NCBI GenBank assembly: GCA_029975165.1 | Contig: JARKPR010000093.1 | Span: 1-62,162 of the forward strand | Reading direction: 5' to 3' | DNA: 62,162 nucleotides | Source of the DNA: Selenomonadales bacterium | GTDB lineage: Bacteria > Bacillota > Negativicutes > Sporomusales > UBA7701 | Part shown: one piece after another, positions 1 to 62,162 of the stretch | Numbering within the stretch: position 1 is the first letter of the stretch | Layout of the letters: the number at the start of each line of letters is the position of its first letter | The notes under the pieces: model-generated | The model's input: the letters and a program-made list of their open reading frames with translations, nothing else | Told to the model about the DNA's origin: nothing | The model's database searches: none | Translations under genes and position numbers: made by a program

Positions 1-654
1 TCGCCCCGCAGCCTCGCCGCCGCCGGGCGGGAAATCCAGGCCTGCCTGGAGGCCGGCGACCTCGACGCCGCCAGGGCCAAAGTGGGCTGGATAGTCGGCC
101 GCGACACCGGCAGCCTGGACAGCGCCGAAGTCACCCGCGCCACCGTCGAAACGGTGGCCGAGAACATCACCGACGGCATCGTCGCACCCCTGTTCTACGC
201 CGCTCTCGGCGGCGCGCCGCTCGCCATCCTCTACCGGGCCGTCAACACCCTCGACTCCATGGTCGGCTACAAAAACGACAAATACCGCGACTTCGGCCTG
301 GCAGCCGCCAGGACCGACGACGCGTTCAACTACATCCCCGCCCGCATCACCGGGCTGCTCGTCGTAATCGCCGCCTTCCTCCTCCGCTACGACGCCGGCG
401 GCGCCCTGCGCGCCATCCGGCGGGACGCGGCCAGGCACCCCAGTCCCAACAGCGGCATCCCCGAGGCCGGCGTCGCCGGCGCCCTCGGCGTCAGGCTCGG
501 CGGCCTCAACTACTACGGCGGCGTACCCTCGCTGCGGGCCACCATGGGAGAGGGGCGGCAGCCGCTCGCCCCCGGCCACATCGCCGGCGCGGTGCGGATG
601 ATGTACGCCGTCACCGCCCTGTTCGCCGCCGTCGTCACCGTGCTCATAGTATAG
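1..654 (+). CDS. cbiB: Adenosylcobinamide-phosphate synthase CbiB, 3' part (5' end outside window)
   Basis: The frame is open from base 1, so the gene is cut by the window edge. The visible 217 residues hold the typical CbiB core: a D-T-x-x-L-D segment, the E-x-x-x-E-N-x-x-D-G motif, the L-Y-R-x-x-N-T-L-D-x-M-x-G-Y block and a membrane segment near the C-terminus. CbiB is the membrane enzyme that joins the aminopropanol arm to adenosylcobyric acid, giving adenosylcobinamide (phosphate). It is followed 22 bp later by cobS, and the next four genes belong to the same branch of cobalamin nucleotide-loop assembly, so an operon is likely. An ATG at 82 is internal, not the start. Confidence 0.93.
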   Translation, partial: SPRSLAAAGREIQACLEAGDLDAARAKVGWIVGRDTGSLDSAEVTRATVETVAENITDGIVAPLFYAALGGAPLAILYRAVNTLDSMVGYKNDKYRDFGLAAARTDDAFNYIPARITGLLVVIAAFLLRYDAGGALRAIRRDAARHPSPNSGIPEAGVAGALGVRLGGLNYYGGVPSLRATMGEGRQPLAPGHIAGAVRMMYAVTALFAAVVTVLIV

Positions 655-676
655 AACAAGCAGGAGGTGGCGCCTG

Positions 677-1456
677 ATGATAAACTTTCTTACCGCCCTG
701 CAGTTCCTCACCCGCATCAAGCTCACCGACCAGAACGAAGTCACCCCCGCCGCCTTCGGCGCCTCCGTCCGCTACTTCCCCCTCGTCGGCGCGCTCATCG
801 GCGCCATCCTGGCCGCCGCCTGCCACCTCGCCGCGCCCGTCCTGTCCGTCCACTCCCTCGCGGTCGTCCTCGTCATCCTCGAATTCGTCCTCACCGGCGG
901 CCTCCACTACGACGGCCTAATGGACAGCGCCGACGGCCTCATGTCCGGCCGGTCCCGTGAACGGAAACTCGAAATAATGAAAGACAGCCGCGTGGGAGCC
1001 TACGGCGTCGTCGTTTTCGTCTTCCTCGTTCTGGCAAAGTTCTCCTTTCTCCTCGACCTTCTCGGAGACACCGCCAGCCCCCTGGCCGCCCTCTTCGCCA
1101 TGCCCGTCCTCGGGCGCTTCGCCATGGTCGTCGCCATCACCGCCTTCCCTTACGCCCGCCCGGAAGGGATCGGCAAAGCCTTCGCCGACCTCGCCGGCTA
1201 CCGGTCCCTGCTCATCGCCGGCACCCTCGTCCTCGTCCTCGTCGCCCCCCTCGGCCTTACCGCCCTGGCCGCCCTGGCCGCCGCCATCCTGGGCGCCGCC
1301 GCCGTCGGCAGCTACGCCACCCGCCACCTCGGCGGCCTCACCGGCGACATCTACGGCGCCGTCACCGAAATCACCGAAACACTCGTCCTCGTCACCTTCG
1401 TCATCGCCCGCGACTGGAGCGCCATCTTGAACAGAGAATGGTTCAACTTCTATTAA
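677..1456 (+). CDS. cobS: Adenosylcobinamide-GDP ribazoletransferase CobS
   Basis: This 259-residue integral membrane protein carries the CobS signature G-G-L-H-Y-D-G-L-M-D-S-A-D-G-L at about residues 74-88 and M-K-D-S-R-x-G-A-Y-G at 101-110, followed by several hydrophobic helices. CobS condenses alpha-ribazole (phosphate) with adenosylcobinamide-GDP at the membrane, the last step of the nucleotide loop. An AGGAGG ribosome site lies at 662-667 and the start is ATG. Length is normal for the family. It sits between cbiB and a kinase for the aminopropanol-arm precursor, consistent with a cobalamin operon. Confidence 0.95.
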   Translation: MINFLTALQFLTRIKLTDQNEVTPAAFGASVRYFPLVGALIGAILAAACHLAAPVLSVHSLAVVLVILEFVLTGGLHYDGLMDSADGLMSGRSRERKLEIMKDSRVGAYGVVVFVFLVLAKFSFLLDLLGDTASPLAALFAMPVLGRFAMVVAITAFPYARPEGIGKAFADLAGYRSLLIAGTLVLVLVAPLGLTALAALAAAILGAAAVGSYATRHLGGLTGDIYGAVTEITETLVLVTFVIARDWSAILNREWFNFY

Positions 1457-1497
1457 ACTTCCGGCCGCCGCGGCGGCCGGCTCAGGGGAATAATTCC

Positions 1498-2379
1498 ATG
1501 ATCCAGGCCACCGTCCGCGCGCCCGGCTCGTGCGGCGAACTCGTCCAAGGCACCATGGACGGCGACAACTTCCTCATCACCTGCCCGGTCGACATCTTCA
1601 GCGCCGTCACCGTCACCCCCGGCGACCGCCCTTCCGCCGCCGGCGAAAAAACCGTCGCCGCCGTCCGCCGCACCTGGGAGCGCCTCGGCGTCGCCGCCGG
1701 CCCCTTCGCCGTCGGCGTCAGCTCCGCCCTGCCCCAGGGCAAGGGCATGGCCTCGTCCAGCGCCGACATCAGCGCCGCCTGCCAGGCCGCCGCCCTCGCC
1801 GCCGGGCACGCCCTCACCGCCGACGACATCGCCGACATCGCCCTCGCCATCGAGCCCACCGACGCTATCTTCTACCCCGGCATCGTCATGTTCGACCATG
1901 TCCGCGGCCGCACCCGCCGGCACCTCGGCGATCCGCCGCCCATGAGCATCCTCATCTTCGACGCCGGCGGCAGCGTCGACACCCTCGAATTCAACCGCCG
2001 TCCCGGCCTGGCCGCCCTCAACGCCGCCAAAGAAAAAGAAGTCCGCCAGGCCGTCGACCTCCTCAGCCGCGGCCTGGCCGCCGGCGACTGCGCCCTCATC
2101 GGCCGGGCCGCCACCATCAGCGCCCTCGCCAACCAGGCCATCCTCCCCAAGCCCGCGCTGCCCGCCGTCGCCGCCGTCGCCGCCCGCCACGGGGCCGTAG
2201 GCGTCAACACCGCCCACAGCGGCACCGTCATCGGCGTCCTCTTCTCCGGCCGGCCCGACCCGGCCGTCGCCGATACCTGCCGGGCGGCCGTCGTCCGCGC
2301 CTGTCCCGAGCTCCGGTTTCTTCAACTGGCCCGCCTCATCCCCGGCGGGCTTATCCTGCCCGGGGAGGGAACACTATGA
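1498..2379 (+). CDS. PduX-like GHMP kinase (probable L-threonine kinase, cobalamin side-chain)
   Basis: This is a GHMP-superfamily kinase of 293 residues. The ATP-binding P-Q-G-K-G-M-A-S-S-S-A-D motif is at residues 79-90, and the N-terminal A-P-G-S-C-G-E-L-V-Q-G block is characteristic of the PduX branch. PduX phosphorylates L-threonine to threonine phosphate, which CobD then decarboxylates to aminopropanol phosphate. The next gene is cobD, overlapping by four bases (ATGA), which supports this assignment. I chose the ATG at 1498 because homologous sequence begins there; an ATG at 1438 lies inside cobS. The substrate is inferred from family and context. Confidence 0.85.
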   Translation: MIQATVRAPGSCGELVQGTMDGDNFLITCPVDIFSAVTVTPGDRPSAAGEKTVAAVRRTWERLGVAAGPFAVGVSSALPQGKGMASSSADISAACQAAALAAGHALTADDIADIALAIEPTDAIFYPGIVMFDHVRGRTRRHLGDPPPMSILIFDAGGSVDTLEFNRRPGLAALNAAKEKEVRQAVDLLSRGLAAGDCALIGRAATISALANQAILPKPALPAVAAVAARHGAVGVNTAHSGTVIGVLFSGRPDPAVADTCRAAVVRACPELRFLQLARLIPGGLILPGEGTL

Positions 2380-3476
2380 CCACCGCCGACATAAACGAAC
2401 ACGGCGGCAACATCCACGCCGCCGCCCGCCTCACCGGCGCCGCCCCCGAAGAACTGCTCGACTTCAGCGCCAACATCAACCCCCTCGGCCTGCCGCCCGC
2501 CGTCCCGGCCGCCATTTGCGCCGCCCTCGCCGGCGTCGTCCATTACCCCGACGCGGCCGCCGCCGCCCTCAAAACGGCCATCGGCCGCCGCTACCGCGTG
2601 CCCACGGAACTCATCACCTGCGGCAACGGCGCCGCCGAACTCCTCTACATCCTCTGCCACATGCGCCGCCCCGGCCGCGTCCTGCTCGCCGCCCCCACCT
2701 TCAGCGAATACGAGCGGGCCGCCCGCGCCGCCGGCGCCGCCATCGACAGGCTTCCCCTCGCCGCCGGCGACGGCTTTGCCCTCGACCCCGCCGCCTTCGC
2801 CGCCCGCCTGCCCGCCGCCGGCATCGCCTTCCTCTGCAATCCCAACAACCCCACCGGCCGCCTCGTCCCCCGCCCCGGCATCGAAGAAATTCTCGCCACC
2901 GCCGCCCGCCGGGACACCTGGGTCGTCGTCGACGAATCCTTCCTCGACTTCCTGCCCGACGCCGCCGGCCGCACCTGCCGGCCGCTGCTCGGCGCCTACC
3001 CCAACCTCGTCATCCTTCAGTCGCTCACCAAATTCTACGCCATCCCCGGCCTGCGCCTCGGCTTCCTGCTGGCCGAACCGGCCATCGGCGCCCTGCTCGA
3101 CCGCGGCAAAGACCCCTGGAACGTCAACACCCTCGCCCAGGCCGCCGGCGTCGCCGCCCTCGCCGACGACGCCTACCGCGCCGCCAGCATCGCCGCCGTC
3201 GCCGCCGCCCGCGAAGAATTCGCCCGCGGCCTCGCCGCCCTGCCCGGCGTCGCCGTCTTCCCCGCCTGCGCCAACTTCCTCCTCCTGCGCCTCCCCTCCG
3301 GCCACACCGCCCCCGCGTTGCGGCAGGCCATGCTGCGGGCCGGCATCCTCATCCGCGACTGCAGCAACTACCCCGGGCTCTCCGCGGACTACATCCGCCT
3401 GGCCGTGAAACTGCCCGACCAGAACGGCCGCGTCCTGGCCGCCCTGCGCATCATTCTCGAAGGTGGTAACACATGA
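2376..3476 (+). CDS. cobD: L-threonine-O-3-phosphate decarboxylase CobD
   Basis: This is a fold-type I PLP enzyme of 366 residues. Visible motifs are N-P-N-N-P-T-G at 155-161, D-E-S-F at 186-189 and the Schiff-base lysine in S-L-T-K-F-Y (Lys219), with the phosphate-binding Arg in G-L-R-L-G-F (about 227). The N-terminal H-G-G-N and F-S-A-N-I-N-P motifs are typical of CobD rather than histidinol-phosphate aminotransferase. It makes (R)-1-amino-2-propanol phosphate for the corrin ring. The ATG overlaps the kinase stop and its own stop overlaps cobC (ATGA), so translation is probably coupled across all three genes. Confidence 0.93.
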   Translation: MTTADINEHGGNIHAAARLTGAAPEELLDFSANINPLGLPPAVPAAICAALAGVVHYPDAAAAALKTAIGRRYRVPTELITCGNGAAELLYILCHMRRPGRVLLAAPTFSEYERAARAAGAAIDRLPLAAGDGFALDPAAFAARLPAAGIAFLCNPNNPTGRLVPRPGIEEILATAARRDTWVVVDESFLDFLPDAAGRTCRPLLGAYPNLVILQSLTKFYAIPGLRLGFLLAEPAIGALLDRGKDPWNVNTLAQAAGVAALADDAYRAASIAAVAAAREEFARGLAALPGVAVFPACANFLLLRLPSGHTAPALRQAMLRAGILIRDCSNYPGLSADYIRLAVKLPDQNGRVLAALRIILEGGNT

Positions 3477-4081
3477 CCAAAATCATCCTCGTCCGCCATG
3501 GCGAAACCGTCTGGAACAAAGAACTCAAATACCAGGGCCACACCGACACCGCCCTCTCCGACGAGGGCTTGCGCCAGGCCCACCTCGTCGCCGCCCGCCT
3601 CGCGCGCGAAAATATCGCCGCCGTCTACGCCAGCGACCTGAGCCGCGCCGTCATCACCGCCGAAACCATCGCCGCCCGCCACGGCCTGCCGGTCACCAGC
3701 CTCGCCGCGCTCCGCGAAATCCAGTTCGGCGACTGGGAAGGCCTCACCTACGAAGGCATCAGCGCCAACTGGCCGGAAGAATACAGCCAGCTCTACACCC
3801 GCACTGACGAAGTCCGCATCCCCGGCGGCGAAACCTTCCGCGAGCTCAAGGAACGGGCTGCCGGCGCCGTCGCCGGCCTCGTCGCCCGCCACCCCGGCGA
3901 AACCGTAGCCGTCGTCTCCCACGGCGGCACCATCCGCGCCGTCATCTGCGCCGCCCTCGACATCCACCTCAACCACGTCTGGGACATCCGCCAGGACAAC
4001 ACCGCCGTCAACATCCTCGAATACCACAAGCAGCGGACCATCCTCACCCTCCTCAACGACACCCACCACCTGCGGCCGTGA
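3473..4081 (+). CDS. cobC: Alpha-ribazole phosphatase, histidine phosphatase family (CobC-like)
   Basis: The 202-residue protein has the phosphoglycerate-mutase-type R-H-G-E motif at 8-11 (phospho-acceptor His9), D-L-S-R-A near 55-59 and the second catalytic His150 in V-V-S-H-G-G. It belongs to the broad histidine-phosphatase family. The CobC role, removing phosphate from alpha-ribazole phosphate or cobalamin phosphate, is inferred from its place at the end of the cobalamin operon and its overlap with cobD. The overlap leaves a ribosome site inside the cobD end (AAGGTGG). Confidence 0.85.
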   Translation: MTKIILVRHGETVWNKELKYQGHTDTALSDEGLRQAHLVAARLARENIAAVYASDLSRAVITAETIAARHGLPVTSLAALREIQFGDWEGLTYEGISANWPEEYSQLYTRTDEVRIPGGETFRELKERAAGAVAGLVARHPGETVAVVSHGGTIRAVICAALDIHLNHVWDIRQDNTAVNILEYHKQRTILTLLNDTHHLRP

Positions 4082-4131
4082 ACATCACGGAATTTTCCGC
4101 CGTCCGGCGAACGAAAGCGTAACTTGACGGC

Positions 4132-4160
4132 TTGCATCCGTTGTCGAGTTTTATCATAAT
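4132..4160 (+). promoter_or_regulatory. Putative sigma-70 promoter for the XRE regulator gene
   Basis: TTGCAT at 4132-4137 and CATAAT at 4155-4160 are separated by 17 bp, in a locally AT-rich stretch just upstream of the regulator gene. A TATAAT at 4160-4165 overlaps but is not well spaced from a -35. Confidence 0.5.
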
Positions 4161-4196
4161 ATAATATGTGCCAATAAAACAAAGCGCGGTGGTTAG

Positions 4197-4523
4197 ATGA
4201 TCATTGGACAAAGGATTCGGCGACTGCGCAAAGCCAGGAAGCTGACCCTCGAAGAGCTGGCGCGCACGACCGCCCTGTCGCAGCCCTTTCTCAGCCAGAT
4301 AGAGCGCGACATCAAAAACCCTTCCGTCGAAACCCTCTCCCGCATCTGCGACGCCCTCGGCGTCACCCTGGCCGAATTCTTCTCGTCCGGGAGCCTGCAG
4401 CCCGACGCCGACCGCCTGGCTCTCGTCGCGCGGCGCCTCACCGCCCAGCAGCGCGAGCTCCTGGCCCGTTTCCTCGAGCAGATGGCGGTTGCAGCGGAAG
4501 ACGACAAACCTGGTTTCGCCTGA
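4197..4523 (+). CDS. XRE-family helix-turn-helix regulator (SinR-like, small)
   Basis: The 108-residue protein has an N-terminal HTH_3 domain at about residues 4-60. Its recognition segment S-Q-P-F-L-S-Q-I-E-R-D-I-K-N-P-S is typical of XRE repressors, followed by a short basic/hydrophobic tail. It is a cytoplasmic DNA-binding protein. It has its own apparent promoter and a rho-independent terminator right after the stop, so it is monocistronic. The target is unknown; the divergence from the YeeE genes downstream (convergent) gives no clue. The GTGG box just before the ATG is a weak ribosome site. Confidence 0.85.
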   Translation: MIIGQRIRRLRKARKLTLEELARTTALSQPFLSQIERDIKNPSVETLSRICDALGVTLAEFFSSGSLQPDADRLALVARRLTAQQRELLARFLEQMAVAAEDDKPGFA

Positions 4524-4530
4524 ACAAAAA

Positions 4531-4563
4531 AAGAATCCGGCTGTCAAGCCGGGTTCTTTTTTT
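4531..4563. terminator. Rho-independent terminator (bidirectional)
   Basis: AAGAA-CCGGCT and AGCCGG-TTCTT arms flank a GTCA loop and are followed by a run of seven T. The mirrored A-run lets it also serve the minus-strand yeeE-type gene that ends at 4567. Confidence 0.85.
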
Positions 4564-4566
4564 GTC

Positions 4567-5136
4567 CTACTCTGCGTCCGTATGCTTATGCAGCGTCAGC
4601 GCCGGCCGGGCCGCCTCGAACCTCTCCAACTGCCGGAAAAAGAGCAGCGTCAGCACCACCACGGCGCCGATAACCGGCCAATGGTTCACCCCCAGCGCCT
4701 GGGGCAGCGTTATCCGGCCGAAATCGCCCCACGTCAGCACCGTAACCTTCAGCACGGGATAAGCCTCGGCATACAGGCCCGCCCCCACCAGCATCCCGAG
4801 GACGGCCCACACCGCATCCAGCCGGCCTTCGCCCACAGCCGCCACCGCCGTTCCCGGGCAATAACCCGCCAACCCCCAGCCGAAGCCGAAGATCAGCCCG
4901 CCGATCACCACGCCGCCCAGCACCGTCGGCTTTACCGCCAACTTCACCAGCCCCAGGTCGTACAGCAGGTACACCCCGACCATCGCCACCACCACATGGG
5001 ACAACATGAACTTCACGATCGTGAAATCGGCCAGGCGCAACGCGCCAAGCTGCTTGTCGTAGCGGAGCACCCGCCCCTTCTGCAGGCAAAAACCGAACAA
5101 AATCCCGGTAACGAACCCGTAAATAAGCTCCGTCAT
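4567..5136 (-). CDS. YeeE/YedE-family membrane subunit (second half, Cys form)
   Basis: This hydrophobic 189-residue protein has about five membrane segments and the family motif G-L-A-G-Y-C-P-G-T-A-V near residues 88-98. YeeE/YedE proteins transport thiosulfate or other sulfur (or selenium) compounds through conserved Cys residues. Here the usual fused two-repeat protein is split in two subunits; this is the second half. The ATG at 5136 overlaps the upstream gene's stop by the pattern ATGA and has a GGAGG site about 8 bp upstream. The substrate is not determinable from the sequence. Confidence 0.85.
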   Translation of the reverse strand: MTELIYGFVTGILFGFCLQKGRVLRYDKQLGALRLADFTIVKFMLSHVVVAMVGVYLLYDLGLVKLAVKPTVLGGVVIGGLIFGFGWGLAGYCPGTAVAAVGEGRLDAVWAVLGMLVGAGLYAEAYPVLKVTVLTWGDFGRITLPQALGVNHWPVIGAVVVLTLLFFRQLERFEAARPALTLHKHTDAE

Positions 5137-5651
5137 CCGCCGCCGCCTCCCCTGTAAACAATGCGGGCCATGATCAGGCCGCCGATGAAAAAGCAAACCA
5201 GAGCGACATAACCGCTGACCGCCAGCTGAAGCGAACCGCTCAGCCCATGCCCGCTCGGTCAGCCGTCGGCCAGGCGAGCGCCGAACATCGCCACCACGCC
5301 GCCGCAGAAAGCCGCCACGCCCCGGCGCCACCCGGAAGGACCGAACCGTTGCCGCCACATCTCCGGCACCGTCCGCCACCTGAACTCGCCCGCCGTGTAC
5401 GCGGCGACGAACGCCCCCGCGAAAATGCCGGCCATGAGCAGCCACTGCCAATCGAACCCCGGGACCTCGCGCAGGAAATACTCCATCCGCGCCACCCGCT
5501 CGGCGCCTGCCAGCTGCTCGAGCATGCCGGCCGTGCGCACGAAAGTCGTCGACGCGCCGAGATACTTGCCGGCCGCCCACACCGACGCAATCGAAACAAG
5601 GCCGCTCAGCGCCCCTGCCAGATACGGATTCCAGCCCTTGCCCTCCGTCAT
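5133..5651 (-). CDS. YeeE/YedE-family membrane subunit, probable selenoprotein (in-frame TGA = Sec131)
   Basis: From the ATG at 5651 (strong AAAGGAGG site upstream) the frame encodes 130 residues of a YeeE/YedE half-protein and reaches TGA at 5261-5259. Reading on, it continues in frame with P-S-G-H-G-L-S-G-S-L-Q-L-A-V, the conserved family block, then a final hydrophobic helix. It stops at 5133, overlapping the ATG of the partner gene. In relatives the TGA position is Cys in G-G-C-x-S-G-H-G. A hairpin fitting a bacterial SECIS follows the TGA. The full product is 172 residues. A nonsense mutation or sequencing error is the alternative, but the perfect downstream frame and overlap argue against it. 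Confidence 0.8.
5225..5244 (-). promoter_or_regulatory. Candidate bacterial SECIS hairpin downstream of the in-frame TGA
   Basis: On the minus strand, GCTGA-GCG pairs with CGC-(T)-TCAGC around a GTT loop, giving an 8-bp stem with one bulged U. The loop begins 22 nt after the TGA and its first base is G. Bacterial SECIS elements place a small apical loop with an early G about 16-37 nt after UGA, so position and shape fit. SelB binding is inferred. Confidence 0.65.
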
Positions 5652-5826
5652 GCCATCGCCTCCTTTACCACCGTGATACTAAATCTTATGCACCCGCCGG
5701 CCGTTATGCCGCCCTGGGGGCCGCCGTCGGGCAAATAATTGCCGGCCGGGCCGCATTACGTAGTCTTCATACCCGCCGGCGCATATGATAAAAGAGAATA
5801 AAGTGCCCCGGCAAGGAGGAAAACCG

Positions 5827-6096
5827 ATGCCAAAACGCGCCCTGCTCCGGCAGACGACGCCGATAACCCCGATAACCCCGACAACGCCGATAACCACCAT
5901 CGCCACGGTCCCCACCGAAGCCTTCAGCCCCATCATCCCCACCGAAGTCTTCGTCGAGCTAAACCCCGAGCTCGTGCAGTTCTACGAGCAGGAATACCTG
6001 CCCGGGATGTACCCGGAGTACCAAGGCTACAAATACCAAAGCTGGAGCTGCTTCCCGCGCCGCTTCTGCATGCCGCGGCCGTGCACCCCCATATGA
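5827..6096 (+). CDS. Small Pro/Thr-repeat, Tyr-rich protein of unknown function
   Basis: This 89-residue product is not recognised. It has a basic start, a T-P-I-T-P-I-T-P-T-T-P-I-T-T repeat at about residues 10-23, then two P-T-E-x-F segments. The tail is rich in Tyr, Cys and aromatic residues (E-Q-E-Y-L-P-G-M-Y-P-E-Y-Q-G-Y-K-Y). A perfect AAGGAGG site at 5814-5820 fixes the start at ATG 5827. Composition resembles small spore-coat or exosporium proteins of Firmicutes. CATATGATA at 5782-5790 resembles a sigma-K -10 box (CATAnnnTA), but no matching -35 was found. The coat role is only a guess. Confidence 0.7.
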   Translation: MPKRALLRQTTPITPITPTTPITTIATVPTEAFSPIIPTEVFVELNPELVQFYEQEYLPGMYPEYQGYKYQSWSCFPRRFCMPRPCTPI

Positions 6097-6125
6097 GGGA
6101 AAATTCGTCCCGCGACTGGCTTTCC

Positions 6126-6153
6126 CGGTCCCGCTTGCGGGGCCGCTTTTTTT
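6126..6153 (+). terminator. Rho-independent terminator after the small Tyr-rich gene
   Basis: A 9-bp stem (CGGTCCCGC / GCGGGGCCG, one G-T pair) with a TT loop is followed by CTTTTTTT. Confidence 0.8.
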
Positions 6154-6259
6154 CGGCGAAAATCATACATCCCCGCCGGCCGGCATATCTTTCCTAATAT
6201 AGCGCCGCCGCCGGCGGAACGGCGGCGGTCCGGCGAAGCGTCCGAGGGGAGGGTTGACC

Positions 6260-6955
6260 TTGCACCGCAGGCCATGGGGCGTATTCCTCGCCATCGGGGC
6301 GCTGGCCGTCCTGCTCGCCAGCGGCCACGTCCTTCAAGAACACAGCCCGGCTGTCAAAAACGCGCCTGTCAGCCGCAGGATTATCGCCCTCACCTTCGAC
6401 GACGGGCCCGATCCCCTTACCACCCCGGCGCTGCTCAAGGCGCTGGCGGCGAAAAACGTGCCGGCCACCTTCTTCCTCCTCGGCCAAAACGCCGCCCGCC
6501 ACCCCGACCTCGTCCGCGCCGTCGCCGCCGGCGGCCACGAGCTCGCCAGCCACGGCCACCGCCACCGCTTTCCCAACAAACTCCCCCTCTATGAACTCTT
6601 CGCCGACTTGACCCAGGCCGAAGAAGCCATAGCCGTCGCCGGCGAGCGGCCCACGCTCTACCGGCCGCCCGGCGGCGGCTACAACGACGCCATGGTCGAC
6701 GCCCTCGCCCGGCGCGGCTACACTACCGTCCTATGGTCGGTCGACCCGCGCGACTGGGAACGGCGCGGCGCGGCGCAGATCGCCGTCACCGTCGTGAGCC
6801 GGGCCTCTCCCGGCGCCATCGTCCTCCTGCATGAAGGCGAGTGCGCGGCCAATACCCCCGAAGCGGTCGGCATGATCGTCGACCGCCTGCGCGCGGAAGG
6901 CTACGAATTCGTTACCGTCGGCGAACTGCTCCGCCACCGGGAAACGATAAAATGA
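6260..6955 (+). CDS. Secreted NodB-domain polysaccharide deacetylase
   Basis: The protein is 231 residues. A single N-terminal hydrophobic segment (about 7-22) acts as signal or anchor, followed by a NodB domain: metal-binding T-F-D-D-G-P-D at 45-51, S-H-G-H-R-H at 97-102, and R-P-P-G-G-G near 135-140. Such enzymes remove N-acetyl groups from peptidoglycan or chitin-like glycans outside the membrane. The start is non-ATG. TTG at 6260 lies 6 bp after GGGGAGGG and is preferred, while TTG 6254 abuts the ribosome site. It stands ahead of a D,D-carboxypeptidase, suggesting cell-wall maturation. Confidence 0.88.
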   Translation: MHRRPWGVFLAIGALAVLLASGHVLQEHSPAVKNAPVSRRIIALTFDDGPDPLTTPALLKALAAKNVPATFFLLGQNAARHPDLVRAVAAGGHELASHGHRHRFPNKLPLYELFADLTQAEEAIAVAGERPTLYRPPGGGYNDAMVDALARRGYTTVLWSVDPRDWERRGAAQIAVTVVSRASPGAIVLLHEGECAANTPEAVGMIVDRLRAEGYEFVTVGELLRHRETIK

Positions 6956-7065
6956 CGAACCCGCCGCACCCGGCCCGCGCGCCCGCATTTTCCCGCCGCC
7001 GGCAGCAGGAAATACCGGCCGTGGTCCGAATATTATTGTTAACTGAAGCCGCTGGAGGTCGTCTT

Positions 7066-7893
7066 ATGCGCCGCCGTCTCATACCAGCCGTCCTGATCCT
7101 TGTCCTCGCCTTCCACGCCGCAGTCCTGGCCGCGCCGCGGGCGCCCAAAGTGGACGCCGAAGCGGCCGTGCTCATGGTCGCCGGCACCCAGCGGATACTG
7201 TACGCCATCAACCCCGACGCCATCATGTACCCCGCCAGCACCACCAAAATCATCACCGCCCTCACCGCCCTCGAAAAGGGCAAAGCCGACGCCGTCGTCA
7301 CCGTCAGCAGCAACTCCGTCGCCTGCGAAGGCTCCAGCCTCGAGCTTCAGGCCGGCGACCGCCTCCGCCTCCGCGACCTCCTGTACGGGATGATGCTCGT
7401 CTCCGGCAACGACGCCGCCGAAGCGGTGGCCGAACACATCGCCGGCTCCGTGCCGGCCTTCGTCGCCCTCATGAACGCCAAAGCCAATGAACTCGGCGCC
7501 GCCAACACCCATTTTTCCAACCCCCACGGCCTGCCCGACCCCACCAACCACTACACCACCGCCAACGACCTCGCCCGCATCACCGCCCGGGCCATGCAGA
7601 ACCCCGAATTCCGCAAAATCGTCGCCACCGGCGACTACTCCGTTCCCCTGCTAAACCGTCCGCCCCTCCGAATCAGCAACTCCAACAAACTCCTCAAATC
7701 CTACCCCGGCGCCAACGGCGTCAAAACCGGCTACACCGAGGCGGCCGGCGACTGCCTCGTGGCCGCGGCCTCGCGTGGCGGCGTCCAGCTCGTCGTCGTC
7801 CTGCTCAACGACGACGAGCGGTGGACGGACGCGGCCAACCTACTGGACTACGGCTTCGCCGTGGCCGCTACCTCTACGGGGGCAAGCCGCTGA
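7066..7893 (+). CDS. D-alanyl-D-alanine carboxypeptidase (DacF/PBP5 type)
   Basis: This is a low-molecular-mass penicillin-binding protein of 275 residues with an N-terminal signal peptide (cleavage probably after A-L-A-A near residue 23). All three active-site motifs are present: S58-T-T-K61, S112-G-N114 and K219-T-G221. It removes the terminal D-Ala from peptidoglycan stem peptides outside the membrane. The protein is shorter than classical DacA/DacF because it lacks a clear C-terminal beta domain and amphipathic anchor. A GGAGG site at 7054-7058 supports ATG 7066. A terminator follows. Confidence 0.92.
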   Translation: MRRRLIPAVLILVLAFHAAVLAAPRAPKVDAEAAVLMVAGTQRILYAINPDAIMYPASTTKIITALTALEKGKADAVVTVSSNSVACEGSSLELQAGDRLRLRDLLYGMMLVSGNDAAEAVAEHIAGSVPAFVALMNAKANELGAANTHFSNPHGLPDPTNHYTTANDLARITARAMQNPEFRKIVATGDYSVPLLNRPPLRISNSNKLLKSYPGANGVKTGYTEAAGDCLVAAASRGGVQLVVVLLNDDERWTDAANLLDYGFAVAATSTGASR

Positions 7894-7911
7894 AAAATAC
7901 ATACGAAATCA

Positions 7912-7936
7912 GCGGGCGGAAAAATCGCCCGCTTTT
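7912..7936 (+). terminator. Rho-independent terminator after the D,D-carboxypeptidase gene
   Basis: GCGGGCG at 7912-7918 and CGCCCGC at 7926-7932 form a 7-bp GC stem around GAAAAAT, followed by TTTT. Confidence 0.75.
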
Positions 7937-8032
7937 CTCTTGCCAATTATTACTTTCCGGCCGGAGAAAAGGAAAGCACCCTCCCGGTGTCAAATTATGT
8001 GGAATAAACGTCACGGAAGGGTGGGGGAGAGC

Positions 8033-8953
8033 ATGCGGTGGATCATCGGCGTCGACGGCGGCGGCACCAGAACGGTCGCCTGCGCCGCCGACCTGTCCGG
8101 CCGCATCCTCGCCAGGGTCGAACAAGGCCCCGCCAACTACCACACCATCGGCCTGGCCGCCTTCGCCGCCCGCGTCGCCCGCATCCTCGACGACCTGACC
8201 AGCGCCGCCGGCCTCGACCGGGTCGGTCTCGCCCTCGTAAGCCTCGGGCTGGCCGGCGCCGACCGCGCCCAGGACCGCGAGCTCCTGCACGCCGCCCTTG
8301 AAGGCCTCGGGCTCGGTTGCCCCTGCCTCATCGGCAGCGACGCCCGCATCGCCCTCGCCGCCGGCCTGGGCGACGCCGCCGCAGGCCTCGTCCTCATCGC
8401 CGGCACCGGCTCCATCGCCTACGGGCGTACCGGCAGCGGCGAAATAATCCGTGCCGGCGGCTGGGGCCACCTCGTCAGCGACGAAGGCAGCGGCTACGAC
8501 ATCGGCCGCCAGGCCATCGCCCGCGGCCTGCGGGCCATGGAAGGGCGGGACAAGCCCTCCGGCCTGCTCGCCGCGATCATGGACGCCCTCGGCGTAACCG
8601 ATATCGCCGGCCTCATCGCCTTCGTCCACAACCCCGCCACTTCCAAGGCCGCCATCGCCGCCCTGGCAACCACCGTCACCGCCGCCGCCAGCGCCGGCGA
8701 CGAACTCGCTGCCGACATCCTCGCCCGCGCCGGCGACGAACTCGCCGCCCTCGCCCTGTCGGTCATCGCCCGCGGCTTCCCCGCCGCCCGCCCCGTACCC
8801 GTCGCCACCTACGGCGGCCTCCTCCTCAACAACCCCTTTATCCAGCGGCGCCTGGCCGCCCGCCTGGCCGGCCGCGCCGAACTCCTGCCGCCGGGACCGG
8901 ACCCTGTTATGGGCGCGCTGAAAATTGGATATGAATATCTGAGGAGTACATAA
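8033..8953 (+). CDS. murK: N-acetylmuramate/N-acetylglucosamine kinase, BadF/BcrA ATPase family (MurK-like)
   Basis: The 306-residue sugar kinase has the actin-like ATPase motifs: phosphate-1 D-G-G-G-T-R-T at about 8-14, A-G-T-G-S near 123-127 with the W-G-H-L-V-S-D-E-G-S-G block after it, and a C-terminal adenosine motif. Enzymes of this family next to murQ phosphorylate MurNAc and GlcNAc entering without PTS phosphorylation. Here murQ starts 3 bp after the stop, so MurNAc 6-phosphate is the likely product. Substrate choice is inferred from context. The ATG 8033 has a GGGGGAG site 7 bp upstream. No regulator gene is adjacent. Confidence 0.85.
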   Translation: MRWIIGVDGGGTRTVACAADLSGRILARVEQGPANYHTIGLAAFAARVARILDDLTSAAGLDRVGLALVSLGLAGADRAQDRELLHAALEGLGLGCPCLIGSDARIALAAGLGDAAAGLVLIAGTGSIAYGRTGSGEIIRAGGWGHLVSDEGSGYDIGRQAIARGLRAMEGRDKPSGLLAAIMDALGVTDIAGLIAFVHNPATSKAAIAALATTVTAAASAGDELAADILARAGDELAALALSVIARGFPAARPVPVATYGGLLLNNPFIQRRLAARLAGRAELLPPGPDPVMGALKIGYEYLRST

Positions 8954-8956
8954 AAT

Positions 8957-9862
8957 ATGAGCCGTAACCTGGACGACCTCCTTACCGAGCAGCCCAACCC
9001 CGCCACCGCCGCCATCGACACCCTGCCGACCGCCGCCATCCTCCGCGTAATCAACGACGAAGACAAAACCGTCGCCGCCGCGGTGGAAAAAGAGCTGCCT
9101 TTCATCGCCGCCGCCGTTGACACCATCGTCACCGCCATGAAAAGCGGCGGTCGCCTCGTCTACGTCGGCGCCGGCACCAGCGGCCGGCTGGGCGTCCTCG
9201 ACGCCGCCGAATGCCCGCCCACCTTCGGCACCGATCCCGGCCTCGTCCTCGGCTTCGTCGCCGGCGGTGACGCCGCCATCACCAGGGCCGTCGAAGGGGC
9301 GGAAGACGACGCCGGCACGGCCGTAGGCCAACTCAGGCACATCGACTTCTCGGCCGCCGACGTCCTCGTCGGCATCACCGCCAGCGGCCGCACCCCCTAC
9401 GTCGTCGCCGCCCTCGAATACGCCAACACCCTCGGCGCCTTCACCGTCGCCCTTACCTCGGCGCCCGGCTCGGCCGTCGCCGCCGCCGCCCGGCTGGCGA
9501 TAACCCCCCTCGTCGGCCCCGAAGTCATCGCCGGCTCCACCCGCCTCAAAGCCGGCACCGCCGCCAAGCTCGTCCTCAACATGCTCACCACCGCCACCAT
9601 GGTCAGGCTGGGCAAAGTGTACGGCAACCGCATGGTCGACCTCAGGCCCACCAACGTCAAACTGTGGGAGCGGGCCAAGCGCATCGTCGCCGAGACCGCC
9701 GGCGTATCGCGCCAGGAGGCCGAAGACGCCCTCAACGCCTGCGACCGCCACGCCAAGACCGCCATCGTCATGCTCAAGGCCGGCTGCACCGCCGCCGAAG
9801 CCGAGGAGCGTCTTAAAAAAGCCGACGGCTTCGTCGCCAGGGCCGTCGACAATCCCAAATGA
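8957..9862 (+). CDS. murQ: N-acetylmuramic acid 6-phosphate etherase MurQ
   Basis: This 301-residue SIS-domain protein has the family sequence throughout: Y-V-G-A-G-T-S-G-R-L-G at 69-79, the catalytic Glu in L-D-A-A-E-C-P-P-T-F (Glu85), G-I-T-A-S-G-R-T-P-Y-V in the middle and G-S-T-R-L-K-A-G-T-A with N-M-L-T-T after. MurQ cleaves the lactyl ether of MurNAc-6P, giving GlcNAc-6P and D-lactate in the cytoplasm. Length and motifs are normal. GAGGAG at 8941-8946 is its ribosome site. With the upstream kinase it forms the MurNAc salvage pair. Confidence 0.96.
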   Translation: MSRNLDDLLTEQPNPATAAIDTLPTAAILRVINDEDKTVAAAVEKELPFIAAAVDTIVTAMKSGGRLVYVGAGTSGRLGVLDAAECPPTFGTDPGLVLGFVAGGDAAITRAVEGAEDDAGTAVGQLRHIDFSAADVLVGITASGRTPYVVAALEYANTLGAFTVALTSAPGSAVAAAARLAITPLVGPEVIAGSTRLKAGTAAKLVLNMLTTATMVRLGKVYGNRMVDLRPTNVKLWERAKRIVAETAGVSRQEAEDALNACDRHAKTAIVMLKAGCTAAEAEERLKKADGFVARAVDNPK

Positions 9863-9894
9863 ATTGTGCGAGGCTGCCTAGAAGGAGAACATCT

Positions 9895-10200
9895 ATGAAA
9901 ATACTATTGGTCTGTTCCGGCGGCATGTCCACCGCCATCGTCGTCAAAGCCATCGAACAGCAGGCCGCCAAAACCGGCCGCGCCCTCGCCGTCAGCTCGG
10001 TCGGCGCCGGCGAATTCCCCGCCGCCGTCAAAGGCGGCTGGGACATCGCCCTCGTCGCCCCCCAGGTCCGCCACCGCCTCGCCGAATTCCAGGCCGCCGC
10101 CGCCGAAGCCGGCGTGCCCGTCGCCCTCATCCCGCCCCAGGGGTACAGCCCGCTGGGCGGCGCAGTGATTCTCGCCGAAGTTGATAAGCTTTTAAACTAG
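9895..10200 (+). CDS. chbB: PTS lactose/cellobiose-family EIIB (ChbB-like)
   Basis: This 101-residue cytoplasmic PTS component carries the phospho-Cys motif L-V-C-S-G-G-M-S-T (Cys7) of the lactose/cellobiose/chitobiose class. It passes phosphate from EIIA to the incoming disaccharide at EIIC. AAGGAG at 9882-9887 sets the start at ATG 9895. The EIIC gene follows, separated by a family A repeat, and EIIA, GH4 and ChbG-like genes follow in the order of the E. coli chb operon. The chb name is by gene order and homology; cellobiose is an alternative substrate. Confidence 0.88.
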   Translation: MKILLVCSGGMSTAIVVKAIEQQAAKTGRALAVSSVGAGEFPAAVKGGWDIALVAPQVRHRLAEFQAAAAEAGVPVALIPPQGYSPLGGAVILAEVDKLLN

Positions 10201-10325
10201 GGAGACTGCCGCAAAAGTCCATCTGCGGCGTTGCTCCTCGGCTGCCATCCTCAGCGTACTAACGTGTACGCTTCCGGTGTCAGCCTCCGGTGCGCCTTGC
10301 ATCTGGAGCTTTTTCGACAGTCTCC
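10201..10325 (+). repeat. Family A fold-back repeat, copy A1 (inside the PTS operon)
   Basis: The ends GGAGACTG and CAGTCTCC are exact inverted repeats. The inner arms AAAAGTCCA and TGGAGCTTTT also pair, with the conserved words CATCTG at both sides and an apical GTAC hairpin. It separates the EIIB and EIIC genes and fills their whole intergenic space. Confidence 0.85.
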
Positions 10326-10358
10326 GGCTGCAAGTGATCGCTTGACACAGGAGGGCTC

Positions 10359-11609
10359 ATGGAAAAAATCTTCGCCTGGCTCGACCGCCGCCTCATCCCC
10401 GTCATGACCCGCCTATCCGAGCAGCGGCACCTGCGGGCCGTGCGCGACGGCATCATCGCCACCATCCCCCTCATCATCGTCGGCAGCTTCTTCCTCATCA
10501 TCGCCTTCCCGCCCGTCCCCGCCCTCGCCGCCGCCGTCAAACCCTACACCGCCCAGATCCTCATGCCCTTCCGCCTCACCATGGGCCTTATGGCCCTCTA
10601 CGCCGCCCACTCCATCGGCTACCACCTCGCCAGGTCCTACAAGCTCGACGGCGTCGCCGGCGGCGTCCTCGCCCTCGCCGCCTTCCTCCTCACCAGCCTG
10701 CCGGTCGACATCGAAGGCAAGGGTCTCGCCCTCCCCATGGAAAACCTCGGCGGCGGCGGCATGTTCGTCGCCATCCTCATGGCCATCGTCGCCGTCGAAA
10801 TCCTCCGCTTCGCCAAAGAAAAAAAACTCACCATCCGCATGCCTGAAGGCGTCCCCGACTCGGTCGCCCGTTCCTTCGAGGCCCTCATCCCCGCCGGCGT
10901 CATCATCCCCCTCGTCTGGGCCGTCCGCCACCTCGCCGGCTTCGACATCCAGCACGCCGTCACCCAACTGTTCGCCCCCCTCGTCACCGCCGGCAACACC
11001 CTCGCCGGCGTCCTCGCCCCCATCCTCCTCATCAGCCTCCTGTGGTCCGCCGGCATCCACGGCGACTCGGTCGTCGGCACCGTCGCCCGCCCCATGTGGC
11101 TCGTCCTCCTCGACCAGAACATCGCCGCCGCCGCCGCCGGCCAGCCCATCCCCAACATCGCCCCCGAGCCCTTCTTCCAATGGTTCGTCTTCATCGGCGG
11201 CTCCGGGGCCACCCTCGGCCTCGTCTGCCTCATGGCATTATCCCAATCCCCCTACCTGCGCGGTGTCGGCCGGGCCGCCTTCCTGCCCGGCGTCTGCAAC
11301 ATCAACGAACCGGTCATCTTCGGCGCCCCCGTCATGCTCAACCCGCTCCTCTTCGTCCCCTTCGTCGCCGGGCCCGCCCTGATGGGCGTCATCACCTGGT
11401 TCGCCATGCACCTCGGCCTCGTCACCAAGCCCTATATCCTCGTCCCCTGGACGCTGCCCGCCCCCATCGGCGCCTACCTCGCCACCGGCGGCGACTGGCG
11501 GGCCATCGTGCTCGCCGCCGTCAACATCCTCATCGCCACCGTCCTCTACTACCCCTTCCTCAAGGCCTACGAACGCAAACTGCTGAAAGAGCAGGAGGAC
11601 ACCCCATGA
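10359..11609 (+). CDS. chbC: PTS lactose/cellobiose-family EIIC permease (ChbC-like)
   Basis: The 416-residue membrane protein has about ten hydrophobic helices. The family landmarks are G-I-H-G-D-S-V-V-G near residue 230 and C-N-I-N-E-P-V-I-F-G-A-P near residue 312, the substrate-binding region of the glucose superfamily EIICs. It imports and phosphorylates a beta-linked disaccharide such as chitobiose or cellobiose. The start ATG follows CAGGAGG. It overlaps the EIIA gene by ATGA. Substrate is inferred from the amino-sugar neighbours. Confidence 0.92.
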   Translation: MEKIFAWLDRRLIPVMTRLSEQRHLRAVRDGIIATIPLIIVGSFFLIIAFPPVPALAAAVKPYTAQILMPFRLTMGLMALYAAHSIGYHLARSYKLDGVAGGVLALAAFLLTSLPVDIEGKGLALPMENLGGGGMFVAILMAIVAVEILRFAKEKKLTIRMPEGVPDSVARSFEALIPAGVIIPLVWAVRHLAGFDIQHAVTQLFAPLVTAGNTLAGVLAPILLISLLWSAGIHGDSVVGTVARPMWLVLLDQNIAAAAAGQPIPNIAPEPFFQWFVFIGGSGATLGLVCLMALSQSPYLRGVGRAAFLPGVCNINEPVIFGAPVMLNPLLFVPFVAGPALMGVITWFAMHLGLVTKPYILVPWTLPAPIGAYLATGGDWRAIVLAAVNILIATVLYYPFLKAYERKLLKEQEDTP

Positions 11610-11938
11610 GCGAAACGATCATCTTCGAAATCATCCTTCACGCCGGCAACGCCCGCACCGAAGCCTACGACGCCCTCGCCGCCGCCAGGGGCGGCCACTT
11701 CGCCCAAGCCGCCGAGCACCTGGCCAGGGCCGAAGAGGAAGTCGGCGTCGCCCACCGCGCCCAGGCCGACATCATCCAGCGCGAGGCCGCCGGCGAGAAG
11801 CAAGACATATCCCTCCTCTTCGTCCACGCCCAGGACCACCTCATGACCGCCATCGCCGAAAAAAGCCTCATCAGCCACATGATCGGCATGGAAAAAACCA
11901 TCCGCGACCTGGCCGCCCGTCTGGAGGCAGGCAAATGA
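11606..11938 (+). CDS. chbA: PTS lactose/cellobiose-family EIIA (ChbA-like)
   Basis: This small helical protein of 110 residues has the phospho-His motif F-V-H-A-Q-D-H-L-M (His74) and the expected three-helix pattern. It receives phosphate from HPr and passes it to EIIB. It overlaps both neighbours by ATGA, so the three cistrons EIIC, EIIA and the GH4 hydrolase are translationally coupled. GCAGGAGG upstream lies within the EIIC end. Confidence 0.92.
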   Translation: MSETIIFEIILHAGNARTEAYDALAAARGGHFAQAAEHLARAEEEVGVAHRAQADIIQREAAGEKQDISLLFVHAQDHLMTAIAEKSLISHMIGMEKTIRDLAARLEAGK

Positions 11939-13254
11939 CCGGCCTCAAGGTCGCCGTCATCGGCGGCGGCTCCAGCTACACCCCCGAGCTCGTCGACGGC
12001 CTCCTCCGCCGCGGCGGCGAACTGCCGGTCGCCGAACTGTGGCTGGCCGACATCCCGGCCGGTGAAGAAAAGCTCGCCGTCGTCGGCGCCTTCGCCCGGC
12101 GCATGGCCCGCAAGGCCGGCGCCGCCATGGCCGTGTACACCACCCTCGACCGGCGCGAGGCCCTGGCCGGCGCCCATTTCGTCGTCACCCAGCTCCGCGT
12201 AGGCGGCCTCGCCGCCCGCGTCCGCGACGAACGCCTCCCCCTCAAATACGGCGTCCTCGGCCAAGAAACCGTCGGTCCCGGCGGCTTCGCCAACGCCCTC
12301 CGCACCATCCCCGTCATCCTCGGCATCTGCCGCGACATCGCCGCCCTCTGCCCCGACGCCTGGCTGATCAACTTCGCCAACCCGGCCGGCCTCGTCACCG
12401 AAGCCGCCCTTCGCCATAGCGCCGTCAAATGCCTCGGCCTCTGCAACGTCCCCATCAACATGGTCATGACCGCCGCCAAGCTGCTTGGCGCCGACCCCGC
12501 CGACATCGCCATCGACTTCGCCGGCCTCAACCACCTCGTCTGGGGCCGCGCCGTCCGCCTCAAAGGCCGCGACGTCACCGCGCTTCTCCTCGAAAAACTC
12601 GCCGACGGCGCCGCCCTCACCATGAACAACATCCCCGACCTCAAATGGGACGGCGCCTTCCTCAAGCAGCTCGGCATGGTCCCCAGCCCCTACCACCGCT
12701 ACTACTACATGACCGACAGGCTGCTCGCCGAGGAGCAGGCCGCCGCCGCCCCGGGCGGGCCCGGCACCCGCGCCGAGCAAGTCCAGGCCGTCGAAGAGGC
12801 CCTCTTCACCCGCTACCGCGACGAAAATTTGGCCGAAAAGCCGCCCGAGCTCGCCAAACGCGGCGGCGCCTACTACTCCGAAGCCGCCGTCTCCCTCATC
12901 GGCGCCATCCATAACGACAGACAGGAAATCCACACCGTCAACACCCGCAATAACGGCGCCATCGCGGGGCTGGACGCCGCCGCCGTCGTCGAGGTCAACT
13001 GCCGGGTAGGGAAGGGAGGGGCCGTCCCCCTGCCGGTCGGCGACCTGCCAGCCGCCGCCCTCGGCCTCGTCCGCCGCGTCAAAGCCTACGAGCTCCTCAC
13101 CGTCGAAGCCGCCGTCAGCGGCGACCGCGCCCTGGCCCTCGACGCCCTCGCCGCCAACCCCCTCGTCCCCTCGCGCGACATCGCCGCCGCTCTCCTGGCC
13201 GACGTCCTCGCCGCCAACCGTGAATACCTGCCCCGCTTCGCCGGGCAGTCCTGA
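11935..13254 (+). CDS. chbF: GH4 NAD/Mn-dependent 6-phospho-beta-glycosidase (ChbF/CelF-like)
   Basis: The protein is 439 residues. It begins with the Rossmann motif V-I-G-G-G-S-S-Y-T-P-E-L typical of glycoside hydrolase family 4, then I-N-F-A-N-P-A-G (145-152), metal-ligand Cys170 in G-L-C-N-V-P and His200 in G-L-N-H-L. GH4 enzymes hydrolyse phosphorylated disaccharides by a redox-elimination mechanism with NAD and a divalent metal. In the chb operon the equivalent enzyme works on deacetylated chitobiose 6-phosphate. Gene order and the next deacetylase gene fit that role; 6-phospho-cellobiose remains possible. Confidence 0.92.
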   Translation: MTGLKVAVIGGGSSYTPELVDGLLRRGGELPVAELWLADIPAGEEKLAVVGAFARRMARKAGAAMAVYTTLDRREALAGAHFVVTQLRVGGLAARVRDERLPLKYGVLGQETVGPGGFANALRTIPVILGICRDIAALCPDAWLINFANPAGLVTEAALRHSAVKCLGLCNVPINMVMTAAKLLGADPADIAIDFAGLNHLVWGRAVRLKGRDVTALLLEKLADGAALTMNNIPDLKWDGAFLKQLGMVPSPYHRYYYMTDRLLAEEQAAAAPGGPGTRAEQVQAVEEALFTRYRDENLAEKPPELAKRGGAYYSEAAVSLIGAIHNDRQEIHTVNTRNNGAIAGLDAAAVVEVNCRVGKGGAVPLPVGDLPAAALGLVRRVKAYELLTVEAAVSGDRALALDALAANPLVPSRDIAAALLADVLAANREYLPRFAGQS

Positions 13255-13265
13255 TCGGAGACAAC

Positions 13266-14030
13266 ATGCGCAAACTCATCATCAACGCCGACGACCTCGG
13301 CCTCACCCCCGGCTGCAACGAAGGCATCGTCCGGGCCATGACCGCCGGCCTCGTCACCGACACCACCCTCATAATCAACACCGCCCACGCCGCCGATGCC
13401 GTCGTCCGCCTCAAGGCCGCCGGCCTCGCCGCCGGCCTCCACCTCAACCTCACCTACGGGCGGCCCCTCCTGCTGGGCCGCGACGTGCCCAGCCTCGTCG
13501 ACGCCGCCGGCGGCTTCCACCGCCCCGTCAACCGCGTCGTCGCCGTCTGCGAGCCGCAGGAAGCCGAACGCGAGCTCACCGCCCAGGTCGACCGCTTCCT
13601 GTCCACCGGCCTCACCCTCACCCATCTTGACAGCCACCACCACGCCCACTCCTACCCCGAACTGCTCGACGTCGCCATCGGCCTCGCCCGCCGGCTCGGC
13701 GTCCCCCTCCGCCAGACCGGCCCCGCCGTCCGGGCCCGCATCGTCGCCTTCGGCATCCCCACCCCCGACGCCTTCTCCGACGCCTTTTACGGCCCCGGCG
13801 CCACCGCCGACAACCTCCGGACCATCATCGCCGGCCACGGCGATGGCGTGCTCGAAATCATGTGCCACCCGGCAACCGACGACGACCTCCTGCCGCAGAC
13901 CAGCTCCTACAGCGCCGAGCGGCAGCGCGAACTCGCCATCCTCACCGACCCGGCCATGAAAGACTTCGTCGTAGCCCAGGGCATCGAACTCGTCGGCTTC
14001 GCCGCCCTGCAAAACCCGGCCAAGGAGTAG
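13266..14030 (+). CDS. chbG: ChbG/YdjC-family carbohydrate deacetylase
   Basis: The 254-residue metal-dependent deacetylase has the YdjC-family N-A-D-D-L-G motif at 7-12 (acidic metal and base residues), G-L-H-L-N-L-T near residues 58-64, and L-D-S-H-H-H-A-H-S near 119-127. In E. coli ChbG removes an acetyl group from chitobiose 6-phosphate, so that GH4 ChbF can split it and the regulator is induced. It lies 11 bp after the GH4 gene with TCGGAGACAAC before the ATG. It is cytoplasmic. Confidence 0.9.
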   Translation: MRKLIINADDLGLTPGCNEGIVRAMTAGLVTDTTLIINTAHAADAVVRLKAAGLAAGLHLNLTYGRPLLLGRDVPSLVDAAGGFHRPVNRVVAVCEPQEAERELTAQVDRFLSTGLTLTHLDSHHHAHSYPELLDVAIGLARRLGVPLRQTGPAVRARIVAFGIPTPDAFSDAFYGPGATADNLRTIIAGHGDGVLEIMCHPATDDDLLPQTSSYSAERQRELAILTDPAMKDFVVAQGIELVGFAALQNPAKE

Positions 14031-14038
14031 AGTAGCCC

Positions 14039-14302
14039 ATGCGCGAACAAACCCTCCGCATCGAAAACAAAATCGGCCTCCACGCCCGCCCGGCCGCCCT
14101 GCTCGTCAAGACGGCCGCCGCCTTCAAAAGCGACATCGCCCTCGTCAAAGGCGAAAAAAACGTCAACGCCAAAAGCATGCTCGCCATCATGAGCGCCGGC
14201 GTCAAAGCCGGCGACACCGTCACCGTGCGGACAAACGGCGAAGACGAAGAACAAGCCCTCGCGGCAGTCACAACCCTTATCAAAGCCGGCTTCAACGAAT
14301 AA
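14039..14302 (+). CDS. HPr phosphocarrier protein
   Basis: This 87-residue HPr has the phospho-His motif G-L-H-A-R-P-A (His15) and a Ser at position 46 (N-A-K-S-M-L) that HPr kinase could modify, so it is not an obvious Crh. It is encoded 8 bp after the ChbG-like gene within the sugar operon, not next to ptsI as usual, which suggests a dedicated or duplicated HPr for this PTS. EI is not in the window. ATG 14039 follows AAGGAGTAGAGTAGCCC. Confidence 0.93.
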   Translation: MREQTLRIENKIGLHARPAALLVKTAAAFKSDIALVKGEKNVNAKSMLAIMSAGVKAGDTVTVRTNGEDEEQALAAVTTLIKAGFNE

Positions 14303-14328
14303 TAAATAATCACACAGGAGGTACCCCC

Positions 14329-15588
14329 GTGCGCCACTGCGGCCGCTGCCTCACAAAACTCGCCCTCGTCCTCGTCGCCCTGCTCGTCCTGCCCGCCTTC
14401 GGCGGCGGCTGCGCCGCGGCCCTGCCGCCGCCCGCCCCGGCCCCCGTCCGCGAGAGCGTGCGCCTCGGCATCGACAACATCGACAGCCACCTCGGCCTCT
14501 TCGCCGGCAAACGGGTCGGCCTCATCACCAACGCCACCGGCATCAACAGCAACTACGAAAGCACCATCGACATCCTCAAGGCTAGGACCAACCTCGTGGC
14601 CCTCTACGCACCCGAGCACGGCATCCGCGGCGCCGTCAAGGCCGGCGACCAGGTCGGCTATGCCACCGACCGCAAAACCGGCCTGCCCATCTACAGCCTC
14701 TACGGCGCCACCAAAAAACCCACCCCCGAAATGCTCGCCGACATCGACACCCTCGTCTTCGACATCCAGGATGTCGGCGCCCGTCCCTACACCTATATCT
14801 ACACCATGGCCTACGCCATGCAGGCCGCCGCCGAGAACGGCAAAGCCTTCGTCGTCCTCGACCGCCCCAACCCCGCCGGCGGCATGGTCGAAGGCGGCCT
14901 CGTCAAGCCCGGCTACGAATCCTTCATCGGCATGTACCCCATCCCCCTGCGCCACGGCATGACCGTCGGCGAACTCGCCCGCTACTTCAACAAAGAATTC
15001 GCCATCGGCTGCGACCTCGCCGTCGTCCCCCTCACCGGCTGGACACGCGACATGGTCTGGGCCGACACCGGCCTGCCGTGGGTCATGACCTCGCCCAACA
15101 TCCCCACCCCCGACACCGCCCTCGTCTACTCCGGCATCGGCATCTTCGGCGGCACCAACGTCTCCGAAGGCGTCGGCACCACCCGCCCCTTCGAGCTCGT
15201 CGGCGCCGCCTGGCTGAACGCCGAGGAACTGGCCGACAGCATGAACGCCCGCGGCCTCCCCGGCGTCCGCTTCCGCCCGGCCTACTTCAGCCCCCGCTTC
15301 GGCGGCAACACCGGCAAAACGCTCGGCGGCGTCCAGCTCCACATCACCGACCCCCACGTCTACCAGGCGGTGCGCACCGGCCTCACCCTCCTCTACACCA
15401 TCCAGGAGCTCGGCGGCGACAACTTCGCCTACGGCTTCGGCCGCTCGGGCACCCCCTACATCGACCTCACCACCGGCGACAGCAGCTTGCGCCTCGGGCG
15501 CTACACCCTCGAAGAACTGCTCGCCGAATGGGCCAAGGAGGCGCACGAATTCAAGGAAAAAGCTAAAAAATATTACTTATACCAATAA
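14329..15588 (+). CDS. namZ: Secreted exo-beta-N-acetylmuramidase, DUF1343/GH171 (NamZ-like)
   Basis: The 419-residue protein has an N-terminal signal segment (about 8-28, with G-G-G-C that is a poor lipobox), then the DUF1343 domain: R-V-G-L-I-T-N-A-T-G near 62-71, Y-A-P-E-H-G-I-R-G near 91-99, F-D-I-Q-D-V-G-A-R-P-Y-T-Y near 144-156 and E-G-V-G-T-T-R-P-F-E near 281-290. NamZ-type enzymes release MurNAc from the non-reducing end of peptidoglycan fragments. The GTG start has a perfect AGGAGG 8 bp upstream. It ends the operon that starts with murK-murQ, so MurNAc released outside would be salvaged by the same gene set. Confidence 0.9.
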   Translation: MRHCGRCLTKLALVLVALLVLPAFGGGCAAALPPPAPAPVRESVRLGIDNIDSHLGLFAGKRVGLITNATGINSNYESTIDILKARTNLVALYAPEHGIRGAVKAGDQVGYATDRKTGLPIYSLYGATKKPTPEMLADIDTLVFDIQDVGARPYTYIYTMAYAMQAAAENGKAFVVLDRPNPAGGMVEGGLVKPGYESFIGMYPIPLRHGMTVGELARYFNKEFAIGCDLAVVPLTGWTRDMVWADTGLPWVMTSPNIPTPDTALVYSGIGIFGGTNVSEGVGTTRPFELVGAAWLNAEELADSMNARGLPGVRFRPAYFSPRFGGNTGKTLGGVQLHITDPHVYQAVRTGLTLLYTIQELGGDNFAYGFGRSGTPYIDLTTGDSSLRLGRYTLEELLAEWAKEAHEFKEKAKKYYLYQ

Positions 15589-15620
15589 CACAGTCAGGTC
15601 TACCGCAGCGGTAGGCGAAC

Positions 15621-15671
15621 AAGCCGCGGCGCAAGATTCATGTCGAATCGCGCGCACGGCTTGAAATTTTT
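15621..15671 (+). terminator. Probable rho-independent terminator after namZ
   Basis: AAGCCG at 15621-15626 pairs with CGGCTT at 15657-15662. Inside it, GCGC and GATTC pair with GAATC and GCGC around a short loop. GAAATTTTT follows. Confidence 0.6.
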
Positions 15672-15732
15672 CCCGATAAGGCATATCATTGAACCATACT
15701 AACCCACTACACATTTCGCGAGGTACCTGTCC

Positions 15733-16908
15733 ATGGCCCGTCACCGGCGCGCTCTGCTGCTCGTCATCACCATCTTCTACTGGTTCGCCGCCTACACCTA
15801 CGTGCCCACCCTCGGGCCGTACGCCCAGTCGCTGGGGGCGTCCTACGACATGATCGGCCTCATCCTCGGCTCCTACGGCGCCGTCCAATTCCTGCTGCGC
15901 GTCCCTATCGGCCTCTGCTCCGACGCTTGGGGCCGGCGCAAAATCTTTGTCATCGTCGGCGCCGCCCTGGCGTTGACCAGCGCCCTCGCCATGTGGGCGC
16001 AGCCCAGCGCCTGGCTGCTGCTTGCCGGCCGTTCGCTGGCCGGCGCCGCCGCCGCCGCCTGGGTGGCCTACTCCGTCCTCTTCGCCTCCTACTACCAGCC
16101 GGGTGAAAGCCCCAAAGCCATGGGCTACCTGAACTCCGCCAGCGCCGTAGGCCAGGTGAGCGCCATGTTCCTGGGCGGCCTCGTCGCCGAGTGGTACGGC
16201 CTGGTCGAACCCTTCCTGCTGGCGGCCGCCGGCGGCGCGATCGCCCTCGCCCTCAGCCTGTTTGTCGCCGACGAGGTTTCGCCCCCCAAACCAATCAACG
16301 CCGGCGCCCTGGCCGAAATCGCCCGCGACCGGCCCTTCCTCCGCCTGTGCGGCCTCGGCGTCCTCTTCCAGATCCTCTCCTTCGCCACCATCTTCGGCTT
16401 CTCGCCGCTGGCCGCCAAAGACCTCGGCGCCGGCGGCTTCGAACTCGGCCTCCTCGCCACCATCGCCATCGTGCCCGCCATCGCCGCCTCCGCCCTCAGC
16501 GGCACCTACTTCCGCCGCCGCCTCGGCGAAGCGGGGACGCTCGCCGGCGGCTTCGTCCTCATGGGACTGTCGAGCTTTACCATCCCGCTGTGCAGCAGCC
16601 TGGCCGCCCTCTATCTCTCCCAGATGGCCGGCGGCTTCGGCCGCGGCGCCATCATGTCCCTTTTGATGGGGCTGTGCATCAAAAACTTTCCCCCCGAGAA
16701 GCGGGCCACCGCCATGGGCGTTTACCAGGCGGCCTACGCCTTCGGCATGTTCATCGGTCCGGTGCTGACCGGCCTTATCGCCCGCTGGTTCGACCTCGGC
16801 AGCGGCTTCTTCGTCGTCGGCCTGGCCGGCCTCGCCGGCGCCTGGCTCACCCTGCGCCCTGGCTTCATCGCCGCGTCCGGCTGTGCTGCGTCCGACAAAT
16901 GCTCCTGA
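15733..16908 (+). CDS. Major facilitator superfamily transporter
   Basis: This 391-residue protein has about twelve hydrophobic helices. The MFS loop 2-3 motif R-V-P-I-G-L-C-S-D-A-W-G-R-R-K at about 56-70 marks it as a drug/sugar-type permease. Substrate unknown. A GCGAGGTAC site precedes the ATG. A predicted terminator separates it from namZ, and the following EamA exporter gene starts 25 bp later, suggesting a two-gene export unit. Confidence 0.85.
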   Translation: MARHRRALLLVITIFYWFAAYTYVPTLGPYAQSLGASYDMIGLILGSYGAVQFLLRVPIGLCSDAWGRRKIFVIVGAALALTSALAMWAQPSAWLLLAGRSLAGAAAAAWVAYSVLFASYYQPGESPKAMGYLNSASAVGQVSAMFLGGLVAEWYGLVEPFLLAAAGGAIALALSLFVADEVSPPKPINAGALAEIARDRPFLRLCGLGVLFQILSFATIFGFSPLAAKDLGAGGFELGLLATIAIVPAIAASALSGTYFRRRLGEAGTLAGGFVLMGLSSFTIPLCSSLAALYLSQMAGGFGRGAIMSLLMGLCIKNFPPEKRATAMGVYQAAYAFGMFIGPVLTGLIARWFDLGSGFFVVGLAGLAGAWLTLRPGFIAASGCAASDKCS

Positions 16909-16933
16909 CACCGCCCGCTAAGGAGATGACCGC

Positions 16934-17851
16934 GTGACCGGCACAAGCAAACCCCTCAGCCTGAACACCGTCTACCTCGTCATGCTCCTCGTCCCCCTCT
17001 TCTGGGGAGGGGCCTTCGGCGCCACCAAGCACGTCGTCACCGAGATACCGCCCCTCGCCGCCGCCGCTTGCCGCTTCTTCCTCGCCGGCGTCATCATGAC
17101 TGCCTGGGTCGCCCTGCGCGGCGGCTGGGACTGGTCGCCCGTCCGGCGGCGCTGGCCCGGCCTGCTCATCCTCGCCGCCACCGGCGTCTTCCTCTACAAC
17201 ATCTTCTTCACCGTCGGCATGAAATACACCACCGCCATCAACGCCGCCCTCGTCATCTCCGTCAATCCCGTCACCACCGCGCTCGTCGCCGCCACCCTCC
17301 TCGGCGAGGCGTGGAACTGGCGCTTGGTGGCCGGCTTCATCCTGTCCTTCCTCGGCGTCGTCGCCACCATCACCAAAGGCTCGCTTGCCGTCCTCGCCGC
17401 CCTGTCCTTCTCGTATGGCGACCTCCTGATGGTCGGCGGCGTCGTCAGCTGGACGGTCTACACCAGCGTCGCCAAGCTCGTCGTCAAAGACGTGCCGCCC
17501 CTGCTCGCCACCAGCGTCTCCACCCTGGCCGGGTCGGTCATGCTGCTGGCGGCCTCCCTCATCGAGGGCGGCTGGGCGCGCCTGCCCGCTGCCAGTGCCC
17601 AGACCGCCCTGGAAATGGCCTACCTCATCATCTTCCCCACCGTCCTCGCCTTCTTCCTTTTCAACACCGGCATCAAGCGCATCGGCGCCAGCCGGGCCAG
17701 CGCCTACATAAACCTCACCCCCATCAACGCCATCTGGATTGCCGCCCTCTTCTACGGCGAACAGGTCACCTTCGCGCATATGTCCGGGGCGGTGCTCATC
17801 ATCAGCGGCCTGCTTTTAATTACCGTCTTCAACCAGAGAGGCCGCCCATAG
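16934..17851 (+). CDS. EamA-family (DMT superfamily) transporter
   Basis: The protein is 305 residues with ten predicted helices in two EamA repeats (W-G-G-A-F near the N-terminus, and P-T-V-L-A-F-F-L-F-N-T-G-I-K in repeat two). Members export metabolites or amino acids; this one's substrate is unknown. The GTG start at 16934 follows TAAGGAGATGACCGC. A bidirectional terminator ends the unit. Confidence 0.88.
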   Translation: MTGTSKPLSLNTVYLVMLLVPLFWGGAFGATKHVVTEIPPLAAAACRFFLAGVIMTAWVALRGGWDWSPVRRRWPGLLILAATGVFLYNIFFTVGMKYTTAINAALVISVNPVTTALVAATLLGEAWNWRLVAGFILSFLGVVATITKGSLAVLAALSFSYGDLLMVGGVVSWTVYTSVAKLVVKDVPPLLATSVSTLAGSVMLLAASLIEGGWARLPAASAQTALEMAYLIIFPTVLAFFLFNTGIKRIGASRASAYINLTPINAIWIAALFYGEQVTFAHMSGAVLIISGLLLITVFNQRGRP

Positions 17852-17862
17852 CTCGGAAAAAC

Positions 17863-17889
17863 AAAACCACCGCTGCTGCGGTGGTTTTT
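17863..17889. terminator. Bidirectional rho-independent terminator
   Basis: AAAACCACCGC and GCGGTGGTTTT flank a TGCT loop. It serves the EamA gene on plus and the phosphofructokinase gene on minus. Confidence 0.85.
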
Positions 17890-17892
17890 CGT

Positions 17893-18981
17893 CTACGCCT
17901 CGTCGCCGAAGCATAGCCCGATCGCCCGTCCCATATGCAGGGCGTCGGGCGGCACATTGCTCGGCTGGCCGGCTATCTCCTTGATCGGCACCGTCACGAT
18001 GCGGTTCTTCTGCAGGGCGACCATCGTGCCGGCCTTGCCGGCCAACAGGGCGTCCACCGCGGCCACGCCGTAGCGGGTGGCCAGGATGCGGTCGTACGCC
18101 GTCGGGCTGCCGCCGCGCTGCAAATGGCCCAGCACCGTGCAGCGGGATTCCAGGCCGGTCAGCTCCTCGATCTGGCGGGCCAGCTTCTCGCCCACGCCGC
18201 CGAGGCGGATCTTCTCCGCGCTGCCCTCCACGATCCGGGCCACCGTCACCTCGCCGCCCAGCGGGAAGGCGCCCTCGGCCACCACGACCAGGCTGAACAG
18301 CTTGTTCTGGGCCTTGCGGGCGTAAATCTTCGCCACCACCGCCTCGATCTTGTACGGCACCTCGGGCAGCAAAATGACGTCCGCCCCGCCGGCCATCCCC
18401 GAATGGAGAGCGATCCAGCCGGCATAACGGCCCATCACCTCCAGCAGCATGACGCGGTGATGGGACTCGGCCGTCGTGTGCAGGCGGTCGAGGGCCTCGC
18501 TCGCGCAGGCCACCGCCGTGTCGAAGCCGAACGTCCGCTCCGTCCCCGGAATATCGTTGTCGATCGTCTTCGGCACCGCCACCACCGGCAGGCCGAGCTG
18601 GGTGAACTCGTTGGCGATCCGCAGGCTGCCGTCGCCGCCGATCACCACCAGCGCCTCGATCCCCCGGCTCTTTAGATTGGCCAGCGCCTGCGGCGACATA
18701 TCCTTGTAAATATAGCCGCCGTCGTGGGGTATGGCGTAATTGAAAGGATTATCGCGGTTGGTCGTGCCGAGGATGGTGCCGCCGCGGTGGAGAATGCCGG
18801 ATACATCCCGGTCGACCATCTCGCCGATATCGTTTTCCACCAGGCCGCCGAAGCCGTTCCGCACGCCCCATACCCGGATGCCGCGATTGAAACAGCTGCG
18901 GGCCACGCTGCGGATCACCGCGTTGAGGCCGGGGCAGTCGCCGCCGCCGGTTAGGACGCCTACGTTTTTGAACTGGGTCAT
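17893..18981 (-). CDS. pfkA: 6-phosphofructokinase, group III (G104/K124-type motif combination)
   Basis: The 362-residue enzyme starts with G-G-G-D-C-P-G-L-N-A (12-21). It has G-G-D-G-S at 115-119, the Gly that favours ATP, together with P-K-T-I-D-N-D at 137-143, the Lys usual in pyrophosphate-type and group III enzymes. It phosphorylates fructose 6-phosphate in glycolysis; phosphoryl donor choice cannot be settled from sequence. ATG 18981 has AAAAGGAGCG upstream and a promoter at 19024-19052. It is monocistronic between two terminated transporter units. Confidence 0.92.
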   Translation of the reverse strand: MTQFKNVGVLTGGGDCPGLNAVIRSVARSCFNRGIRVWGVRNGFGGLVENDIGEMVDRDVSGILHRGGTILGTTNRDNPFNYAIPHDGGYIYKDMSPQALANLKSRGIEALVVIGGDGSLRIANEFTQLGLPVVAVPKTIDNDIPGTERTFGFDTAVACASEALDRLHTTAESHHRVMLLEVMGRYAGWIALHSGMAGGADVILLPEVPYKIEAVVAKIYARKAQNKLFSLVVVAEGAFPLGGEVTVARIVEGSAEKIRLGGVGEKLARQIEELTGLESRCTVLGHLQRGGSPTAYDRILATRYGVAAVDALLAGKAGTMVALQKNRIVTVPIKEIAGQPSNVPPDALHMGRAIGLCFGDEA

Positions 18982-19023
18982 GGTATCGCTCCTTTTCGTG
19001 ATAATAAATCACCGTTTGGCAAA

Positions 19024-19052
19024 ATTATATACCACATTCGCCGCCGGGACAA
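19024..19052 (-). promoter_or_regulatory. Sigma-70 promoter for the phosphofructokinase gene
   Basis: On minus, TTGTCC at 19052-19047 and TATAAT at 19029-19024 are separated by 17 bp, about 43 bp before the ATG. Confidence 0.7.
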
Positions 19053-19149
19053 GGACGCCGCATATGGCGGCAGGAGTTGCCGCCCGCGCCGTGGAAAATC
19101 TACCTAGCGGGGAATGTCCGTAACCGACACCTGACAAACCGGAGGCCGC

Positions 19150-20301
19150 ATGACCGAAGAATTCCGTCTCACCTCGCGCAACTTCGTCGCCGTCTGTACC
19201 GCCACCTTCCTTTATTTCGGCTCCTTCTACCTGCTCATGCCTACTTTGCCGCAATACGTCGAATTCCTCGGCGGCTCGCCCGGCCAGATCGGCCTCGTCA
19301 TGGGCGCCTTCAGCCTGGCCGCCGTGCTCGTCCGCCCCCACCTCGGCCGGCTCGCCGACCGCCGCGGCCGCAAGCGCTTCATGCTCTACGGCGCCGGTTT
19401 TTTTACCCTGCTCTTCCCCCTGTACGGCATCCCCCAGCCCCTAGTCTCCCTTTATGGCCTCCGCATCATTCACGGCTTCGCCCACGCTTCCTTCCTCGCC
19501 GCCTCGGCCGCCTACATCGCCGACCTCGCCCCGCCCGCGCGGCGCGGCGAAGTCATCGGCGTCTACGGCACGGCCAACGTCCTCTCCATGGCCCTCTTCC
19601 CCGCCTGGGGCCTCGCCATCATCCAATACACCCACAGCTTCACCGTCCTCTTCGCCTGCTCGACTGCCGCCGCGGCCCTGGCCTTCCTCGCCGTAACGGC
19701 GGCAGGGGAAGTCCCCGCCCCCGACGGCGGCAAACGGCCGGTCAGCCTGCTGGCCGTCGGCCGGCGGCGGGCCGTCCTCATTCCGTCCCTGGCCCTGTTC
19801 GCCGGCGCCACCTCCTACGGCGCCGTCATCGCCTTCCTGCCCGTCTATGCCCCCCAGCGCGGCCTGGCCGACTTCGGCCTCTTCTTCACCGTCTACGCCG
19901 CCGGCACCCTCGCCAGCCGCATCTTCGCCGGCAAACTCTCCGACCGCTGGGGCCGCCGCCGCGTCATCCTGCCCTTCATGCTCCTCCTCGCCGCCGGCGT
20001 CTTCGCCCTGCCGCTGCTCGACAGCCTCCTCCTGCTCGTCCTCATCGCCATCGCCTTCGGCCTCGGCTTCGGCGCCTTCATGCCCACCCTCAACGCCCTC
20101 GTCGTCGACAAGACGCCGCCTGCCGAGCGCGGCAGCGCCCTCGGCTTCTTCACCTCCTTCATGGACATGGGCATCGCCGCCGGCGCGGTCATCCTCGGCA
20201 TGATCGGGGAGAACTGGGGGTTCGCAAATATGTTCACCGCCGCCGGCGTCGTATTACTTGGCGGGATAATAATATTTGCGCTAGGCACTGATAAAAATTA
20301 G
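19150..20301 (+). CDS. Major facilitator superfamily transporter
   Basis: This 383-residue MFS permease has twelve predicted helices, with the loop 2-3 motif H-L-G-R-L-A-D-R-R-G-R-K-R-F at about 64-77 and its second-half counterpart K-L-S-D-R-W-G-R-R. Sequence resembles multidrug or staphyloferrin-type exporters, but the substrate is unknown. The ATG follows CCGGAGGCCGC. It is 31 bp from gluQ, so both may be cotranscribed. Confidence 0.86.
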   Translation: MTEEFRLTSRNFVAVCTATFLYFGSFYLLMPTLPQYVEFLGGSPGQIGLVMGAFSLAAVLVRPHLGRLADRRGRKRFMLYGAGFFTLLFPLYGIPQPLVSLYGLRIIHGFAHASFLAASAAYIADLAPPARRGEVIGVYGTANVLSMALFPAWGLAIIQYTHSFTVLFACSTAAAALAFLAVTAAGEVPAPDGGKRPVSLLAVGRRRAVLIPSLALFAGATSYGAVIAFLPVYAPQRGLADFGLFFTVYAAGTLASRIFAGKLSDRWGRRRVILPFMLLLAAGVFALPLLDSLLLLVLIAIAFGLGFGAFMPTLNALVVDKTPPAERGSALGFFTSFMDMGIAAGAVILGMIGENWGFANMFTAAGVVLLGGIIIFALGTDKN

Positions 20302-20332
20302 TTCGCGAAGCCAAAGCTTCCCAGGAGTTCAT

Positions 20333-21277
20333 ATGACTGACATACGTGGCCGCTTTGCGCCCTCACCGTCAGGCGAAATGCACTTGGGCAACGCCTGGAC
20401 CGCCCTGCTCGCCTGGCTGCAGGTCCGCAGCCGGGGCGGCGCCGTCGTCCTGCGGATCGAAGATCTCGACCCCGACCGCTCCCGCCCGGAATACGCGGCA
20501 CAAATCCTGCGCGACCTCGCCTGGCTCGGCCTCGACTGGGACGAAGGCCCCGACAGCGGCGGCCCCTGCGGCCCCTACCGCCAGGACGAGCGCCGCGGCC
20601 TCTACGCCGCCGCCCTCGACTGCCTCATCGCCCGCGGCCTCGTCTACCCCTGCTGGTGCACCCGCGCCGAGATTCGCGCCGCCGCCTCCGCCCCCCATCC
20701 GGGGGAAGACGAGGGAGCCTACCCCGGCACCTGCCGCCCGGGAAACGGCCGGGTCGCGCCCCCCGGCCGCCGGCCGGCCCTGCGCCTCGCCGTCCCCGAC
20801 GAAACCATCGCCTTTACCGACGGCGTTCACGGCCGCGTCGCCCACAACCTCGCCCACGCCTGCGGCGACTTCGTCGTCCGCCGCGCCGACGGCGTCCACG
20901 CCTACCAGCTGGCCGTCGTCGTCGACGACGCCGCCATGGGCATCACCCACGTCCTAAGAGGCGACGACCTCCTCGCCTCCACCCCCCGCCAGCTTTACCT
21001 CTACCGCCTCCTCGGCCTCACGCCGCCTGCCTTCGCCCACGTCCCCCTCCTCTTAAGCCCCGACGGCCACCGCCTCGCCAAGCGCCAGCGCGGCCTCTCC
21101 CTCGCCGCCCTCCGCGCCCGCGGCGTCGTCGCCACCGCAATCACCGGCTTCCTCGCCCACCGCGCCAACCTCATCCCCGTCCCCGAACCCGTCCGCCCCC
21201 GCGACCTCCTCGCCGCCTTCTCCCTCGCCAAACTGCCGACAGAGCCGGTCGTCGTCCGCGACGAGGACTTTGCATAA
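20333..21277 (+). CDS. gluQ: Glutamyl-Q tRNA(Asp) synthetase
   Basis: The 314-residue protein is a short glutamyl-tRNA-synthetase paralogue without anticodon-binding domain. It has R-F-A-P-S-P-S-G at 7-14, the class I motif H-L-G-N at 17-20 and a zinc site of Cys107, Cys109, Tyr130 and Cys134. The K-M-S-K-S equivalent is R-L-A-K-R-Q near residue 243. GluQ glutamylates queuosine in the wobble position of tRNA(Asp). Length and motifs are standard. Its last six codons plus stop are duplicated immediately downstream (21278-21295). Confidence 0.93.
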   Translation: MTDIRGRFAPSPSGEMHLGNAWTALLAWLQVRSRGGAVVLRIEDLDPDRSRPEYAAQILRDLAWLGLDWDEGPDSGGPCGPYRQDERRGLYAAALDCLIARGLVYPCWCTRAEIRAAASAPHPGEDEGAYPGTCRPGNGRVAPPGRRPALRLAVPDETIAFTDGVHGRVAHNLAHACGDFVVRRADGVHAYQLAVVVDDAAMGITHVLRGDDLLASTPRQLYLYRLLGLTPPAFAHVPLLLSPDGHRLAKRQRGLSLAALRARGVVATAITGFLAHRANLIPVPEPVRPRDLLAAFSLAKLPTEPVVVRDEDFA

Positions 21278-21295
21278 GACGAGGACTTTGCATAA
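21260..21295 (+). repeat. Tandem 18-bp duplication across the gluQ stop codon
   Basis: GACGAGGACTTTGCATAA occurs at 21260-21277 and again at 21278-21295 without a mismatch. The second copy lies between the stop codon and family B repeat B1, so it could be a scar of the repeat's arrival or simple replication slippage. Confidence 0.95.
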
Positions 21296-21299
21296 ACTG

Positions 21300-21521
21300 T
21301 ACCGGCGGAGGCGAGAGTGCCGCGTCCGGCGATTTTGCGGAGGACGTTACGCGCCGTCCGCGAAGCACGCCGTTAACGAGACCGTACGCCCGGCCATGGA
21401 CGGCCGGGCGAGGAGCCATCAGTCATGGAGACTGTTGGCGACGGTACGGTCGGAGTCGGCGCGAGCATACGGCGCGTTCGTCCGGAGCATCGAGCCGGAC
21501 GCGGCACTCTCGCCCCCGGTA
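21300..21521 (+). repeat. Family B fold-back repeat, copy B1
   Basis: The outer arms 21310-21330 and 21494-21514 are a perfect 21-bp inverted repeat. Inside are a hairpin with GGCC stems around ATGGAC and blocks shared with copy B2: TACGCGCCGTCC, GGCCATGGACGGCCG, CGGAGTCGGCGC, TACGGCGCGTTCG. No open frame of note. It fills the space between gluQ and the convergent NlpC/P60 gene. Confidence 0.85.
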
Positions 21522-21544
21522 AAGCGCCAGCGCCAAATCGACAA

Positions 21545-21575
21545 CAAAAAACCCCGGACCCATCGGTCCGGAGCC
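21545..21575 (-). terminator. Terminator of the NlpC/P60 gene (minus strand)
   Basis: On minus, CCGGACC and GGTCCGG flank GATG and are followed by GGTTTTTTG. Confidence 0.8.
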
Positions 21576-21588
21576 TTATATAACCGCT

Positions 21589-22497
21589 CTATCTATACCT
21601 TCTGGCCCCCCAGAACTCCTCGCCGTACGTCCCGGCGGTGAAATCCTCCTCACGCACCGCCGCGCGGCTGTTGGGAGCGTGGATCATCGTATTCCCGCCC
21701 GTATACACGCCCACATGGTGGATGTCGCCCTGGCCGCCGGGGCCGGCGAAAAACAGCAGATCGCCGGGGGCAAGCTCCCCGCGGGCCACCGCCGCCCCGC
21801 CCGCCGCCTGCTCGTCGGCGTCGCGCGGGATGCTTACCCCCTGCGACTGGTACAGGCGGAGGCAGAACCCCGAACAGTCGAACCCCCACGCCGACGTGCC
21901 GCCCCATACATAGCGCAGGCCGGCGAACCGCCGCGCCGCCGCGACCAGCCTCGCCCCGTCGAACGGGGCGGGGGAGAGGGGAGCGGCATCCCGGGCCGCG
22001 AGAAACCCGGTGCCGCCGTCCGGCCGCCACACCGCCAGCAGCGCGCCCTCCGCCGCCAGCAGCGGCAGGCGGGTCTGCCAGCTCAGCTCCATCAGCTTTT
22101 CCCGCCCGGCCGCGTCGGCGTACAGCGCCGCCCGCGGCGCCGTCACGACCACCGCCGGCCCGGCCGCCAGCTCCCTCAGGAACAGCGGCCCGTCGTCCAC
22201 CTGCACGGCCGGCAGCCAGCCGGGGTAGCCGCGCTCGTCCCTGTCCGTCGCCTGGTCCGCCGCCGCCACGCGCAGCCAGTCGCCGTCCCGGTCCAGCACG
22301 GCCACCCGCTCCCCGTACAACAGCTGCGACTCCACCCGGCCCACCAGCCACAGCCGCATTGCCTCATCCATGCCGTCGGCCCACGCCGCCGGCTCGGTCG
22401 CCGCCCCCAGCATCAGCCCGTCGTGGGGCCGCTTCCCGCCCGGCGCCGTCCACAGCATCGCCGCCGCCACATTCACCGCCGCTAAGTTATCACTCAT
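21589..22497 (-). CDS. NlpC/P60-family peptidoglycan endopeptidase (YkfC-like)
   Basis: The 302-residue protein has SH3-like segments in the N-terminal two thirds and a C-terminal NlpC/P60 domain. Its catalytic Cys208 is in G-F-D-C-S-G-F, His261 is in I-H-H-V-G-V-Y, and a third polar residue lies near His273. The architecture matches gamma-D-glutamyl-diamino-acid dipeptidyl-peptidases that trim murein peptides. No signal peptide is visible with the start at ATG 22497, so it is probably cytoplasmic and works in recycling. An upstream in-frame extension would run into repeat A2. GGGGGATCG is a modest ribosome site. Confidence 0.87.
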   Translation of the reverse strand: MSDNLAAVNVAAAMLWTAPGGKRPHDGLMLGAATEPAAWADGMDEAMRLWLVGRVESQLLYGERVAVLDRDGDWLRVAAADQATDRDERGYPGWLPAVQVDDGPLFLRELAAGPAVVVTAPRAALYADAAGREKLMELSWQTRLPLLAAEGALLAVWRPDGGTGFLAARDAAPLSPAPFDGARLVAAARRFAGLRYVWGGTSAWGFDCSGFCLRLYQSQGVSIPRDADEQAAGGAAVARGELAPGDLLFFAGPGGQGDIHHVGVYTGGNTMIHAPNSRAAVREEDFTAGTYGEEFWGARRYR

Positions 22498-22520
22498 ATT
22501 GCGATCCCCCGTATGGCAAG

Positions 22521-22642
22521 CGGGTGCGTAAAAAGCTCCAGATGCAAGGCGTACCGGAGGCTGACACCGGAAGCGTACACGGGACGTACGCTGAGGATGG
22601 CAGCCGAGGAACAACGCCGCAGATGGACTTTTTACACAGCCG
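22521..22642 (-). repeat. Family A fold-back repeat, copy A2 (inverted orientation)
   Basis: The reverse complement closely matches copy A1, including the words for CATCTGCGGCGTTG, CCTCGGCTGCCATCCTCAGC and CCGGTGTCAGCCTCCGGT. Outer arms TGCGTAAAAAG and CTTTTTACACA pair. It lies between the NlpC/P60 gene and the class-A-like hydrolase gene. Confidence 0.85.
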
Positions 22643-22655
22643 CCCCTGTACTCAT

Positions 22656-23447
22656 CTATATCTTATGCATCCAGTCGTACACCGTGCGCGACAGCCTCGC
22701 GATAACCGCCCGGCCGCGGGCCTCGTCCGCCAGGCCGTCGCTCATCACCGCTAGCACATAGTCGCCCCCCGGGCCGTACACAATGCCGGCGTCGTGCTCC
22801 GCCCCCGCCAGCTCGCCCGACTTGCAGGCCACCGCCGTCCCGGCGGGGAGGAGGAGGGGCAGCTTGCAGCGGTCCTCCTGGCGGAGGAGGATGGCCGCCA
22901 TCGCCGCGTCGGCCGCCGGCGCCACGCACTCGCCGCGGTAGATCCTCGTCAATATCGCCGCCACATCGGCCGGCGAAGTATAATTCTCCCGGCCGGCCGC
23001 CGCCGCCGCGAAATCCATCATCTTGCGCCGCAACACTGTCTCGCGGCAGCCCAGAGCCGCCGCCAGCGCGTTCACGCTCGCCATCCCCAGGCGGTCGATG
23101 ACGATATTCGTCGCCGTATTGTCGCTCTCCACGATCATAACCTCGACCAGCTCGCGCCACGTCCGCGCCGTCCCCGGCGGCGCGTGCTCCAGCGCCCCGG
23201 CGCCGCCCACCCTGGCCTCCGGCGGCACCGCCACCCGCTCCTCCAGGTCCAGCTCGCCCCGGCCGGCGCGGCGGAACGCCTCCGCCATGACGAACAATTT
23301 TATCAGGCTCGCCGACCGCAGCGGCCGCGGGTTCAGCAGCCAGCGGCGCCCGTCGGCCAACTCCACCGCCGCCGCTGCGTAAATGCCCTGCTCGCCGGCC
23401 ACCGCCGCCGCCATCACCGCCGCCAGGTCATCGGCCTGTCGCGTCAT
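22656..23447 (-). CDS. Class-A beta-lactamase-like serine hydrolase, apparently cytoplasmic
   Basis: The 263-residue protein has S47-L-I-K50, S108-D-N110 and a K-S-G triad near residue 219, the three serine beta-lactamase motifs. The omega-loop part reads G-R-E-N-Y-T-S-P instead of the usual E-x-x-L-N. No signal peptide is visible from the ATG at 23447, preceded by GGGGTGAT. Such proteins in Firmicutes may be hydrolases or beta-lactamases; without export a penicillin-degrading role is doubtful. It is upstream of and co-directional with an NlpC/P60 endopeptidase gene, suggesting a murein-peptide function. Confidence 0.8.
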   Translation of the reverse strand: MTRQADDLAAVMAAAVAGEQGIYAAAAVELADGRRWLLNPRPLRSASLIKLFVMAEAFRRAGRGELDLEERVAVPPEARVGGAGALEHAPPGTARTWRELVEVMIVESDNTATNIVIDRLGMASVNALAAALGCRETVLRRKMMDFAAAAAGRENYTSPADVAAILTRIYRGECVAPAADAAMAAILLRQEDRCKLPLLLPAGTAVACKSGELAGAEHDAGIVYGPGGDYVLAVMSDGLADEARGRAVIARLSRTVYDWMHKI

Positions 23448-23564
23448 AAAATCACCCCATTCCCTACCGCTGTTTTCGCCGCCGGCGGCCAAAACCCTTG
23501 CAGCGGGTATGGTTTCGCTGCCGGCCGCGCAAATTATCCCTGACGGACGCGAAAGGAGACCGCC

Positions 23565-25160
23565 GTGTCCAAGAAACCGATCGCCCTTCTCCTCGCCGCC
23601 CTGCTCGCGGTCGCCGCCGCGGCTCCAGGCTGCGCCTGGTTCGGCGGCAGAAAAGCGGCCAGCCACCTGCGCTACGCCGTCGCCGCCGAGCCCGAAACCC
23701 TCGACCCCCGCAAATCCACCAGCATCCCCGCCGGCATCGTCCAGGCCCAGCTCTTCGAAGGCCTCGTCGCCCTCGACGCCGCCAACAGCCCCGTGCCGGC
23801 CACCGCCGAGCGCTGGGAAATCTCCGCCGACGGCCTGCGCTACACCTTCTACCTGCGTCCCGGCCTCAAATGGTCCAACGGCGAGCCCCTCACCGCCGCC
23901 GACTTCGAATTCGCCTGGAAATCCGCCCTCAGCCCCGAGCTGGCCTCCAGCTACGCCTACCAGTTATTCTACCTCAAAAACGGCCAGGACTATAACGCCG
24001 GGCAAGCCGCCGCCGACGCCGTCGGCGTCCGGGCCCGCGGCGACCGCGTCCTCGAAATCACCCTCGAAAATCCCGCCCCCTTCTTCCTCTCCCTGCTGGC
24101 CTTCCGCACCTACTACCCCGTCAACCGCGCCGCCGCCGCCGACAGCCGCTGGGCGGCCGACGCCAAAACCTTCGTCGGCAACGGCCCCTTCCGCATCGAA
24201 CGCTGGGTCCACGACAACAAAATGGAACTCGTCAGGAACGAACACTACTGGGACGCCGCCAACGTCCCCCTGCCCCGGCTCGACCTCATTCTCGTCGAAT
24301 CGGCCGCCACCCGGCTGGTCATGTTCGAAAACCGGCAGCTCGACATGGGCGACAACCCGCCAATCAGCGAGATACCCCGCCTCCAGCGGGAAGGCAAGCT
24401 CCGCATATTCCCCTTCCTCGGCGTCGGCTACTTCCCCTTCAACGTCGCCAAACCGCCCTTCGACAACCCCCAGGTCCGCCGGGCCTTCACCCTCGCCATC
24501 GACCGCGCCGGCCTCATCGCCACCGTCGTCCGCGGCGGCCAGACGCCGGCCCTCGCCTTCGTGCCCCCCGGCATACCCGCAGCAAGCGGCGACTTCCGCG
24601 CCCAAGGCGGCGACTACTACGCCGACAACGACCCCGCCGAAGCCCGCCGGCTGCTCGCCGCCGCCGGCTACCCCGAAGGCCGCGGCCTGCCGCCCGTCAC
24701 CCTTCTCTACAACACCGGCGAAAGCAACAAACTTGTCGCCGAAGCCGTCCAGGAAATGTGGAAGCGCGCCCTCGGCGTCGACGTCCAGCTCAGCAACCAG
24801 GAACTCAAAGTCTTCTACGACAACCTCGACAAGCACAACTTCCAGATCGCCATCGACAGCTGGATCGGCGACTACGTAGACCCCATGACCTTCCTCGAAC
24901 TCTTCGCCACCGGCAACGGCAACAACAGCCCCGGCTATTCCAGCCCCGCCTACGACCGCCTCATCGCCGCCGCCCGCGGCAGCGGGGACGCCGGCCAACG
25001 CGCCGCCGCCCTCCACGCCGCCGAAAAACTCCTCTTCGCCGACGCCGTCGTCTGCCCCCTGTTCTTCAGCACCAGCCCGGTCATGGTCCGGCCGAACGTC
25101 AAAGGCCAGGTGCGGACCATCCTCGGCGTCGTCTACCTCAAGCACGCCTACCTGGAATAG
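23565..25160 (+). CDS. Peptide ABC-transporter substrate-binding lipoprotein (OppA/MppA type)
   Basis: This is a family 5 solute-binding protein of 531 residues. A signal peptide ends in the lipobox A-P-G-C (Cys23). The family segments follow: L-D-P-R-K-S near 48, L-F-E-G-L near 64, and the N-G-P-F-R-I-E-R-W motif near 205. It would bind peptides at the cell surface. No permease or ATPase genes are adjacent, so it must use a shared transporter, as MppA does for murein tripeptide. The divergent murein-peptidase genes make that substrate plausible but unproven. The GTG start has GAAAGGAG upstream. Confidence 0.88.
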   Translation: MSKKPIALLLAALLAVAAAAPGCAWFGGRKAASHLRYAVAAEPETLDPRKSTSIPAGIVQAQLFEGLVALDAANSPVPATAERWEISADGLRYTFYLRPGLKWSNGEPLTAADFEFAWKSALSPELASSYAYQLFYLKNGQDYNAGQAAADAVGVRARGDRVLEITLENPAPFFLSLLAFRTYYPVNRAAAADSRWAADAKTFVGNGPFRIERWVHDNKMELVRNEHYWDAANVPLPRLDLILVESAATRLVMFENRQLDMGDNPPISEIPRLQREGKLRIFPFLGVGYFPFNVAKPPFDNPQVRRAFTLAIDRAGLIATVVRGGQTPALAFVPPGIPAASGDFRAQGGDYYADNDPAEARRLLAAAGYPEGRGLPPVTLLYNTGESNKLVAEAVQEMWKRALGVDVQLSNQELKVFYDNLDKHNFQIAIDSWIGDYVDPMTFLELFATGNGNNSPGYSSPAYDRLIAAARGSGDAGQRAAALHAAEKLLFADAVVCPLFFSTSPVMVRPNVKGQVRTILGVVYLKHAYLE

Positions 25161-25179
25161 GCGGCCAGCCATAGAAATA

Positions 25180-25209
25180 TTGACCACAAGGCCTTGCGGC
25201 TAATATAAT
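25180..25209 (+). promoter_or_regulatory. Sigma-70 promoter for the CoA-binding protein/thioredoxin genes
   Basis: TTGACC at 25180-25185 and TATAAT at 25204-25209 are spaced by 18 bp, about 35 bp upstream of the ATG. Confidence 0.75.
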
Positions 25210-25243
25210 GGGATTAAGGGAAATTTCCCGCCAGGAGGATCCG

Positions 25244-25654
25244 ATGACCGACAATAACATCGACAAGACCCTCGCCCTCAAAACCTGGGCGGTGGTCGGC
25301 GCCAACAACAACGAAGACAAATTCGGCTGCAAAATATTCAAATTTGTCGACGCCACCGGCAAATACGCGGTATACCCCGTCAACCCCGGCCTCACCGAGG
25401 TTCAGGGTCAGAAATGCTACCCCGCCATCGGCGACCTGCCGGAAAAGCCCGACGTCGTCGATGTCGTCGTGCCGCCCCGGGTGGGCGAACAGATCATGCG
25501 CGACTGCGCCGCGGCCGGCGTGAAATACGTCTGGCTGCAGCCGGGAGCGGACGCGCCGGAAGTCGCCAAGCTTGCCGAAGAACTCGGCCTCACCGTCATC
25601 AAAGCCTGCGTCATGGCCGAGCTGCGCAAGCGCGGTACGACCGGCCGACAGTGA
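25244..25654 (+). CDS. CoA-binding domain protein (YccU-like)
   Basis: The 136-residue protein consists of one Rossmann-type CoA_binding_2 domain: W-A-V-V-G-A-N near 17-23, the Y-P-V-N-P-G segment near 48-53, V-V-D-V-V-V-P-P near 76-83 and the final V-M-A-E-L-R-K-R. Relatives bind CoA or palmitoyl-CoA; no enzymatic role is established. Start chosen at ATG 25244 after CAGGAGGATCCG. Thioredoxin follows 25 bp later. Confidence 0.88.
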   Translation: MTDNNIDKTLALKTWAVVGANNNEDKFGCKIFKFVDATGKYAVYPVNPGLTEVQGQKCYPAIGDLPEKPDVVDVVVPPRVGEQIMRDCAAAGVKYVWLQPGADAPEVAKLAEELGLTVIKACVMAELRKRGTTGRQ

Positions 25655-25679
25655 CAATAACAAAAAAGGAGAGATGATC

Positions 25680-26003
25680 ATGGCCAACGCTTTGGAGGTT
25701 AACGAAGCCAACTTCCAGGAGGAAGTTATCGAAGCCGCCGTACCCGTCCTCGCCGACTTCTGGGCCCCGTGGTGCGGCTATTGCCAGCGCCTTGCCCCCA
25801 TCCTCGACGACCTGGCCGGCGACGCCTACGGCAAATACAAAGTCGTCAAAATCAACGTCGACGCCAACCGCTCCCTCGCCCAGCGGTTCGGGGTCATGAG
25901 CCTGCCGACCATGGTCCTGTTCAAAGACGGCGAACAGGCCGAAAAAATGGTCGGATTCATGCCGAAGGAGTATATCCTCGACAAAATCAACCCCCATATT
26001 TAG
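25680..26003 (+). CDS. trxA: Thioredoxin (C-G-Y-C active site)
   Basis: The 107-residue thioredoxin fold has active site W-C-G-Y-C at 31-35, the cis-Pro in S-L-P-T-M-V near 74 and normal length. The Tyr in place of Pro in C-G-P-C usually raises the redox potential, so it may differ in partner choice from the C-G-P-C thioredoxin at 35696. Of two nearby ATGs, 25680 is 8 bp from GGAG, whereas 25674 is only 2 bp away, so 25680 is preferred. Confidence 0.9.
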   Translation: MANALEVNEANFQEEVIEAAVPVLADFWAPWCGYCQRLAPILDDLAGDAYGKYKVVKINVDANRSLAQRFGVMSLPTMVLFKDGEQAEKMVGFMPKEYILDKINPHI

Positions 26004-26027
26004 CCAGCCTGAGCCAATAGTGATTAC

Positions 26028-26055
26028 AACCGCGCCCGGTGCGCGGTTTTTCTTT
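26028..26055 (+). terminator. Rho-independent terminator after thioredoxin
   Basis: AACCGCGC at 26028-26035 pairs with GCGCGGTT at 26041-26048, followed by TTTCTTTT. Confidence 0.85.
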
Positions 26056-26115
26056 TCTCATAATCGCCCCGCCGCGCGAATAGGAAATAAAAAACAAAGA
26101 GGGCGGGGGAGAGGC

Positions 26116-28032
26116 ATGCAGCGGCGGATAATCCTGGTCGGCTCGCCCAACGTGGGCAAAAGCGTCATCTTCAACAACCTCACTGGCAAATACGTCAACG
26201 TCTCCAACTACCCCGGCACCACCGTCGAAGTCGCCCGCGGCTTCGCCCGCCTCGGCGGCGTACCTTGCGAAATCGTCGACACCCCCGGCATCTATTCCCT
26301 GGCCCCCATCACCGACGAAGAACGCGTCACCCGCCGGCTCCTCCTCGGCGAGGCGCCCGACCTCGTCGTCCACGTCGCCGACGCCCGCAACCTCGCCCGC
26401 CTGCTGCCCTTCACCCTCGCCCTCATCGACGCCGGCCTGCCCCTCGTCCTCGTCCTCAACCTCTGCGACGAGGCCGCCGCCGCCGGCATGACCATCGACA
26501 CCGGCCGCCTCGCCGGCCTGCTCGGCATCCCCGTAGTAGCCACCGCCGCCGTCAAAAAAATCGGCCTCGACCGCCTCCGCGCCACCCTGGCCGCCTACCG
26601 GCCGCAGCCCGCCCGCCCCTTCCTCCTCAGCCCGCCCATGGAGGAGGCCGCCGCCGCCGTCGCCGCCGCTTTGGGCGACCGCCCGGCGCGGCGCATCCTT
26701 GCCCTCCTCCTCCTCGCCGGCGACCGCGACAGCCACGCCCTCTTCAAAGGCGACAGCGCCTACCCGGCCATCCGCGCCGCTATCGCCCGGGCCGCCGACA
26801 GCGCCGGCCAGTCCCTCGCCCAGGCTCTGGCCGCCGAGCGCCAGGCCCAGGCCGACCGCCTCGCCGCCGCCGTCACCAGCTACGGCCGGGCCAGGCGGCG
26901 CACCGTTGCCGACACCCTCGACCGCCTCGCCCGCCAGCCGCTCACCGGCATACCCATCCTCGTCCTCGTCCTCTACCTCGGCCTCTACAAATTCGTCGGC
27001 GGCTTCGGCGCCGGCTTCCTCGTCGACTACATCGACGAAAACGTCTTCGCCCGCCTCATCACCCCCGCCGTCGACGCCGCCTGCCGGCGCTGGCTGCCGT
27101 GGGAATGGCTCCAGTCCCTCATCGCCGGCGACTACGGCCTCCTCACCCTCGGCCTCCGCTACGCCGTCGCCATCATCCTGCCCATCGTCGGCACCTTCTT
27201 CATTGCCTTCGCCCTCCTCGAAGACTGCGGCTACCTGCCCCGCCTCGCCATGCTCGTCGACCGCCTCTTCAAACAGTTCGGCCTCAACGGCCGGGCCGTC
27301 ATCCCCGTCACCCTCGGCCTCGGCTGCGGCACCATGGCCGTCTTCGTGGTCCGCACCCTCGAAACCGCCCGCGAACGCCTCATCGCCACCTTCCTCCTGG
27401 CGCTCGCCATCCCCTGCTCCGCCCAGCTCGGCGTCGTCCTCGCCATCCTCGCCGGCCACGGCCGCGCCGTCCTCGTATGGGCCGCCTTCGTCCTCGCCGT
27501 CTTCGTCCTCGCCGGCTGGCTCACCGCCCGCCTCCTGCCCGGCGAGCGCAGCCCCTTCTACATCGAGCTGCCGCCCCTGCGCCTGCCTGCCCCCGGCAAC
27601 GTCCTCCACAAAGCCTACACCCGCATGGTGTGGTACTTCGTGGAAATAATCCCCATCTTCCTTCTCGCCAGCTTTCTCCTCTGGTTCGGTGACCGCAGCG
27701 GCCTGCTGGCATATATTATAAACGCGATGCAACCGCTCATGGCCGCCCTCGGCCTGCCTGCCGCCGCCGCCGAGATATTCCTCGTCGGCTTCTTCCGGCG
27801 CGACTACGGCGCCGCCGGCCTCTACGCCATGGCCGCCGCCGGCCTCCTCAGCCCAAGCCAGCTCCTCGTCGCCGCCGTCGCCCTCACCCTCTTCGTCCCC
27901 TGCATCGCCCAGTTCCTCGTCATCGTAAAAGAACGCGGCGCCCTCGCCGCCGTCGTCATGACGGCGACCATCGCCGCCGTTGCCTTCGCCGCCGGCTGGC
28001 TCGCCAACATGCTGGCGCCGCTGTTGATCTAG
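26116..28032 (+). CDS. feoB: Ferrous iron transport GTPase/permease FeoB
   Basis: The protein has 638 residues. The N-terminal G domain has G1 G-S-P-N-V-G-K-S at 9-16, the T-T-V-E motif, G3 D-T-P-G near 54 and G4 N-L-C-D. It is followed by a helical spacer and the membrane domain with the two Gate motifs (E-D-C-G-Y-L-P-R and G-L-G-C-G-T near 390-420). FeoB moves Fe2+ across the membrane under GTP control. Start at ATG 26116 follows GGGGGAGAGGC. The gene precedes feoA, opposite to the common order. Confidence 0.95.
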   Translation: MQRRIILVGSPNVGKSVIFNNLTGKYVNVSNYPGTTVEVARGFARLGGVPCEIVDTPGIYSLAPITDEERVTRRLLLGEAPDLVVHVADARNLARLLPFTLALIDAGLPLVLVLNLCDEAAAAGMTIDTGRLAGLLGIPVVATAAVKKIGLDRLRATLAAYRPQPARPFLLSPPMEEAAAAVAAALGDRPARRILALLLLAGDRDSHALFKGDSAYPAIRAAIARAADSAGQSLAQALAAERQAQADRLAAAVTSYGRARRRTVADTLDRLARQPLTGIPILVLVLYLGLYKFVGGFGAGFLVDYIDENVFARLITPAVDAACRRWLPWEWLQSLIAGDYGLLTLGLRYAVAIILPIVGTFFIAFALLEDCGYLPRLAMLVDRLFKQFGLNGRAVIPVTLGLGCGTMAVFVVRTLETARERLIATFLLALAIPCSAQLGVVLAILAGHGRAVLVWAAFVLAVFVLAGWLTARLLPGERSPFYIELPPLRLPAPGNVLHKAYTRMVWYFVEIIPIFLLASFLLWFGDRSGLLAYIINAMQPLMAALGLPAAAAEIFLVGFFRRDYGAAGLYAMAAAGLLSPSQLLVAAVALTLFVPCIAQFLVIVKERGALAAVVMTATIAAVAFAAGWLANMLAPLLI

Positions 28033-28054
28033 CAGAAGAGAAGGGGGGAGGCCA

Positions 28055-28282
28055 TTGGCGCACACCATCCCGCTCGCCGCCCTGCGGCCGGGGAAAAAGG
28101 CGGTCGTCGCCGCCCTGCCGGCCGACCGGCGGTACCTCGCCAGGCTGCTGGCCTTCGGCATCCTGCCCGGCGTCAGCCTCGAAGTGCTCCAGACCTTCCC
28201 CGTATATGTCCTGTCGTTCGGCCACACCTGTATCGCCATCGACCGCGAGATAGCAGCAAGTATCAAAGTCGGCCGCCCATAA
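28055..28282 (+). CDS. feoA: Ferrous iron transport accessory protein FeoA
   Basis: The 75-residue SH3-like FeoA domain includes L-A-F-G-I-L-P-G near 32-39 and the terminal I-A-I-D-R-E-I-A-A-S-I-K-V. It binds FeoB at the membrane. The start is TTG after a strong AAGGGGGGAGG. Its last codons and stop lie in the 5' arm of repeat A3. Confidence 0.92.
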   Translation: MAHTIPLAALRPGKKAVVAALPADRRYLARLLAFGILPGVSLEVLQTFPVYVLSFGHTCIAIDREIAASIKVGRP

Positions 28283-28391
28283 GCCCCCATCTGCGTTGCT
28301 GTTCCTGCGGGCGCTTGCTCGTCGTACGTCCCGATGTACTGTCTTCGCTGCACGTCCTCGGTCCGCCTTGCCTACGGGGCCCTGAACGGCC
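28271..28391 (+). repeat. Family A fold-back repeat, copy A3
   Basis: GGCCG at 28271-28275 pairs with CGGCC at 28387-28391, and AAGCCCC with GGGGCCCT. The internal words CATCTGCGTTG and GTCCTCGGTCCGCCTTGC are shared with other copies. The 5' arm overlaps the end of feoA. Confidence 0.8.
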
Positions 28392-28429
28392 TGCGTACAG
28401 TCCCAAAGGACGTGGGAACTTTTACTGCC

Positions 28430-28458
28430 TTGAAAAAGTCTCTCCCGCCGGGTATAAT
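28430..28458 (+). promoter_or_regulatory. Sigma-70 promoter of the ABC-F gene
   Basis: TTGAAA at 28430-28435 and TATAAT at 28453-28458 have 17-bp spacing. The predicted leader is about 200 nt long. Confidence 0.85.
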
Positions 28459-28490
28459 AAAACCATCACAACGGGCTGAAAGGAGCCGAC

Positions 28491-28499
28491 ATGCGCTAA
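28491..28499 (+). CDS. Two-codon leader ORF (Met-Arg-stop) upstream of the ABC-F gene
   Basis: ATG-CGC-TAA is preceded by an excellent AAAGGAG (28479-28485) at ideal spacing, in the leader of the ABC-F gene. Very short leader ORFs are known to drive ribosome-mediated attenuation of ABC-F antibiotic-resistance genes in Firmicutes. The stop codon is part of a hairpin (GCTAAA 28495-28500 with TTTAGC 28509-28514), so a ribosome held here would open it. Confidence 0.55.
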   Translation: MR

Positions 28500-28539
28500 A
28501 CAATTCTTTTTAGCATTACGGCGAGCATAAGAAAAACGG

Positions 28540-28565
28540 CCTGGCGTCACCGCCGGGAATGTTTT
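28540..28565 (+). terminator. Possible attenuator hairpin in the ABC-F leader
   Basis: CCTGGCG at 28540-28546 and CGCCGGG at 28551-28557 form a 7-bp stem with one T-G pair, followed by AATGTTTT. The T-tract is short, so termination efficiency is uncertain. Confidence 0.45.
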
Positions 28566-28662
28566 CTGCGCTGCTGCGATTCTAAAGGGGATTGACCATA
28601 GACGCATGTTTTTTTACGCCCGTTTGTCTATGTCCGTCCTCTCCGCCAAAGGAGGGGTATTT

Positions 28663-30234
28663 TTGTTGCTCGAAATGACCAACATCGAAAAGTACGCAGC
28701 CGACCGCTGCCTGTTCCGGATAGAACACCTGAAAATATACCCGGGGGACAGGATCGGCCTCATCGGCCGCAACGGCGCCGGCAAATCCACCCTGCTCGGC
28801 ATCCTGGCCGGCGTCGTCCGCCCCGACCGGGGCAAAATCGACCGGCGCTGCGCGCTGTCCTACATCCCGCAGCTCGAACCGGCCGGCCAAACCCCATCCT
28901 CCATGAGCGGCGGCGAAAAGACCCGCCGCAAAATCGCCGCCGCCCTCGGCGAAGACCGGCCGCTGCTCCTCGCCGACGAACCGGCCGCCAACCTCGACAT
29001 GAGCGGCCGCGAACTCCTCGAGGCCAAGCTCCTGGCCTTCAAGGGCGCCGTCGTCCTCGTCGCCCACGACCGCCAGCTCCTGGACGCCCTCTGCACGGCC
29101 ATCTGGGAAATCGCCGACGGCGGGTTCAAAATCTACCGCGGCAACTACAGCGGCTACCTGGAGCAGAAAGCGAACGCCAGGCGTCAGCAGGAACGCGAGT
29201 ACGAAAAATACCTCGACGCCAGAGACCACCTGGCGGCAGCCATCCAGGACCGGCAAGCCCGCAGCGCCGCCACCCGCAAGACCCCGAAGCGGATGGGCAA
29301 CTCCGAAGCCAGGCTGCACAAAATGGGCAACCAGAAAGCCAAAGCCAACCTCGACAAAGCCGTCAAGGCATTGGAGTCGCGGCTCGCAACGCTCGCGCCC
29401 GTCGCAAAGCCTAAAGACGCCCCGGCGGCGGCCTTCGCCTTCGGCGCCGCCGGCGACCTGCACGGCAAAACCGTCGTCCGCGGCGAAGGGCTCCACAAAG
29501 CCTTCGGCGGACGGGTCATCTTCCAGGACGCCGCCTTCAGCCTGCCGGGCGGCCAGCGGGTGGCGCTCTGCGGCGACAACGGCTGCGGCAAAAGCACCCT
29601 ACTGACCATGATCGCCCGCCGCGAAGCGCCGCTCCGGGTCGCCCCCCGGGCACGGTTCGGCTACTTCGCCCAGGGCCTGGAAAACCTCGACCCCGCGAAA
29701 ACCGTCCTCGCCAACGTCATGGCCGGCAGCGCCCACGACGAGGGCACCGTCCGGCAGCTGCTCGCCCGGCTGCTGTTCCGCCGCGACGACGTCTTCAAAC
29801 CCGTCGGCGTCCTGAGCGGCGGCGAGCGCACGCGCGTCAGCCTGGCAAGGATCATCGCCGGCGACGCCAACATCCTCCTGCTCGACGAACCGACCAACTA
29901 CCTCGACCTGCCCTCCCTCGAAGCGCTTGAAGAAGTCCTGGCCGCATACCGGGGGACGGTGCTGTTCTCCGCCCACGACCGGCGGTTCATCGACCGGGTG
30001 GCCACGCAGCTGCTCGTCTTCGCTGACGGGAAACTCCGCCCCTTCCCCGGCAACTACAGCCAATACCTTGGCCACCGGAGCGAACAGTCGCGGCCGGCGG
30101 ACGAAGAAAGCGCCATGGTGCGCGGCCACCGGCTGGCGGAAATCCTCGGCCGCCTCTCGCTCGCCAAAAACCAGGAAGAAGCCGCCAGACTGGAGAGCGA
30201 GTACCGCGCCCTGCTGGCCAAAGCAAAAGCATAA
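28663..30234 (+). CDS. ABC-F subfamily ribosome-protection-type ATPase
   Basis: The protein has 523 residues and two ABC domains with no membrane part. Domain 1 has Walker A G-R-N-G-A-G-K-S (35-42), signature S-G-G-E (82-85) and Walker B L-L-L-A-D-E-P (101-107). A basic linker with P-K-R-M-G-N-S-E-A-R follows. Domain 2 has Walker A G-D-N-G-C-G-K-S (304-311) and L-S-G-G-E-R. Length and linker resemble Vga/Lsa/Msr antibiotic-resistance factors that displace drugs from the ribosome. The start is TTG 28663, 7 bp after GGAGG (TTG 28666 also possible). The leader architecture suggests drug induction. Confidence 0.88.
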   Translation: MLLEMTNIEKYAADRCLFRIEHLKIYPGDRIGLIGRNGAGKSTLLGILAGVVRPDRGKIDRRCALSYIPQLEPAGQTPSSMSGGEKTRRKIAAALGEDRPLLLADEPAANLDMSGRELLEAKLLAFKGAVVLVAHDRQLLDALCTAIWEIADGGFKIYRGNYSGYLEQKANARRQQEREYEKYLDARDHLAAAIQDRQARSAATRKTPKRMGNSEARLHKMGNQKAKANLDKAVKALESRLATLAPVAKPKDAPAAAFAFGAAGDLHGKTVVRGEGLHKAFGGRVIFQDAAFSLPGGQRVALCGDNGCGKSTLLTMIARREAPLRVAPRARFGYFAQGLENLDPAKTVLANVMAGSAHDEGTVRQLLARLLFRRDDVFKPVGVLSGGERTRVSLARIIAGDANILLLDEPTNYLDLPSLEALEEVLAAYRGTVLFSAHDRRFIDRVATQLLVFADGKLRPFPGNYSQYLGHRSEQSRPADEESAMVRGHRLAEILGRLSLAKNQEEAARLESEYRALLAKAKA

Positions 30235-30243
30235 CCAAGCAAT

Positions 30244-30281
30244 AACCAAAAGGGAAGTGCAAGCACTTCCCTTTTGGTTTT
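30244..30281 (+). terminator. Strong rho-independent terminator after the ABC-F gene
   Basis: A 17-bp perfect stem, 30244-30260 with 30263-30279, around an AA loop. A T-tract is supplied by the stem and TTTG after it. Confidence 0.85.
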
Positions 30282-30416
30282 GAACCTACCTTTTCGATTA
30301 AAACTAATGCCGTGTAACTATATCGAAAGGAGTTTAACAACCATAGCCAGAATTTCAGCGTAGGCATTAATACATGCGGCTACCTCTTGTATGTTAGCAC
30401 GGAAGGGGGCCCGGCT

Positions 30417-31061
30417 ATGGACCTGCTCAAAATGCCCGGTGTTGTCTACTGTGAGTTTGAGAAAAATACGCGTATCATCAAGCAGGGGGAAAAGATAGAT
30501 TTCGTTTACTACCTTGCCAGTGGCATCTGCTACCGGAAAAACATCACGGAAAAAGGGGACGAGGTAATATACGGCGTAAAAGAGTCCAACAACGACTTTA
30601 TCCAATCGATATTAGGAGTCTTAATTTTATATACCGACGGCGTTAGCGTTCATAACTTTTGTGCCAGGAGCAAGTGTTGCTGCTATAAAATTCCCAAAGA
30701 AGCCTTCTTGCAATGGGTTAAAGATAAACCGGACATCATTACCCAAATATTATATATGGCCATGAAAGAACTAAGAGAATTGGCAAGCCTTTTTCAGGCC
30801 AGGCAGGAAGGCCGGGTCGCCAATCGTCTCTGCAACCTGCTGCTGAAAAATGCCCGGGCTATACAAGGTAAACTGGTGGTCCAGGGTTACAGCAACCTGG
30901 AAATCAGCCAATTCCTAGGCATCCACAAGGTTACCGTCGCCAGAATATTACGGGCTTTAAAAGCCGGAGACATTATCGATAAGGGCAAAGAAGGCATTAT
31001 TATCCTCAATGAGAAACAACTGGCGGCCTATGCTAAAGCAGAAAAAATTATCGACTACTGA
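30417..31061 (+). CDS. Crp/Fnr-family transcription regulator
   Basis: The 214-residue regulator has an N-terminal cyclic-nucleotide-like beta-roll (I-K-Q-G-E-K-I-D-F-V-Y-Y-L-A-S-G near 20-35) and a C-terminal winged helix with recognition part S-N-L-E-I-S-Q-F-L-G-I-H-K-V-T-V-A-R-I-L. A K-C-C-C-Y Cys cluster near residues 87-91 could bind a metal or sense redox, but it lacks the N-terminal Cys motif of Fnr. Ligand unknown; CprK-type regulators of this family sense aromatic compounds. Codon use is much more AT-rich than the flanks. It precedes the permease/sulfotransferase operon and probably controls it. Confidence 0.85.
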   Translation: MDLLKMPGVVYCEFEKNTRIIKQGEKIDFVYYLASGICYRKNITEKGDEVIYGVKESNNDFIQSILGVLILYTDGVSVHNFCARSKCCCYKIPKEAFLQWVKDKPDIITQILYMAMKELRELASLFQARQEGRVANRLCNLLLKNARAIQGKLVVQGYSNLEISQFLGIHKVTVARILRALKAGDIIDKGKEGIIILNEKQLAAYAKAEKIIDY

Positions 31062-31070
31062 ATAAGGCCG

Positions 31071-31108
31071 AGAAGCTATAGCTGTTAGCAAAGCTATAGC
31101 TTCTTTTT
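31071..31108 (+). terminator. Rho-independent terminator after the Crp/Fnr gene
   Basis: GAAGCTATAGCT pairs with AGCTATAGCTTC across a short loop, followed by TTTTT. Confidence 0.85.
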
Positions 31109-31154
31109 GGTATGAATGCCTCGGCTTAGGTGAAAAGAATAACAAAAAGGCGCC

Positions 31155-31180
31155 AAAAGGATAACATATGTTATCCTTTT
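31155..31180 (+). promoter_or_regulatory. 26-bp perfect palindrome, probable Crp/Fnr-type operator
   Basis: The half-site AAAAGGATAACAT is repeated exactly in inverse, centred at 31167/31168. A TACAAT -10 box at 31198-31203 puts the predicted start point near 31209-31210. The palindrome is then centred about 41-42 bp upstream, the class II activator position. The nearest regulator gene ends 93 bp upstream. Confidence 0.65.
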
Positions 31181-31197
31181 GCTTTGGGGAAAAATTC

Positions 31198-31203
31198 TAC
31201 AAT
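31198..31203 (+). promoter_or_regulatory. Putative -10 box of the permease-sulfotransferase operon
   Basis: TACAAT with no good -35 at 17 bp, as expected for an activator-dependent promoter. An overlapping alternative is TTGCTT (31179-31184), 18 bp, TAAAAT (31203-31208). Confidence 0.45.
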
Positions 31204-31313
31204 AAAATAAATCACAATTATCGGCCGATAATCGCAGCTTATGGACGAAGGAGGGACGCCGCACTACGCACCGCGCAAGGTTCGATTCCAATTTGGGGAA
31301 GGAAGTGATTGTT

Positions 31314-32777
31314 ATGGTCACCCAAACCGCACCAAAGGAAAAAAACGTTATGTATTACATCCATTGTGTCGTCGGACTACTCTTCATGTTCGGTTTCGGG
31401 ATGCTGGAGCCCATTAAGCCTATCACGCCCGTAGGCATGCAGGTTCTGGGGATTTTTCTCAGCATGATCTATTTGTGGTCTTTTGTCGGGCTCTTATGGC
31501 CAAGCTTGCTAGGTATCGCGGCTTTGGGCCTGTCGGGTTACGGGAATTTTCCGACCGTACTGGCCAAATCCTTTGGAGATCCCGTGCCTGTGCTTGTCTT
31601 TTTCGCCATGGTCTTGTTTGGCGCTATCCAGCACTACGGCACCACCAAATATATAAGCCGCTGGTTTTTGACCCGAAAAATAATCAACGGCCGACCGGTG
31701 GTCTTCAGCTTCGTCTTCATCTACACCACGTATGTTTTGGCGGCGCTTTCGGCCAACGTTTTGCCCGCCATCCTTTTTATGTGGTCGGTCCTATATGGCG
31801 TGCTGGAAGATGTCGGGTACAAGAAGGGTGACAAATATACCACGGTAATGGTTATCGGCACATTGTTCGGCGCCATTTCGGGCCAGGCTGCCAAGCCGTT
31901 TACCGGGTCGGCTCTGGCCATCGTGGGAGCCTTTGAAAAAACGGCCAAAACGCCGATGGATTATCTGCCTTATATGCTCTACGGTTTCATCATGTCAAGC
32001 CTGGCGATTTTGGTTTATAGCGCGTTGATCAAATTTGTGTTCAAACCGGACATGAGCAAAATCACCGATATCTCTACCGAGCGGTTCGAGGCGGAAAAGC
32101 TGCCGCCGATGGACCTGCGGCAAAAAATCATGTTTGGCTGTTTGTTCGGCTATTTGGGTTTGGTTCTCGTACCAAGCATTTTGCCGAAAACAATCGGCTT
32201 TGTCGGGTTCCTCAATAAGCTGGGGCCTTTAGGGTTGGTAATGGTTATTGTGATAGGTTTATGCCTCTTCAAAATCAACGGTAAACCGATCATTGAATTC
32301 AAGGAAATTGCCGGGAGATATCTAATCTGGGATGTTTATTTCCTGATTGCCATGGCCATGGTTGTCTCGGACGCGCTAACGGCCAATTCTACCGGTATAA
32401 AGCCCTTTTTGACCGGAGTGGTAAATCCTTTGCTGGGAGGTTGCTCGGCCACGACGTTTGCGATTCTTCTCGCCATCTTCCCGATGCTGATTACGCAGGG
32501 GGCAAATAACGCGGTTATGGGAATTCTCTTCATGCCGATCGTATATCCGTTCGCCTTGCAAAACGGCAGCAATCCGATGGCGATCGCCACGCTCATGACG
32601 TTCGCGTTGCATGTGGCCATCCTTACCCCGGCGGCCTCTCCTTATGCGGCCGTCCTATATGGGAACAAAGACTGGGTGGAAACAGGGGAGGTCTTAAAAT
32701 ATAGCACGGTTATTCTGATCTGTATGGCTATTTTGTATGTGGTAATCGGCGTGCCGCTGCTCAAAGTTGTCTTTTAA
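31314..32777 (+). CDS. SLC13/DASS-type anion permease
   Basis: This 487-residue membrane protein has about twelve hydrophobic helices, resembling sodium:sulfate/dicarboxylate symporters (arrangement Q-A-A-K-P-F-T-G near 193-200 and T-Q-G-A-N-N-A-V-M near 394-402, the repeat-end motifs of the family). It probably carries an anion such as sulfate, a sulfate ester or an organic acid; context with a sulfotransferase favours a sulfonated or sulfated compound. ATG 31314 follows AGGAAGTGAT. Codon use is AT-rich. The sulfotransferase gene starts 26 bp downstream. Confidence 0.82.
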   Translation: MVTQTAPKEKNVMYYIHCVVGLLFMFGFGMLEPIKPITPVGMQVLGIFLSMIYLWSFVGLLWPSLLGIAALGLSGYGNFPTVLAKSFGDPVPVLVFFAMVLFGAIQHYGTTKYISRWFLTRKIINGRPVVFSFVFIYTTYVLAALSANVLPAILFMWSVLYGVLEDVGYKKGDKYTTVMVIGTLFGAISGQAAKPFTGSALAIVGAFEKTAKTPMDYLPYMLYGFIMSSLAILVYSALIKFVFKPDMSKITDISTERFEAEKLPPMDLRQKIMFGCLFGYLGLVLVPSILPKTIGFVGFLNKLGPLGLVMVIVIGLCLFKINGKPIIEFKEIAGRYLIWDVYFLIAMAMVVSDALTANSTGIKPFLTGVVNPLLGGCSATTFAILLAIFPMLITQGANNAVMGILFMPIVYPFALQNGSNPMAIATLMTFALHVAILTPAASPYAAVLYGNKDWVETGEVLKYSTVILICMAILYVVIGVPLLKVVF

Positions 32778-32803
32778 TCTCGCGAAAATAAAAGGAGGAG
32801 AGA

Positions 32804-34672
32804 ATGATGACGGTAAAAGTCAAATATTTTGACCACGTAATAACCGAACAACTCAGGGCCGAGGAAGCTTTTCTGGCTGAATACCGTAAAGCCGGCTATT
32901 CGTTCGCGAAGCCCTATGTGAAATTGAATCCGTACCTCATCGCCCCGCTGACGGCGATAATAATCTTCCAAACCGCCCAGCCGACGACGGTGGCCATTAC
33001 CGTTAAGGGCAAGGAAGCCGCCGGCGACATCAAGTTTCAGTTCGCGGCCGCCACGGAGCATATGATTCCGGTTTACGGCCTGTACGCAGACTACAGCAAC
33101 CAAGTGGAGCTTGTACTGGCTAATGGGGAAAAAAGCGTTGTAACGATTCAGACCGAGCCGGCGCCGGAGAAGGTCAAACTGCCGACCAAGATGACAACTA
33201 CCCCGGAATACTTCGGCGATAATATGATGTTCGTCGGCCCGACGTCGCCGGCCCTAGCTGCTGCCTATGACTATCGGGGCGATTGCCGCTGGTACGGCAC
33301 GCTCAACCACGCCTTCGACATCAAGCGGGCCAAAAACGGCCGGCTGCTGCTCGGCACCCAGCGGCTGCTCATGCCGCCTTATCATACGACCGGCATCTAC
33401 GAAATGGGTATGATCGGCAAAATTTATAAAGAGTTCCGCCTGCCCGGAGGCTATCACCACGACCAGTTCGAGATGGAAGACGGCAACCTGCTTATTTTGA
33501 CCCAGGACCCGCCCCGAGGAACAGTGGAAGACATGCTGGTGCTGGTAGACCGCAAAACCGGCGCGATCTTGAAAACCTGGGACTACCAGCAGGTGCTGCC
33601 GCAGAACGTCGGCGGCTCCGGCAGCCAGGACAGCCATGACTGGTTCCACAACAACGCCGTCTGGTACGACAAAAAAACCGATTCGCTGACCTTGTCCGGC
33701 CGCCATCAGGATGCCATCATCAACATCGATTACGACAGCGGCAAGCTCAACTGGATTATCGGCGATCCCGGCAACTGGCCGCAGGAACTGGTCGACAAAT
33801 ACTTCTTCAAACCGGTGGGCAAAGGTGACTTCGACTGGCAGTACGAGCAGCATGCCTGCCTTGTCTGTCCTGACGGCGACATCATGTGCTTTGACAACGG
33901 CCACTGGCGCTCGAAGTTCAAGGAAAAATACGTGCCGGCCAAGGACAACTTCTCCCGCGGCGTCCGCTACCGCATCGACACCGAAAAGATGGAGATCGAG
34001 CAGGTCTGGCAGTACGGCAAGGAGAGAGGCGCCGAGTTCTTCTCCACCTATATCTGCAATGTCGAGTATTACGATGAAGGCCACTACATGGTTCACTCCG
34101 GCGGCATCGGCACCTTCAAAGGCGAGACCTGCAACAAGCCGCCCGTTCAGTTCCGCGGCGACGACGAGAAGCATGTGGTGTTCAACTCGATCACGGTGGA
34201 ACTGAAGGACGATGCCGTCGTCTATGAAATGCATCTGCCGGCCAACTACTACCGGGCCGAAAAACTCAAGCTTTACTGTGCCGAAGATACTCTGACGCTG
34301 GGCCGCGGGGAAATGCTCGGCAGCCTGGGCGTGACCGAGGAATTCCTGACCATCCCGCCGACCGAAGATGGCGGCATGGTGCCGGAAAAATACAACGTAA
34401 AATTCGGCATAGAGGAAGACAGGATACTGTTCAAGGCAACCTTCGAAAAGGGCCAGATGGTGCTGCTGCAGCTCGAAGGGGCCACCACCCACAGCTACTT
34501 CGTGCCGACGACCAAGCGCCCCTTCCTGGCGATGTGCGTGGGCACCTTCCAGGAGAGCGACGAGCGGGCCGTGGAGTTCCCGGTCGGCAAGGAAGGGCTT
34601 GCCGGCGAATTCAAGCTGTCGGTGATTGTCGACGACTATAAATACGAAACCGGAGTCACCGTCAAGATTTAA
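32804..34672 (+). CDS. Aryl-sulfate sulfotransferase (ASST family), without signal peptide
   Basis: The protein has 622 residues: an N-terminal Ig-like arylsulfotransferase domain (about 1-115), then a six-bladed propeller. Residues matching the E. coli catalytic set are H219 in Y-H-H-D, H282 in D-W-F-H, R300 in S-G-R-H-Q and H350 in E-Q-H-A. The H282-R300 spacing of 18 is the same as in E. coli. ASST moves sulfate from aryl sulfates to phenols without PAPS. Known enterobacterial ASSTs are periplasmic; this one has no signal peptide, so it should act in the cytosol. Three Cys (352, 355, 362) cluster after the catalytic His. ATG 32804 or 32807 both fit AGGAGG. Confidence 0.88.
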   Translation: MMTVKVKYFDHVITEQLRAEEAFLAEYRKAGYSFAKPYVKLNPYLIAPLTAIIIFQTAQPTTVAITVKGKEAAGDIKFQFAAATEHMIPVYGLYADYSNQVELVLANGEKSVVTIQTEPAPEKVKLPTKMTTTPEYFGDNMMFVGPTSPALAAAYDYRGDCRWYGTLNHAFDIKRAKNGRLLLGTQRLLMPPYHTTGIYEMGMIGKIYKEFRLPGGYHHDQFEMEDGNLLILTQDPPRGTVEDMLVLVDRKTGAILKTWDYQQVLPQNVGGSGSQDSHDWFHNNAVWYDKKTDSLTLSGRHQDAIINIDYDSGKLNWIIGDPGNWPQELVDKYFFKPVGKGDFDWQYEQHACLVCPDGDIMCFDNGHWRSKFKEKYVPAKDNFSRGVRYRIDTEKMEIEQVWQYGKERGAEFFSTYICNVEYYDEGHYMVHSGGIGTFKGETCNKPPVQFRGDDEKHVVFNSITVELKDDAVVYEMHLPANYYRAEKLKLYCAEDTLTLGRGEMLGSLGVTEEFLTIPPTEDGGMVPEKYNVKFGIEEDRILFKATFEKGQMVLLQLEGATTHSYFVPTTKRPFLAMCVGTFQESDERAVEFPVGKEGLAGEFKLSVIVDDYKYETGVTVKI

Positions 34673-34766
34673 GTTCCGGTTGCCCTGACGGCGGAAGCGC
34701 CGCGGCAATTGCTGGCTGGTGCCTCCGCTCGGGGGCGTAAGTAAGCCTTGGTTGGGAGGAATCTAT

Positions 34767-35684
34767 ATGGTCGACTACGATGTGGCGATTGTCGGCGCCG
34801 GGCCCGCGGGGATGACTGCGGCCATATACGCGGCCAGAGCGAATTTGCGGGTGCTGCTCATCGACAAGCTGGCTCCGGGCGGACAAATCGTCAACACTTA
34901 CGAAGTCCAGAACTATCCGGGCCTGGGCACCGTCAACGGGGCGGACCTGGCGATTAAAATGTTCGAGCATACCCAGGAACTGAACGTCACCTTCGACTAC
35001 GGCACGGTGACCGATATAAAAGAGGAAGCCGGCGGCAAAAAGCTCATCTGCGAGGAAGGCCACTCCTTCGCAGCGAAGGCGGTCATCATCGCCACCGGCA
35101 CCAAACCGCGGATGCTCGGGGTGCCCGGCGAGACGCAGTTCGCCGGTACGAGCATCAGTTGGTGCGCCATCTGCGACGGGCCCCACTATCGCGACAAGCG
35201 GGTCATCGTTATCGGCGGCGGCAACTCGGCCGTCGAGGAGGCGATTTACCTGGCCGGCATGGCCGCGAAAGTGATCATCGTCACCCTGCTCAACCTGACC
35301 GCCGACCCGTTGGCCTGCGACAAGCTCAGGGCGCTGCCCAATGTCGAGATACACGAGTGGTACGAAATTCGCGAGTTTTTCGGCGATAGCAAATTCGCCG
35401 GTCTCAAGGCAAGGTCGGCCAAAACCGGCGAAGAACTCGTCGTCGAGGCCGCCGGCGCCTTCGAATATATCGGCCTGGAACCTACGGCAAGCGCCTTCAA
35501 GAGCCTGGGTATCCTCAACGCGATGGGCTACATCGAGACAGACGCCTGCATGGCTACGAAAACCCCCGGCATTTTTGGCGCCGGCGACATTAACAGCAAG
35601 CACCTGCGCCAGATAGTCACCGCCTGCAACGACGGGGCCATCGCGGCCCAGGCGGCAGCCAAATATATCGGCAATTTGGAGTAG
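34767..35684 (+). CDS. Thioredoxin-reductase-like flavoprotein lacking the NADPH 2'-phosphate motif
   Basis: This 305-residue TrxB-family protein has the FAD motif G-A-G-P-A-G at 10-15, A-T-G near 110, redox-active Cys133 and Cys136 in W-C-A-I-C-D-G and G-A-G-D near 279. The second dinucleotide motif G-G-G-N-S-A is present (150-155), but the usual H-R-R-x-x-x-R that binds the NADPH phosphate is replaced by V-T-L-L-N-L-T. The electron donor may therefore be NADH, ferredoxin or another carrier. It sits between the sulfotransferase and thioredoxin genes, and presumably reduces that thioredoxin. ATG 34767 follows GGGAGG. Confidence 0.88.
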
Positions 35685-35695
35685 GGAGTGGGAGA

Positions 35696-36007
35696 ATGGC
35701 AGTAACGATCAAAGAAATCAGTGGTGCTGAAATCGACGGACTGATCGCCACGGGCAAGGTGCTGGTAGACTTTTACTCCAAGACATGCGGGCCTTGCAAA
35801 ATGCTGGGTTTTGTCTTGAAAGACATCGCCAAAGGGATCGATGGCCTGGAAATAGCATTGCTCGACTATGACGCCAACAAGGAGACGGTGGAGAAATTCG
35901 GCGTTACCGGTTACCCGACGCTGATCTTCTTCAACGACGGCCAGGAAGTCGAACGGATGAAAGGTTTGCAGCAAAAACCGGTTATTCTGAGAATGATCGG
36001 CGCTTGA
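35696..36007 (+). CDS. Thioredoxin (C-G-P-C)
   Basis: The 103-residue thioredoxin-fold protein has K-T-C-G-P-C at 29-34 in place of the usual W-C-G-P-C (Lys-Thr precede the Cys) and cis-Pro in G-Y-P-T-L. It is encoded 11 bp after the reductase-like gene, so the two form a redox pair. Its partner may be the Cys-rich active-site loop of the cytosolic sulfotransferase, by inference from the operon. Confidence 0.9.
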   Translation: MAVTIKEISGAEIDGLIATGKVLVDFYSKTCGPCKMLGFVLKDIAKGIDGLEIALLDYDANKETVEKFGVTGYPTLIFFNDGQEVERMKGLQQKPVILRMIGA

Positions 36008-36043
36008 CCTTACTACCGTATCCGCGCATAATCCGCAAACAAA

Positions 36044-36074
36044 AAAACAGGGTGCATATCGCACCCTGTTTTGC
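36044..36074. terminator. Bidirectional rho-independent terminator
   Basis: AAAACAGGGTGC and GCACCCTGTTTT pair around ATATC. It ends the thioredoxin operon on plus and the DUF1858 gene on minus. Confidence 0.88.
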
Positions 36075-36085
36075 TTGTCCCGCTA

Positions 36086-36322
36086 TCAGCTTCCGCAGCC
36101 GCAACCGCAGCTGCCGCCGCTGCAACCTTCGCTCGTCGCCTTGTTCAGGTCGGCGATCAGCGCATCCACGTCGATGCCGTGAGCGACGGCGCCCTGCTCG
36201 ATATTCTCGAAGCGGGCGGCGGCGCAACCCAGGCAACCCATCCCGTAGTTGCGGAAAACCTCGATGGTCTTCGGGTATTTCTGCACCACCTCGATGATGC
36301 TCATATTTTTGCTTATGGTCAT
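36086..36322 (-). CDS. DUF1858 redox-disulfide protein (hybrid-cluster-associated type)
   Basis: The 78-residue protein begins with the DUF1858 domain: I-I-E-V-V-Q-K-Y-P-K-T-I-E-V-F near 9-23, then M-G-C-L-G-C with Cys30 and Cys33. It ends in a Cys/Gly tail, C-S-G-G-S-C-G-C-G-C. The domain is found with hybrid-cluster proteins and NO or redox stress genes; its function is unproven. ATG 36322 is 8 bp from AAAGGAGG. A TATAAT lies at 36369-36364 on minus without a good -35. It is convergent with the sulfotransferase operon. Confidence 0.82.
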   Translation of the reverse strand: MTISKNMSIIEVVQKYPKTIEVFRNYGMGCLGCAAARFENIEQGAVAHGIDVDALIADLNKATSEGCSGGSCGCGCGS

Positions 36323-36429
36323 GAGTCGTTCCTCCTTTCGGGACAAGTTTGCTAGACAGAATCATTATATCATAAGAGGAGACGACTTGTATAACATTTT
36401 CCGGCCCGGCAGAAAATGAAGAGAGCCCG

Positions 36430-36830
36430 TAATGATCTACGCTACAGCCGCTGCTGATCACTGCATACCTATACGCAATCTTTCGACTACGCACAAGCAT
36501 TACGCAACCAACAACGACCTTTGCTCGACTGCCAAGGATACCTGTGAAACCTGCCGCAGTCTCCCGACAACGACAGACCTCTCAAAGATCCCCGGAAAAC
36601 CTACGGAACCCTTGGCAGTCTTAGCTCGACCGCTACCCATCCCTTTTGACCACACGACAACAGTTGGGCTGCCGTACAGCCTTACAAGACACGTAGCGAT
36701 CTTCCCGCCGACCAATGCCAAACCCGACAGACCTGACACTGATCTTTGGCCGACCAATGCCGAACCCGGCGCAGGATCCGACACCGATCTTGGCTCGACC
36801 ATTACGAACCCTCGTTCATATTATCACCCT
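36430..36830. repeat. Non-coding stretch with degenerate internal repeats
   Basis: No gene is recognised in this region. It contains two adjacent units of about 43 bp (about 36705-36790), both reading GCCGACCAATGCC-AACCCG and then GACA/C-TGATCTT. There are also many scattered GCTCGAC and CCGACA words upstream. Frames crossing it give low-complexity, unlikely proteins. The remainder up to the Lgt-like gene at 36930 shows nothing clear. Confidence 0.55.
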
Positions 36831-36929
36831 CCCGGCGGCGATTATACGGCAAAAACGACTGGTATTTTCTTGGCGGGAGAGGTAAAATTACACTGTCGGC
36901 AAAATCCGTCCCCCTGCGAGGTGGCCACA

Positions 36930-37715
36930 ATGTGCAAAGTAGCCTTTTCACTAGGCCCCCTGCACTTTTACTGGTACGGACTCATAATCGTCGCCGCCAT
37001 ATTGGCCGCCTTCCTCGTCACCCTATGGCAAGCCAGGAGGTTCGCCATACCCGCCGCGCCGCTCCTCGACCTTTTGCTCTGGGGCGTGCCGGCCGGCATC
37101 GCCGGCGCCCGCGCCGCCTACGTCCTCGCCAACTGGGACCTCTACCGCGCCAGCCCAGCCGACATCTTCCGCCTCTGGCAGGGAGGCCTGTCCGTCTTCG
37201 GCGCCCTCGTCGCCTTCGCCTTCGTCCTTTACATCTACACCCGCCGGCAGCGCATCGCCTTCTGGGCCCTCGCCGACACCGTCGCCCCCGGACTGGCCGC
37301 CGGACAAGCCATCGGCCAGTGGGCCAACCTCGTCAACCAGGAAGCCTTCGGCCTTCCCACCGGCGCGCCGTGGGGCGCCTACATCGACTTCGCCCTCCGG
37401 CCGGCCGGCTACGAGCAATTCGACTTCTTCCAGCCCGTCGCCGTCTACGAATCGGGCTGGAACCTCCTCCTCCTCCTCATTCTTCTGGCCGCCGGCTGGA
37501 CGGAAAGGCGCCTCGCCCGCCCCTGGCCGCGCGGCACCCTTGCCCTGCTCTTCATCCTGCTCTTTTCACTTGGTCACTATTACTTCGTCGGCCTGCGCCT
37601 CGACGGCGAAATCGTTGGAGGCATCCGCCTGGGCCAACTGCTCAGCGCCCTGTCCGCCGCCGCCGCCCTGTGCGCGTGGCTCGTCCGGCGACGGTCGCTC
37701 GCCGACGACCGCTAA
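36930..37715 (+). CDS. Lgt-like protein (prolipoprotein diacylglyceryl transferase family) with key residues replaced
   Basis: This 261-residue membrane protein has seven hydrophobic helices and the overall Lgt pattern: S-L-G-P-L-H-F-Y-W-Y-G-L at 7-18, N-Q-E-A-F-G at 136-141, Y-E-S and G-L-R-L-D near the end. True Lgt transfers diacylglycerol to lipoprotein Cys at the membrane. Here the catalytic His of the H-G-G-L-I-G motif is Phe90 (V-F-G-A-L-V) and the essential Arg of G-R-x-G-N is Gln130 (I-G-Q-W-A-N). It may be a divergent paralogue with another role. ATG 36930 follows GAGGTGG. Confidence 0.75.
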   Translation: MCKVAFSLGPLHFYWYGLIIVAAILAAFLVTLWQARRFAIPAAPLLDLLLWGVPAGIAGARAAYVLANWDLYRASPADIFRLWQGGLSVFGALVAFAFVLYIYTRRQRIAFWALADTVAPGLAAGQAIGQWANLVNQEAFGLPTGAPWGAYIDFALRPAGYEQFDFFQPVAVYESGWNLLLLLILLAAGWTERRLARPWPRGTLALLFILLFSLGHYYFVGLRLDGEIVGGIRLGQLLSALSAAAALCAWLVRRRSLADDR

Positions 37716-37728
37716 GGAGGAACCCATC

Positions 37729-38187
37729 GTGCCCCTCGCCCGCGTCAAAAAATTTCTCAGCTCCTACCCCGACCTCGAAATAATCCTCTTCGACAGCAGC
37801 ACCCACAACTCCGAGCTCGCCGCCCAGGCCCTCGGCGTCACCCCGGCCGAGATCGCCAAGACCCTCTGCTTCCTCGCCGACGGCCGGCCGGTGCTCCTCA
37901 CCACCTGCGGCGACAGGCGCACCGACGTCAAAGCCCTCGCCAAAGCCCTGGGCGTCAAAAAAGTCAAATTCGCCGACGCGGCCACCGTCGAAACCGCCAC
38001 CGGCTTCCCCCCGGGCGGCGTCTCCCCCGTCGGCATCCTGCCCGGCGTGCCCCTCTACCTCGACCGCAGCCTGTGGGACTTCGCCATCGTCTACTCCGCC
38101 GCTGGCACCGCCAACTCGGCCCTGCCTATCAGCCCCGACCGCCTCAAAGAAATCACCGGCGCCGAAGTCATCGACGTCTGCAAATAG
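37729..38187 (+). CDS. YbaK/EbsC-family aminoacyl-tRNA deacylase-like protein
   Basis: The 152-residue single-domain protein has H-N-S-E-L-A-A-Q-A-L-G-V near 27-38, K-T-L-C-F-L near 45-50, and the G-x-x-P-G-G-V-S-P-V-G loop near 87-96. Family members hydrolyse mischarged tRNA(Pro) and relatives. The GTG start has AAGGAGG 8 bp upstream and lies 13 bp after the Lgt-like stop, so both are likely cotranscribed. Confidence 0.88.
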   Translation: MPLARVKKFLSSYPDLEIILFDSSTHNSELAAQALGVTPAEIAKTLCFLADGRPVLLTTCGDRRTDVKALAKALGVKKVKFADAATVETATGFPPGGVSPVGILPGVPLYLDRSLWDFAIVYSAAGTANSALPISPDRLKEITGAEVIDVCK

Positions 38188-38228
38188 CCGGCAATTCCGC
38201 TGTGACAGGGGAGAGGAGGGGAGAAGGC

Positions 38229-39050
38229 ATGTGCACATACTTTTGCAAGAAACACGGCCTCCTGGCCGGCGGCCTGGGCCTGTTGCTGCTCGTCCTCCTT
38301 GCGGCCTCCGTCGGCGGCACCCATGCCGTCGCCGGCCGCCACCACCAGCCCTTCGCCCTCACCGACATCCCCGTCCTCAACTACCACAAAATCGACGACA
38401 TCGACAACCCCCTCGCCGTCACCCCCGCCGAATTCGCCGAACAAGTCGGATACCTGGCCGACAACGGCTACCACACCATCACCCCCGACCAACTCATGGG
38501 CTACCTCAAATACGGCCGCGCCCTCCCCGACAAGCCCATCCTCATCACCTTCGACGACGGCTACCGCGACAACTACGCCAACGCCTACCCCATCCTCAAA
38601 AAACACGGCTTCACCGCCACCATCTTCCTCGTCACCGACCTCGTCGGCAACGACGACCGCTTCCTCACCTGGGACGAAGCGCGCGAAATGCACAAAAACG
38701 GCTTCGTCTTCGGCTCCCACACCGTCAGCCATCTCCCCCTCACTACGCTCGACCCCGAACAGATCGCCGGCGAACTCGCCGCATCCGCCGCCGAAATCGA
38801 GCGCCAGCTAGGCGCCAGGCCGCGCTACTTCGCCTATCCCACCGGCGCCTACAACCTCAAGATCGAAGAACTCGTCCGCCAGTCCGGCTACCGCGCCGCC
38901 TTCACCATCCGCTACGGCCAGGTCGGCTTGGAGAGCGACCCCTACGCCCTGGAACGCATCCCCATATACCACAGCTCCCGCACCTTCCGGTCCTTCTACT
39001 GCCGCATCGCCGCCGCCCCCGTCCTCGAGCGGCTCGGCATCATACGATAG
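38229..39050 (+). CDS. NodB-domain polysaccharide deacetylase, membrane-anchored or secreted
   Basis: The 273-residue protein has an N-terminal hydrophobic segment (about 11-29), then I-P-V-L-N-Y-H-K-I (47-55), the metal-binding F-D-D-G-Y at 101-105 and S-H-T-V-S-H near 163-168. Y-P-T-G-A-Y near 198 completes the NodB fold. It belongs to the PgaB/YadE-like group rather than the short type at 6260. A likely role is de-N-acetylation of cell-wall or exopolysaccharide glycan. GAGAGGAGGGGAG precedes the ATG. Confidence 0.88.
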   Translation: MCTYFCKKHGLLAGGLGLLLLVLLAASVGGTHAVAGRHHQPFALTDIPVLNYHKIDDIDNPLAVTPAEFAEQVGYLADNGYHTITPDQLMGYLKYGRALPDKPILITFDDGYRDNYANAYPILKKHGFTATIFLVTDLVGNDDRFLTWDEAREMHKNGFVFGSHTVSHLPLTTLDPEQIAGELAASAAEIERQLGARPRYFAYPTGAYNLKIEELVRQSGYRAAFTIRYGQVGLESDPYALERIPIYHSSRTFRSFYCRIAAAPVLERLGIIR

Positions 39051-39223
39051 CGGCCGCTTTCGGCCGCGGGAAACCGCCTGTTGCGGATTACAAAAAATTT
39101 TTTTTCACGACAAAATGCCTGCCGACCCCATACATATAGGCGCTCCTGGTAAAAACCGCCACAATATCTTGTGAATAGTCATTATTTAGTAAGGTCAAAA
39201 CTCATCAGAAGATAATAAAAATA

Positions 39224-39256
39224 AAAAATCCTTCAATTTTTGGAAGGATTTTTTTC
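39224..39256. terminator. Rho-independent terminator upstream of the dcw cluster
   Basis: AAAAATCCTTC and GAAGGATTTTT pair around CAATTTTTG and run into a T-tract. The 39051-39223 stretch before it is AT-rich, with a GCGGCCG hairpin at 39050 and no gene. Confidence 0.85.
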
Positions 39257-39280
39257 ATTTGTCGAGAAATAAAACATAAA

Positions 39281-39305
39281 AGTGGTGGATAGTGGGGTAA
39301 AGTGG
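39281..39305 (+). promoter_or_regulatory. MraZ operator: three AGTGG direct repeats with 10-bp period
   Basis: AGTGG begins at 39281, 39291 and 39301 exactly one helical turn apart. MraZ proteins bind direct repeats of this type upstream of their own gene, so autoregulation of the dcw operon is expected. Confidence 0.82.
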
Positions 39306-39336
39306 TTAGAAAAACCGCCAAAGGGGTGATGAGGCC

Positions 39337-39768
39337 GTGTTCATGGGGGAATATCTCCACACCATCGACAACAAAGGGCGCCTCATCTTCCCGGCCAAGT
39401 TCCGCGAAGACCTCGGCGAAAAATTCATCGCCACCAAAGGCCTCGACAACTGCCTGTTCGTATACAGCCCCGCCGAGTGGGCCATCCTAGAGAACAAGCT
39501 CAAGCAGCTCCCCCTCGCCAAGCCCGAAGCCCGCGCCTTCGTCCGCTTCTTCTTCGCCGGCGCCGCCGAGCTCGAAGCCGACAAGCAGGGCCGGGTGCTC
39601 CTCCCCGCCAACCTGCGGGAACACGCCAAACTCGACAAAGACGTAGTCGTCATCGGCGTCTCGACCCGCATCGAAATCTGGGGCAAAGAGGCCTGGGACG
39701 AATACAACGCCAGAATTGGCCCCGAGGTCGCCACCATCGCCGAAAATCTGGTGGACCTCGGCATCTAG
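39337..39768 (+). CDS. mraZ: Transcriptional regulator MraZ
   Basis: The 143-residue protein has two AbrB-like MraZ repeats: [16 protein letters not shown] at the start and [13 protein letters not shown] near 82-94. It forms rings and binds the promoter of its operon. The GTG start at 39337 gives the usual M-F-M-G-E-Y N-terminus and follows AAAGGGGTGATG. It is the first gene of the dcw cluster. Confidence 0.96.
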
Positions 39769-39780
39769 CCGGAGGCGGAC

Positions 39781-40713
39781 ATGGAATTTCAGCACACAAG
39801 CGTCCTTCTCGCTCAAACGGTCGCCGCCCTCGTCACCGACCCGGCCGGCGTCTACGTCGACTGCACCCTGGGGGGCGGCGGGCACGCCGCCGCGATCACC
39901 GCCCGGCTCAGTCCCGCGGCCTGGTTCATCGGCCTCGACCAGGACCCGGCGGCCATACAGGCCGCGCAAGCCCGGCTCCAAAGCGCCGCCTGCAAAATCT
40001 CCGTCGTCCGCGGCAACTTCTCCCGCCTCGCCGCCATCCTCGACGAACTCGCCGTACCGGCCGCCACCGGCATCCTCTTCGACCTCGGCGTCTCCTCCCA
40101 CCAGCTCGACATCGCCGAACGCGGCTTCTCCTACATGCAGGACGGCCCGCTCGACATGCGCATGGACCCCGCCGCCGCCCTCACCGCCCGCGAAATCGTC
40201 AACACCTGGGACGAAGCCCGCCTGGTCGAAATAATCTTCGCCTACGGCGAAGAACGGTTCGCGAAAAGGATCGCCCGCGCCATCATCGCCGGGCGCCAGC
40301 GCCAGCCGATCGCCACCACCGCCGCCCTGGCGGACATCATCAAACAGGCCATCCCCGCCGCCGCCCGCCGTGAAGGGCCCCATCCCGCCAAACGCACCTT
40401 CCAGGCCATCCGCATCGCCGTCAACGACGAACTCGGCATCCTCCGCGACGCGCTCGAAACCGCCGTACAACGGCTCGCCCCCGGCGGCCGGCTGGGCGTC
40501 ATCACCTTCCATTCCCTCGAAGACCGCATCGCCAAGCAAACCATCCAAACCCTCGCCAAAGGCTGTATCTGCCCCCGCGATCTCCCCATCTGCGTCTGCG
40601 GCAACACCCCCAAGGTCAAGGCCCTCGGCAAGCCGGTCCCCCCATCGCCGGCCGAGCTGGCGGCCAACCCCCGCTCCCGCAGCGCCAAGCTGCGGGTGGC
40701 GGAAAAAGTATAA
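39781..40713 (+). CDS. rsmH: 16S rRNA (cytosine1402-N4)-methyltransferase RsmH
   Basis: The 310-residue methyltransferase has the SAM motif D-C-T-L-G-G-G-G-H-A at about 26-35, followed by F-D-L-G-V-S-S-H-Q-L near 100-109. The C-terminal S-R-S-A-K-L-R-V-A-E is the family end. It methylates C1402 in the ribosomal P site. ATG follows CCGGAGGCGGAC, 12 bp after mraZ. Confidence 0.97.
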   Translation: MEFQHTSVLLAQTVAALVTDPAGVYVDCTLGGGGHAAAITARLSPAAWFIGLDQDPAAIQAAQARLQSAACKISVVRGNFSRLAAILDELAVPAATGILFDLGVSSHQLDIAERGFSYMQDGPLDMRMDPAAALTAREIVNTWDEARLVEIIFAYGEERFAKRIARAIIAGRQRQPIATTAALADIIKQAIPAAARREGPHPAKRTFQAIRIAVNDELGILRDALETAVQRLAPGGRLGVITFHSLEDRIAKQTIQTLAKGCICPRDLPICVCGNTPKVKALGKPVPPSPAELAANPRSRSAKLRVAEKV

Positions 40714-40755
40714 TCACGGAAGGCCATGTTCTAATTTCCAGGGAGGGCAAATACT

Positions 40756-41184
40756 ATGTTATTGAAACGCCAAGAGGAGTGGATGTGGCAGCCCGGGCCA
40801 ACTCCGGCCCCGGCGCCCGTCGCCAGGCCGCATCCGTATCCGAGCCTCCGCAAACAATTTCTGCAGCTCATCCTGCTGGCTGCCGCCCTTGCCATGCTCA
40901 TCACCGTCCACAGCGAAATGATGGTGCGCACCGGCTACAGCCTCGTGGAGATGAAAGCCCAGGCCGCCAGACTGGAAAAGGACAACGACCTCCTGCGCTT
41001 GGAAATCGCCAAGCTCAAATCCCCGCAGCGCATCCAGCAGATCGCCACCAGCCAACTCGGCATGGTGACGCCGCAGACCGCCTACTATGCCACCGTCGTC
41101 CCGTCCGCGGGCGGCGAAGCCGGCGGCCAAGTCGCCAAGGCGGGCGGCCTGATGAAAAAAGCGGAGGCGAGCAAACGGCGCTAA
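40756..41184 (+). CDS. ftsL: Cell division protein FtsL
   Basis: The 142-residue bitopic protein has a Pro-rich cytoplasmic N-terminus (12-30), one membrane helix at about 36-52 and a heptad-type coiled coil (about 58-95, with L-E-K-D-N-D-L-L-R-L-E-I-A-K-L). FtsL bridges DivIB/FtsQ and DivIC/FtsB in the divisome. Position between rsmH and the transpeptidase gene is decisive because FtsL sequence is poorly conserved. GGGAGGGC precedes the ATG. Confidence 0.88.
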   Translation: MLLKRQEEWMWQPGPTPAPAPVARPHPYPSLRKQFLQLILLAAALAMLITVHSEMMVRTGYSLVEMKAQAARLEKDNDLLRLEIAKLKSPQRIQQIATSQLGMVTPQTAYYATVVPSAGGEAGGQVAKAGGLMKKAEASKRR

Positions 41185-41208
41185 AATCTTTGATGGGGGA
41201 GGAAGCGC

Positions 41209-43347
41209 TTGGCATCGGTCGCACATGTCACCATCCGCCGACGAGCCGCGGTGCTCTTTCTTTTTGTCGTCTTCGTCATGGTCGGCCTCGTCGGCCGCCT
41301 CGTTTACCTGCAGTACTACCGCAGCCCCTGGCTCGCCGAAAACGCCACCGACCAGCGGATCAGGGAAATACCCGTCGAAGCGCGGCGCGGCGTAATCTAC
41401 GACCGCCACGGCCGCGAACTCGCCGTCAGCGTCAGCAGCGAATCGGTATACGCCATCCCCGCCGAAATACGCAACCCCGAAGAAACGGCAGCCAGATTGG
41501 CTGCTATTTTGACTTTGGACCAGGAAGCCCTGGCCGCCAAGCTCAAAAAGCGCCAGTCCTTCCTATGGATCAAACGCAAGATCGACGCCGTCACCGCCCT
41601 GGAAGTGCGCAAACTGGGCCTGCCGGGCATCGGCCTCACCCAGGAGAACCGCCGCAAATACCCGCAAGGCCGTCTCGCCGCCCACGTTCTCGGCTTCACC
41701 GGCATCGACAGCCAGGGCCTCGACGGCGTCGAACTCACCTTCGACAGCTACCTCCGCGGCCGCCCCGGCGCCATCGTTATCGAATACGACGCCCGCGGCC
41801 GCGAGATACCGTCCGCCACCCACCGCTTCGCCCCGCCCGCGCCCGGCCAGAACATCTACCTCACCATCGACACCGTCATCCAGCAGATCGTCGAACGCGA
41901 ACTCGAGAAAGTCCTGCGCGAAACCCAGGCCAAGCAGGTCAGCATCATCGCCATCGACCCGGCCAGCGGCGAAATCCTCGCCCTCGCCAACAAACCCGAC
42001 TACGACCCCAACGACTTCGCCGCCTTCCCCCCCAAGCTGTGGCGCAACAACGCCATCTCCAACGCCTACGAGCCCGGCTCCACCTTCAAAATCATCACCA
42101 CCGCCGCCGCCCTCGGCGAAAAAGTCGTCCGGCCCGAAGACCGCTTCTTCGACCCCGGCGTCATCGAAGTCCAAGGGCGCCACATCCACTGCTGGCGCCA
42201 CGGCGGCCACGGCAGCCAGAGCTTCGTAGAAGTCGTCAAAAACTCCTGCAACGTCGGCTTCGTCAATGTCGGCCTGCGCCTGGGCGCCGACGCCTTTTAC
42301 CGCTATATAGCCGCCTTCGGCTTCAACAAGCCCACCGGCGTCGACCTGCCCGGCGAAGCCCGCGGCCTCATGATCGACCATGCCAAAGTCAAGCCCATCA
42401 ACATCGCCACCATGGCCATCGGCCAAAGCATCGCCGTCACCCCCGTCCAGCTAGTCACTGCCGCCGCCGCCATCGCCAACGACGGCATGCTTCTGCGCCC
42501 CCAGATCGTGCGCGAGGTCCACGACGCCGAAGGCCGCGTCACCCGCGCCTTCGCCCCCGACCCGGTCGCCCGCGTGCTCGAAGCGAAAACCGCCCAAACC
42601 GTTAAAGGAATTTTGGAAAAAGTTGTGGAAGAAGGAACAGGCAGAAACGCCTACACCGAAGGCTTCCGTATCGCCGGCAAAACCGGCACCGCCCAGAAAG
42701 TAGGGGAGGGGGGCTACGCCCCCGACCGCTACGTCGCCTCCTTTGTAGGCTTCGCCCCCGCCGACAGCCCCCGCATCGCCCTCCTCGTCATCATCGACGA
42801 ACCTGTCGGCCCATACTACGGCGGCCTCATCGCCGCCCCCGTCTTCGGCGCCGTCATCCACGACATCCTCCAATACCTCCAGGTCGCCCCCCAGGGCGGC
42901 CCGGCCGGCAAAGACGCCCCCGAAGCCCACGTCACCGTCCCGCCCGTCATAAACCTGCCGGTCGCCGACGCCGTCCGCGAACTTAAAGCCGCCGGCCTCG
43001 CCGCCCGGACCGAAGAAACCGGCGACAGGGTCGCCGACCAGGTCCCCAAACCGCTTAGCCGCCTGCCCGCCGGCGCCAGCGTCCTCCTCTACACCCAGAC
43101 CCCCCGCTACCCCGCCGGCGAAGTCACCGTACCCGACCTCACCGGCCTCACCCCCCGCGAAGCCACCGGCCTGCTCGCCGACCTCGGCCTCCTCATCGCC
43201 CCCGCCGGCGGCAGCGCCGGCGCCGACCGCCAGGACCCCCCGCCCGGCGACAAAGCCGTCCCCGGCAGCAAAGTCACCGTACATTTCGGCGATACGGCTA
43301 AATTTTCCAATGATGGCAATACTAATATAAAGCCCTTGGCACCATAG
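41209..43347 (+). CDS. ftsI: Division/spore-type class B penicillin-binding protein with two PASTA domains (FtsI/SpoVD)
   Basis: The 712-residue protein has an N-terminal membrane anchor (about 13-33), a PBP dimerisation domain, and a transpeptidase domain with S291-T-F-K, S346-C-N and K491-T-G. Two C-terminal PASTA-like repeats follow (about 575-700: P-P-V-I-N-L-P and V-P-D-L-T-G-L). It crosslinks septal peptidoglycan. Only one such gene is present here, while some spore formers carry both ftsI and spoVD, so it could serve vegetative or spore division. TTG start after GGGGGAGGAAGCGC. Confidence 0.93.
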   Translation: MASVAHVTIRRRAAVLFLFVVFVMVGLVGRLVYLQYYRSPWLAENATDQRIREIPVEARRGVIYDRHGRELAVSVSSESVYAIPAEIRNPEETAARLAAILTLDQEALAAKLKKRQSFLWIKRKIDAVTALEVRKLGLPGIGLTQENRRKYPQGRLAAHVLGFTGIDSQGLDGVELTFDSYLRGRPGAIVIEYDARGREIPSATHRFAPPAPGQNIYLTIDTVIQQIVERELEKVLRETQAKQVSIIAIDPASGEILALANKPDYDPNDFAAFPPKLWRNNAISNAYEPGSTFKIITTAAALGEKVVRPEDRFFDPGVIEVQGRHIHCWRHGGHGSQSFVEVVKNSCNVGFVNVGLRLGADAFYRYIAAFGFNKPTGVDLPGEARGLMIDHAKVKPINIATMAIGQSIAVTPVQLVTAAAAIANDGMLLRPQIVREVHDAEGRVTRAFAPDPVARVLEAKTAQTVKGILEKVVEEGTGRNAYTEGFRIAGKTGTAQKVGEGGYAPDRYVASFVGFAPADSPRIALLVIIDEPVGPYYGGLIAAPVFGAVIHDILQYLQVAPQGGPAGKDAPEAHVTVPPVINLPVADAVRELKAAGLAARTEETGDRVADQVPKPLSRLPAGASVLLYTQTPRYPAGEVTVPDLTGLTPREATGLLADLGLLIAPAGGSAGADRQDPPPGDKAVPGSKVTVHFGDTAKFSNDGNTNIKPLAP

Positions 43348-43364
43348 TTCCGCAGGAGGCTACC

Positions 43365-44852
43365 ATGTCCAAAACCGTGCAACAACTCGCCGCCCAACTC
43401 CAGGAAGTGCTCATCAGCGGCGACGCGGCCCGCGAAATCACCTCCCTCGCCTATGACTCGCGGGCCGTCAAGCCCGGCGCCCTCTTCATCGCCCTCGCCG
43501 GCAGCAAGGCGGACGGCCACGACTACGTCGGCGCCGCCTGCCGCCAGGGCGCGGCCGCCGTCCTCATCGACAAGGACATACCCGTGGCAAGCGGCGTCAC
43601 CGTCCTCAAAGTCCCCGACAGCCGCGCCGCCATGCTCGCCATCGCTCCCTACTTCTACGACCACCCCAGCCGCCGCTTCCGCCTCATCGGCGTCACCGGC
43701 ACCAACGGCAAAACCACCACCACCCATCTCATCCGCGCTATCCTCCGCCGCGCCGGCCACCGCGTCGGCCTCATCGGCACCATCCACACCCTCATCGGCG
43801 ACACCGTCCTGCCGGTCAAAAACACCACCCCCGACGTCATCGACCTCCAGGCCCTCTTCGCCGACATGGCCGCCGCCGGCATCAGCCACGTCGTCATGGA
43901 AGTCTCCTCCCACGCCCTCGCCCTCGGCCGCGTCAGCGGCAGCGAATTCGACACCGGCGTCTTCACCAACCTCACCCGCGACCACCTCGACTTCCACCTC
44001 ACCTTCGAAAACTACCTCGCCGCCAAGGCCGAACTCTTCCGCCTGGTCTCGGCCCCCGGCGCTAAAACGCATAAGACCGCCGTCGTCAACGCCGACGACC
44101 CCGCCGCGGCCGCCATCCTCGCCGCCTGCGGCTGCCGCCGCCTCACCTACGGCGTCGAGCGCCCCGCCGACCTCACCGCCGCCGCCATCGACGTCCGGGC
44201 TCGCGGCGCCTCCTTCACCGTAAAAAGCCCGCACGGCGACCTGCCGCTCGACCTCAAAATAACCGGCATCTTCAACGTCTACAACGTCCTGGCCGCCGTC
44301 GGCGCCGCCTGCGCCGAAGGCATCGCCCCCGCTATCGTCAAACAGGCCCTCGAGGAATTTACCAGCGTCCCCGGCCGCTTCGAACTCGTCGACGCCGGCC
44401 AGCCCTACACCGTCATCGTTGACTACGCCCACACCCCCGACGGCCTCGAAAACATCCTCCGCACCGCCCGCCAGCTCGCCACCCGCCGCATCCTCGTCGT
44501 CTTCGGCTGCGGCGGCGACCGCGACCGCACCAAGCGGCCCATCATGGGGCGGCTGGCCATGGACTACGGCGACATCGTCATCGCCACCTCCGACAACCCC
44601 CGCAGCGAAGACCCGGCCGCCATCCTCGCCGAAATCGAAGCCGGCCTCAAAGAAAAGCAAACCGCCGCCAAAGGCTACGAAATAATCGCCGACCGGCGGC
44701 AGGCCATTGCCCGCGCCCTCGGCCTCGCCCGCCCCGACGACCTCGTCGTCATCGCCGGCAAAGGCCACGAAACCTACCAGATCCTCAAAGACCGGACCAT
44801 CGACTTCGACGACCGGGCCGTCGCCCGGGAAATCATCAAGGAGGCGAACTGA
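43365..44852 (+). CDS. murE: UDP-MurNAc-tripeptide ligase MurE (meso-DAP type)
   Basis: The 495-residue Mur ligase has the P-loop G-V-T-G-T-N-G-K-T-T-T near 109-119, the central Mur domain, and D-N-P-R-S-E-D-P near 409-416. That motif is the signature for adding meso-diaminopimelate rather than lysine. It acts in the cytoplasm on UDP-MurNAc-L-Ala-D-Glu. ATG follows GCAGGAGGC. It overlaps murF by one base (TGATG). Confidence 0.97.
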   Translation: MSKTVQQLAAQLQEVLISGDAAREITSLAYDSRAVKPGALFIALAGSKADGHDYVGAACRQGAAAVLIDKDIPVASGVTVLKVPDSRAAMLAIAPYFYDHPSRRFRLIGVTGTNGKTTTTHLIRAILRRAGHRVGLIGTIHTLIGDTVLPVKNTTPDVIDLQALFADMAAAGISHVVMEVSSHALALGRVSGSEFDTGVFTNLTRDHLDFHLTFENYLAAKAELFRLVSAPGAKTHKTAVVNADDPAAAAILAACGCRRLTYGVERPADLTAAAIDVRARGASFTVKSPHGDLPLDLKITGIFNVYNVLAAVGAACAEGIAPAIVKQALEEFTSVPGRFELVDAGQPYTVIVDYAHTPDGLENILRTARQLATRRILVVFGCGGDRDRTKRPIMGRLAMDYGDIVIATSDNPRSEDPAAILAEIEAGLKEKQTAAKGYEIIADRRQAIARALGLARPDDLVVIAGKGHETYQILKDRTIDFDDRAVAREIIKEAN

Positions 44853-46213
44853 TGGCCGAATTCACCGTCGACCAAGCCCTCGAAGCCACCGGCGGCTCCT
44901 TGCTCGGTCCCGCCCGCCGGCCGTCGTTCAGCGGCGTATCCACCGACACCCGCACCATCAAGCGCGGCAACCTCTTCGTCGCCCTCAAAGGCGAAAAATT
45001 CGACGGCCACGACTTCATCCTGCGGGCCGTCGAAAACGGCGCCGCCGGCGTCGTCATCTCCAGCCGCGACGCCTACGTCCCCGAAAAAACCGCCGCCATC
45101 CTCGTCGCCGACACCCTCGCCGCCCTCCAGGGCCTCGCCGGCTACCACCGCCGGCGCTTCACCCTCCCACTTGTGGCGATAACAGGCTCCAACGGCAAAA
45201 CCACCACCAAAGACATGATCGCCGCCGTCCTCTCCGGGCGCTGGCGCGTCCTCAAAACCGAAGCTAACTACAATAACGACATCGGCCTGCCGCTCACCAT
45301 CCTCGCCCTCGCCGCCGATCACCAGGCCGCCGTCGTCGAAATGGGCATGCGCGCCCGCGGCGAGATCGGCCGCCTGGCCGCCATCGCCGCCCCCACCGTC
45401 GCCGTCATCACCAACGTCGGCGAAACCCACATCGAAATCCTCGGCAGCATCGAAAACATCGCCGCCGCCAAAGGCGAACTCGTCGAAGCCATCCCGGCGG
45501 CCGGCCTCGTCATCCTCAACGCCGACATCCCCCTCGTCCGCGCCATGGAAGCCAAGGCCAAAGCCCGCTGCGTCCTCTACGGCCTCGGCCCCGGCGCCGC
45601 CGTGCAGGCCGGCAACATCGTCCCCGGCGAACGCGACACCGCCTTCGACTGCATCCATCCTGGCGGCCGCTTCCCCGTCACCGTGCCGGCCGTCGGCCGC
45701 CACAACATCTACAACGCCCTCGCCGCCCTCGCCGTCGGCCTCGAACTTGGCCTCAGCCCCGACGAGATCCGCGCCGGCATCGCCACCTTCCAGCCCGGCG
45801 CCATGCGCCTCGCCATCGAGGCCATCGGCCCCTACACCGTCATCAACGACGCCTACAACGCCAGTCCCCTGTCCATGCAGGCCGCCATCGACACCCTCGC
45901 CATGGTCGCCGTCGGCCGCAAAGTCGCCGTCCTCGGCGACATGCTCGAACTCGGCGAAATGACCGAAGACGCCCACCGCCGCGTAGGCGAGCAGCTCGCC
46001 GACACCGGCGTCCAGGTCGTCGTCACCGTCGGCGAAGCGGCCGCCCACATCGCCGCCGCCGCCCTCGACGGCGGCGTCAAAGTAGCCGTCGCCTGCTCCG
46101 GCCACGCCGACGCCGCCGAAGCCCTGCGCAAGCTCCTCCGCCCCGGCGACACCGTACTGGTCAAAGGCTCCCGCGGCATGAAAATGGAGAAAATGCTGGA
46201 TATATTCAAATAA
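44852..46213 (+). CDS. murF: UDP-MurNAc-tripeptide D-Ala-D-Ala ligase MurF
   Basis: The 453-residue Mur ligase has I-T-G-S-N-G-K-T-T-T-K-D near 109-120, the characteristic A-N-Y-N-N-D-I-G-L-P near 139-148, and N-D-A-Y-N-A-S-P near 331-338. It adds D-Ala-D-Ala to give the pentapeptide precursor. An AAGGAGG site lies inside the murE end. A family A repeat follows the stop before mraY. Confidence 0.97.
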   Translation: MAEFTVDQALEATGGSLLGPARRPSFSGVSTDTRTIKRGNLFVALKGEKFDGHDFILRAVENGAAGVVISSRDAYVPEKTAAILVADTLAALQGLAGYHRRRFTLPLVAITGSNGKTTTKDMIAAVLSGRWRVLKTEANYNNDIGLPLTILALAADHQAAVVEMGMRARGEIGRLAAIAAPTVAVITNVGETHIEILGSIENIAAAKGELVEAIPAAGLVILNADIPLVRAMEAKAKARCVLYGLGPGAAVQAGNIVPGERDTAFDCIHPGGRFPVTVPAVGRHNIYNALAALAVGLELGLSPDEIRAGIATFQPGAMRLAIEAIGPYTVINDAYNASPLSMQAAIDTLAMVAVGRKVAVLGDMLELGEMTEDAHRRVGEQLADTGVQVVVTVGEAAAHIAAAALDGGVKVAVACSGHADAAEALRKLLRPGDTVLVKGSRGMKMEKMLDIFK

Positions 46214-46221
46214 CAGGGGAT

Positions 46222-46356
46222 GCTGTCTATTAAGTCCATCTGCGGCGTTGCTCCCGGTGCGCCCCGCACACTGATCGTACTGACCATCACCAGAAAGCAT
46301 TGAACGCTGACAAAGCTGATGTAATAAGAACGTGCATCTGGAGCTTACTAGACAGC
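46222..46356 (+). repeat. Family A fold-back repeat, copy A4 (diverged core)
   Basis: GCTGTC at 46222-46227 pairs with GACAGC at 46351-46356, and TAAGTCCA with TGGAGCTTA inside. The CATCTGCGGCGTTGCTC and GCATCTGGAGC words match A1, but the core is diverged and has lost the apical hairpin. It lies between murF and mraY. Confidence 0.8.
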
Positions 46357-46402
46357 CTTGCACAGTCCATTTTAGGTCCGGTATCTTGGAGGTATCCACC
46401 AA

Positions 46403-47377
46403 ATGCAACAACTTATCTACCCCGCGGCTACGGCCTTCCTCATCGCCCTCGCCCTCGGCCCGCTCCTCATCCCCGCCCTGCGCCGCCTCAAATTCGGCCA
46501 GAGCATCCGCGAAGAAGGCCCCCGGAGCCACCAGGCCAAAGCCGGCACCCCCACCATGGGCGGCCTCCTCATCCTCGCCGCCTTCGTCATCCCGGTCCTC
46601 GTCTTCGCCGGCCGCAGCGCCGAAGTCTGGCTCGCCCTCTTCGTCACCCTCGGCCACGGGCTCATCGGCTTCCTCGACGACTACATCAAAGTCGTCCTCA
46701 AACGCAACCTCGGCCTCAGGGCGCGGGAAAAAATCCTCGGCCAGATCATCATGGCCATCGCCCTCGCCTACATCGCCACCACCTACTTCGGCCGCGGCAC
46801 CGACCTGTGGATACCCTTCCTCGGCGCCAACATCGACTTCGGCCCCCTCTACTACATCCTCATCTTCCTAGTCCTCCTCGGCACCACCAACGCCGTCAAC
46901 CTCACCGACGGCCTCGACGGCCTCGCCGCCGGCACCACCACCATCGCCGCCGCCGCCTACGCCGTCATCGCCCTCGCCTTCGACAAACAGTCGCTGGCCG
47001 TCTTCTGCCTCGCCCTCGCCGGCGCCACCCTCGGTTTTCTCCGCTACAACGCCCATCCCGCCAAAGTCTTCATGGGCGACACCGGTTCGCTCGCCCTCGG
47101 CGGCGCCTTGGCCGCCGTCGCCGTCCTCACCAAGACCGAACTGCTGCTCGTCGTCATCGGCGGCGTCTTCGTCCTCGAAGCCCTCTCCGTCATCATCCAG
47201 GTCATCTCCTTCAAAACCACCGGCAAACGCGTCTTCCGCATGAGCCCCATCCACCACCACTTCGAACTCGGCGGCTGGCCGGAAACAAAAGTCGTCGCCG
47301 TATTCTGGCTGGCCGGCGCCGTCTTCGCCGTACTCAGCCTGATAATCTTCGTCGCCAGTCAGGGAGGAATAAAATAA
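46403..47377 (+). CDS. mraY: Phospho-MurNAc-pentapeptide transferase MraY
   Basis: The 324-residue membrane enzyme has ten helices with the MraY signatures: [12 protein letters not shown] at about 43-54, F-L-D-D-Y-I-K near 92-98, N-L-T-D-G-L-D-G-L near 167-175 and the late [12 protein letters not shown]. It makes lipid I. ATG 46403 follows TTGGAGG. The stop overlaps the murD ATG by one base. Confidence 0.97.
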
Positions 47378-48738
47378 TGGCATCGGAATTTAACGGCAAA
47401 AAAATCCTCGTCCTCGGCGCCGCCATCAGCGGCATCTCCGTCGCCCGCATCCTGCGCGGCCTCGGCGCTGCCGTCACCCTCAGCGACGCCAAGACCGCCG
47501 ACCAACTCAAACACGACACCGCCGGCCTGGCCGCGGCCGGCGTCGAACTCGCCCTCGGCCGCCAGGACGAATCGCTGCTGGACGGCACCGACATCCTCGT
47601 CCTCTCCCCCGGCATCTCCATCTACATCCCCCTCGTCGCCGCCGCCCAAAGCCGCGGCATCGCCGTCATAAGCGAAATCGAAGTCGCCTACCGCCTCGCC
47701 AAAGCCCCCATCGTCGCCATCACCGGCACCAACGGCAAAACCACCACCACCACCCTCACCGGTGAAATCCTCGCCGCCGCCGGGAAGAAGACGAAAGTCG
47801 GCGGCAACATCGGGCAGGCCCTCTCCGCCGAAGTACAAGGCGTGGAACAGGGCGGCGTCATCGTCGCCGAAATCTCCAGCTTCCAGCTCGAAGGCGCCGC
47901 CACCTTCCGGCCCCACATCGCCGCCATCTTGAACCTCACCCCCGACCACATCGACCGCCACCGCGACCTCGCCGGCTACCAGGCCGCCAAAGAACGCATC
48001 TTCGCCAACCAGACCGGCGAAGACTACCTCATCTTAAACTTCGACGACCCGGCCGTGCGCGGCATGGCCGCCCGCGCCCCCTCCCAGGTCGTCTACTTCA
48101 GCCGCACCGTCCGCCTGCCTGCGGGCGTCTTCGTCGCCGACGGCAACATCAGGCTGATCTGGCAGGGCGAAACCATCGACATCTGCCCCCTCGCAACCCT
48201 CAGAATCCCCGGCGCCCACAACGTCGAAAACGCCCTCGCCGCCTGCGCCGCCGCCTACTTCGCCGGCGCCCGGCCCCAGGCCATGGCCGCAGTCCTCGCC
48301 TCCTTCCCCGGCGTCGAGCATCGCATCGAACCGGTCGAAACCATAAACGGCGTCACCTGGTACAACGACTCCAAAGCCACCAACCCCGAATCCTCCATCA
48401 AAGCCCTCGAAGCCTTCCCCGCCCACATCATCCTCATCGCCGGCGGCCGCGACAAAAACACCGACCTCGGCGAATTCATGAGCCTCGCCCGCGACAAAGT
48501 CGACCACCTCATCCTCCTCGGCGAGGCGGCCGCGCGCTTCGCGGCCGCGGCCGAGCGGCACGGCGTCAAAAACATCCACCACGTCGCCGACCTGGCGGCC
48601 GCCGTCGCCCTCGCCCGCACCCTTGCCCGCCCGCCCCAGCTCGTCCTTCTCTCGCCGGCCTGCGCCAGCTACGACCAATTCAACAACTACGAAGAACGGG
48701 GGAGAATCTTCAAAGACCTGGTACGCCGCCTTAGTTAG
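47377..48738 (+). CDS. murD: UDP-MurNAc-L-Ala D-glutamate ligase MurD
   Basis: The 453-residue Mur ligase has an N-terminal Rossmann motif L-V-L-G-A-A-I-S-G near 11-19, the P-loop I-T-G-T-N-G-K-T-T-T-T near 113-123, and W-Y-N-D-S-K-A-T-N-P near 324-333. It adds D-Glu in the cytoplasm. A CAGGGAGGAATAAA site precedes the ATG. Family order in the cluster is standard. Confidence 0.97.
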   Translation: MASEFNGKKILVLGAAISGISVARILRGLGAAVTLSDAKTADQLKHDTAGLAAAGVELALGRQDESLLDGTDILVLSPGISIYIPLVAAAQSRGIAVISEIEVAYRLAKAPIVAITGTNGKTTTTTLTGEILAAAGKKTKVGGNIGQALSAEVQGVEQGGVIVAEISSFQLEGAATFRPHIAAILNLTPDHIDRHRDLAGYQAAKERIFANQTGEDYLILNFDDPAVRGMAARAPSQVVYFSRTVRLPAGVFVADGNIRLIWQGETIDICPLATLRIPGAHNVENALAACAAAYFAGARPQAMAAVLASFPGVEHRIEPVETINGVTWYNDSKATNPESSIKALEAFPAHIILIAGGRDKNTDLGEFMSLARDKVDHLILLGEAAARFAAAAERHGVKNIHHVADLAAAVALARTLARPPQLVLLSPACASYDQFNNYEERGRIFKDLVRRLS

Positions 48739-48750
48739 GAGGGAAAAAAC

Positions 48751-49854
48751 GTGGCGGTCAGACCCCAGTCACCAGACTTCGTCATATTCTTCGCGGTGCT
48801 GGCTCTCCTGGCCATCGGCGTCGTCATGGTCTACAGCTCCAGCGCCGTCTCGGCCCATGTCAACTACGGCGACGGCTACTACTTCCTCAAGCGCCAGCTC
48901 ATCTGGGCGGCCCTCGGCATCGCCGCCATGCTCTTTACCATGAACATCGACTACCATGCCTGGCGGCGCCTTGCCAAGCCCATCATCCTCGTCACCCTCG
49001 TCCTCCTCGTCCTCGTCCTCGTCCCCGGCCTCGGCAAAGTCGTCAACGGCGCCCGCCGCTGGCTGGGCTTCGGCTCAATCTACCTCCAGCCGTCCGAAAT
49101 CGCCAAACTCAGCATGGTCCTCTTCTGCTCCGAAAGCCTGGCCCGCAACCAGGACAAAATCACCAGCTTCGTCCGCGGCCTCCTGCCCCAGCTCGCCACC
49201 CTCCTCGTCGTCTTCGGCCTCATCCTCAAAGAGCCCGACCTCGGCACCGCCCTCGCCATCGGCGGCACCGTCTTCGTCCTCCTCTTCACCGCCGGCGCCA
49301 AAATCGCCCACCTCGCCTCGCTCGGCCTCACCGGCGTCGCCGGCGTCGTCGCCGCCATCATCGTCGAGCCCTACCGCCTGCGCCGCCTCTTCGCCTTCAG
49401 CGACCCGTGGGCCGACCCTTTGGACAGCGGCTACCACATCATCCAGTCCCTCTACGCCATCGGCTCCGGCGGCCTGTTCGGCGTCGGCCTCGGCCGCAGC
49501 CGGGAAAAATTCCTCTACCTGCCCGAGCCCCACACCGACTTCATCTTCGCCATCATCGGCGAAGAACTCGGCCTCATCGGCACCGTCACCGTCATCGTCC
49601 TCTTCTTCCTTTTCGCCTGGCGCGGCCTCAAAGTCGCCATCGCCGCCCCCGACACCTACGGCAGCATCCTCGCCGCCGGCCTCACCAGCATGATCATCGT
49701 CCAGGCGCTCATGAACATCGCCGTCGTCACCGCCTCCATGCCCGTCACCGGCATACCCCTCCCATTCCTCAGCTTCGGCGGCTCCGCCCTCATATTCACC
49801 CTCGCCGGCGTCGGGATATTATTAAACATCTCCCGCTACGTCAGTTTAAAGTAG
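48751..49854 (+). CDS. ftsW: SEDS-family septal peptidoglycan glycosyltransferase (FtsW/SpoVE)
   Basis: The 367-residue SEDS protein has about ten helices, with Y-S-S-S-A-V near 28-33, Q-P-S-E-I-A-K-L near 112-119, K-E-P-D-L-G-T-A near 154-161 and G-I-P-L-P-F-L-S-F-G-G-S near 334-345. It polymerises lipid II with the class B PBP. GTG start after TTAGGAGGG. Family B repeat B2 follows its stop. Whether it is FtsW or SpoVE cannot be told here. Confidence 0.94.
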   Translation: MAVRPQSPDFVIFFAVLALLAIGVVMVYSSSAVSAHVNYGDGYYFLKRQLIWAALGIAAMLFTMNIDYHAWRRLAKPIILVTLVLLVLVLVPGLGKVVNGARRWLGFGSIYLQPSEIAKLSMVLFCSESLARNQDKITSFVRGLLPQLATLLVVFGLILKEPDLGTALAIGGTVFVLLFTAGAKIAHLASLGLTGVAGVVAAIIVEPYRLRRLFAFSDPWADPLDSGYHIIQSLYAIGSGGLFGVGLGRSREKFLYLPEPHTDFIFAIIGEELGLIGTVTVIVLFFLFAWRGLKVAIAAPDTYGSILAAGLTSMIIVQALMNIAVVTASMPVTGIPLPFLSFGGSALIFTLAGVGILLNISRYVSLK

Positions 49855-49872
49855 AAACGCCGAACTGTGGAA

Positions 49873-50087
49873 CGCCGGAGCGGGCAACCGGCCGGCGACT
49901 TTGCGGAGGGCGAATACGCGCCGTCCACGCCAGCGCCGCTAACGACACCGCGCGAGCGGCCATGGACGGCCGCGAGAACCGACAAATGAACATGGACGTG
50001 ATTTTGGCGGTGGCGCGGCGGAGTCGGCGCAAGTGCTACGGCGCGTTCGGCCGGAGCTACGGAGTCGGCTGGTTGCCCGCTTCGGCG
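49873..50087 (+). repeat. Family B fold-back repeat, copy B2 (between ftsW and murG)
   Basis: Arms 49873-49896 and 50064-50087 pair over 24 positions: 21 Watson-Crick and 3 G-T (G-U) pairs. The arm sequence is unrelated to that of B1 but equally self-complementary. An inner GCGGCC-ATGGAC-GGCCGC hairpin keeps the B1 loop. Shared blocks include TACGCGCCGTCC and CGGAGTCGGCGC. It lies in a putative operon and would be transcribed. Confidence 0.85.
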
Positions 50088-50136
50088 GCCCCGTGCCCCG
50101 CCGTCCTCCCAAATGTACTGTCCGAGGAGATAACCT

Positions 50137-51252
50137 ATGAAAATAATCATATCCGGCGGCGGCACCGGCGGCCACATCTACCCCGCCCTCACCATCGCCC
50201 GCGCCATCAAAGAAGCCCACCCCGCCGACATCCTCTTCGTCGGCACCAGAGAAGGCCTCGAAGCCGACATCGTCCCCAAAGAAGGCCTCCCCTTCGCCAC
50301 CGTCGACGCCGGCGGCCTCGAGCGCCGCCTCACCTGGGGCAACCTCCGCGCCCTCCTCCGCACCGCCGCCGGCCTGGTCGCCTCCTTCGCCCTCGTCCGC
50401 CGCTTCCGGCCCGACATCGTCATCGGCACCGGCGGCTACGTCTGCGGCCCCGTCCTCCTCGCCGCCAGCCTCCTCGGCATCCCTACCCTCATCCAGGAGC
50501 AGAACGTCATCCCCGGCGTCACCAACCGCATCCTCGCCCGCTTCGTCGCCAAGATCGCCGTCGGTTACGACGAAGCGGCCCAAAACTTCGGCGCAAATCG
50601 GGACAAGGTTATCGTCACCGGCAACCCCGTGCGCCGCGACATCATCACCGCCACCCGCGCCGAAAGCCTGGCCGCCCTCGGCCTCGCCGCCGACAAACTC
50701 ACCGTCCTCGTCGCCGGCGGCAGCCGCGGCGCCCGCAGCATCAACACCGCCATGGCCGACGTCCACGCCCGCTTCGCCGGCCGCCCGGACATACAAATCT
50801 TGCACGCCGCCGGCAGCGGGGAGTATAATAACATAGTTGGCCTCCTTGGCCGGCAGGGAATAGACCCTGCCAAAACTGGAAATATTAGTATCGTGCCCTA
50901 CCTCTACAACATGCCCCAGGCCCTCGCCGCCGCCGACATCGCCGTCTTCCGCGCCGGCGCCATCGGCCTCGCCGAACTCACCGTCCGCGGCATCCCGGCC
51001 GTCCTCATACCCTACCCCCACGCCGCCGAAAACCACCAGGAATTCAACGCCCGCGTCCTCGAAAGCCGCGGCGCCGCCGTCGTCATCCGCGACGCCGACC
51101 TCAGCGGCGGGCTGCTCGCCGACACTTTAGAAACCCTGCTCGGCGACGCGGACAGGCTCAAAGCCATGGCCGCCGCCAGCCGGGCCCTCGGCCGCCCGGA
51201 CGCCGCCGCCGCCATCGCCGCCCTGGCCGTCGACCTCGCCGGCCGCCCTTGA
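50137..51252 (+). CDS. murG: UDP-GlcNAc:lipid I GlcNAc-transferase MurG
   Basis: The 371-residue GT28 enzyme begins with I-S-G-G-G-T-G-G-H-I-Y-P-A near 5-17. It has G-T-G-G-Y-V-C-G-P near 93-101, the loop V-A-G-G-S-R-G-A-R-S-I-N near 191-202 and the Q-E-F-N-A-R-V-L-E end part. It makes lipid II on the inner membrane face. GAGGAG precedes the ATG. Confidence 0.97.
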   Translation: MKIIISGGGTGGHIYPALTIARAIKEAHPADILFVGTREGLEADIVPKEGLPFATVDAGGLERRLTWGNLRALLRTAAGLVASFALVRRFRPDIVIGTGGYVCGPVLLAASLLGIPTLIQEQNVIPGVTNRILARFVAKIAVGYDEAAQNFGANRDKVIVTGNPVRRDIITATRAESLAALGLAADKLTVLVAGGSRGARSINTAMADVHARFAGRPDIQILHAAGSGEYNNIVGLLGRQGIDPAKTGNISIVPYLYNMPQALAAADIAVFRAGAIGLAELTVRGIPAVLIPYPHAAENHQEFNARVLESRGAAVVIRDADLSGGLLADTLETLLGDADRLKAMAAASRALGRPDAAAAIAALAVDLAGRP

Positions 51253-51331
51253 AACCAAGGCACATAACCGCCGCCCCCCGCATACAATAACATCGCTGGA
51301 GGCGCCGTCAGGCAGGAAAGGGGAGAACTCC

Positions 51332-52714
51332 GTGCTCGACAACCTACACCGCATCCACTTCGTCGGCATCGGCGGCGCCGGCATGAGCGCCATCGCCAAA
51401 GTACTTTTGGCCAAAGGCTACGCCGTCAGTGGCTCCGACATCGCCAAATCAGAATCCGTCCACAGGCTCCAGCAGCTCGGCGCCAAAATCTTCCTCGGCC
51501 ACGACGCCGCCAACCTCGAAGACGCGCAAGCCATCGTCGTCTCCACCGCCATCGCCGGCAGCAACCCCGAAGTAGCCGCCGCCAAAGCCCGCGGCCTCCC
51601 CGTCTTCCACCGCGCCGACATGGTCGCCGCCCTCATGGACGAACGGCGCGGCATCGCCGTCGCCGGCGCCCACGGCAAAACCACCACCACCTCCATGATC
51701 GCCCTCATGCTGGAAAAAGCCGGCCTCGACCCCACCATCATCATCGGCGGCGACATCGACTACCTCAACGGCAACGCCAAACTCGGCGCCGGCAAATGGC
51801 TTGTCGCCGAAGCCGACGAAAGCGACGCCTCCTTCCTCAAGCTCAACCCCAAAATCGCCGTCGTCACCAACATCGAAAACGACCACATGGACCACTACGG
51901 CACCATGGACAACATCCTGGCCGCCTTCGCCGCCTTCCTCGGCAAACTGCCCGCCGCCGACGGCCTGGCCGTCCTCTGCTTCGACAACCACCACGTGCGC
52001 GACATCGCTTCCCGCTGCGGCCGCCCCTACATATCCTACGCCCTGGACGGCGACGCCGACTACACCGCCGCCGCCATCCAAACCCGCGGCACCACCACCA
52101 CCTACCAGGCCATCGATCGCGGGCAGCCGCTCGGCACCGTCGAAATAAACGTTCCCGGCCGCCACAACGTCGCCAACTCGCTGGCCGCCGTCGCCGTCGG
52201 CCTCCGCACCGGCCTCAGCTTCGACCAGGTCGCCGCCGGGCTCGCCCAGTTCCAGGGCGTCAAGCGCCGCTTCCAAACCAAAGGCCGCGTCGGCGGCATC
52301 TGGGTCGTCGACGACTACGCCCACCACCCCACCGAAATCGCCACCACGCTGGCCGCCGCCCGCGACGTCAACCCGCGGCGCCTCATCTGCGTCTTCCAGC
52401 CCCACCGCTACACGCGGACCAAATTCCTCCGCCAGGAATTCGGCGGCGCCTTCACCAACGCCGACCTCCTCATCCTCACCGACGTCTACTCCGCCGGCGA
52501 ACAACCCATACCAGGTATCAGCGGCGAAACCCTCAAAGAAGAAATCGAGCGCCAGACCGCCCGCAAAGTCACCTACATCGCCGACAAAGCCAACATCGCC
52601 CGCTACCTCTCCGAGATCGCCGAGCCCGGCGACCTCGTCATGACCATGGGCGCGGGCAACATCTACCTCAGCGGCGAAGAACTCGTCGAGCGGCTCGCGC
52701 AAAAATACAAATAA
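51332..52714 (+). CDS. murC: UDP-MurNAc-L-alanine ligase MurC
   Basis: The 460-residue Mur ligase has H-F-V-G-I-G-G-A-G-M-S near 9-19, the P-loop G-A-H-G-K-T-T-T-T near 112-120, E-A-D-E-S-D near 167-172 and D-D-Y-A-H-H-P-T-E near 329-337. It adds the first L-Ala. The GTG start follows AAAGGGGAG. An isolated TACAAT at 51283 upstream has no -35. Confidence 0.96.
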   Translation: MLDNLHRIHFVGIGGAGMSAIAKVLLAKGYAVSGSDIAKSESVHRLQQLGAKIFLGHDAANLEDAQAIVVSTAIAGSNPEVAAAKARGLPVFHRADMVAALMDERRGIAVAGAHGKTTTTSMIALMLEKAGLDPTIIIGGDIDYLNGNAKLGAGKWLVAEADESDASFLKLNPKIAVVTNIENDHMDHYGTMDNILAAFAAFLGKLPAADGLAVLCFDNHHVRDIASRCGRPYISYALDGDADYTAAAIQTRGTTTTYQAIDRGQPLGTVEINVPGRHNVANSLAAVAVGLRTGLSFDQVAAGLAQFQGVKRRFQTKGRVGGIWVVDDYAHHPTEIATTLAAARDVNPRRLICVFQPHRYTRTKFLRQEFGGAFTNADLLILTDVYSAGEQPIPGISGETLKEEIERQTARKVTYIADKANIARYLSEIAEPGDLVMTMGAGNIYLSGEELVERLAQKYK

Positions 52715-52786
52715 ACCACCCTCGGTCCTTGCTTTGCTTATTTGAACATTTGCGGGTGATTGTACTTTTCTGGGGAGGGGAAGACG

Positions 52787-54037
52787 ATGGAGAAATTTAT
52801 CGTCGCCGGGGAAGTACAACTTTCCGGTCACGTAAAAGTAAACGGCGCCAAAAACGCCACCCTGCCGCTCATGGCCGCCACGCTGCTCTCCACCGGCGTG
52901 AGCGTCCTCCACAACATCCCCCAGCTCAGGGACATCACCATGATGCAAGACATCCTCACCCTGCTGGGGGCCAAAATCTACCGCGAGAACGGCAGCCTCA
53001 TCATCGACACCACCAACATCAACAAAGAAGAAATCCCCGAACACCTCATGCGGGAAATGAGAGCCTCGGTATTCCTCATGGGGCCGCTCCTCGGCCGCTT
53101 CCGCAGAGTACGGCTCTCCTTCCCAGGCGGCTGCGCCATCGGGCCGCGGCCCATCAACCTCCACCTCAAAGCCCTGGAAAAAATCGGCGCCGTAGTCAAA
53201 GACCGCAGCGGCTTCATCGACGCCGAAGCCGTCCACCTCACCGGCGGCGAAATCAACTTCGACTTCCCCAGCGTCGGCGCCACCGAAAACGCCATGATGG
53301 CCGCCGCCGTCGCCGACGGCACCACCATAATCCGCAACGCCGCCCGCGAGCCCGAAGTCGCCGACCTCCAATCCTTCCTCAACAAAATGGGCGCCCAAAT
53401 AACCGGCGCCGGCACCGACACCATCCGCGTCGACGGCGTCGCGCGCCTCGCGGCCGCCGAACACGCCGTCATCCCCGACCGCATCGAAGCCGGCACCTTC
53501 CTCACCGCCGGGGCCATCACCCGCGGCGACATCGTCGTCGACGGCGTCATCCCCGAACACCTCTTCACCGCCATCGACAAACTGCAGGAAATCGGCGCCC
53601 GCCTCGACGTCGGCAGCGGCAGCATCCGCATCCGCGGCGGCGAACTGCGGGGCGTCGACATCAAAACACTGCCCTTTCCCGGCTTCCCCACCGACCTGCA
53701 GGCCCCCACCCTTGCCATGCTCACCATCGCCAAAGGCACCAGCATCATCACCGAAACCGTCTTCGAAAACCGCTTCAAACACATCGACGAACTCGGCCGC
53801 ATGGGCGCCAAAATCAAAGTCGAAGGCCGCACCGCCGTAATCCGCGGCGTCCCCAAACTCTCCGGCGCCATCGTTGCCGCCCCCGACCTGCGGGCCGGCG
53901 CCGCTCTCGTCCTCGCCGCCCTCGCCGCCGAAGGCATCAGCGAAATCGAACAAGTCTACCACATCGACCGCGGCTACGAAATGCTGGAGAAAAAACTCCA
54001 AGGCATCGGCGCCAAAATCGTCAGACGTAGCCCTTGA
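52787..54037 (+). CDS. murA: UDP-GlcNAc 1-carboxyvinyltransferase MurA
   Basis: The 416-residue EPT-fold enzyme has Lys22 in N-G-A-K-N and the catalytic Cys116 in F-P-G-G-C-A-I-G-P-R, the fosfomycin target. G-F-P-T-D-L-Q-A-P near 303-311 is also typical. It makes enolpyruvyl-UDP-GlcNAc. It sits where many clusters have murB; no murB is in the window. Start at ATG 52787 after GGGGAGGGG. An upstream TTG (52760) lacks a ribosome site. Confidence 0.96.
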   Translation: MEKFIVAGEVQLSGHVKVNGAKNATLPLMAATLLSTGVSVLHNIPQLRDITMMQDILTLLGAKIYRENGSLIIDTTNINKEEIPEHLMREMRASVFLMGPLLGRFRRVRLSFPGGCAIGPRPINLHLKALEKIGAVVKDRSGFIDAEAVHLTGGEINFDFPSVGATENAMMAAAVADGTTIIRNAAREPEVADLQSFLNKMGAQITGAGTDTIRVDGVARLAAAEHAVIPDRIEAGTFLTAGAITRGDIVVDGVIPEHLFTAIDKLQEIGARLDVGSGSIRIRGGELRGVDIKTLPFPGFPTDLQAPTLAMLTIAKGTSIITETVFENRFKHIDELGRMGAKIKVEGRTAVIRGVPKLSGAIVAAPDLRAGAALVLAALAAEGISEIEQVYHIDRGYEMLEKKLQGIGAKIVRRSP

Positions 54038-54039
54038 CA

Positions 54040-54174
54040 TTGGCGGGCGTTGATAAGCCACCATCTGCGTTGTTGGCTCTCCGGGCGCTTGCTAGCGTAC
54101 GTTCCGAGTACGCGTCGCGGCACGCCCGGAAGAGCCGCCTAGCATCTGGCGGCTTCTGAACGCCCGCTCGCCAA
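54040..54174 (+). repeat. Family A fold-back repeat, copy A5 (between murA and ddl)
   Basis: TTGGCG...GGCGTT pairs with AACGCC...CGCCAA at the ends, and GGCTCT-CCGGGCG with CGCCCGG-AAGAGCC inside. The apex is GCGTAC-GTTCCGA-GTACGC. CATCTG words are conserved. Confidence 0.88.
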
Positions 54175-54220
54175 TACATAAAGAACGACAGTAACGTTTT
54201 CCGACAGGAGGTCTTATTCT

Positions 54221-55147
54221 ATGAAAAACAAACGCATCGCTGTCGTCATGGGCGGGCCGTCGGCTGAGCGGGAAGTCTCGCTCAACACCGGCCGCGGCAT
54301 CCTCGCCGCCCTGCAGGAAAAAGGCTACGACGCCGTAGGCATCGACCTCGAGCCCCGCCGGTTCATCGAACAACTCCGCGACGCCGGTGCCCAGGTCGTA
54401 TTCAACGCCATCCACGGCAAATACGGCGAAGACGGCCTCCTCCAAGGCGCCCTCGAACTCCTCGGCCTCCCCTACACAGGCTCGGGCGTCCTCGCCAGCG
54501 CCCTCGCCATGGACAAAGGCTTCACCAAGCGCCTCTTCCTCCAGGCCGGCATCAGCACGCCCCACTCCTGCCTCTACGCCGCCGCCGACGCCAAAGCCCG
54601 CCCCCTCGCCGCCGAAATCGTCGCCGCCTTCGGCCTGCCCGTCGTCGTCAAGCCCGCCACCCAGGGCTCCAGCCTCGGCGTCACCATCGTCGAAGCCGCG
54701 GAAGCCCTCGCCGCCGCCCTTGACACCGCCTTCAAATACGACGACCGAGTCCTCATCGAACAATTCATCAACGGCAAAGAACTCACCGTCACCATCCTCG
54801 GCACCGACGCCCCGCGCGCCCTGCCCATCATCGAAATCGTACCCCATTCCGGCCGCTACGACTACGCCTCCAAATACACCAAAGGCGCCACCGACTACCT
54901 CTGTCCCGCCCCGCTCGACGCCGCCACCACCAGCGCCGTACAGCGCGAAGCCCTCGCCGCCTTCGTCCTCCTCGGCTGCCGCGGCGTCAGCCGCGTCGAC
55001 GTAATGCTCGACGCCGCCGGCACCCCCTACGTCCTCGAAGTCAACACCATCCCCGGCATGACCGCCACCAGCCTCGTGCCGAAAGCGGCCGCCGCCGCGG
55101 GGATATCCTTCGCCGACCTCTGCGAACAAATACTCCTTATGGCGTAA
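54221..55147 (+). CDS. ddl: D-alanine--D-alanine ligase
   Basis: The 308-residue ATP-grasp enzyme has V-M-G-G-P-S-A-E-R-E-V-S at 8-19, N-A-I-H-G-K-Y-G-E-D-G near 64-74, V-V-K-P-A-T-Q-G-S-S near 143-152 and E-V-N-T-I-P-G-M-T near 270-278. It makes the D-Ala-D-Ala used by MurF. ATG follows CAGGAGG. The gene is flanked on both sides by family A repeats. Confidence 0.97.
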   Translation: MKNKRIAVVMGGPSAEREVSLNTGRGILAALQEKGYDAVGIDLEPRRFIEQLRDAGAQVVFNAIHGKYGEDGLLQGALELLGLPYTGSGVLASALAMDKGFTKRLFLQAGISTPHSCLYAAADAKARPLAAEIVAAFGLPVVVKPATQGSSLGVTIVEAAEALAAALDTAFKYDDRVLIEQFINGKELTVTILGTDAPRALPIIEIVPHSGRYDYASKYTKGATDYLCPAPLDAATTSAVQREALAAFVLLGCRGVSRVDVMLDAAGTPYVLEVNTIPGMTATSLVPKAAAAAGISFADLCEQILLMA

Positions 55148-55151
55148 AATT

Positions 55152-55280
55152 AGGCGAGCGTTGATAAGCCCCCATCTGCGTTGTTAGCCCTCCGGGCGCT
55201 TGCTAGCGTACGTTCCGAGTACGCGTCGCTGCGCGTCCTCGGGCTGCCTAGCATCTGGGGGCTTCTGAACGCCCGCTCGC
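55152..55280 (+). repeat. Family A fold-back repeat, copy A6 (between ddl and divIB)
   Basis: GCGAGCGTT pairs with AACG...GCTCGC at the ends; AAGCCCCCA with TGGGGGCTT; the apex GCGTAC...GTACGC is as in A5. About 130 bp. Confidence 0.88.
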
Positions 55281-55340
55281 TGTTTCAGGGACAACTTTGA
55301 ATTTTATGTAAAATTTTTCCAAACATAAACATTTTCCATA

Positions 55341-55369
55341 TTTCAAACCCGTCCCCTATAGTGTATAAT
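55341..55369 (+). promoter_or_regulatory. Possible promoter upstream of divIB
   Basis: A perfect TATAAT at 55364-55369 in an AT-rich patch with a weak TTTCAA at 17 bp. It may give the division genes divIB-ftsZ separate expression. Confidence 0.5.
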
Positions 55370-55401
55370 TACATAATAACAGCCTGGCCCGGGAGGATCG
55401 C

Positions 55402-56172
55402 ATGGACACTTGGCAAGAGGAGCAACCTCGGCAGCAGGGCGGGCGAAAGGTCTCGGCCCGCACCCTCGCCGTCATGCTGGTCGTCCTCGCCGCCGCCATC
55501 GCCGCCTTCCTGTTCGTCAACTCCGCCTACTTCACCGTCGGCGACATCGTCGTCGACGGCAACAAATACATCACCCGCGAAGACATATTCGGCATCGCCG
55601 GCATCCCCTCCGAAATCAACATCTTCCGTCTCAACACCGGCACCATCCAAAAGCGCCTGCTCCGCGACCTGCGCATCGATGCCGCCGAAGTCACCAGGCA
55701 ACTCCCCGCCACCATCGTCATCAGCGTCAGCGAACGCCAGCCCGTCGCCTGGGTCGCCTGCTCCTACGGCTTCGTCCAGCTCGACAAACAGGGCATCGTC
55801 ATGACCGCCGTCAAAAACATCAAAAAGCTCGACGTCCCCCTCATCACCGGCGTAAGGCTCGGCACGATCTACATCGGCGACACCGCCTCTCTCCCGGCGG
55901 CGAAAAACGTCCTCGCCTACCTCGCCGACCTCGACGAAGCCACGCTCGGCAAACTATCGGAAGTCAACATCAAAACCAACGGCGACCTCGTCGCCTACAC
56001 CCTCCAGGCCGTCACCATCCGCCTCGGCCAACCCGACCGGCTGCCCGACAAAGCCAAGCTGACCCGCGAAATCCTCGAAAACATCGGCGACAAAAAAGCC
56101 GTGATCGAATACATCGACCTCAACTACGCCTCCCCGTACATAAAATTCAAGCAAACCCCGCGCAAGGAGTGA
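55402..56172 (+). CDS. divIB: Cell division protein FtsQ/DivIB
   Basis: The 256-residue bitopic protein has a short cytoplasmic part, one membrane helix at about 23-41, a POTRA domain (F-T-V-G-D-I-V-V-D-G-N-K-Y-I-T near 45-59) and a beta domain (R-Q-P-V-A-W-V near 113-119). It acts in the FtsQLB divisome core. ATG follows GGGAGG. The DUF881 gene starts 7 bp after the stop. Confidence 0.92.
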   Translation: MDTWQEEQPRQQGGRKVSARTLAVMLVVLAAAIAAFLFVNSAYFTVGDIVVDGNKYITREDIFGIAGIPSEINIFRLNTGTIQKRLLRDLRIDAAEVTRQLPATIVISVSERQPVAWVACSYGFVQLDKQGIVMTAVKNIKKLDVPLITGVRLGTIYIGDTASLPAAKNVLAYLADLDEATLGKLSEVNIKTNGDLVAYTLQAVTIRLGQPDRLPDKAKLTREILENIGDKKAVIEYIDLNYASPYIKFKQTPRKE

Positions 56173-56178
56173 AACGAA

Positions 56179-56868
56179 TTGTTGCCCATCAAGCAGGGCC
56201 AGGCGGCCATCGCCATGGTGTGCGTCGTTCTGGGCGTCATGCTCGCCGTCCAGTTCCGCACCACCCAGGACATCAAGGCCTCCGTCCCCTACCAGCGCGT
56301 CGAAGACCTCTCCCAGCAGCTCAGCAAAGTCGAAAAAGAGCGGGAAGCCCTCCTCAGCGAAGTCTACGCGCTGCGCACCGCTACAGGAACCGAAGCCACC
56401 AACCGCGAACTGCAGCGGGTCAAAATGGGGGCCGGACTCCTGCCGGTAGAAGGACCCGGCGTCATCGTCACCATCGACGACAGCAAACGGCCCGCCAAAC
56501 CGGGCGAAAACGCCAACCTCTACCTCATCCACGACGACGACATCCTCAAAGTCATCAACGAACTCAGGGCTGCCGGGGCCGAGGCCATCTCCATCAACGA
56601 CCAGCGCCTCATCGCCAGCTCTGAAATCCGCTGCGCCGGCCCCACCCTGTCGGTCAACAACACCCGCTACTCCCCGCCCTACGAAATATCGGCCATCGGC
56701 GAACCCAAGACGCTGGAAAGCGCCCTCAAACTGCGCGGCGGCGTCATCGAAACCCTCCAATTCTGGGGCATCCAGGTCGGCGTCAAAAAGCAGGACCTCG
56801 TCAAAATTCCGGCCTACAAAGGCGTCATGCAGTTCCAGTACGCCAAACCCGTACAGGAGGGCAAATAA
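56179..56868 (+). CDS. DUF881 membrane-anchored protein of the division cluster
   Basis: The 229-residue protein has an N-terminal membrane helix (8-24), a coiled coil (about 38-68) and a DUF881 domain with G-P-G-V-I-V-T-I-D-D near 92-101 and D-I-L-K-V-I-N-E-L-R-A-A-G-A-E-A-I near 119-135. Function unknown; it is common between divIB and sbp in Firmicutes. Start TTG 56179 (or TTG 56182) after AAGGAGTG. Confidence 0.85.
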   Translation: MLPIKQGQAAIAMVCVVLGVMLAVQFRTTQDIKASVPYQRVEDLSQQLSKVEKEREALLSEVYALRTATGTEATNRELQRVKMGAGLLPVEGPGVIVTIDDSKRPAKPGENANLYLIHDDDILKVINELRAAGAEAISINDQRLIASSEIRCAGPTLSVNNTRYSPPYEISAIGEPKTLESALKLRGGVIETLQFWGIQVGVKKQDLVKIPAYKGVMQFQYAKPVQEGK

Positions 56869-57198
56869 ATGACCCTGCCAATCGTCGGCCTCCTCCTTGG
56901 CGTCATCATCGGCTTAACCTTCCCCATCAACGTCCCCTTCGAATACGCCAAATTCATGTCCGTCGCCCTCCTCGCCTCGCTTGACTCCGTCTTCGGCGGC
57001 CTGCGCGCCGGCATCGAAGAGAAATTCGACAACACCGTCTTCATAACCGGCTTCTTCACCAACGCCCTCATGGCCGCCGGCCTCGTCTACATCGGCGAAC
57101 GCCTCGGCATCGACCTGTACTACGTGGCGCTCCTGGCGTTTGGACTCAGGATCTTCCAAAACCTAGCCATCATCCGTAGATACTTTCTTAAGAAATAA
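56869..57198 (+). CDS. sbp: Small basic membrane protein Sbp (DUF1290)
   Basis: This 109-residue protein has three hydrophobic segments and the family core S-L-D-S-V-F-G-G-L-R-A-G-I-E near 37-50. It is encoded immediately after the DUF881 gene and before ftsA in many Firmicutes; function unknown. ATG follows AGGAGGGCAAATA. Confidence 0.9.
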   Translation: MTLPIVGLLLGVIIGLTFPINVPFEYAKFMSVALLASLDSVFGGLRAGIEEKFDNTVFITGFFTNALMAAGLVYIGERLGIDLYYVALLAFGLRIFQNLAIIRRYFLKK

Positions 57199-57200
57199 CA

Positions 57201-57333
57201 TTGGCGGCCGTTGATTACCGCCCATCTGCTGCGTTGGCCCTCCGGGCGCTTGCTAGCGTACGTTCCGAGTACGCGTCGCTGCGCGTCCTCGGTCCGCCTT
57301 GCATCTGGACGGTACTGAACGGCCGCTCGCCAT
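57201..57333 (+). repeat. Family A fold-back repeat, copy A7 (between sbp and ftsA)
   Basis: TTGGCGGCCGTT pairs with AACGGCCGCTCGCCA at the ends (bulged CT); the apex is identical to A5 and A6. The rest of the 57199-57493 gap is AT-rich without a gene. Confidence 0.88.
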
Positions 57334-57493
57334 TCCGGGGAGACGTTTTACCCGCGGTAGGGCAGGGGAGAGGGCGCCTGCTTGCAAATTTCTAACCGGT
57401 TTACAACTTTTTTTTTGCCCAAAAAAGGGAAAATGCCAAACATATAGAAACATAACTGAAAGGAACCACAATATATGCTACACGAGGTACGGT

Positions 57494-58669
57494 ATGGCCG
57501 GTAAATTCATACTAGGGGTTGATATTGGCACCAGTGCCGTCAAAGCATTGGCCGCCGCGAAAGAGAATGGCCACATCCGCATCCTCGGCAGCGGCACCGT
57601 ACCCTGCGCCGGCTTCGCCAAAGGCGTCGTCACCGACGCCGCCGCCTTGAGCGCCGCCATCCGCGAAGCGGTGGATTGCGCCGCCCAAGCCGCCGACATC
57701 ACCCGCGAAGCCGTCCACCTCGGCATAGGCGGCCTCGACGTCACCGCCCAGAACAGCATCGGCAGCATCGCGCCGTCCGCCGGGCTCGTCACCAACGCCG
57801 AAATCGAGCGAGCCTGCCGGGCCGCCGCCACCGTCGCCGTCCCCGAAGACCACCGCATCCTCCACATCCTGCCCATCGGCTACTGGCTCGACGGCCAACC
57901 CGCAAGCGAGGCGCCCATCGGCAAGAACGGCAACCGTCTCGAAATAGAAACCCACATCGTCAGCGCGCCTCGGCCGGTAGTGGACGAACTCATCGACCAC
58001 CTCGCCGCCCAGCGCATCACCGTCGCCTCCGTATGCGCCAACGCCATCGTCGGCGCGCAGGCCTTCGCCGACAGCGACTCGTGCCTCATCGTCGACATGG
58101 GCGCTGGCCTTACCGACATCGCCCTCTTCAACGGCGGCAAAATCGTCCTCTCCGCCTCCGTCCCTCTCGGCGGCGACTACATCACCGGCGACATCATGCA
58201 CGGTCTCGACGTCGGCAGGTTGCACGCCGAAGAAATCAAATGCTACTATACCAAACTCGACAAAAACCTAAGCGGCCGGGACGTCGTCCTCGACTGCAAC
58301 GACCACGGCACCACCGACAAGCAAGTCAAATACGACTTCCTCCAAACCATCGTCGAAAGCCGGGTCGAAGAAATCGTCTCCCTGCTCCACGCCTACGTCG
58401 AGCCGGCCATCAACCGCTACGGCGCGGAAAAAATCCTCCTCACCGGCGGCTCGTCGCTCCTGCCCAGCGTGGGCGACTGGATAGGCAAAATTTTCATCCG
58501 GCCCGTCGTGCCCGTCAAACCGGGACCAGGCTTCGCGCCCGAATACGCCCACCCGGCCTTCTCCGCCGGCTTCGGCCTCATCGAGCACGCCGCCCGCCAC
58601 GCGCCCGCCGACCGAGAGAGCACCGGCCTGCTGCGGTCCTTCCTCAATAAAATCAAGCACCACATATAA
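57494..58669 (+). CDS. ftsA: Cell division protein FtsA
   Basis: The 391-residue actin-like protein has G-V-D-I-G-T-S-A-V-K near 8-17, the SHS2/1C region, V-D-M-G-A-G-L-T-D-I near 203-212 and L-T-G-G-S-S near 316-321. It ends in an amphipathic helix, L-L-R-S-F-L-N-K-I, that would bind the membrane. It tethers FtsZ. ATG 57494 follows GAGGT, a weak site. Confidence 0.93.
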   Translation: MAGKFILGVDIGTSAVKALAAAKENGHIRILGSGTVPCAGFAKGVVTDAAALSAAIREAVDCAAQAADITREAVHLGIGGLDVTAQNSIGSIAPSAGLVTNAEIERACRAAATVAVPEDHRILHILPIGYWLDGQPASEAPIGKNGNRLEIETHIVSAPRPVVDELIDHLAAQRITVASVCANAIVGAQAFADSDSCLIVDMGAGLTDIALFNGGKIVLSASVPLGGDYITGDIMHGLDVGRLHAEEIKCYYTKLDKNLSGRDVVLDCNDHGTTDKQVKYDFLQTIVESRVEEIVSLLHAYVEPAINRYGAEKILLTGGSSLLPSVGDWIGKIFIRPVVPVKPGPGFAPEYAHPAFSAGFGLIEHAARHAPADRESTGLLRSFLNKIKHHI

Positions 58670-58720
58670 CCCTGTCACTTTAGGCCCGACATTCGGAGGT
58701 ACAAGGAGGAAATTCTGTTC

Positions 58721-59755
58721 ATGCTTGAATTCGACATGGATTTAGATCAATTCGCGGCGATAAAAGTCATCGGCGTCGGCGGCGGCGGCAACAACGCCGT
58801 CAACCGCATGATCACCGCCGGGCTCAAGGGAGTCGAGTTCATCGCCATCAACACCGACGCCCAGGCGCTCCTCTTATCGCAAGCCCCCTACCGCATCCAG
58901 ATCGGTGAAAAACTGACCAAAGGCCTCGGCGCCGGCGCCAACCCCGAAGTCGGTGAAAAAGCGGCCCAGGAAAGCCGCGAAGAAATCGTCAACGCCCTCA
59001 AAGGAGCGGACATGATCTTCATAACCGCCGGCATGGGCGGCGGCACAGGCACTGGCGCTGCCCCCATCGTCGCCGAATGCGCCAAAGAAGCCGGCGCCCT
59101 CACCGTCGGCGTCGTCACCAGGCCCTTCGGCTTCGAGGGCCGCAGGCGCCAGAGCCAGGCCGAGCGCGGCATCGCCAAGCTCAAAGAAGCCGTCGACACC
59201 CTCATCACCATCCCCAACGACCGCCTCATGCAAGTCGTCGACAAACGCACCTCCATCGTCGAAGCCTTCCGCATCGCCGACGACGTCCTCCGCCAGGGCG
59301 TGCAAGGCATATCCGACCTCATCGCCGTCCCCGGCCTCATCAACCTCGACTTCGCCGACGTAAAAACCATCATGCAGGAAACCGGCTCCGCCCTCATGGG
59401 CATCGGTGTCGGCACCGGCGACAACCGAGCCGTCGCCGCCGCCGAAGCCGCCATCAAAAGCCCCCTCCTCGAAACCTCCATCGAAGGCGCCAAAGGCGTC
59501 CTCCTCAACATCACCGGCGGCTCCAGCCTCGGCCTCTTCGAAGTCAACGAAGCCGCCGAAATCATCGCCCGCGCCGCCGACCCGGAAGCCAACATCATCT
59601 TCGGCGCCGTCATCGACGAAGCCTGCGACGACCAAGTCCGCGTAACCGTCATCGCCACCGGCTTCGACACCAAAACCATCCGCCTCAAAGGCGACACCAT
59701 CGTCGAACCGTTCAAGCGCGGCGACCTTGATATCCCCGCCTGGATGCGGAAATAA
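58721..59755 (+). CDS. ftsZ: Cell division GTPase FtsZ
   Basis: The 344-residue tubulin homologue has G-V-G-G-G-G-N-N-A at 18-26, the tubulin motif G-G-G-T-G-T-G at 106-112, N-D-R-L near 167 and the C-terminal FtsA-binding peptide [10 protein letters not shown]. The linker before that peptide is very short, so the protein is shorter than many FtsZ. AAGGAGG precedes ATG 58721. Family A repeat A8 follows the stop. Confidence 0.97.
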
Positions 59756-59769
59756 GTGCTGTATTCGAT

Positions 59770-59895
59770 GGGGGCGCTGATAAGCCCCCATCTGCGTTGT
59801 TGTTCCTGCGGGAGCGCGCTCGCCGTACCTCCCGCGTACTGTCTTCGCGCGCTTCCTCGGAGCCGCCTAGCATCTGGGGGCTTCTGAGCGCCCCC
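59770..59895 (+). repeat. Family A fold-back repeat, copy A8 (after ftsZ)
   Basis: GGGGGCGCT at 59770-59778 pairs with AGCGCCCCC at 59887-59895; AAGCCCCCA with TGGGGGCTT inside. Its inner 102 bp (59782-59883) are identical to copy A9. Confidence 0.9.
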
Positions 59896-59946
59896 GGCTG
59901 TTCAATGCTTTAAGGGCGGTGGGGGAGAGGGGATACATCTAAAAGC

Positions 59947-59980
59947 AAAAGCCGGCAAACTGCAAAGTTTGCCGGCTTTT
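59947..59980. terminator. Strong bidirectional terminator
   Basis: A 15-bp perfect stem around GCAA, flanked by A and T runs on the two sides. It ends the DUF3298-type gene on minus and may also stop plus-strand dcw transcription after A8. Confidence 0.88.
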
Positions 59981-59985
59981 CACCG

Positions 59986-60771
59986 CTATTTCCCCGCATC
60001 CGGGAAAAAATCTTTCCACACGGGGTTGTCCGCGTTGATATACTTGGCGAGGTCCACGTACTTGATCTCGAACTCCGCGTGGTCGCCGATGGCGTGGGCG
60101 ACCGATGTGCTGATGCCGAAAGCATCCGGCGTAAAATAACAATACGTGCCCGGAAGATACCCTTCGGGGCTCAATTCGTCAGCCGCGTTGAACTTATCAA
60201 TCGTATCTTCTAATGTTTTGCGTGTTGTAAAATCGATAAACACCTGTTTACCCGAAATCAGGCCGGGATGAGGGCTGACCGTTTTAATTCCCTCGGTCCG
60301 GAACTTTTCCGCGAAGTTTTCGTTTATTGTCACCAGGTCTTTTAAATACAGTTTGCTTCCCCCGACCATGTCGATATTTAACGTGTGCAACTCATTGGGA
60401 GAGTAGGGGGCACGTTCCCCGTAGCTGTGTCCGGTGAAGCGTATACTGAGAAGACTTTCGCTCTGCCAGGTTACCTCGTATCGGAGATGCAGGGAAAAGT
60501 GTCTCGCGTCCTCGCGGTTAGCCAGGCGTTGAAGTAGAGCGGTCGGGACCGCTTCAGATAAGATTAAGCGGTTAATCCTCTCCTGCCGTTCATTGTCGCC
60601 GAGATTGACTATCTGCGGATATTCTATTTTCACACCCAGCCTGGCGTTATCGATAGCATATGTTTTAGTATCTATATTGTAAGCCGGGGCAGCCGGACCG
60701 GCAGCGTTTCCGTTGCCTATCGTCGCCATGATAGCCAGCAGAAATACTATGATGAAGATATTCTTCCGCAC
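59986..60771 (-). CDS. Secreted DUF3298/DUF4163-type protein (RsiV-like domain)
   Basis: The 261-residue protein has an N-terminal signal peptide (about 1-24), a DUF4163-like region (Y-A-I-D-N-A-R-L-G-V-K-I-E-Y-P), R-Y-E-V-T-W-Q-S near 97-104, and a DUF3298 end with Y-C-Y-F-T-P-D-A-F-G-I near 210-220. Relatives include the lysozyme-binding extracellular domain of anti-sigma factor RsiV. Here there is no anti-sigma N-terminus and no sigma gene. GTG 60771 follows GGGGGAGG. It is next to a lysozyme-like gene, so lysozyme binding is a possible but untested link. Confidence 0.8.
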   Translation of the reverse strand: MRKNIFIIVFLLAIMATIGNGNAAGPAAPAYNIDTKTYAIDNARLGVKIEYPQIVNLGDNERQERINRLILSEAVPTALLQRLANREDARHFSLHLRYEVTWQSESLLSIRFTGHSYGERAPYSPNELHTLNIDMVGGSKLYLKDLVTINENFAEKFRTEGIKTVSPHPGLISGKQVFIDFTTRKTLEDTIDKFNAADELSPEGYLPGTYCYFTPDAFGISTSVAHAIGDHAEFEIKYVDLAKYINADNPVWKDFFPDAGK

Positions 60772-60802
60772 GAGACCAAGCCTCCCCCTTATTTATTTCA
60801 TC

Positions 60803-60845
60803 AAAAAAATGGCTGGTTTATATGATTATACCATACAAACCAGCC
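60803..60845 (-). terminator. Terminator of the GH19-type gene (minus strand)
   Basis: GGCTGGTTT-TATG and CATA-AAACCAGCC pair over about 13 bp and are followed on minus by ATTTTTTT. Confidence 0.82.
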
Positions 60846-60873
60846 GATAATCCCCAAAATCGCCATTAGTTGA

Positions 60874-62070
60874 TTAATCTAGAATTATCCTGAACAAATC
60901 TTTATAATGGCCTCTCCTTTCCTGCTTTGAATCCGGATCAGTTCCTGGATTTACCACACCGGTCACACTATCCACGTCGGCGTCGTGATCGACGCCTTGC
61001 AGGCGATCTACGTGCGTGTTCATGTTGTTGTTTTTCCACCAGAAGCCCGATGCAAGCCAGGGATATTTCTCGGCAATGCGGTCCGCGCCTCTCGTCAAAA
61101 CCTCGTCATCGCCTACTTCATCTCTAAACGCCTTATAGTTCTTTCTCCCGGTTGTTTGAATATAACCACCACCCCGGAAATTTACTGCGTCCTCTGGAGA
61201 CAAATTGCCCAGTCGGTTTCTTCTATCTTCATCGTCCCAATAATTCTGGATAAAGTAGTTTCTATCACCATCCTCAGTAGTGTAATAGCCTTTGGCCGAT
61301 TCCTTGGCAGCTTGCGCTAGGAAATGCCTTATCCGTGCCGGCGTGGTTATTTCGTACCGCATCAGGGCATTGTTCAGATCCTTTACCATATCGTCGGTCA
61401 CGTTTTGCCACCCGAACGCTTTGAGGTGGTCAGCCGTAACGTAGTCGCCCATGGCGTTCAAGGTGAACTTCCTGTCGTTCTCCCACCTGTCGGCCGCTTT
61501 GTCGCCGTAGGCCGCGTTATACGCCGCATCGAAATCCCCGCGCCGTTCGTTGAGTATCCGTTTTACCGCCTCCCGTTTTTCCTTGGGCGTCTGCGCGCTT
61601 ATTACATCGAGCGAATTCCAGATGTGATCGTCCCATAAGGCTTGCGGGCTCTTCAGCGCCGCCGGCGCGCTGCTCGCCTGTTCCCCCGGCGGCAGGCTCT
61701 CTGCCCCGCCGCCGTACTGCGGGTACATGCCCTTGGGGTCGACCCACCAGTTTGTGCCGCTTGTCTTGGCGCTCATGGGCTGCGTGCCGGCCCCGAACAT
61801 ATTGCCCTTTTCGCCCCAGTTCAATTTCCATGGCTGGTCCGTCCGCCGGCCCCCGCCCCGCGACGGCTGGAACAGATTCTGCGCCGGCTGCGCCTGCGGC
61901 GGGTCGTCGTCATCCCCGTTGTCCCAGCCGTTAAGGTAGTGCTTCTCCTCCTCCGGAATCAGACTGGCGTCGTACGGCCGGCCCATCTGGCGGTAGATAC
62001 GCGCCACCATTGCAGGGTCGGCCGGCTTGATTCTCAGCCAAATACAATGGGGGCGCTCAGAAGCCCCCAT
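60874..62070 (-). CDS. GH19 chitinase/lysozyme-like protein, probably 5'-truncated at repeat A9
   Basis: The 398-residue reading frame has a low-complexity Asp/Pro/Gln/Gly linker (about 50-135) and a C-terminal GH19-type domain (about 225-398) with F-L-A-Q-A-A-K-E-S, the general-acid Glu region, then T-E-D-G-D and G-G-G-Y-I-Q-T-T-G-R-K-N-Y. Such domains hydrolyse chitin or peptidoglycan. The only upstream ATG (62070) lies inside repeat A9, and the first eight codons are repeat sequence without a ribosome site. An internal ATG at 62010 also lacks one. The original 5' end was probably lost or displaced, so the gene may be a pseudogene or part of a longer gene beyond the window. Confidence 0.7.
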   Translation of the reverse strand: MGASERPHCIWLRIKPADPAMVARIYRQMGRPYDASLIPEEEKHYLNGWDNGDDDDPPQAQPAQNLFQPSRGGGRRTDQPWKLNWGEKGNMFGAGTQPMSAKTSGTNWWVDPKGMYPQYGGGAESLPPGEQASSAPAALKSPQALWDDHIWNSLDVISAQTPKEKREAVKRILNERRGDFDAAYNAAYGDKAADRWENDRKFTLNAMGDYVTADHLKAFGWQNVTDDMVKDLNNALMRYEITTPARIRHFLAQAAKESAKGYYTTEDGDRNYFIQNYWDDEDRRNRLGNLSPEDAVNFRGGGYIQTTGRKNYKAFRDEVGDDEVLTRGADRIAEKYPWLASGFWWKNNNMNTHVDRLQGVDHDADVDSVTGVVNPGTDPDSKQERRGHYKDLFRIILD

Positions 62071-62162
62071 CTGCGTTGTTGTTCCTGCGGGAGCGCGCTC
62101 GCCGTACCTCCCGCGTACTGTCTTCGCGCGCTTCCTCGGAGCCGCCTAGCATCTGGGGGCTT
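62049..62162 (+). repeat. Family A fold-back repeat, copy A9 (cut by window end)
   Basis: It begins GGGGGCGCT. Its last 102 bp (62061-62162) match 59782-59883 of A8 exactly. The two copies are in direct orientation and bracket the DUF3298-type and GH19 genes. Confidence 0.9.

Follow-up and report, generated by a model that had tools for sequence, protein, structure and literature searches.

The gene pair and its relation to known transporters

The window analysed here, a stretch of 62,162 nucleotides from a draft genome of a Selenomonadales bacterium, carries on its minus strand two adjacent genes for half-length subunits of a YeeE/YedE transporter, the first of which contains an in-frame TGA predicted to encode selenocysteine (Sec). 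The features of the locus are:

5133-5651, minus strand: gene for the predicted Sec-containing C-terminal-half YeeE/YedE subunit (PmpA-like), 172 residues plus stop; PF04143 match, frame read with TGA as U
5259-5261, minus strand: in-frame TGA, codon and residue 131, predicted to be read as Sec (alignment to Cys293 of YeeE/TsuA; Sec/Cys exchange)
5225-5244, minus strand: predicted SECIS hairpin with an 8-bp stem, an unpaired U at 5229 and a GUU loop at 5236-5234 (covariation; mostly absent in Cys forms; synonymous constraint)
4567-5136, minus strand: gene for the N-terminal-half YeeE/YedE partner (PmpB-like), 189 residues plus stop; PF04143 match
4858-4860, minus strand: codon of partner Cys93, equivalent of TsuA Cys91 (alignment offset to TsuA)
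5133-5136, minus strand: ATGA overlap of the Sec-gene stop (5135-5133) and the partner ATG (5136-5134), read from the sequence

The frame of the first gene starts with the ATG at 5651, meets TGA at 5261-5259, continues through PSGHGLSGSLQ and stops with TGA at 5135-5133; the position of the in-frame TGA, the continuation of the frame beyond it and the overlap with the partner ATG are all as the first-pass annotation had described them. Under the standard code, the open reading frame would comprise 130 residues. Among the matches listed, the stop lies within an ATGA in 83 of 96 Sec rows versus 16 of 23 Cys rows. ARAGORN found no tRNA in the whole window.

Both subunits exceed the Pfam gathering cut-off of 27 bits for PF04143 (Sulf_transp, YeeE/YedE). 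The Sec subunit matches profile positions 175-309, the C-terminal half, with 77.1 bits, and the partner matches positions 17-159, the N-terminal half, with 72.9 bits. In alignments with Spirochaeta thermophila YeeE/TsuA (6leo/8k1r), the in-frame TGA falls on Cys293, and the partner covers residues 5-122 with its Cys93 at Cys91. An AlphaFold model of the Sec subunit alone, based on 45 sequences, was poor (pLDDT 65, pTM 0.40). The partner site is occupied by Cys in 118 of 118 distinct readable places among the matches listed; 146 stretches were searched, of which 128 belong to the family and 124 have a partner, at 122 distinct places (L019/L235 and L035/L115 each stand for a single place, and L063, L112, L138 and L155 gave no partner match). 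Because the partner site is Cys in all 118 places, Sec occurs in this sample at only one of the relay positions.

In YeeE, thiosulfate is described as meeting cysteines 293, 91 and 22 in succession (PMC11073785), and Cys91 and Cys293 of the S. thermophila protein are reported to be indispensable (PMC11582611, PMC11073785). The corresponding sites in the window pair hold Sec at 293, Cys at 91 and Leu at 22, and Cys occurs at the Cys22 site in none of 124 rows among the matches listed. Scores against the TsuA models were 48.1 bits (Sec subunit) and 48.9 bits (partner) for NF052577, below the cut-off of 400, and 33.7 and 41.9 bits for NF041049, below that of 645; half-length proteins could hardly reach these cut-offs, because the models are full-length. 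TsuA/YeeE (S. thermophila 6leo and 8k1r; Escherichia coli) is of the same family by sequence, and its Cys91 and Cys293 sites align with those of the pair. However, it is one chain, bears three cysteines and has YeeD as its partner, whereas the window pair has two chains, a predicted Sec, and Leu at the Cys22 site.

PmpA and PmpB have been matched to the C- and N-terminal halves of YeeE, respectively (PMC11582611). The window pair shares with the PmpAB/YedE1E2 type the two adjacent half-transporter genes, the C-half bearing the Cys293 site and the N-half the Cys91 site, with one conserved relay residue each and no third cysteine. It differs in the predicted Sec, which replaces one Cys at the Cys293 site, and in subunit lengths of 172 and 189 residues versus about 130 (PMC11582611). 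Judged by these comparisons, the pair is closer to the two-subunit PmpAB/YedE1E2 type than to TsuA, a member of the thiosulfate permease branch to which the first-pass annotation had pointed: the Cys91 and Cys293 sites align, but the Cys22 site is Cys in none of the 124 rows and the TsuA cut-offs are not reached.

Sec/Cys exchange and the downstream hairpin

A family match was found in 34 of 380 genomes of the class that were searched. In the 33 class rows that were read, a single alignment column, corresponding to the Sec site, holds 6 TGA versus 27 Cys codons (15 TGC, 12 TGT), so that the homologue alignment called for by the first-pass annotation does reveal Sec/Cys exchange. The TGA rows are the window gene, three genes of the same genus (L020-L022), one of the same order (L023) and one of the same class (L035); in L028, the TGA is the terminal stop only. 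A second copy with Cys is present in three of the five searched genomes of the genus, namely G001 (L043), G002 (L041) and G003 (L042). At the level of the phylum, 64 of 398 genomes gave a match, nearly all of them distant. Two distant phylum members (G716:C1:2384262-2384693 and G562:C1:358338-358802) have one TGA inside the match, which could be Sec, a stop or the mark of a broken gene.

Scanning named public genomes for the TGA motif yielded at least 116 stretches, at least 98 of which belong to the family by sequence; the 18 outside the family were dropped from the counts. Two of these loci coincide with L023 and L035, having equal 48-mers, which gives at least 102 distinct TGA loci (98 from the scan plus 6 from the class minus 2 repeats). 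By record title, the scan loci fall into Thermodesulfobacteriota (at least 52), Myxococcota (at least 17), Nitrospirota (at least 7), Pseudomonadota (at least 4), Synergistota and Bacillota (at least 3 each), and Actinomycetota and Methylomirabilota (at least 1 each), with at least 10 unplaced; the Myxococcota count is probably an effect of naming, because the records are titled 'Deltaproteobacteria bacterium'. Among the matches listed, all but L068, L162 and L165 are titled as metagenome assemblies. The named strain Malonomonas rubra DSM 5091 carries two Sec copies of the subunit (L068, L165). Since the scan sought TGA forms only, it under-represents Cys relatives from outside the class and gives no Sec fraction. 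On a tree built from 96 Sec and 23 Cys rows (119 in total), the minimum number of Sec/Cys changes is five, two of which are forced by well supported branches; the tree omits L087, L115 and L125, the short rows L070, L094, L113 and L124, and L157 and L058 (a Cys form), which the motif missed.

The hairpin starts 14 nt downstream of the UGA, and its loop begins at the 23rd base after it. The 8-bp stem with a GUU loop at SECIS distance that the first-pass annotation had noticed can form as described. Its single-sequence folding energy is unremarkable, as 36, 37, 66 and 74 of 200 shuffles of four stretches folded as well or better, and because the energies are ordinary, single-sequence folding was rejected as proof of a SECIS. 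Rfam gave no match in window positions 5100-5400 at E values up to 10.

Comparison across TGA sequences sets the hairpin apart from chance. Among the matches listed, 95 distinct Sec sequences (identical 48-mers collapsed; L112 excluded as too short; L087 kept despite an aberrant-looking hairpin) share a stem of positions 18-24 with 30-37, numbered from the first base of the TGA, in which 91.9% of the cells are paired versus 84.7% in shuffles. Sequence-by-pair cells changed on both sides number 46 versus a shuffle mean of 10.7, a value as high being reached in 0 of 500 shuffles, and controls with the register slid gave 0 to 24. Two cruder measures do not rise above shuffles: the number of pairs with any both-side change is 2 (495 of 500 shuffles as high), and that of further pair types is 7 (417 of 500). 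The outermost pair occurs as GC, AU, CG, UA and GU, and the next as CG, UA and UG; a subgroup of proteins with GLSGLAQ fits a bulge-less register. The pattern used in the scan stops short of the stem, and the scan therefore did not select for it. In either of the two registers, all seven tested pairs can form in 84 of 94 distinct TGA sequences among the matches listed versus 2 of 24 Cys sequences, these two being L019, from sister species G003, and L056. A Methylomirabilota member (L087, 6196-6243) combines the TGA motif and the sequence TSGHGLSGG with a hairpin that is aberrant by eye.

Constraint on the RNA is also visible in the codons. Where the residue is the same, codon identity among the six Negativicutes Sec genes is 85% for codons +1 to +12 versus 56% upstream and 62% after; in 12 Cys genes, taken from the 23 Cys rows, the values are 39%, 44% and 45%. 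Further downstream, at codons +13 to +36, comparison of this genome with four sister species gave a dN of 0.058-0.079 and a dS of 0.53-0.78, a ratio of about 0.07 to 0.15. Purifying selection acts on the part of the gene that follows the TGA.

Since the hairpin shows paired changes and is mostly missing from Cys forms, the codons are constrained and dN/dS is low, Sec insertion is the only reading that fits well. Three marks of a bacterial selenoprotein gene are found here: a UGA in frame where homologues have Cys, an adjacent downstream hairpin conserved as RNA, and a tRNA-Sec in the genome. That the gene is a bacterial selenoprotein gene with Sec at residue 131 is a well supported prediction, and the proposal of Sec in place of the conserved Cys, made in the first-pass annotation, is strongly supported by the exchange of Sec and Cys in a single column, the covariation of the SECIS, purifying selection past the TGA and the presence of tRNA-Sec in all six TGA genomes. 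In sister species G003 (87% complete), the Sec site reads TGC and the hairpin sequence is intact (L019, G003:C58, 1882-1929), which looks like a recent Sec-to-Cys replacement with a relic hairpin.

The first-pass annotation had known of no described Sec form, but one is already tabulated in two reviews. A 2022 review (PMC9312934) has a table line for a Sec-containing YeeE/YedE protein (PF04143, WP_012471001.1), and a 2026 review (PMC13188914) has a table entry for a Sec YeeE/YedE protein (PF04143, GUxSG, WP_012471001.1) plus one sentence. That protein and the window gene have in common PF04143 and the motif, which is GUPSG in the window gene. These entries give no SECIS, partner, position or distribution. 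The term 'YeeE' is absent from the main texts of references 61 and 62 of the 2026 table, and the available passages of PMC12170894, PMC5322559 and PMC11097638 include no Sec-containing family member. Neither the covariation of the SECIS nor the alignment with Cys293, the invariably Cys-bearing partner or the relic hairpin of G003 was seen in these passages. With the class itself already in print, the gain lies in the position, the SECIS, the distribution and the natural Sec-to-Cys replacement.

A predicted Sec-Cys relay for reduced sulfur

The two-subunit YedE1E2 is reported to speed the import of zero-valent sulfur, an effect lost when either conserved Cys is changed (PMC10812762). By analogy with such relatives, the pair most likely imports a reduced sulfur species, either sulfane sulfur/polysulfide or thiosulfate. 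We put at roughly 0.8 the probability of the overall reading, in which the gene encodes the selenoprotein C-half subunit of a two-subunit YeeE/YedE transporter that most likely imports reduced sulfur by a Sec-Cys relay. UGA codon 131 would be read as Sec, directed by the hairpin 14 nt downstream. Sec would occupy the position of TsuA Cys293, the first relay cysteine, so that a selenolate would meet the sulfur first. Following the relatives, the sulfur would then be handed to the partner's cysteine, the equivalent of TsuA Cys91, and from there to a cytoplasmic acceptor.

If this reading is true, anaerobes have a sulfur importer that requires selenium, and standard-code annotation of this and the other TGA genomes would be expected to cut the subunit off after residue 130. 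A Sec residue at the point of entry into a membrane transporter would also offer a direct handle on the question of covalent sulfur chemistry.

An unlikely alternative assigns the selenoprotein to the YedE branch, as a transporter of selenium rather than an importer of sulfur. It could draw on weak matches to the selenium-linked YedE models (30.4-32 bits): selen_YedE_FdhT scored 30.5 bits with the Sec subunit and 32 bits with the partner (cut-off 350), and seleno_YedE (TIGR04112) scored 30.4 bits with the partner (cut-off 200) and had no listed match to the Sec subunit, half-length being a handicap here. TIGR04112 YedE is also reported to co-occur with SelD and to be split into two neighbouring genes in archaea (PMC5322559), an arrangement that the window pair shares with these distant superfamily members (TIGR04112/NF033796). 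However, the scores lie far under the cut-offs of 350 and 200, and those against the TsuA models are slightly higher (48 to 49 bits). The link to selenium differs in kind as well, being proposed transport in those proteins and a Sec residue here. Moreover, 16 of 22 genomes with non-TGA copies have no tRNA-Sec, and deletion of yedE in Methanococcus maripaludis is described as not marking YedE as a dedicated selenium transporter (PMC11097638).

Returning to sulfur import, a wider version of the relay may be considered, although we hold it to be doubtful. In it, a two-chain covalent relay would be widespread among anaerobes, with Sec capturing sulfane sulfur as a selenenyl sulfide and passing it to the invariant cysteine of the partner, and Cys copies would serve as a backup in some species. 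Selenium would also gate translation of the partner, because termination at the UGA would halt ribosomes before the overlapping partner start. Sulfur import would then be selenium-dependent.

Gene neighbourhoods were clustered for 102 loci. The partner forms the main cluster, in at least 69 loci, the choice of open reading frames having lost it elsewhere. A flavoprotein resembling CoA-disulfide reductase forms the next true cluster, in 9 loci, after a 10-locus opposite-strand cluster at the partner's place was set aside. Of the 146 stretches, 13 carry the flavoprotein (TIGR03385, 412 bits, below the cut-off of 578.8), which counts in favour of the transport reading. In six TGA loci, its gene is on the same strand and starts 544-913 bases after the Sec gene, and in L108 it is on the other strand; it is not adjacent to the window pair. 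The neighbourhood was rejected as a guide to the substrate, as the largest true cluster beyond the partner comprises only 9 of 102 loci. In the sister-species loci L233, L235 and L237, a radical SAM gene follows the pair (partial PqqE-type matches, below cut-offs), which is not so in the window, and L237 has an NHLP-type RiPP precursor gene near the pair.

Selenocysteine machinery in this genome and its relatives

All six genomes that have the TGA form carry a tRNA-Sec gene, versus 6 of 22 others; for selA the counts are 5 of 6 versus 6 of 22. selB exceeded the cut-off in seven of the nine genomes in which it was sought (five of the six TGA genomes plus G005 and G013), and selD in five of seven, each match with a TGA inside; selD was found in five of the six TGA genomes. 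The first-pass annotation had called for a search for selA, selB, selC and selD in this genome, and its outcome was divided. Two tRNA-Sec genes with a TCA anticodon were found (G000:C3; 75.5 and 71.9 bits versus a cut-off of 47). They lie on one contig (L001, 1501-1597; L002, 1501-1596) and differ in 11 of 97 aligned columns. Within the same 18-kb stretch of that contig as the second of them (L002) lies a further gene with a UGA, which belongs to the glycine/betaine/sarcosine/D-proline reductase selenoprotein B family (TIGR01918) with 458.8 bits versus a cut-off of 65.45. In contrast, the draft, which consists of 100 contigs, gave no match above the cut-offs for selA, selB or selD; weak selD matches scored 90.5 bits in this genome and 87.4 bits in G003 (cut-off 125).

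In the relative G002, selA, selB and selD lie on one contig. Compared with this genome, a 17-kb piece surrounding selAB in G002 gave short matches only (best 40 of 598 candidates scored), whereas a different stretch of G002 matched the window over 4,489 bases at 87%. A 407-residue gene of the block, which we take to be hydF, shows 91-95% identity in G001 and G004; the best counterpart in this genome reaches 28%. Because unrelated genes are absent together with selAB, we favour an assembly gap as the cause of the absence of the block from the draft, with true loss as the alternative. Sister species G003 is likewise without the block. No break point was seen when contig 52 of G002 was compared with the starts of all 99 contigs of this genome besides that of the window and with 57 of its contig ends; the comparison yielded short repeats and L386, which matches three places on contig 52 at 69-72% and was read as a paralogue.

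True loss would leave a Sec gene in a lineage without selA, selB and selD, in which the UGA has become a stop and the gene a relic of recent origin. This is quite unlikely. It would account for the lack of any selA, selB or selD match over the cut-offs in the draft and for the state of G003, which also has none of the three over cut-off, no tRNA-Sec match, and TGC at the site with the hairpin kept. However, two tRNA-Sec genes with a TCA anticodon, a second UGA gene, an unbroken frame with purifying selection past the TGA, and the unrelated neighbours missing along with selAB speak against it. A truncated subunit, with the TGA as a normal stop, an error of sequencing or a mutation in a pseudogene, is extremely improbable: the standard code does give a 130-residue frame and single-sequence folding is ordinary, but TGA recurs in at least 102 distinct loci with a covarying hairpin, and the frame continues.

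A dispersed repeat of about 100 bases occurs in the window at 10214-10312, 22529-22634 and 57204-57324. It is also present in G002 and close to ends of contigs of this genome, and the matches listed show 75-97% identity.
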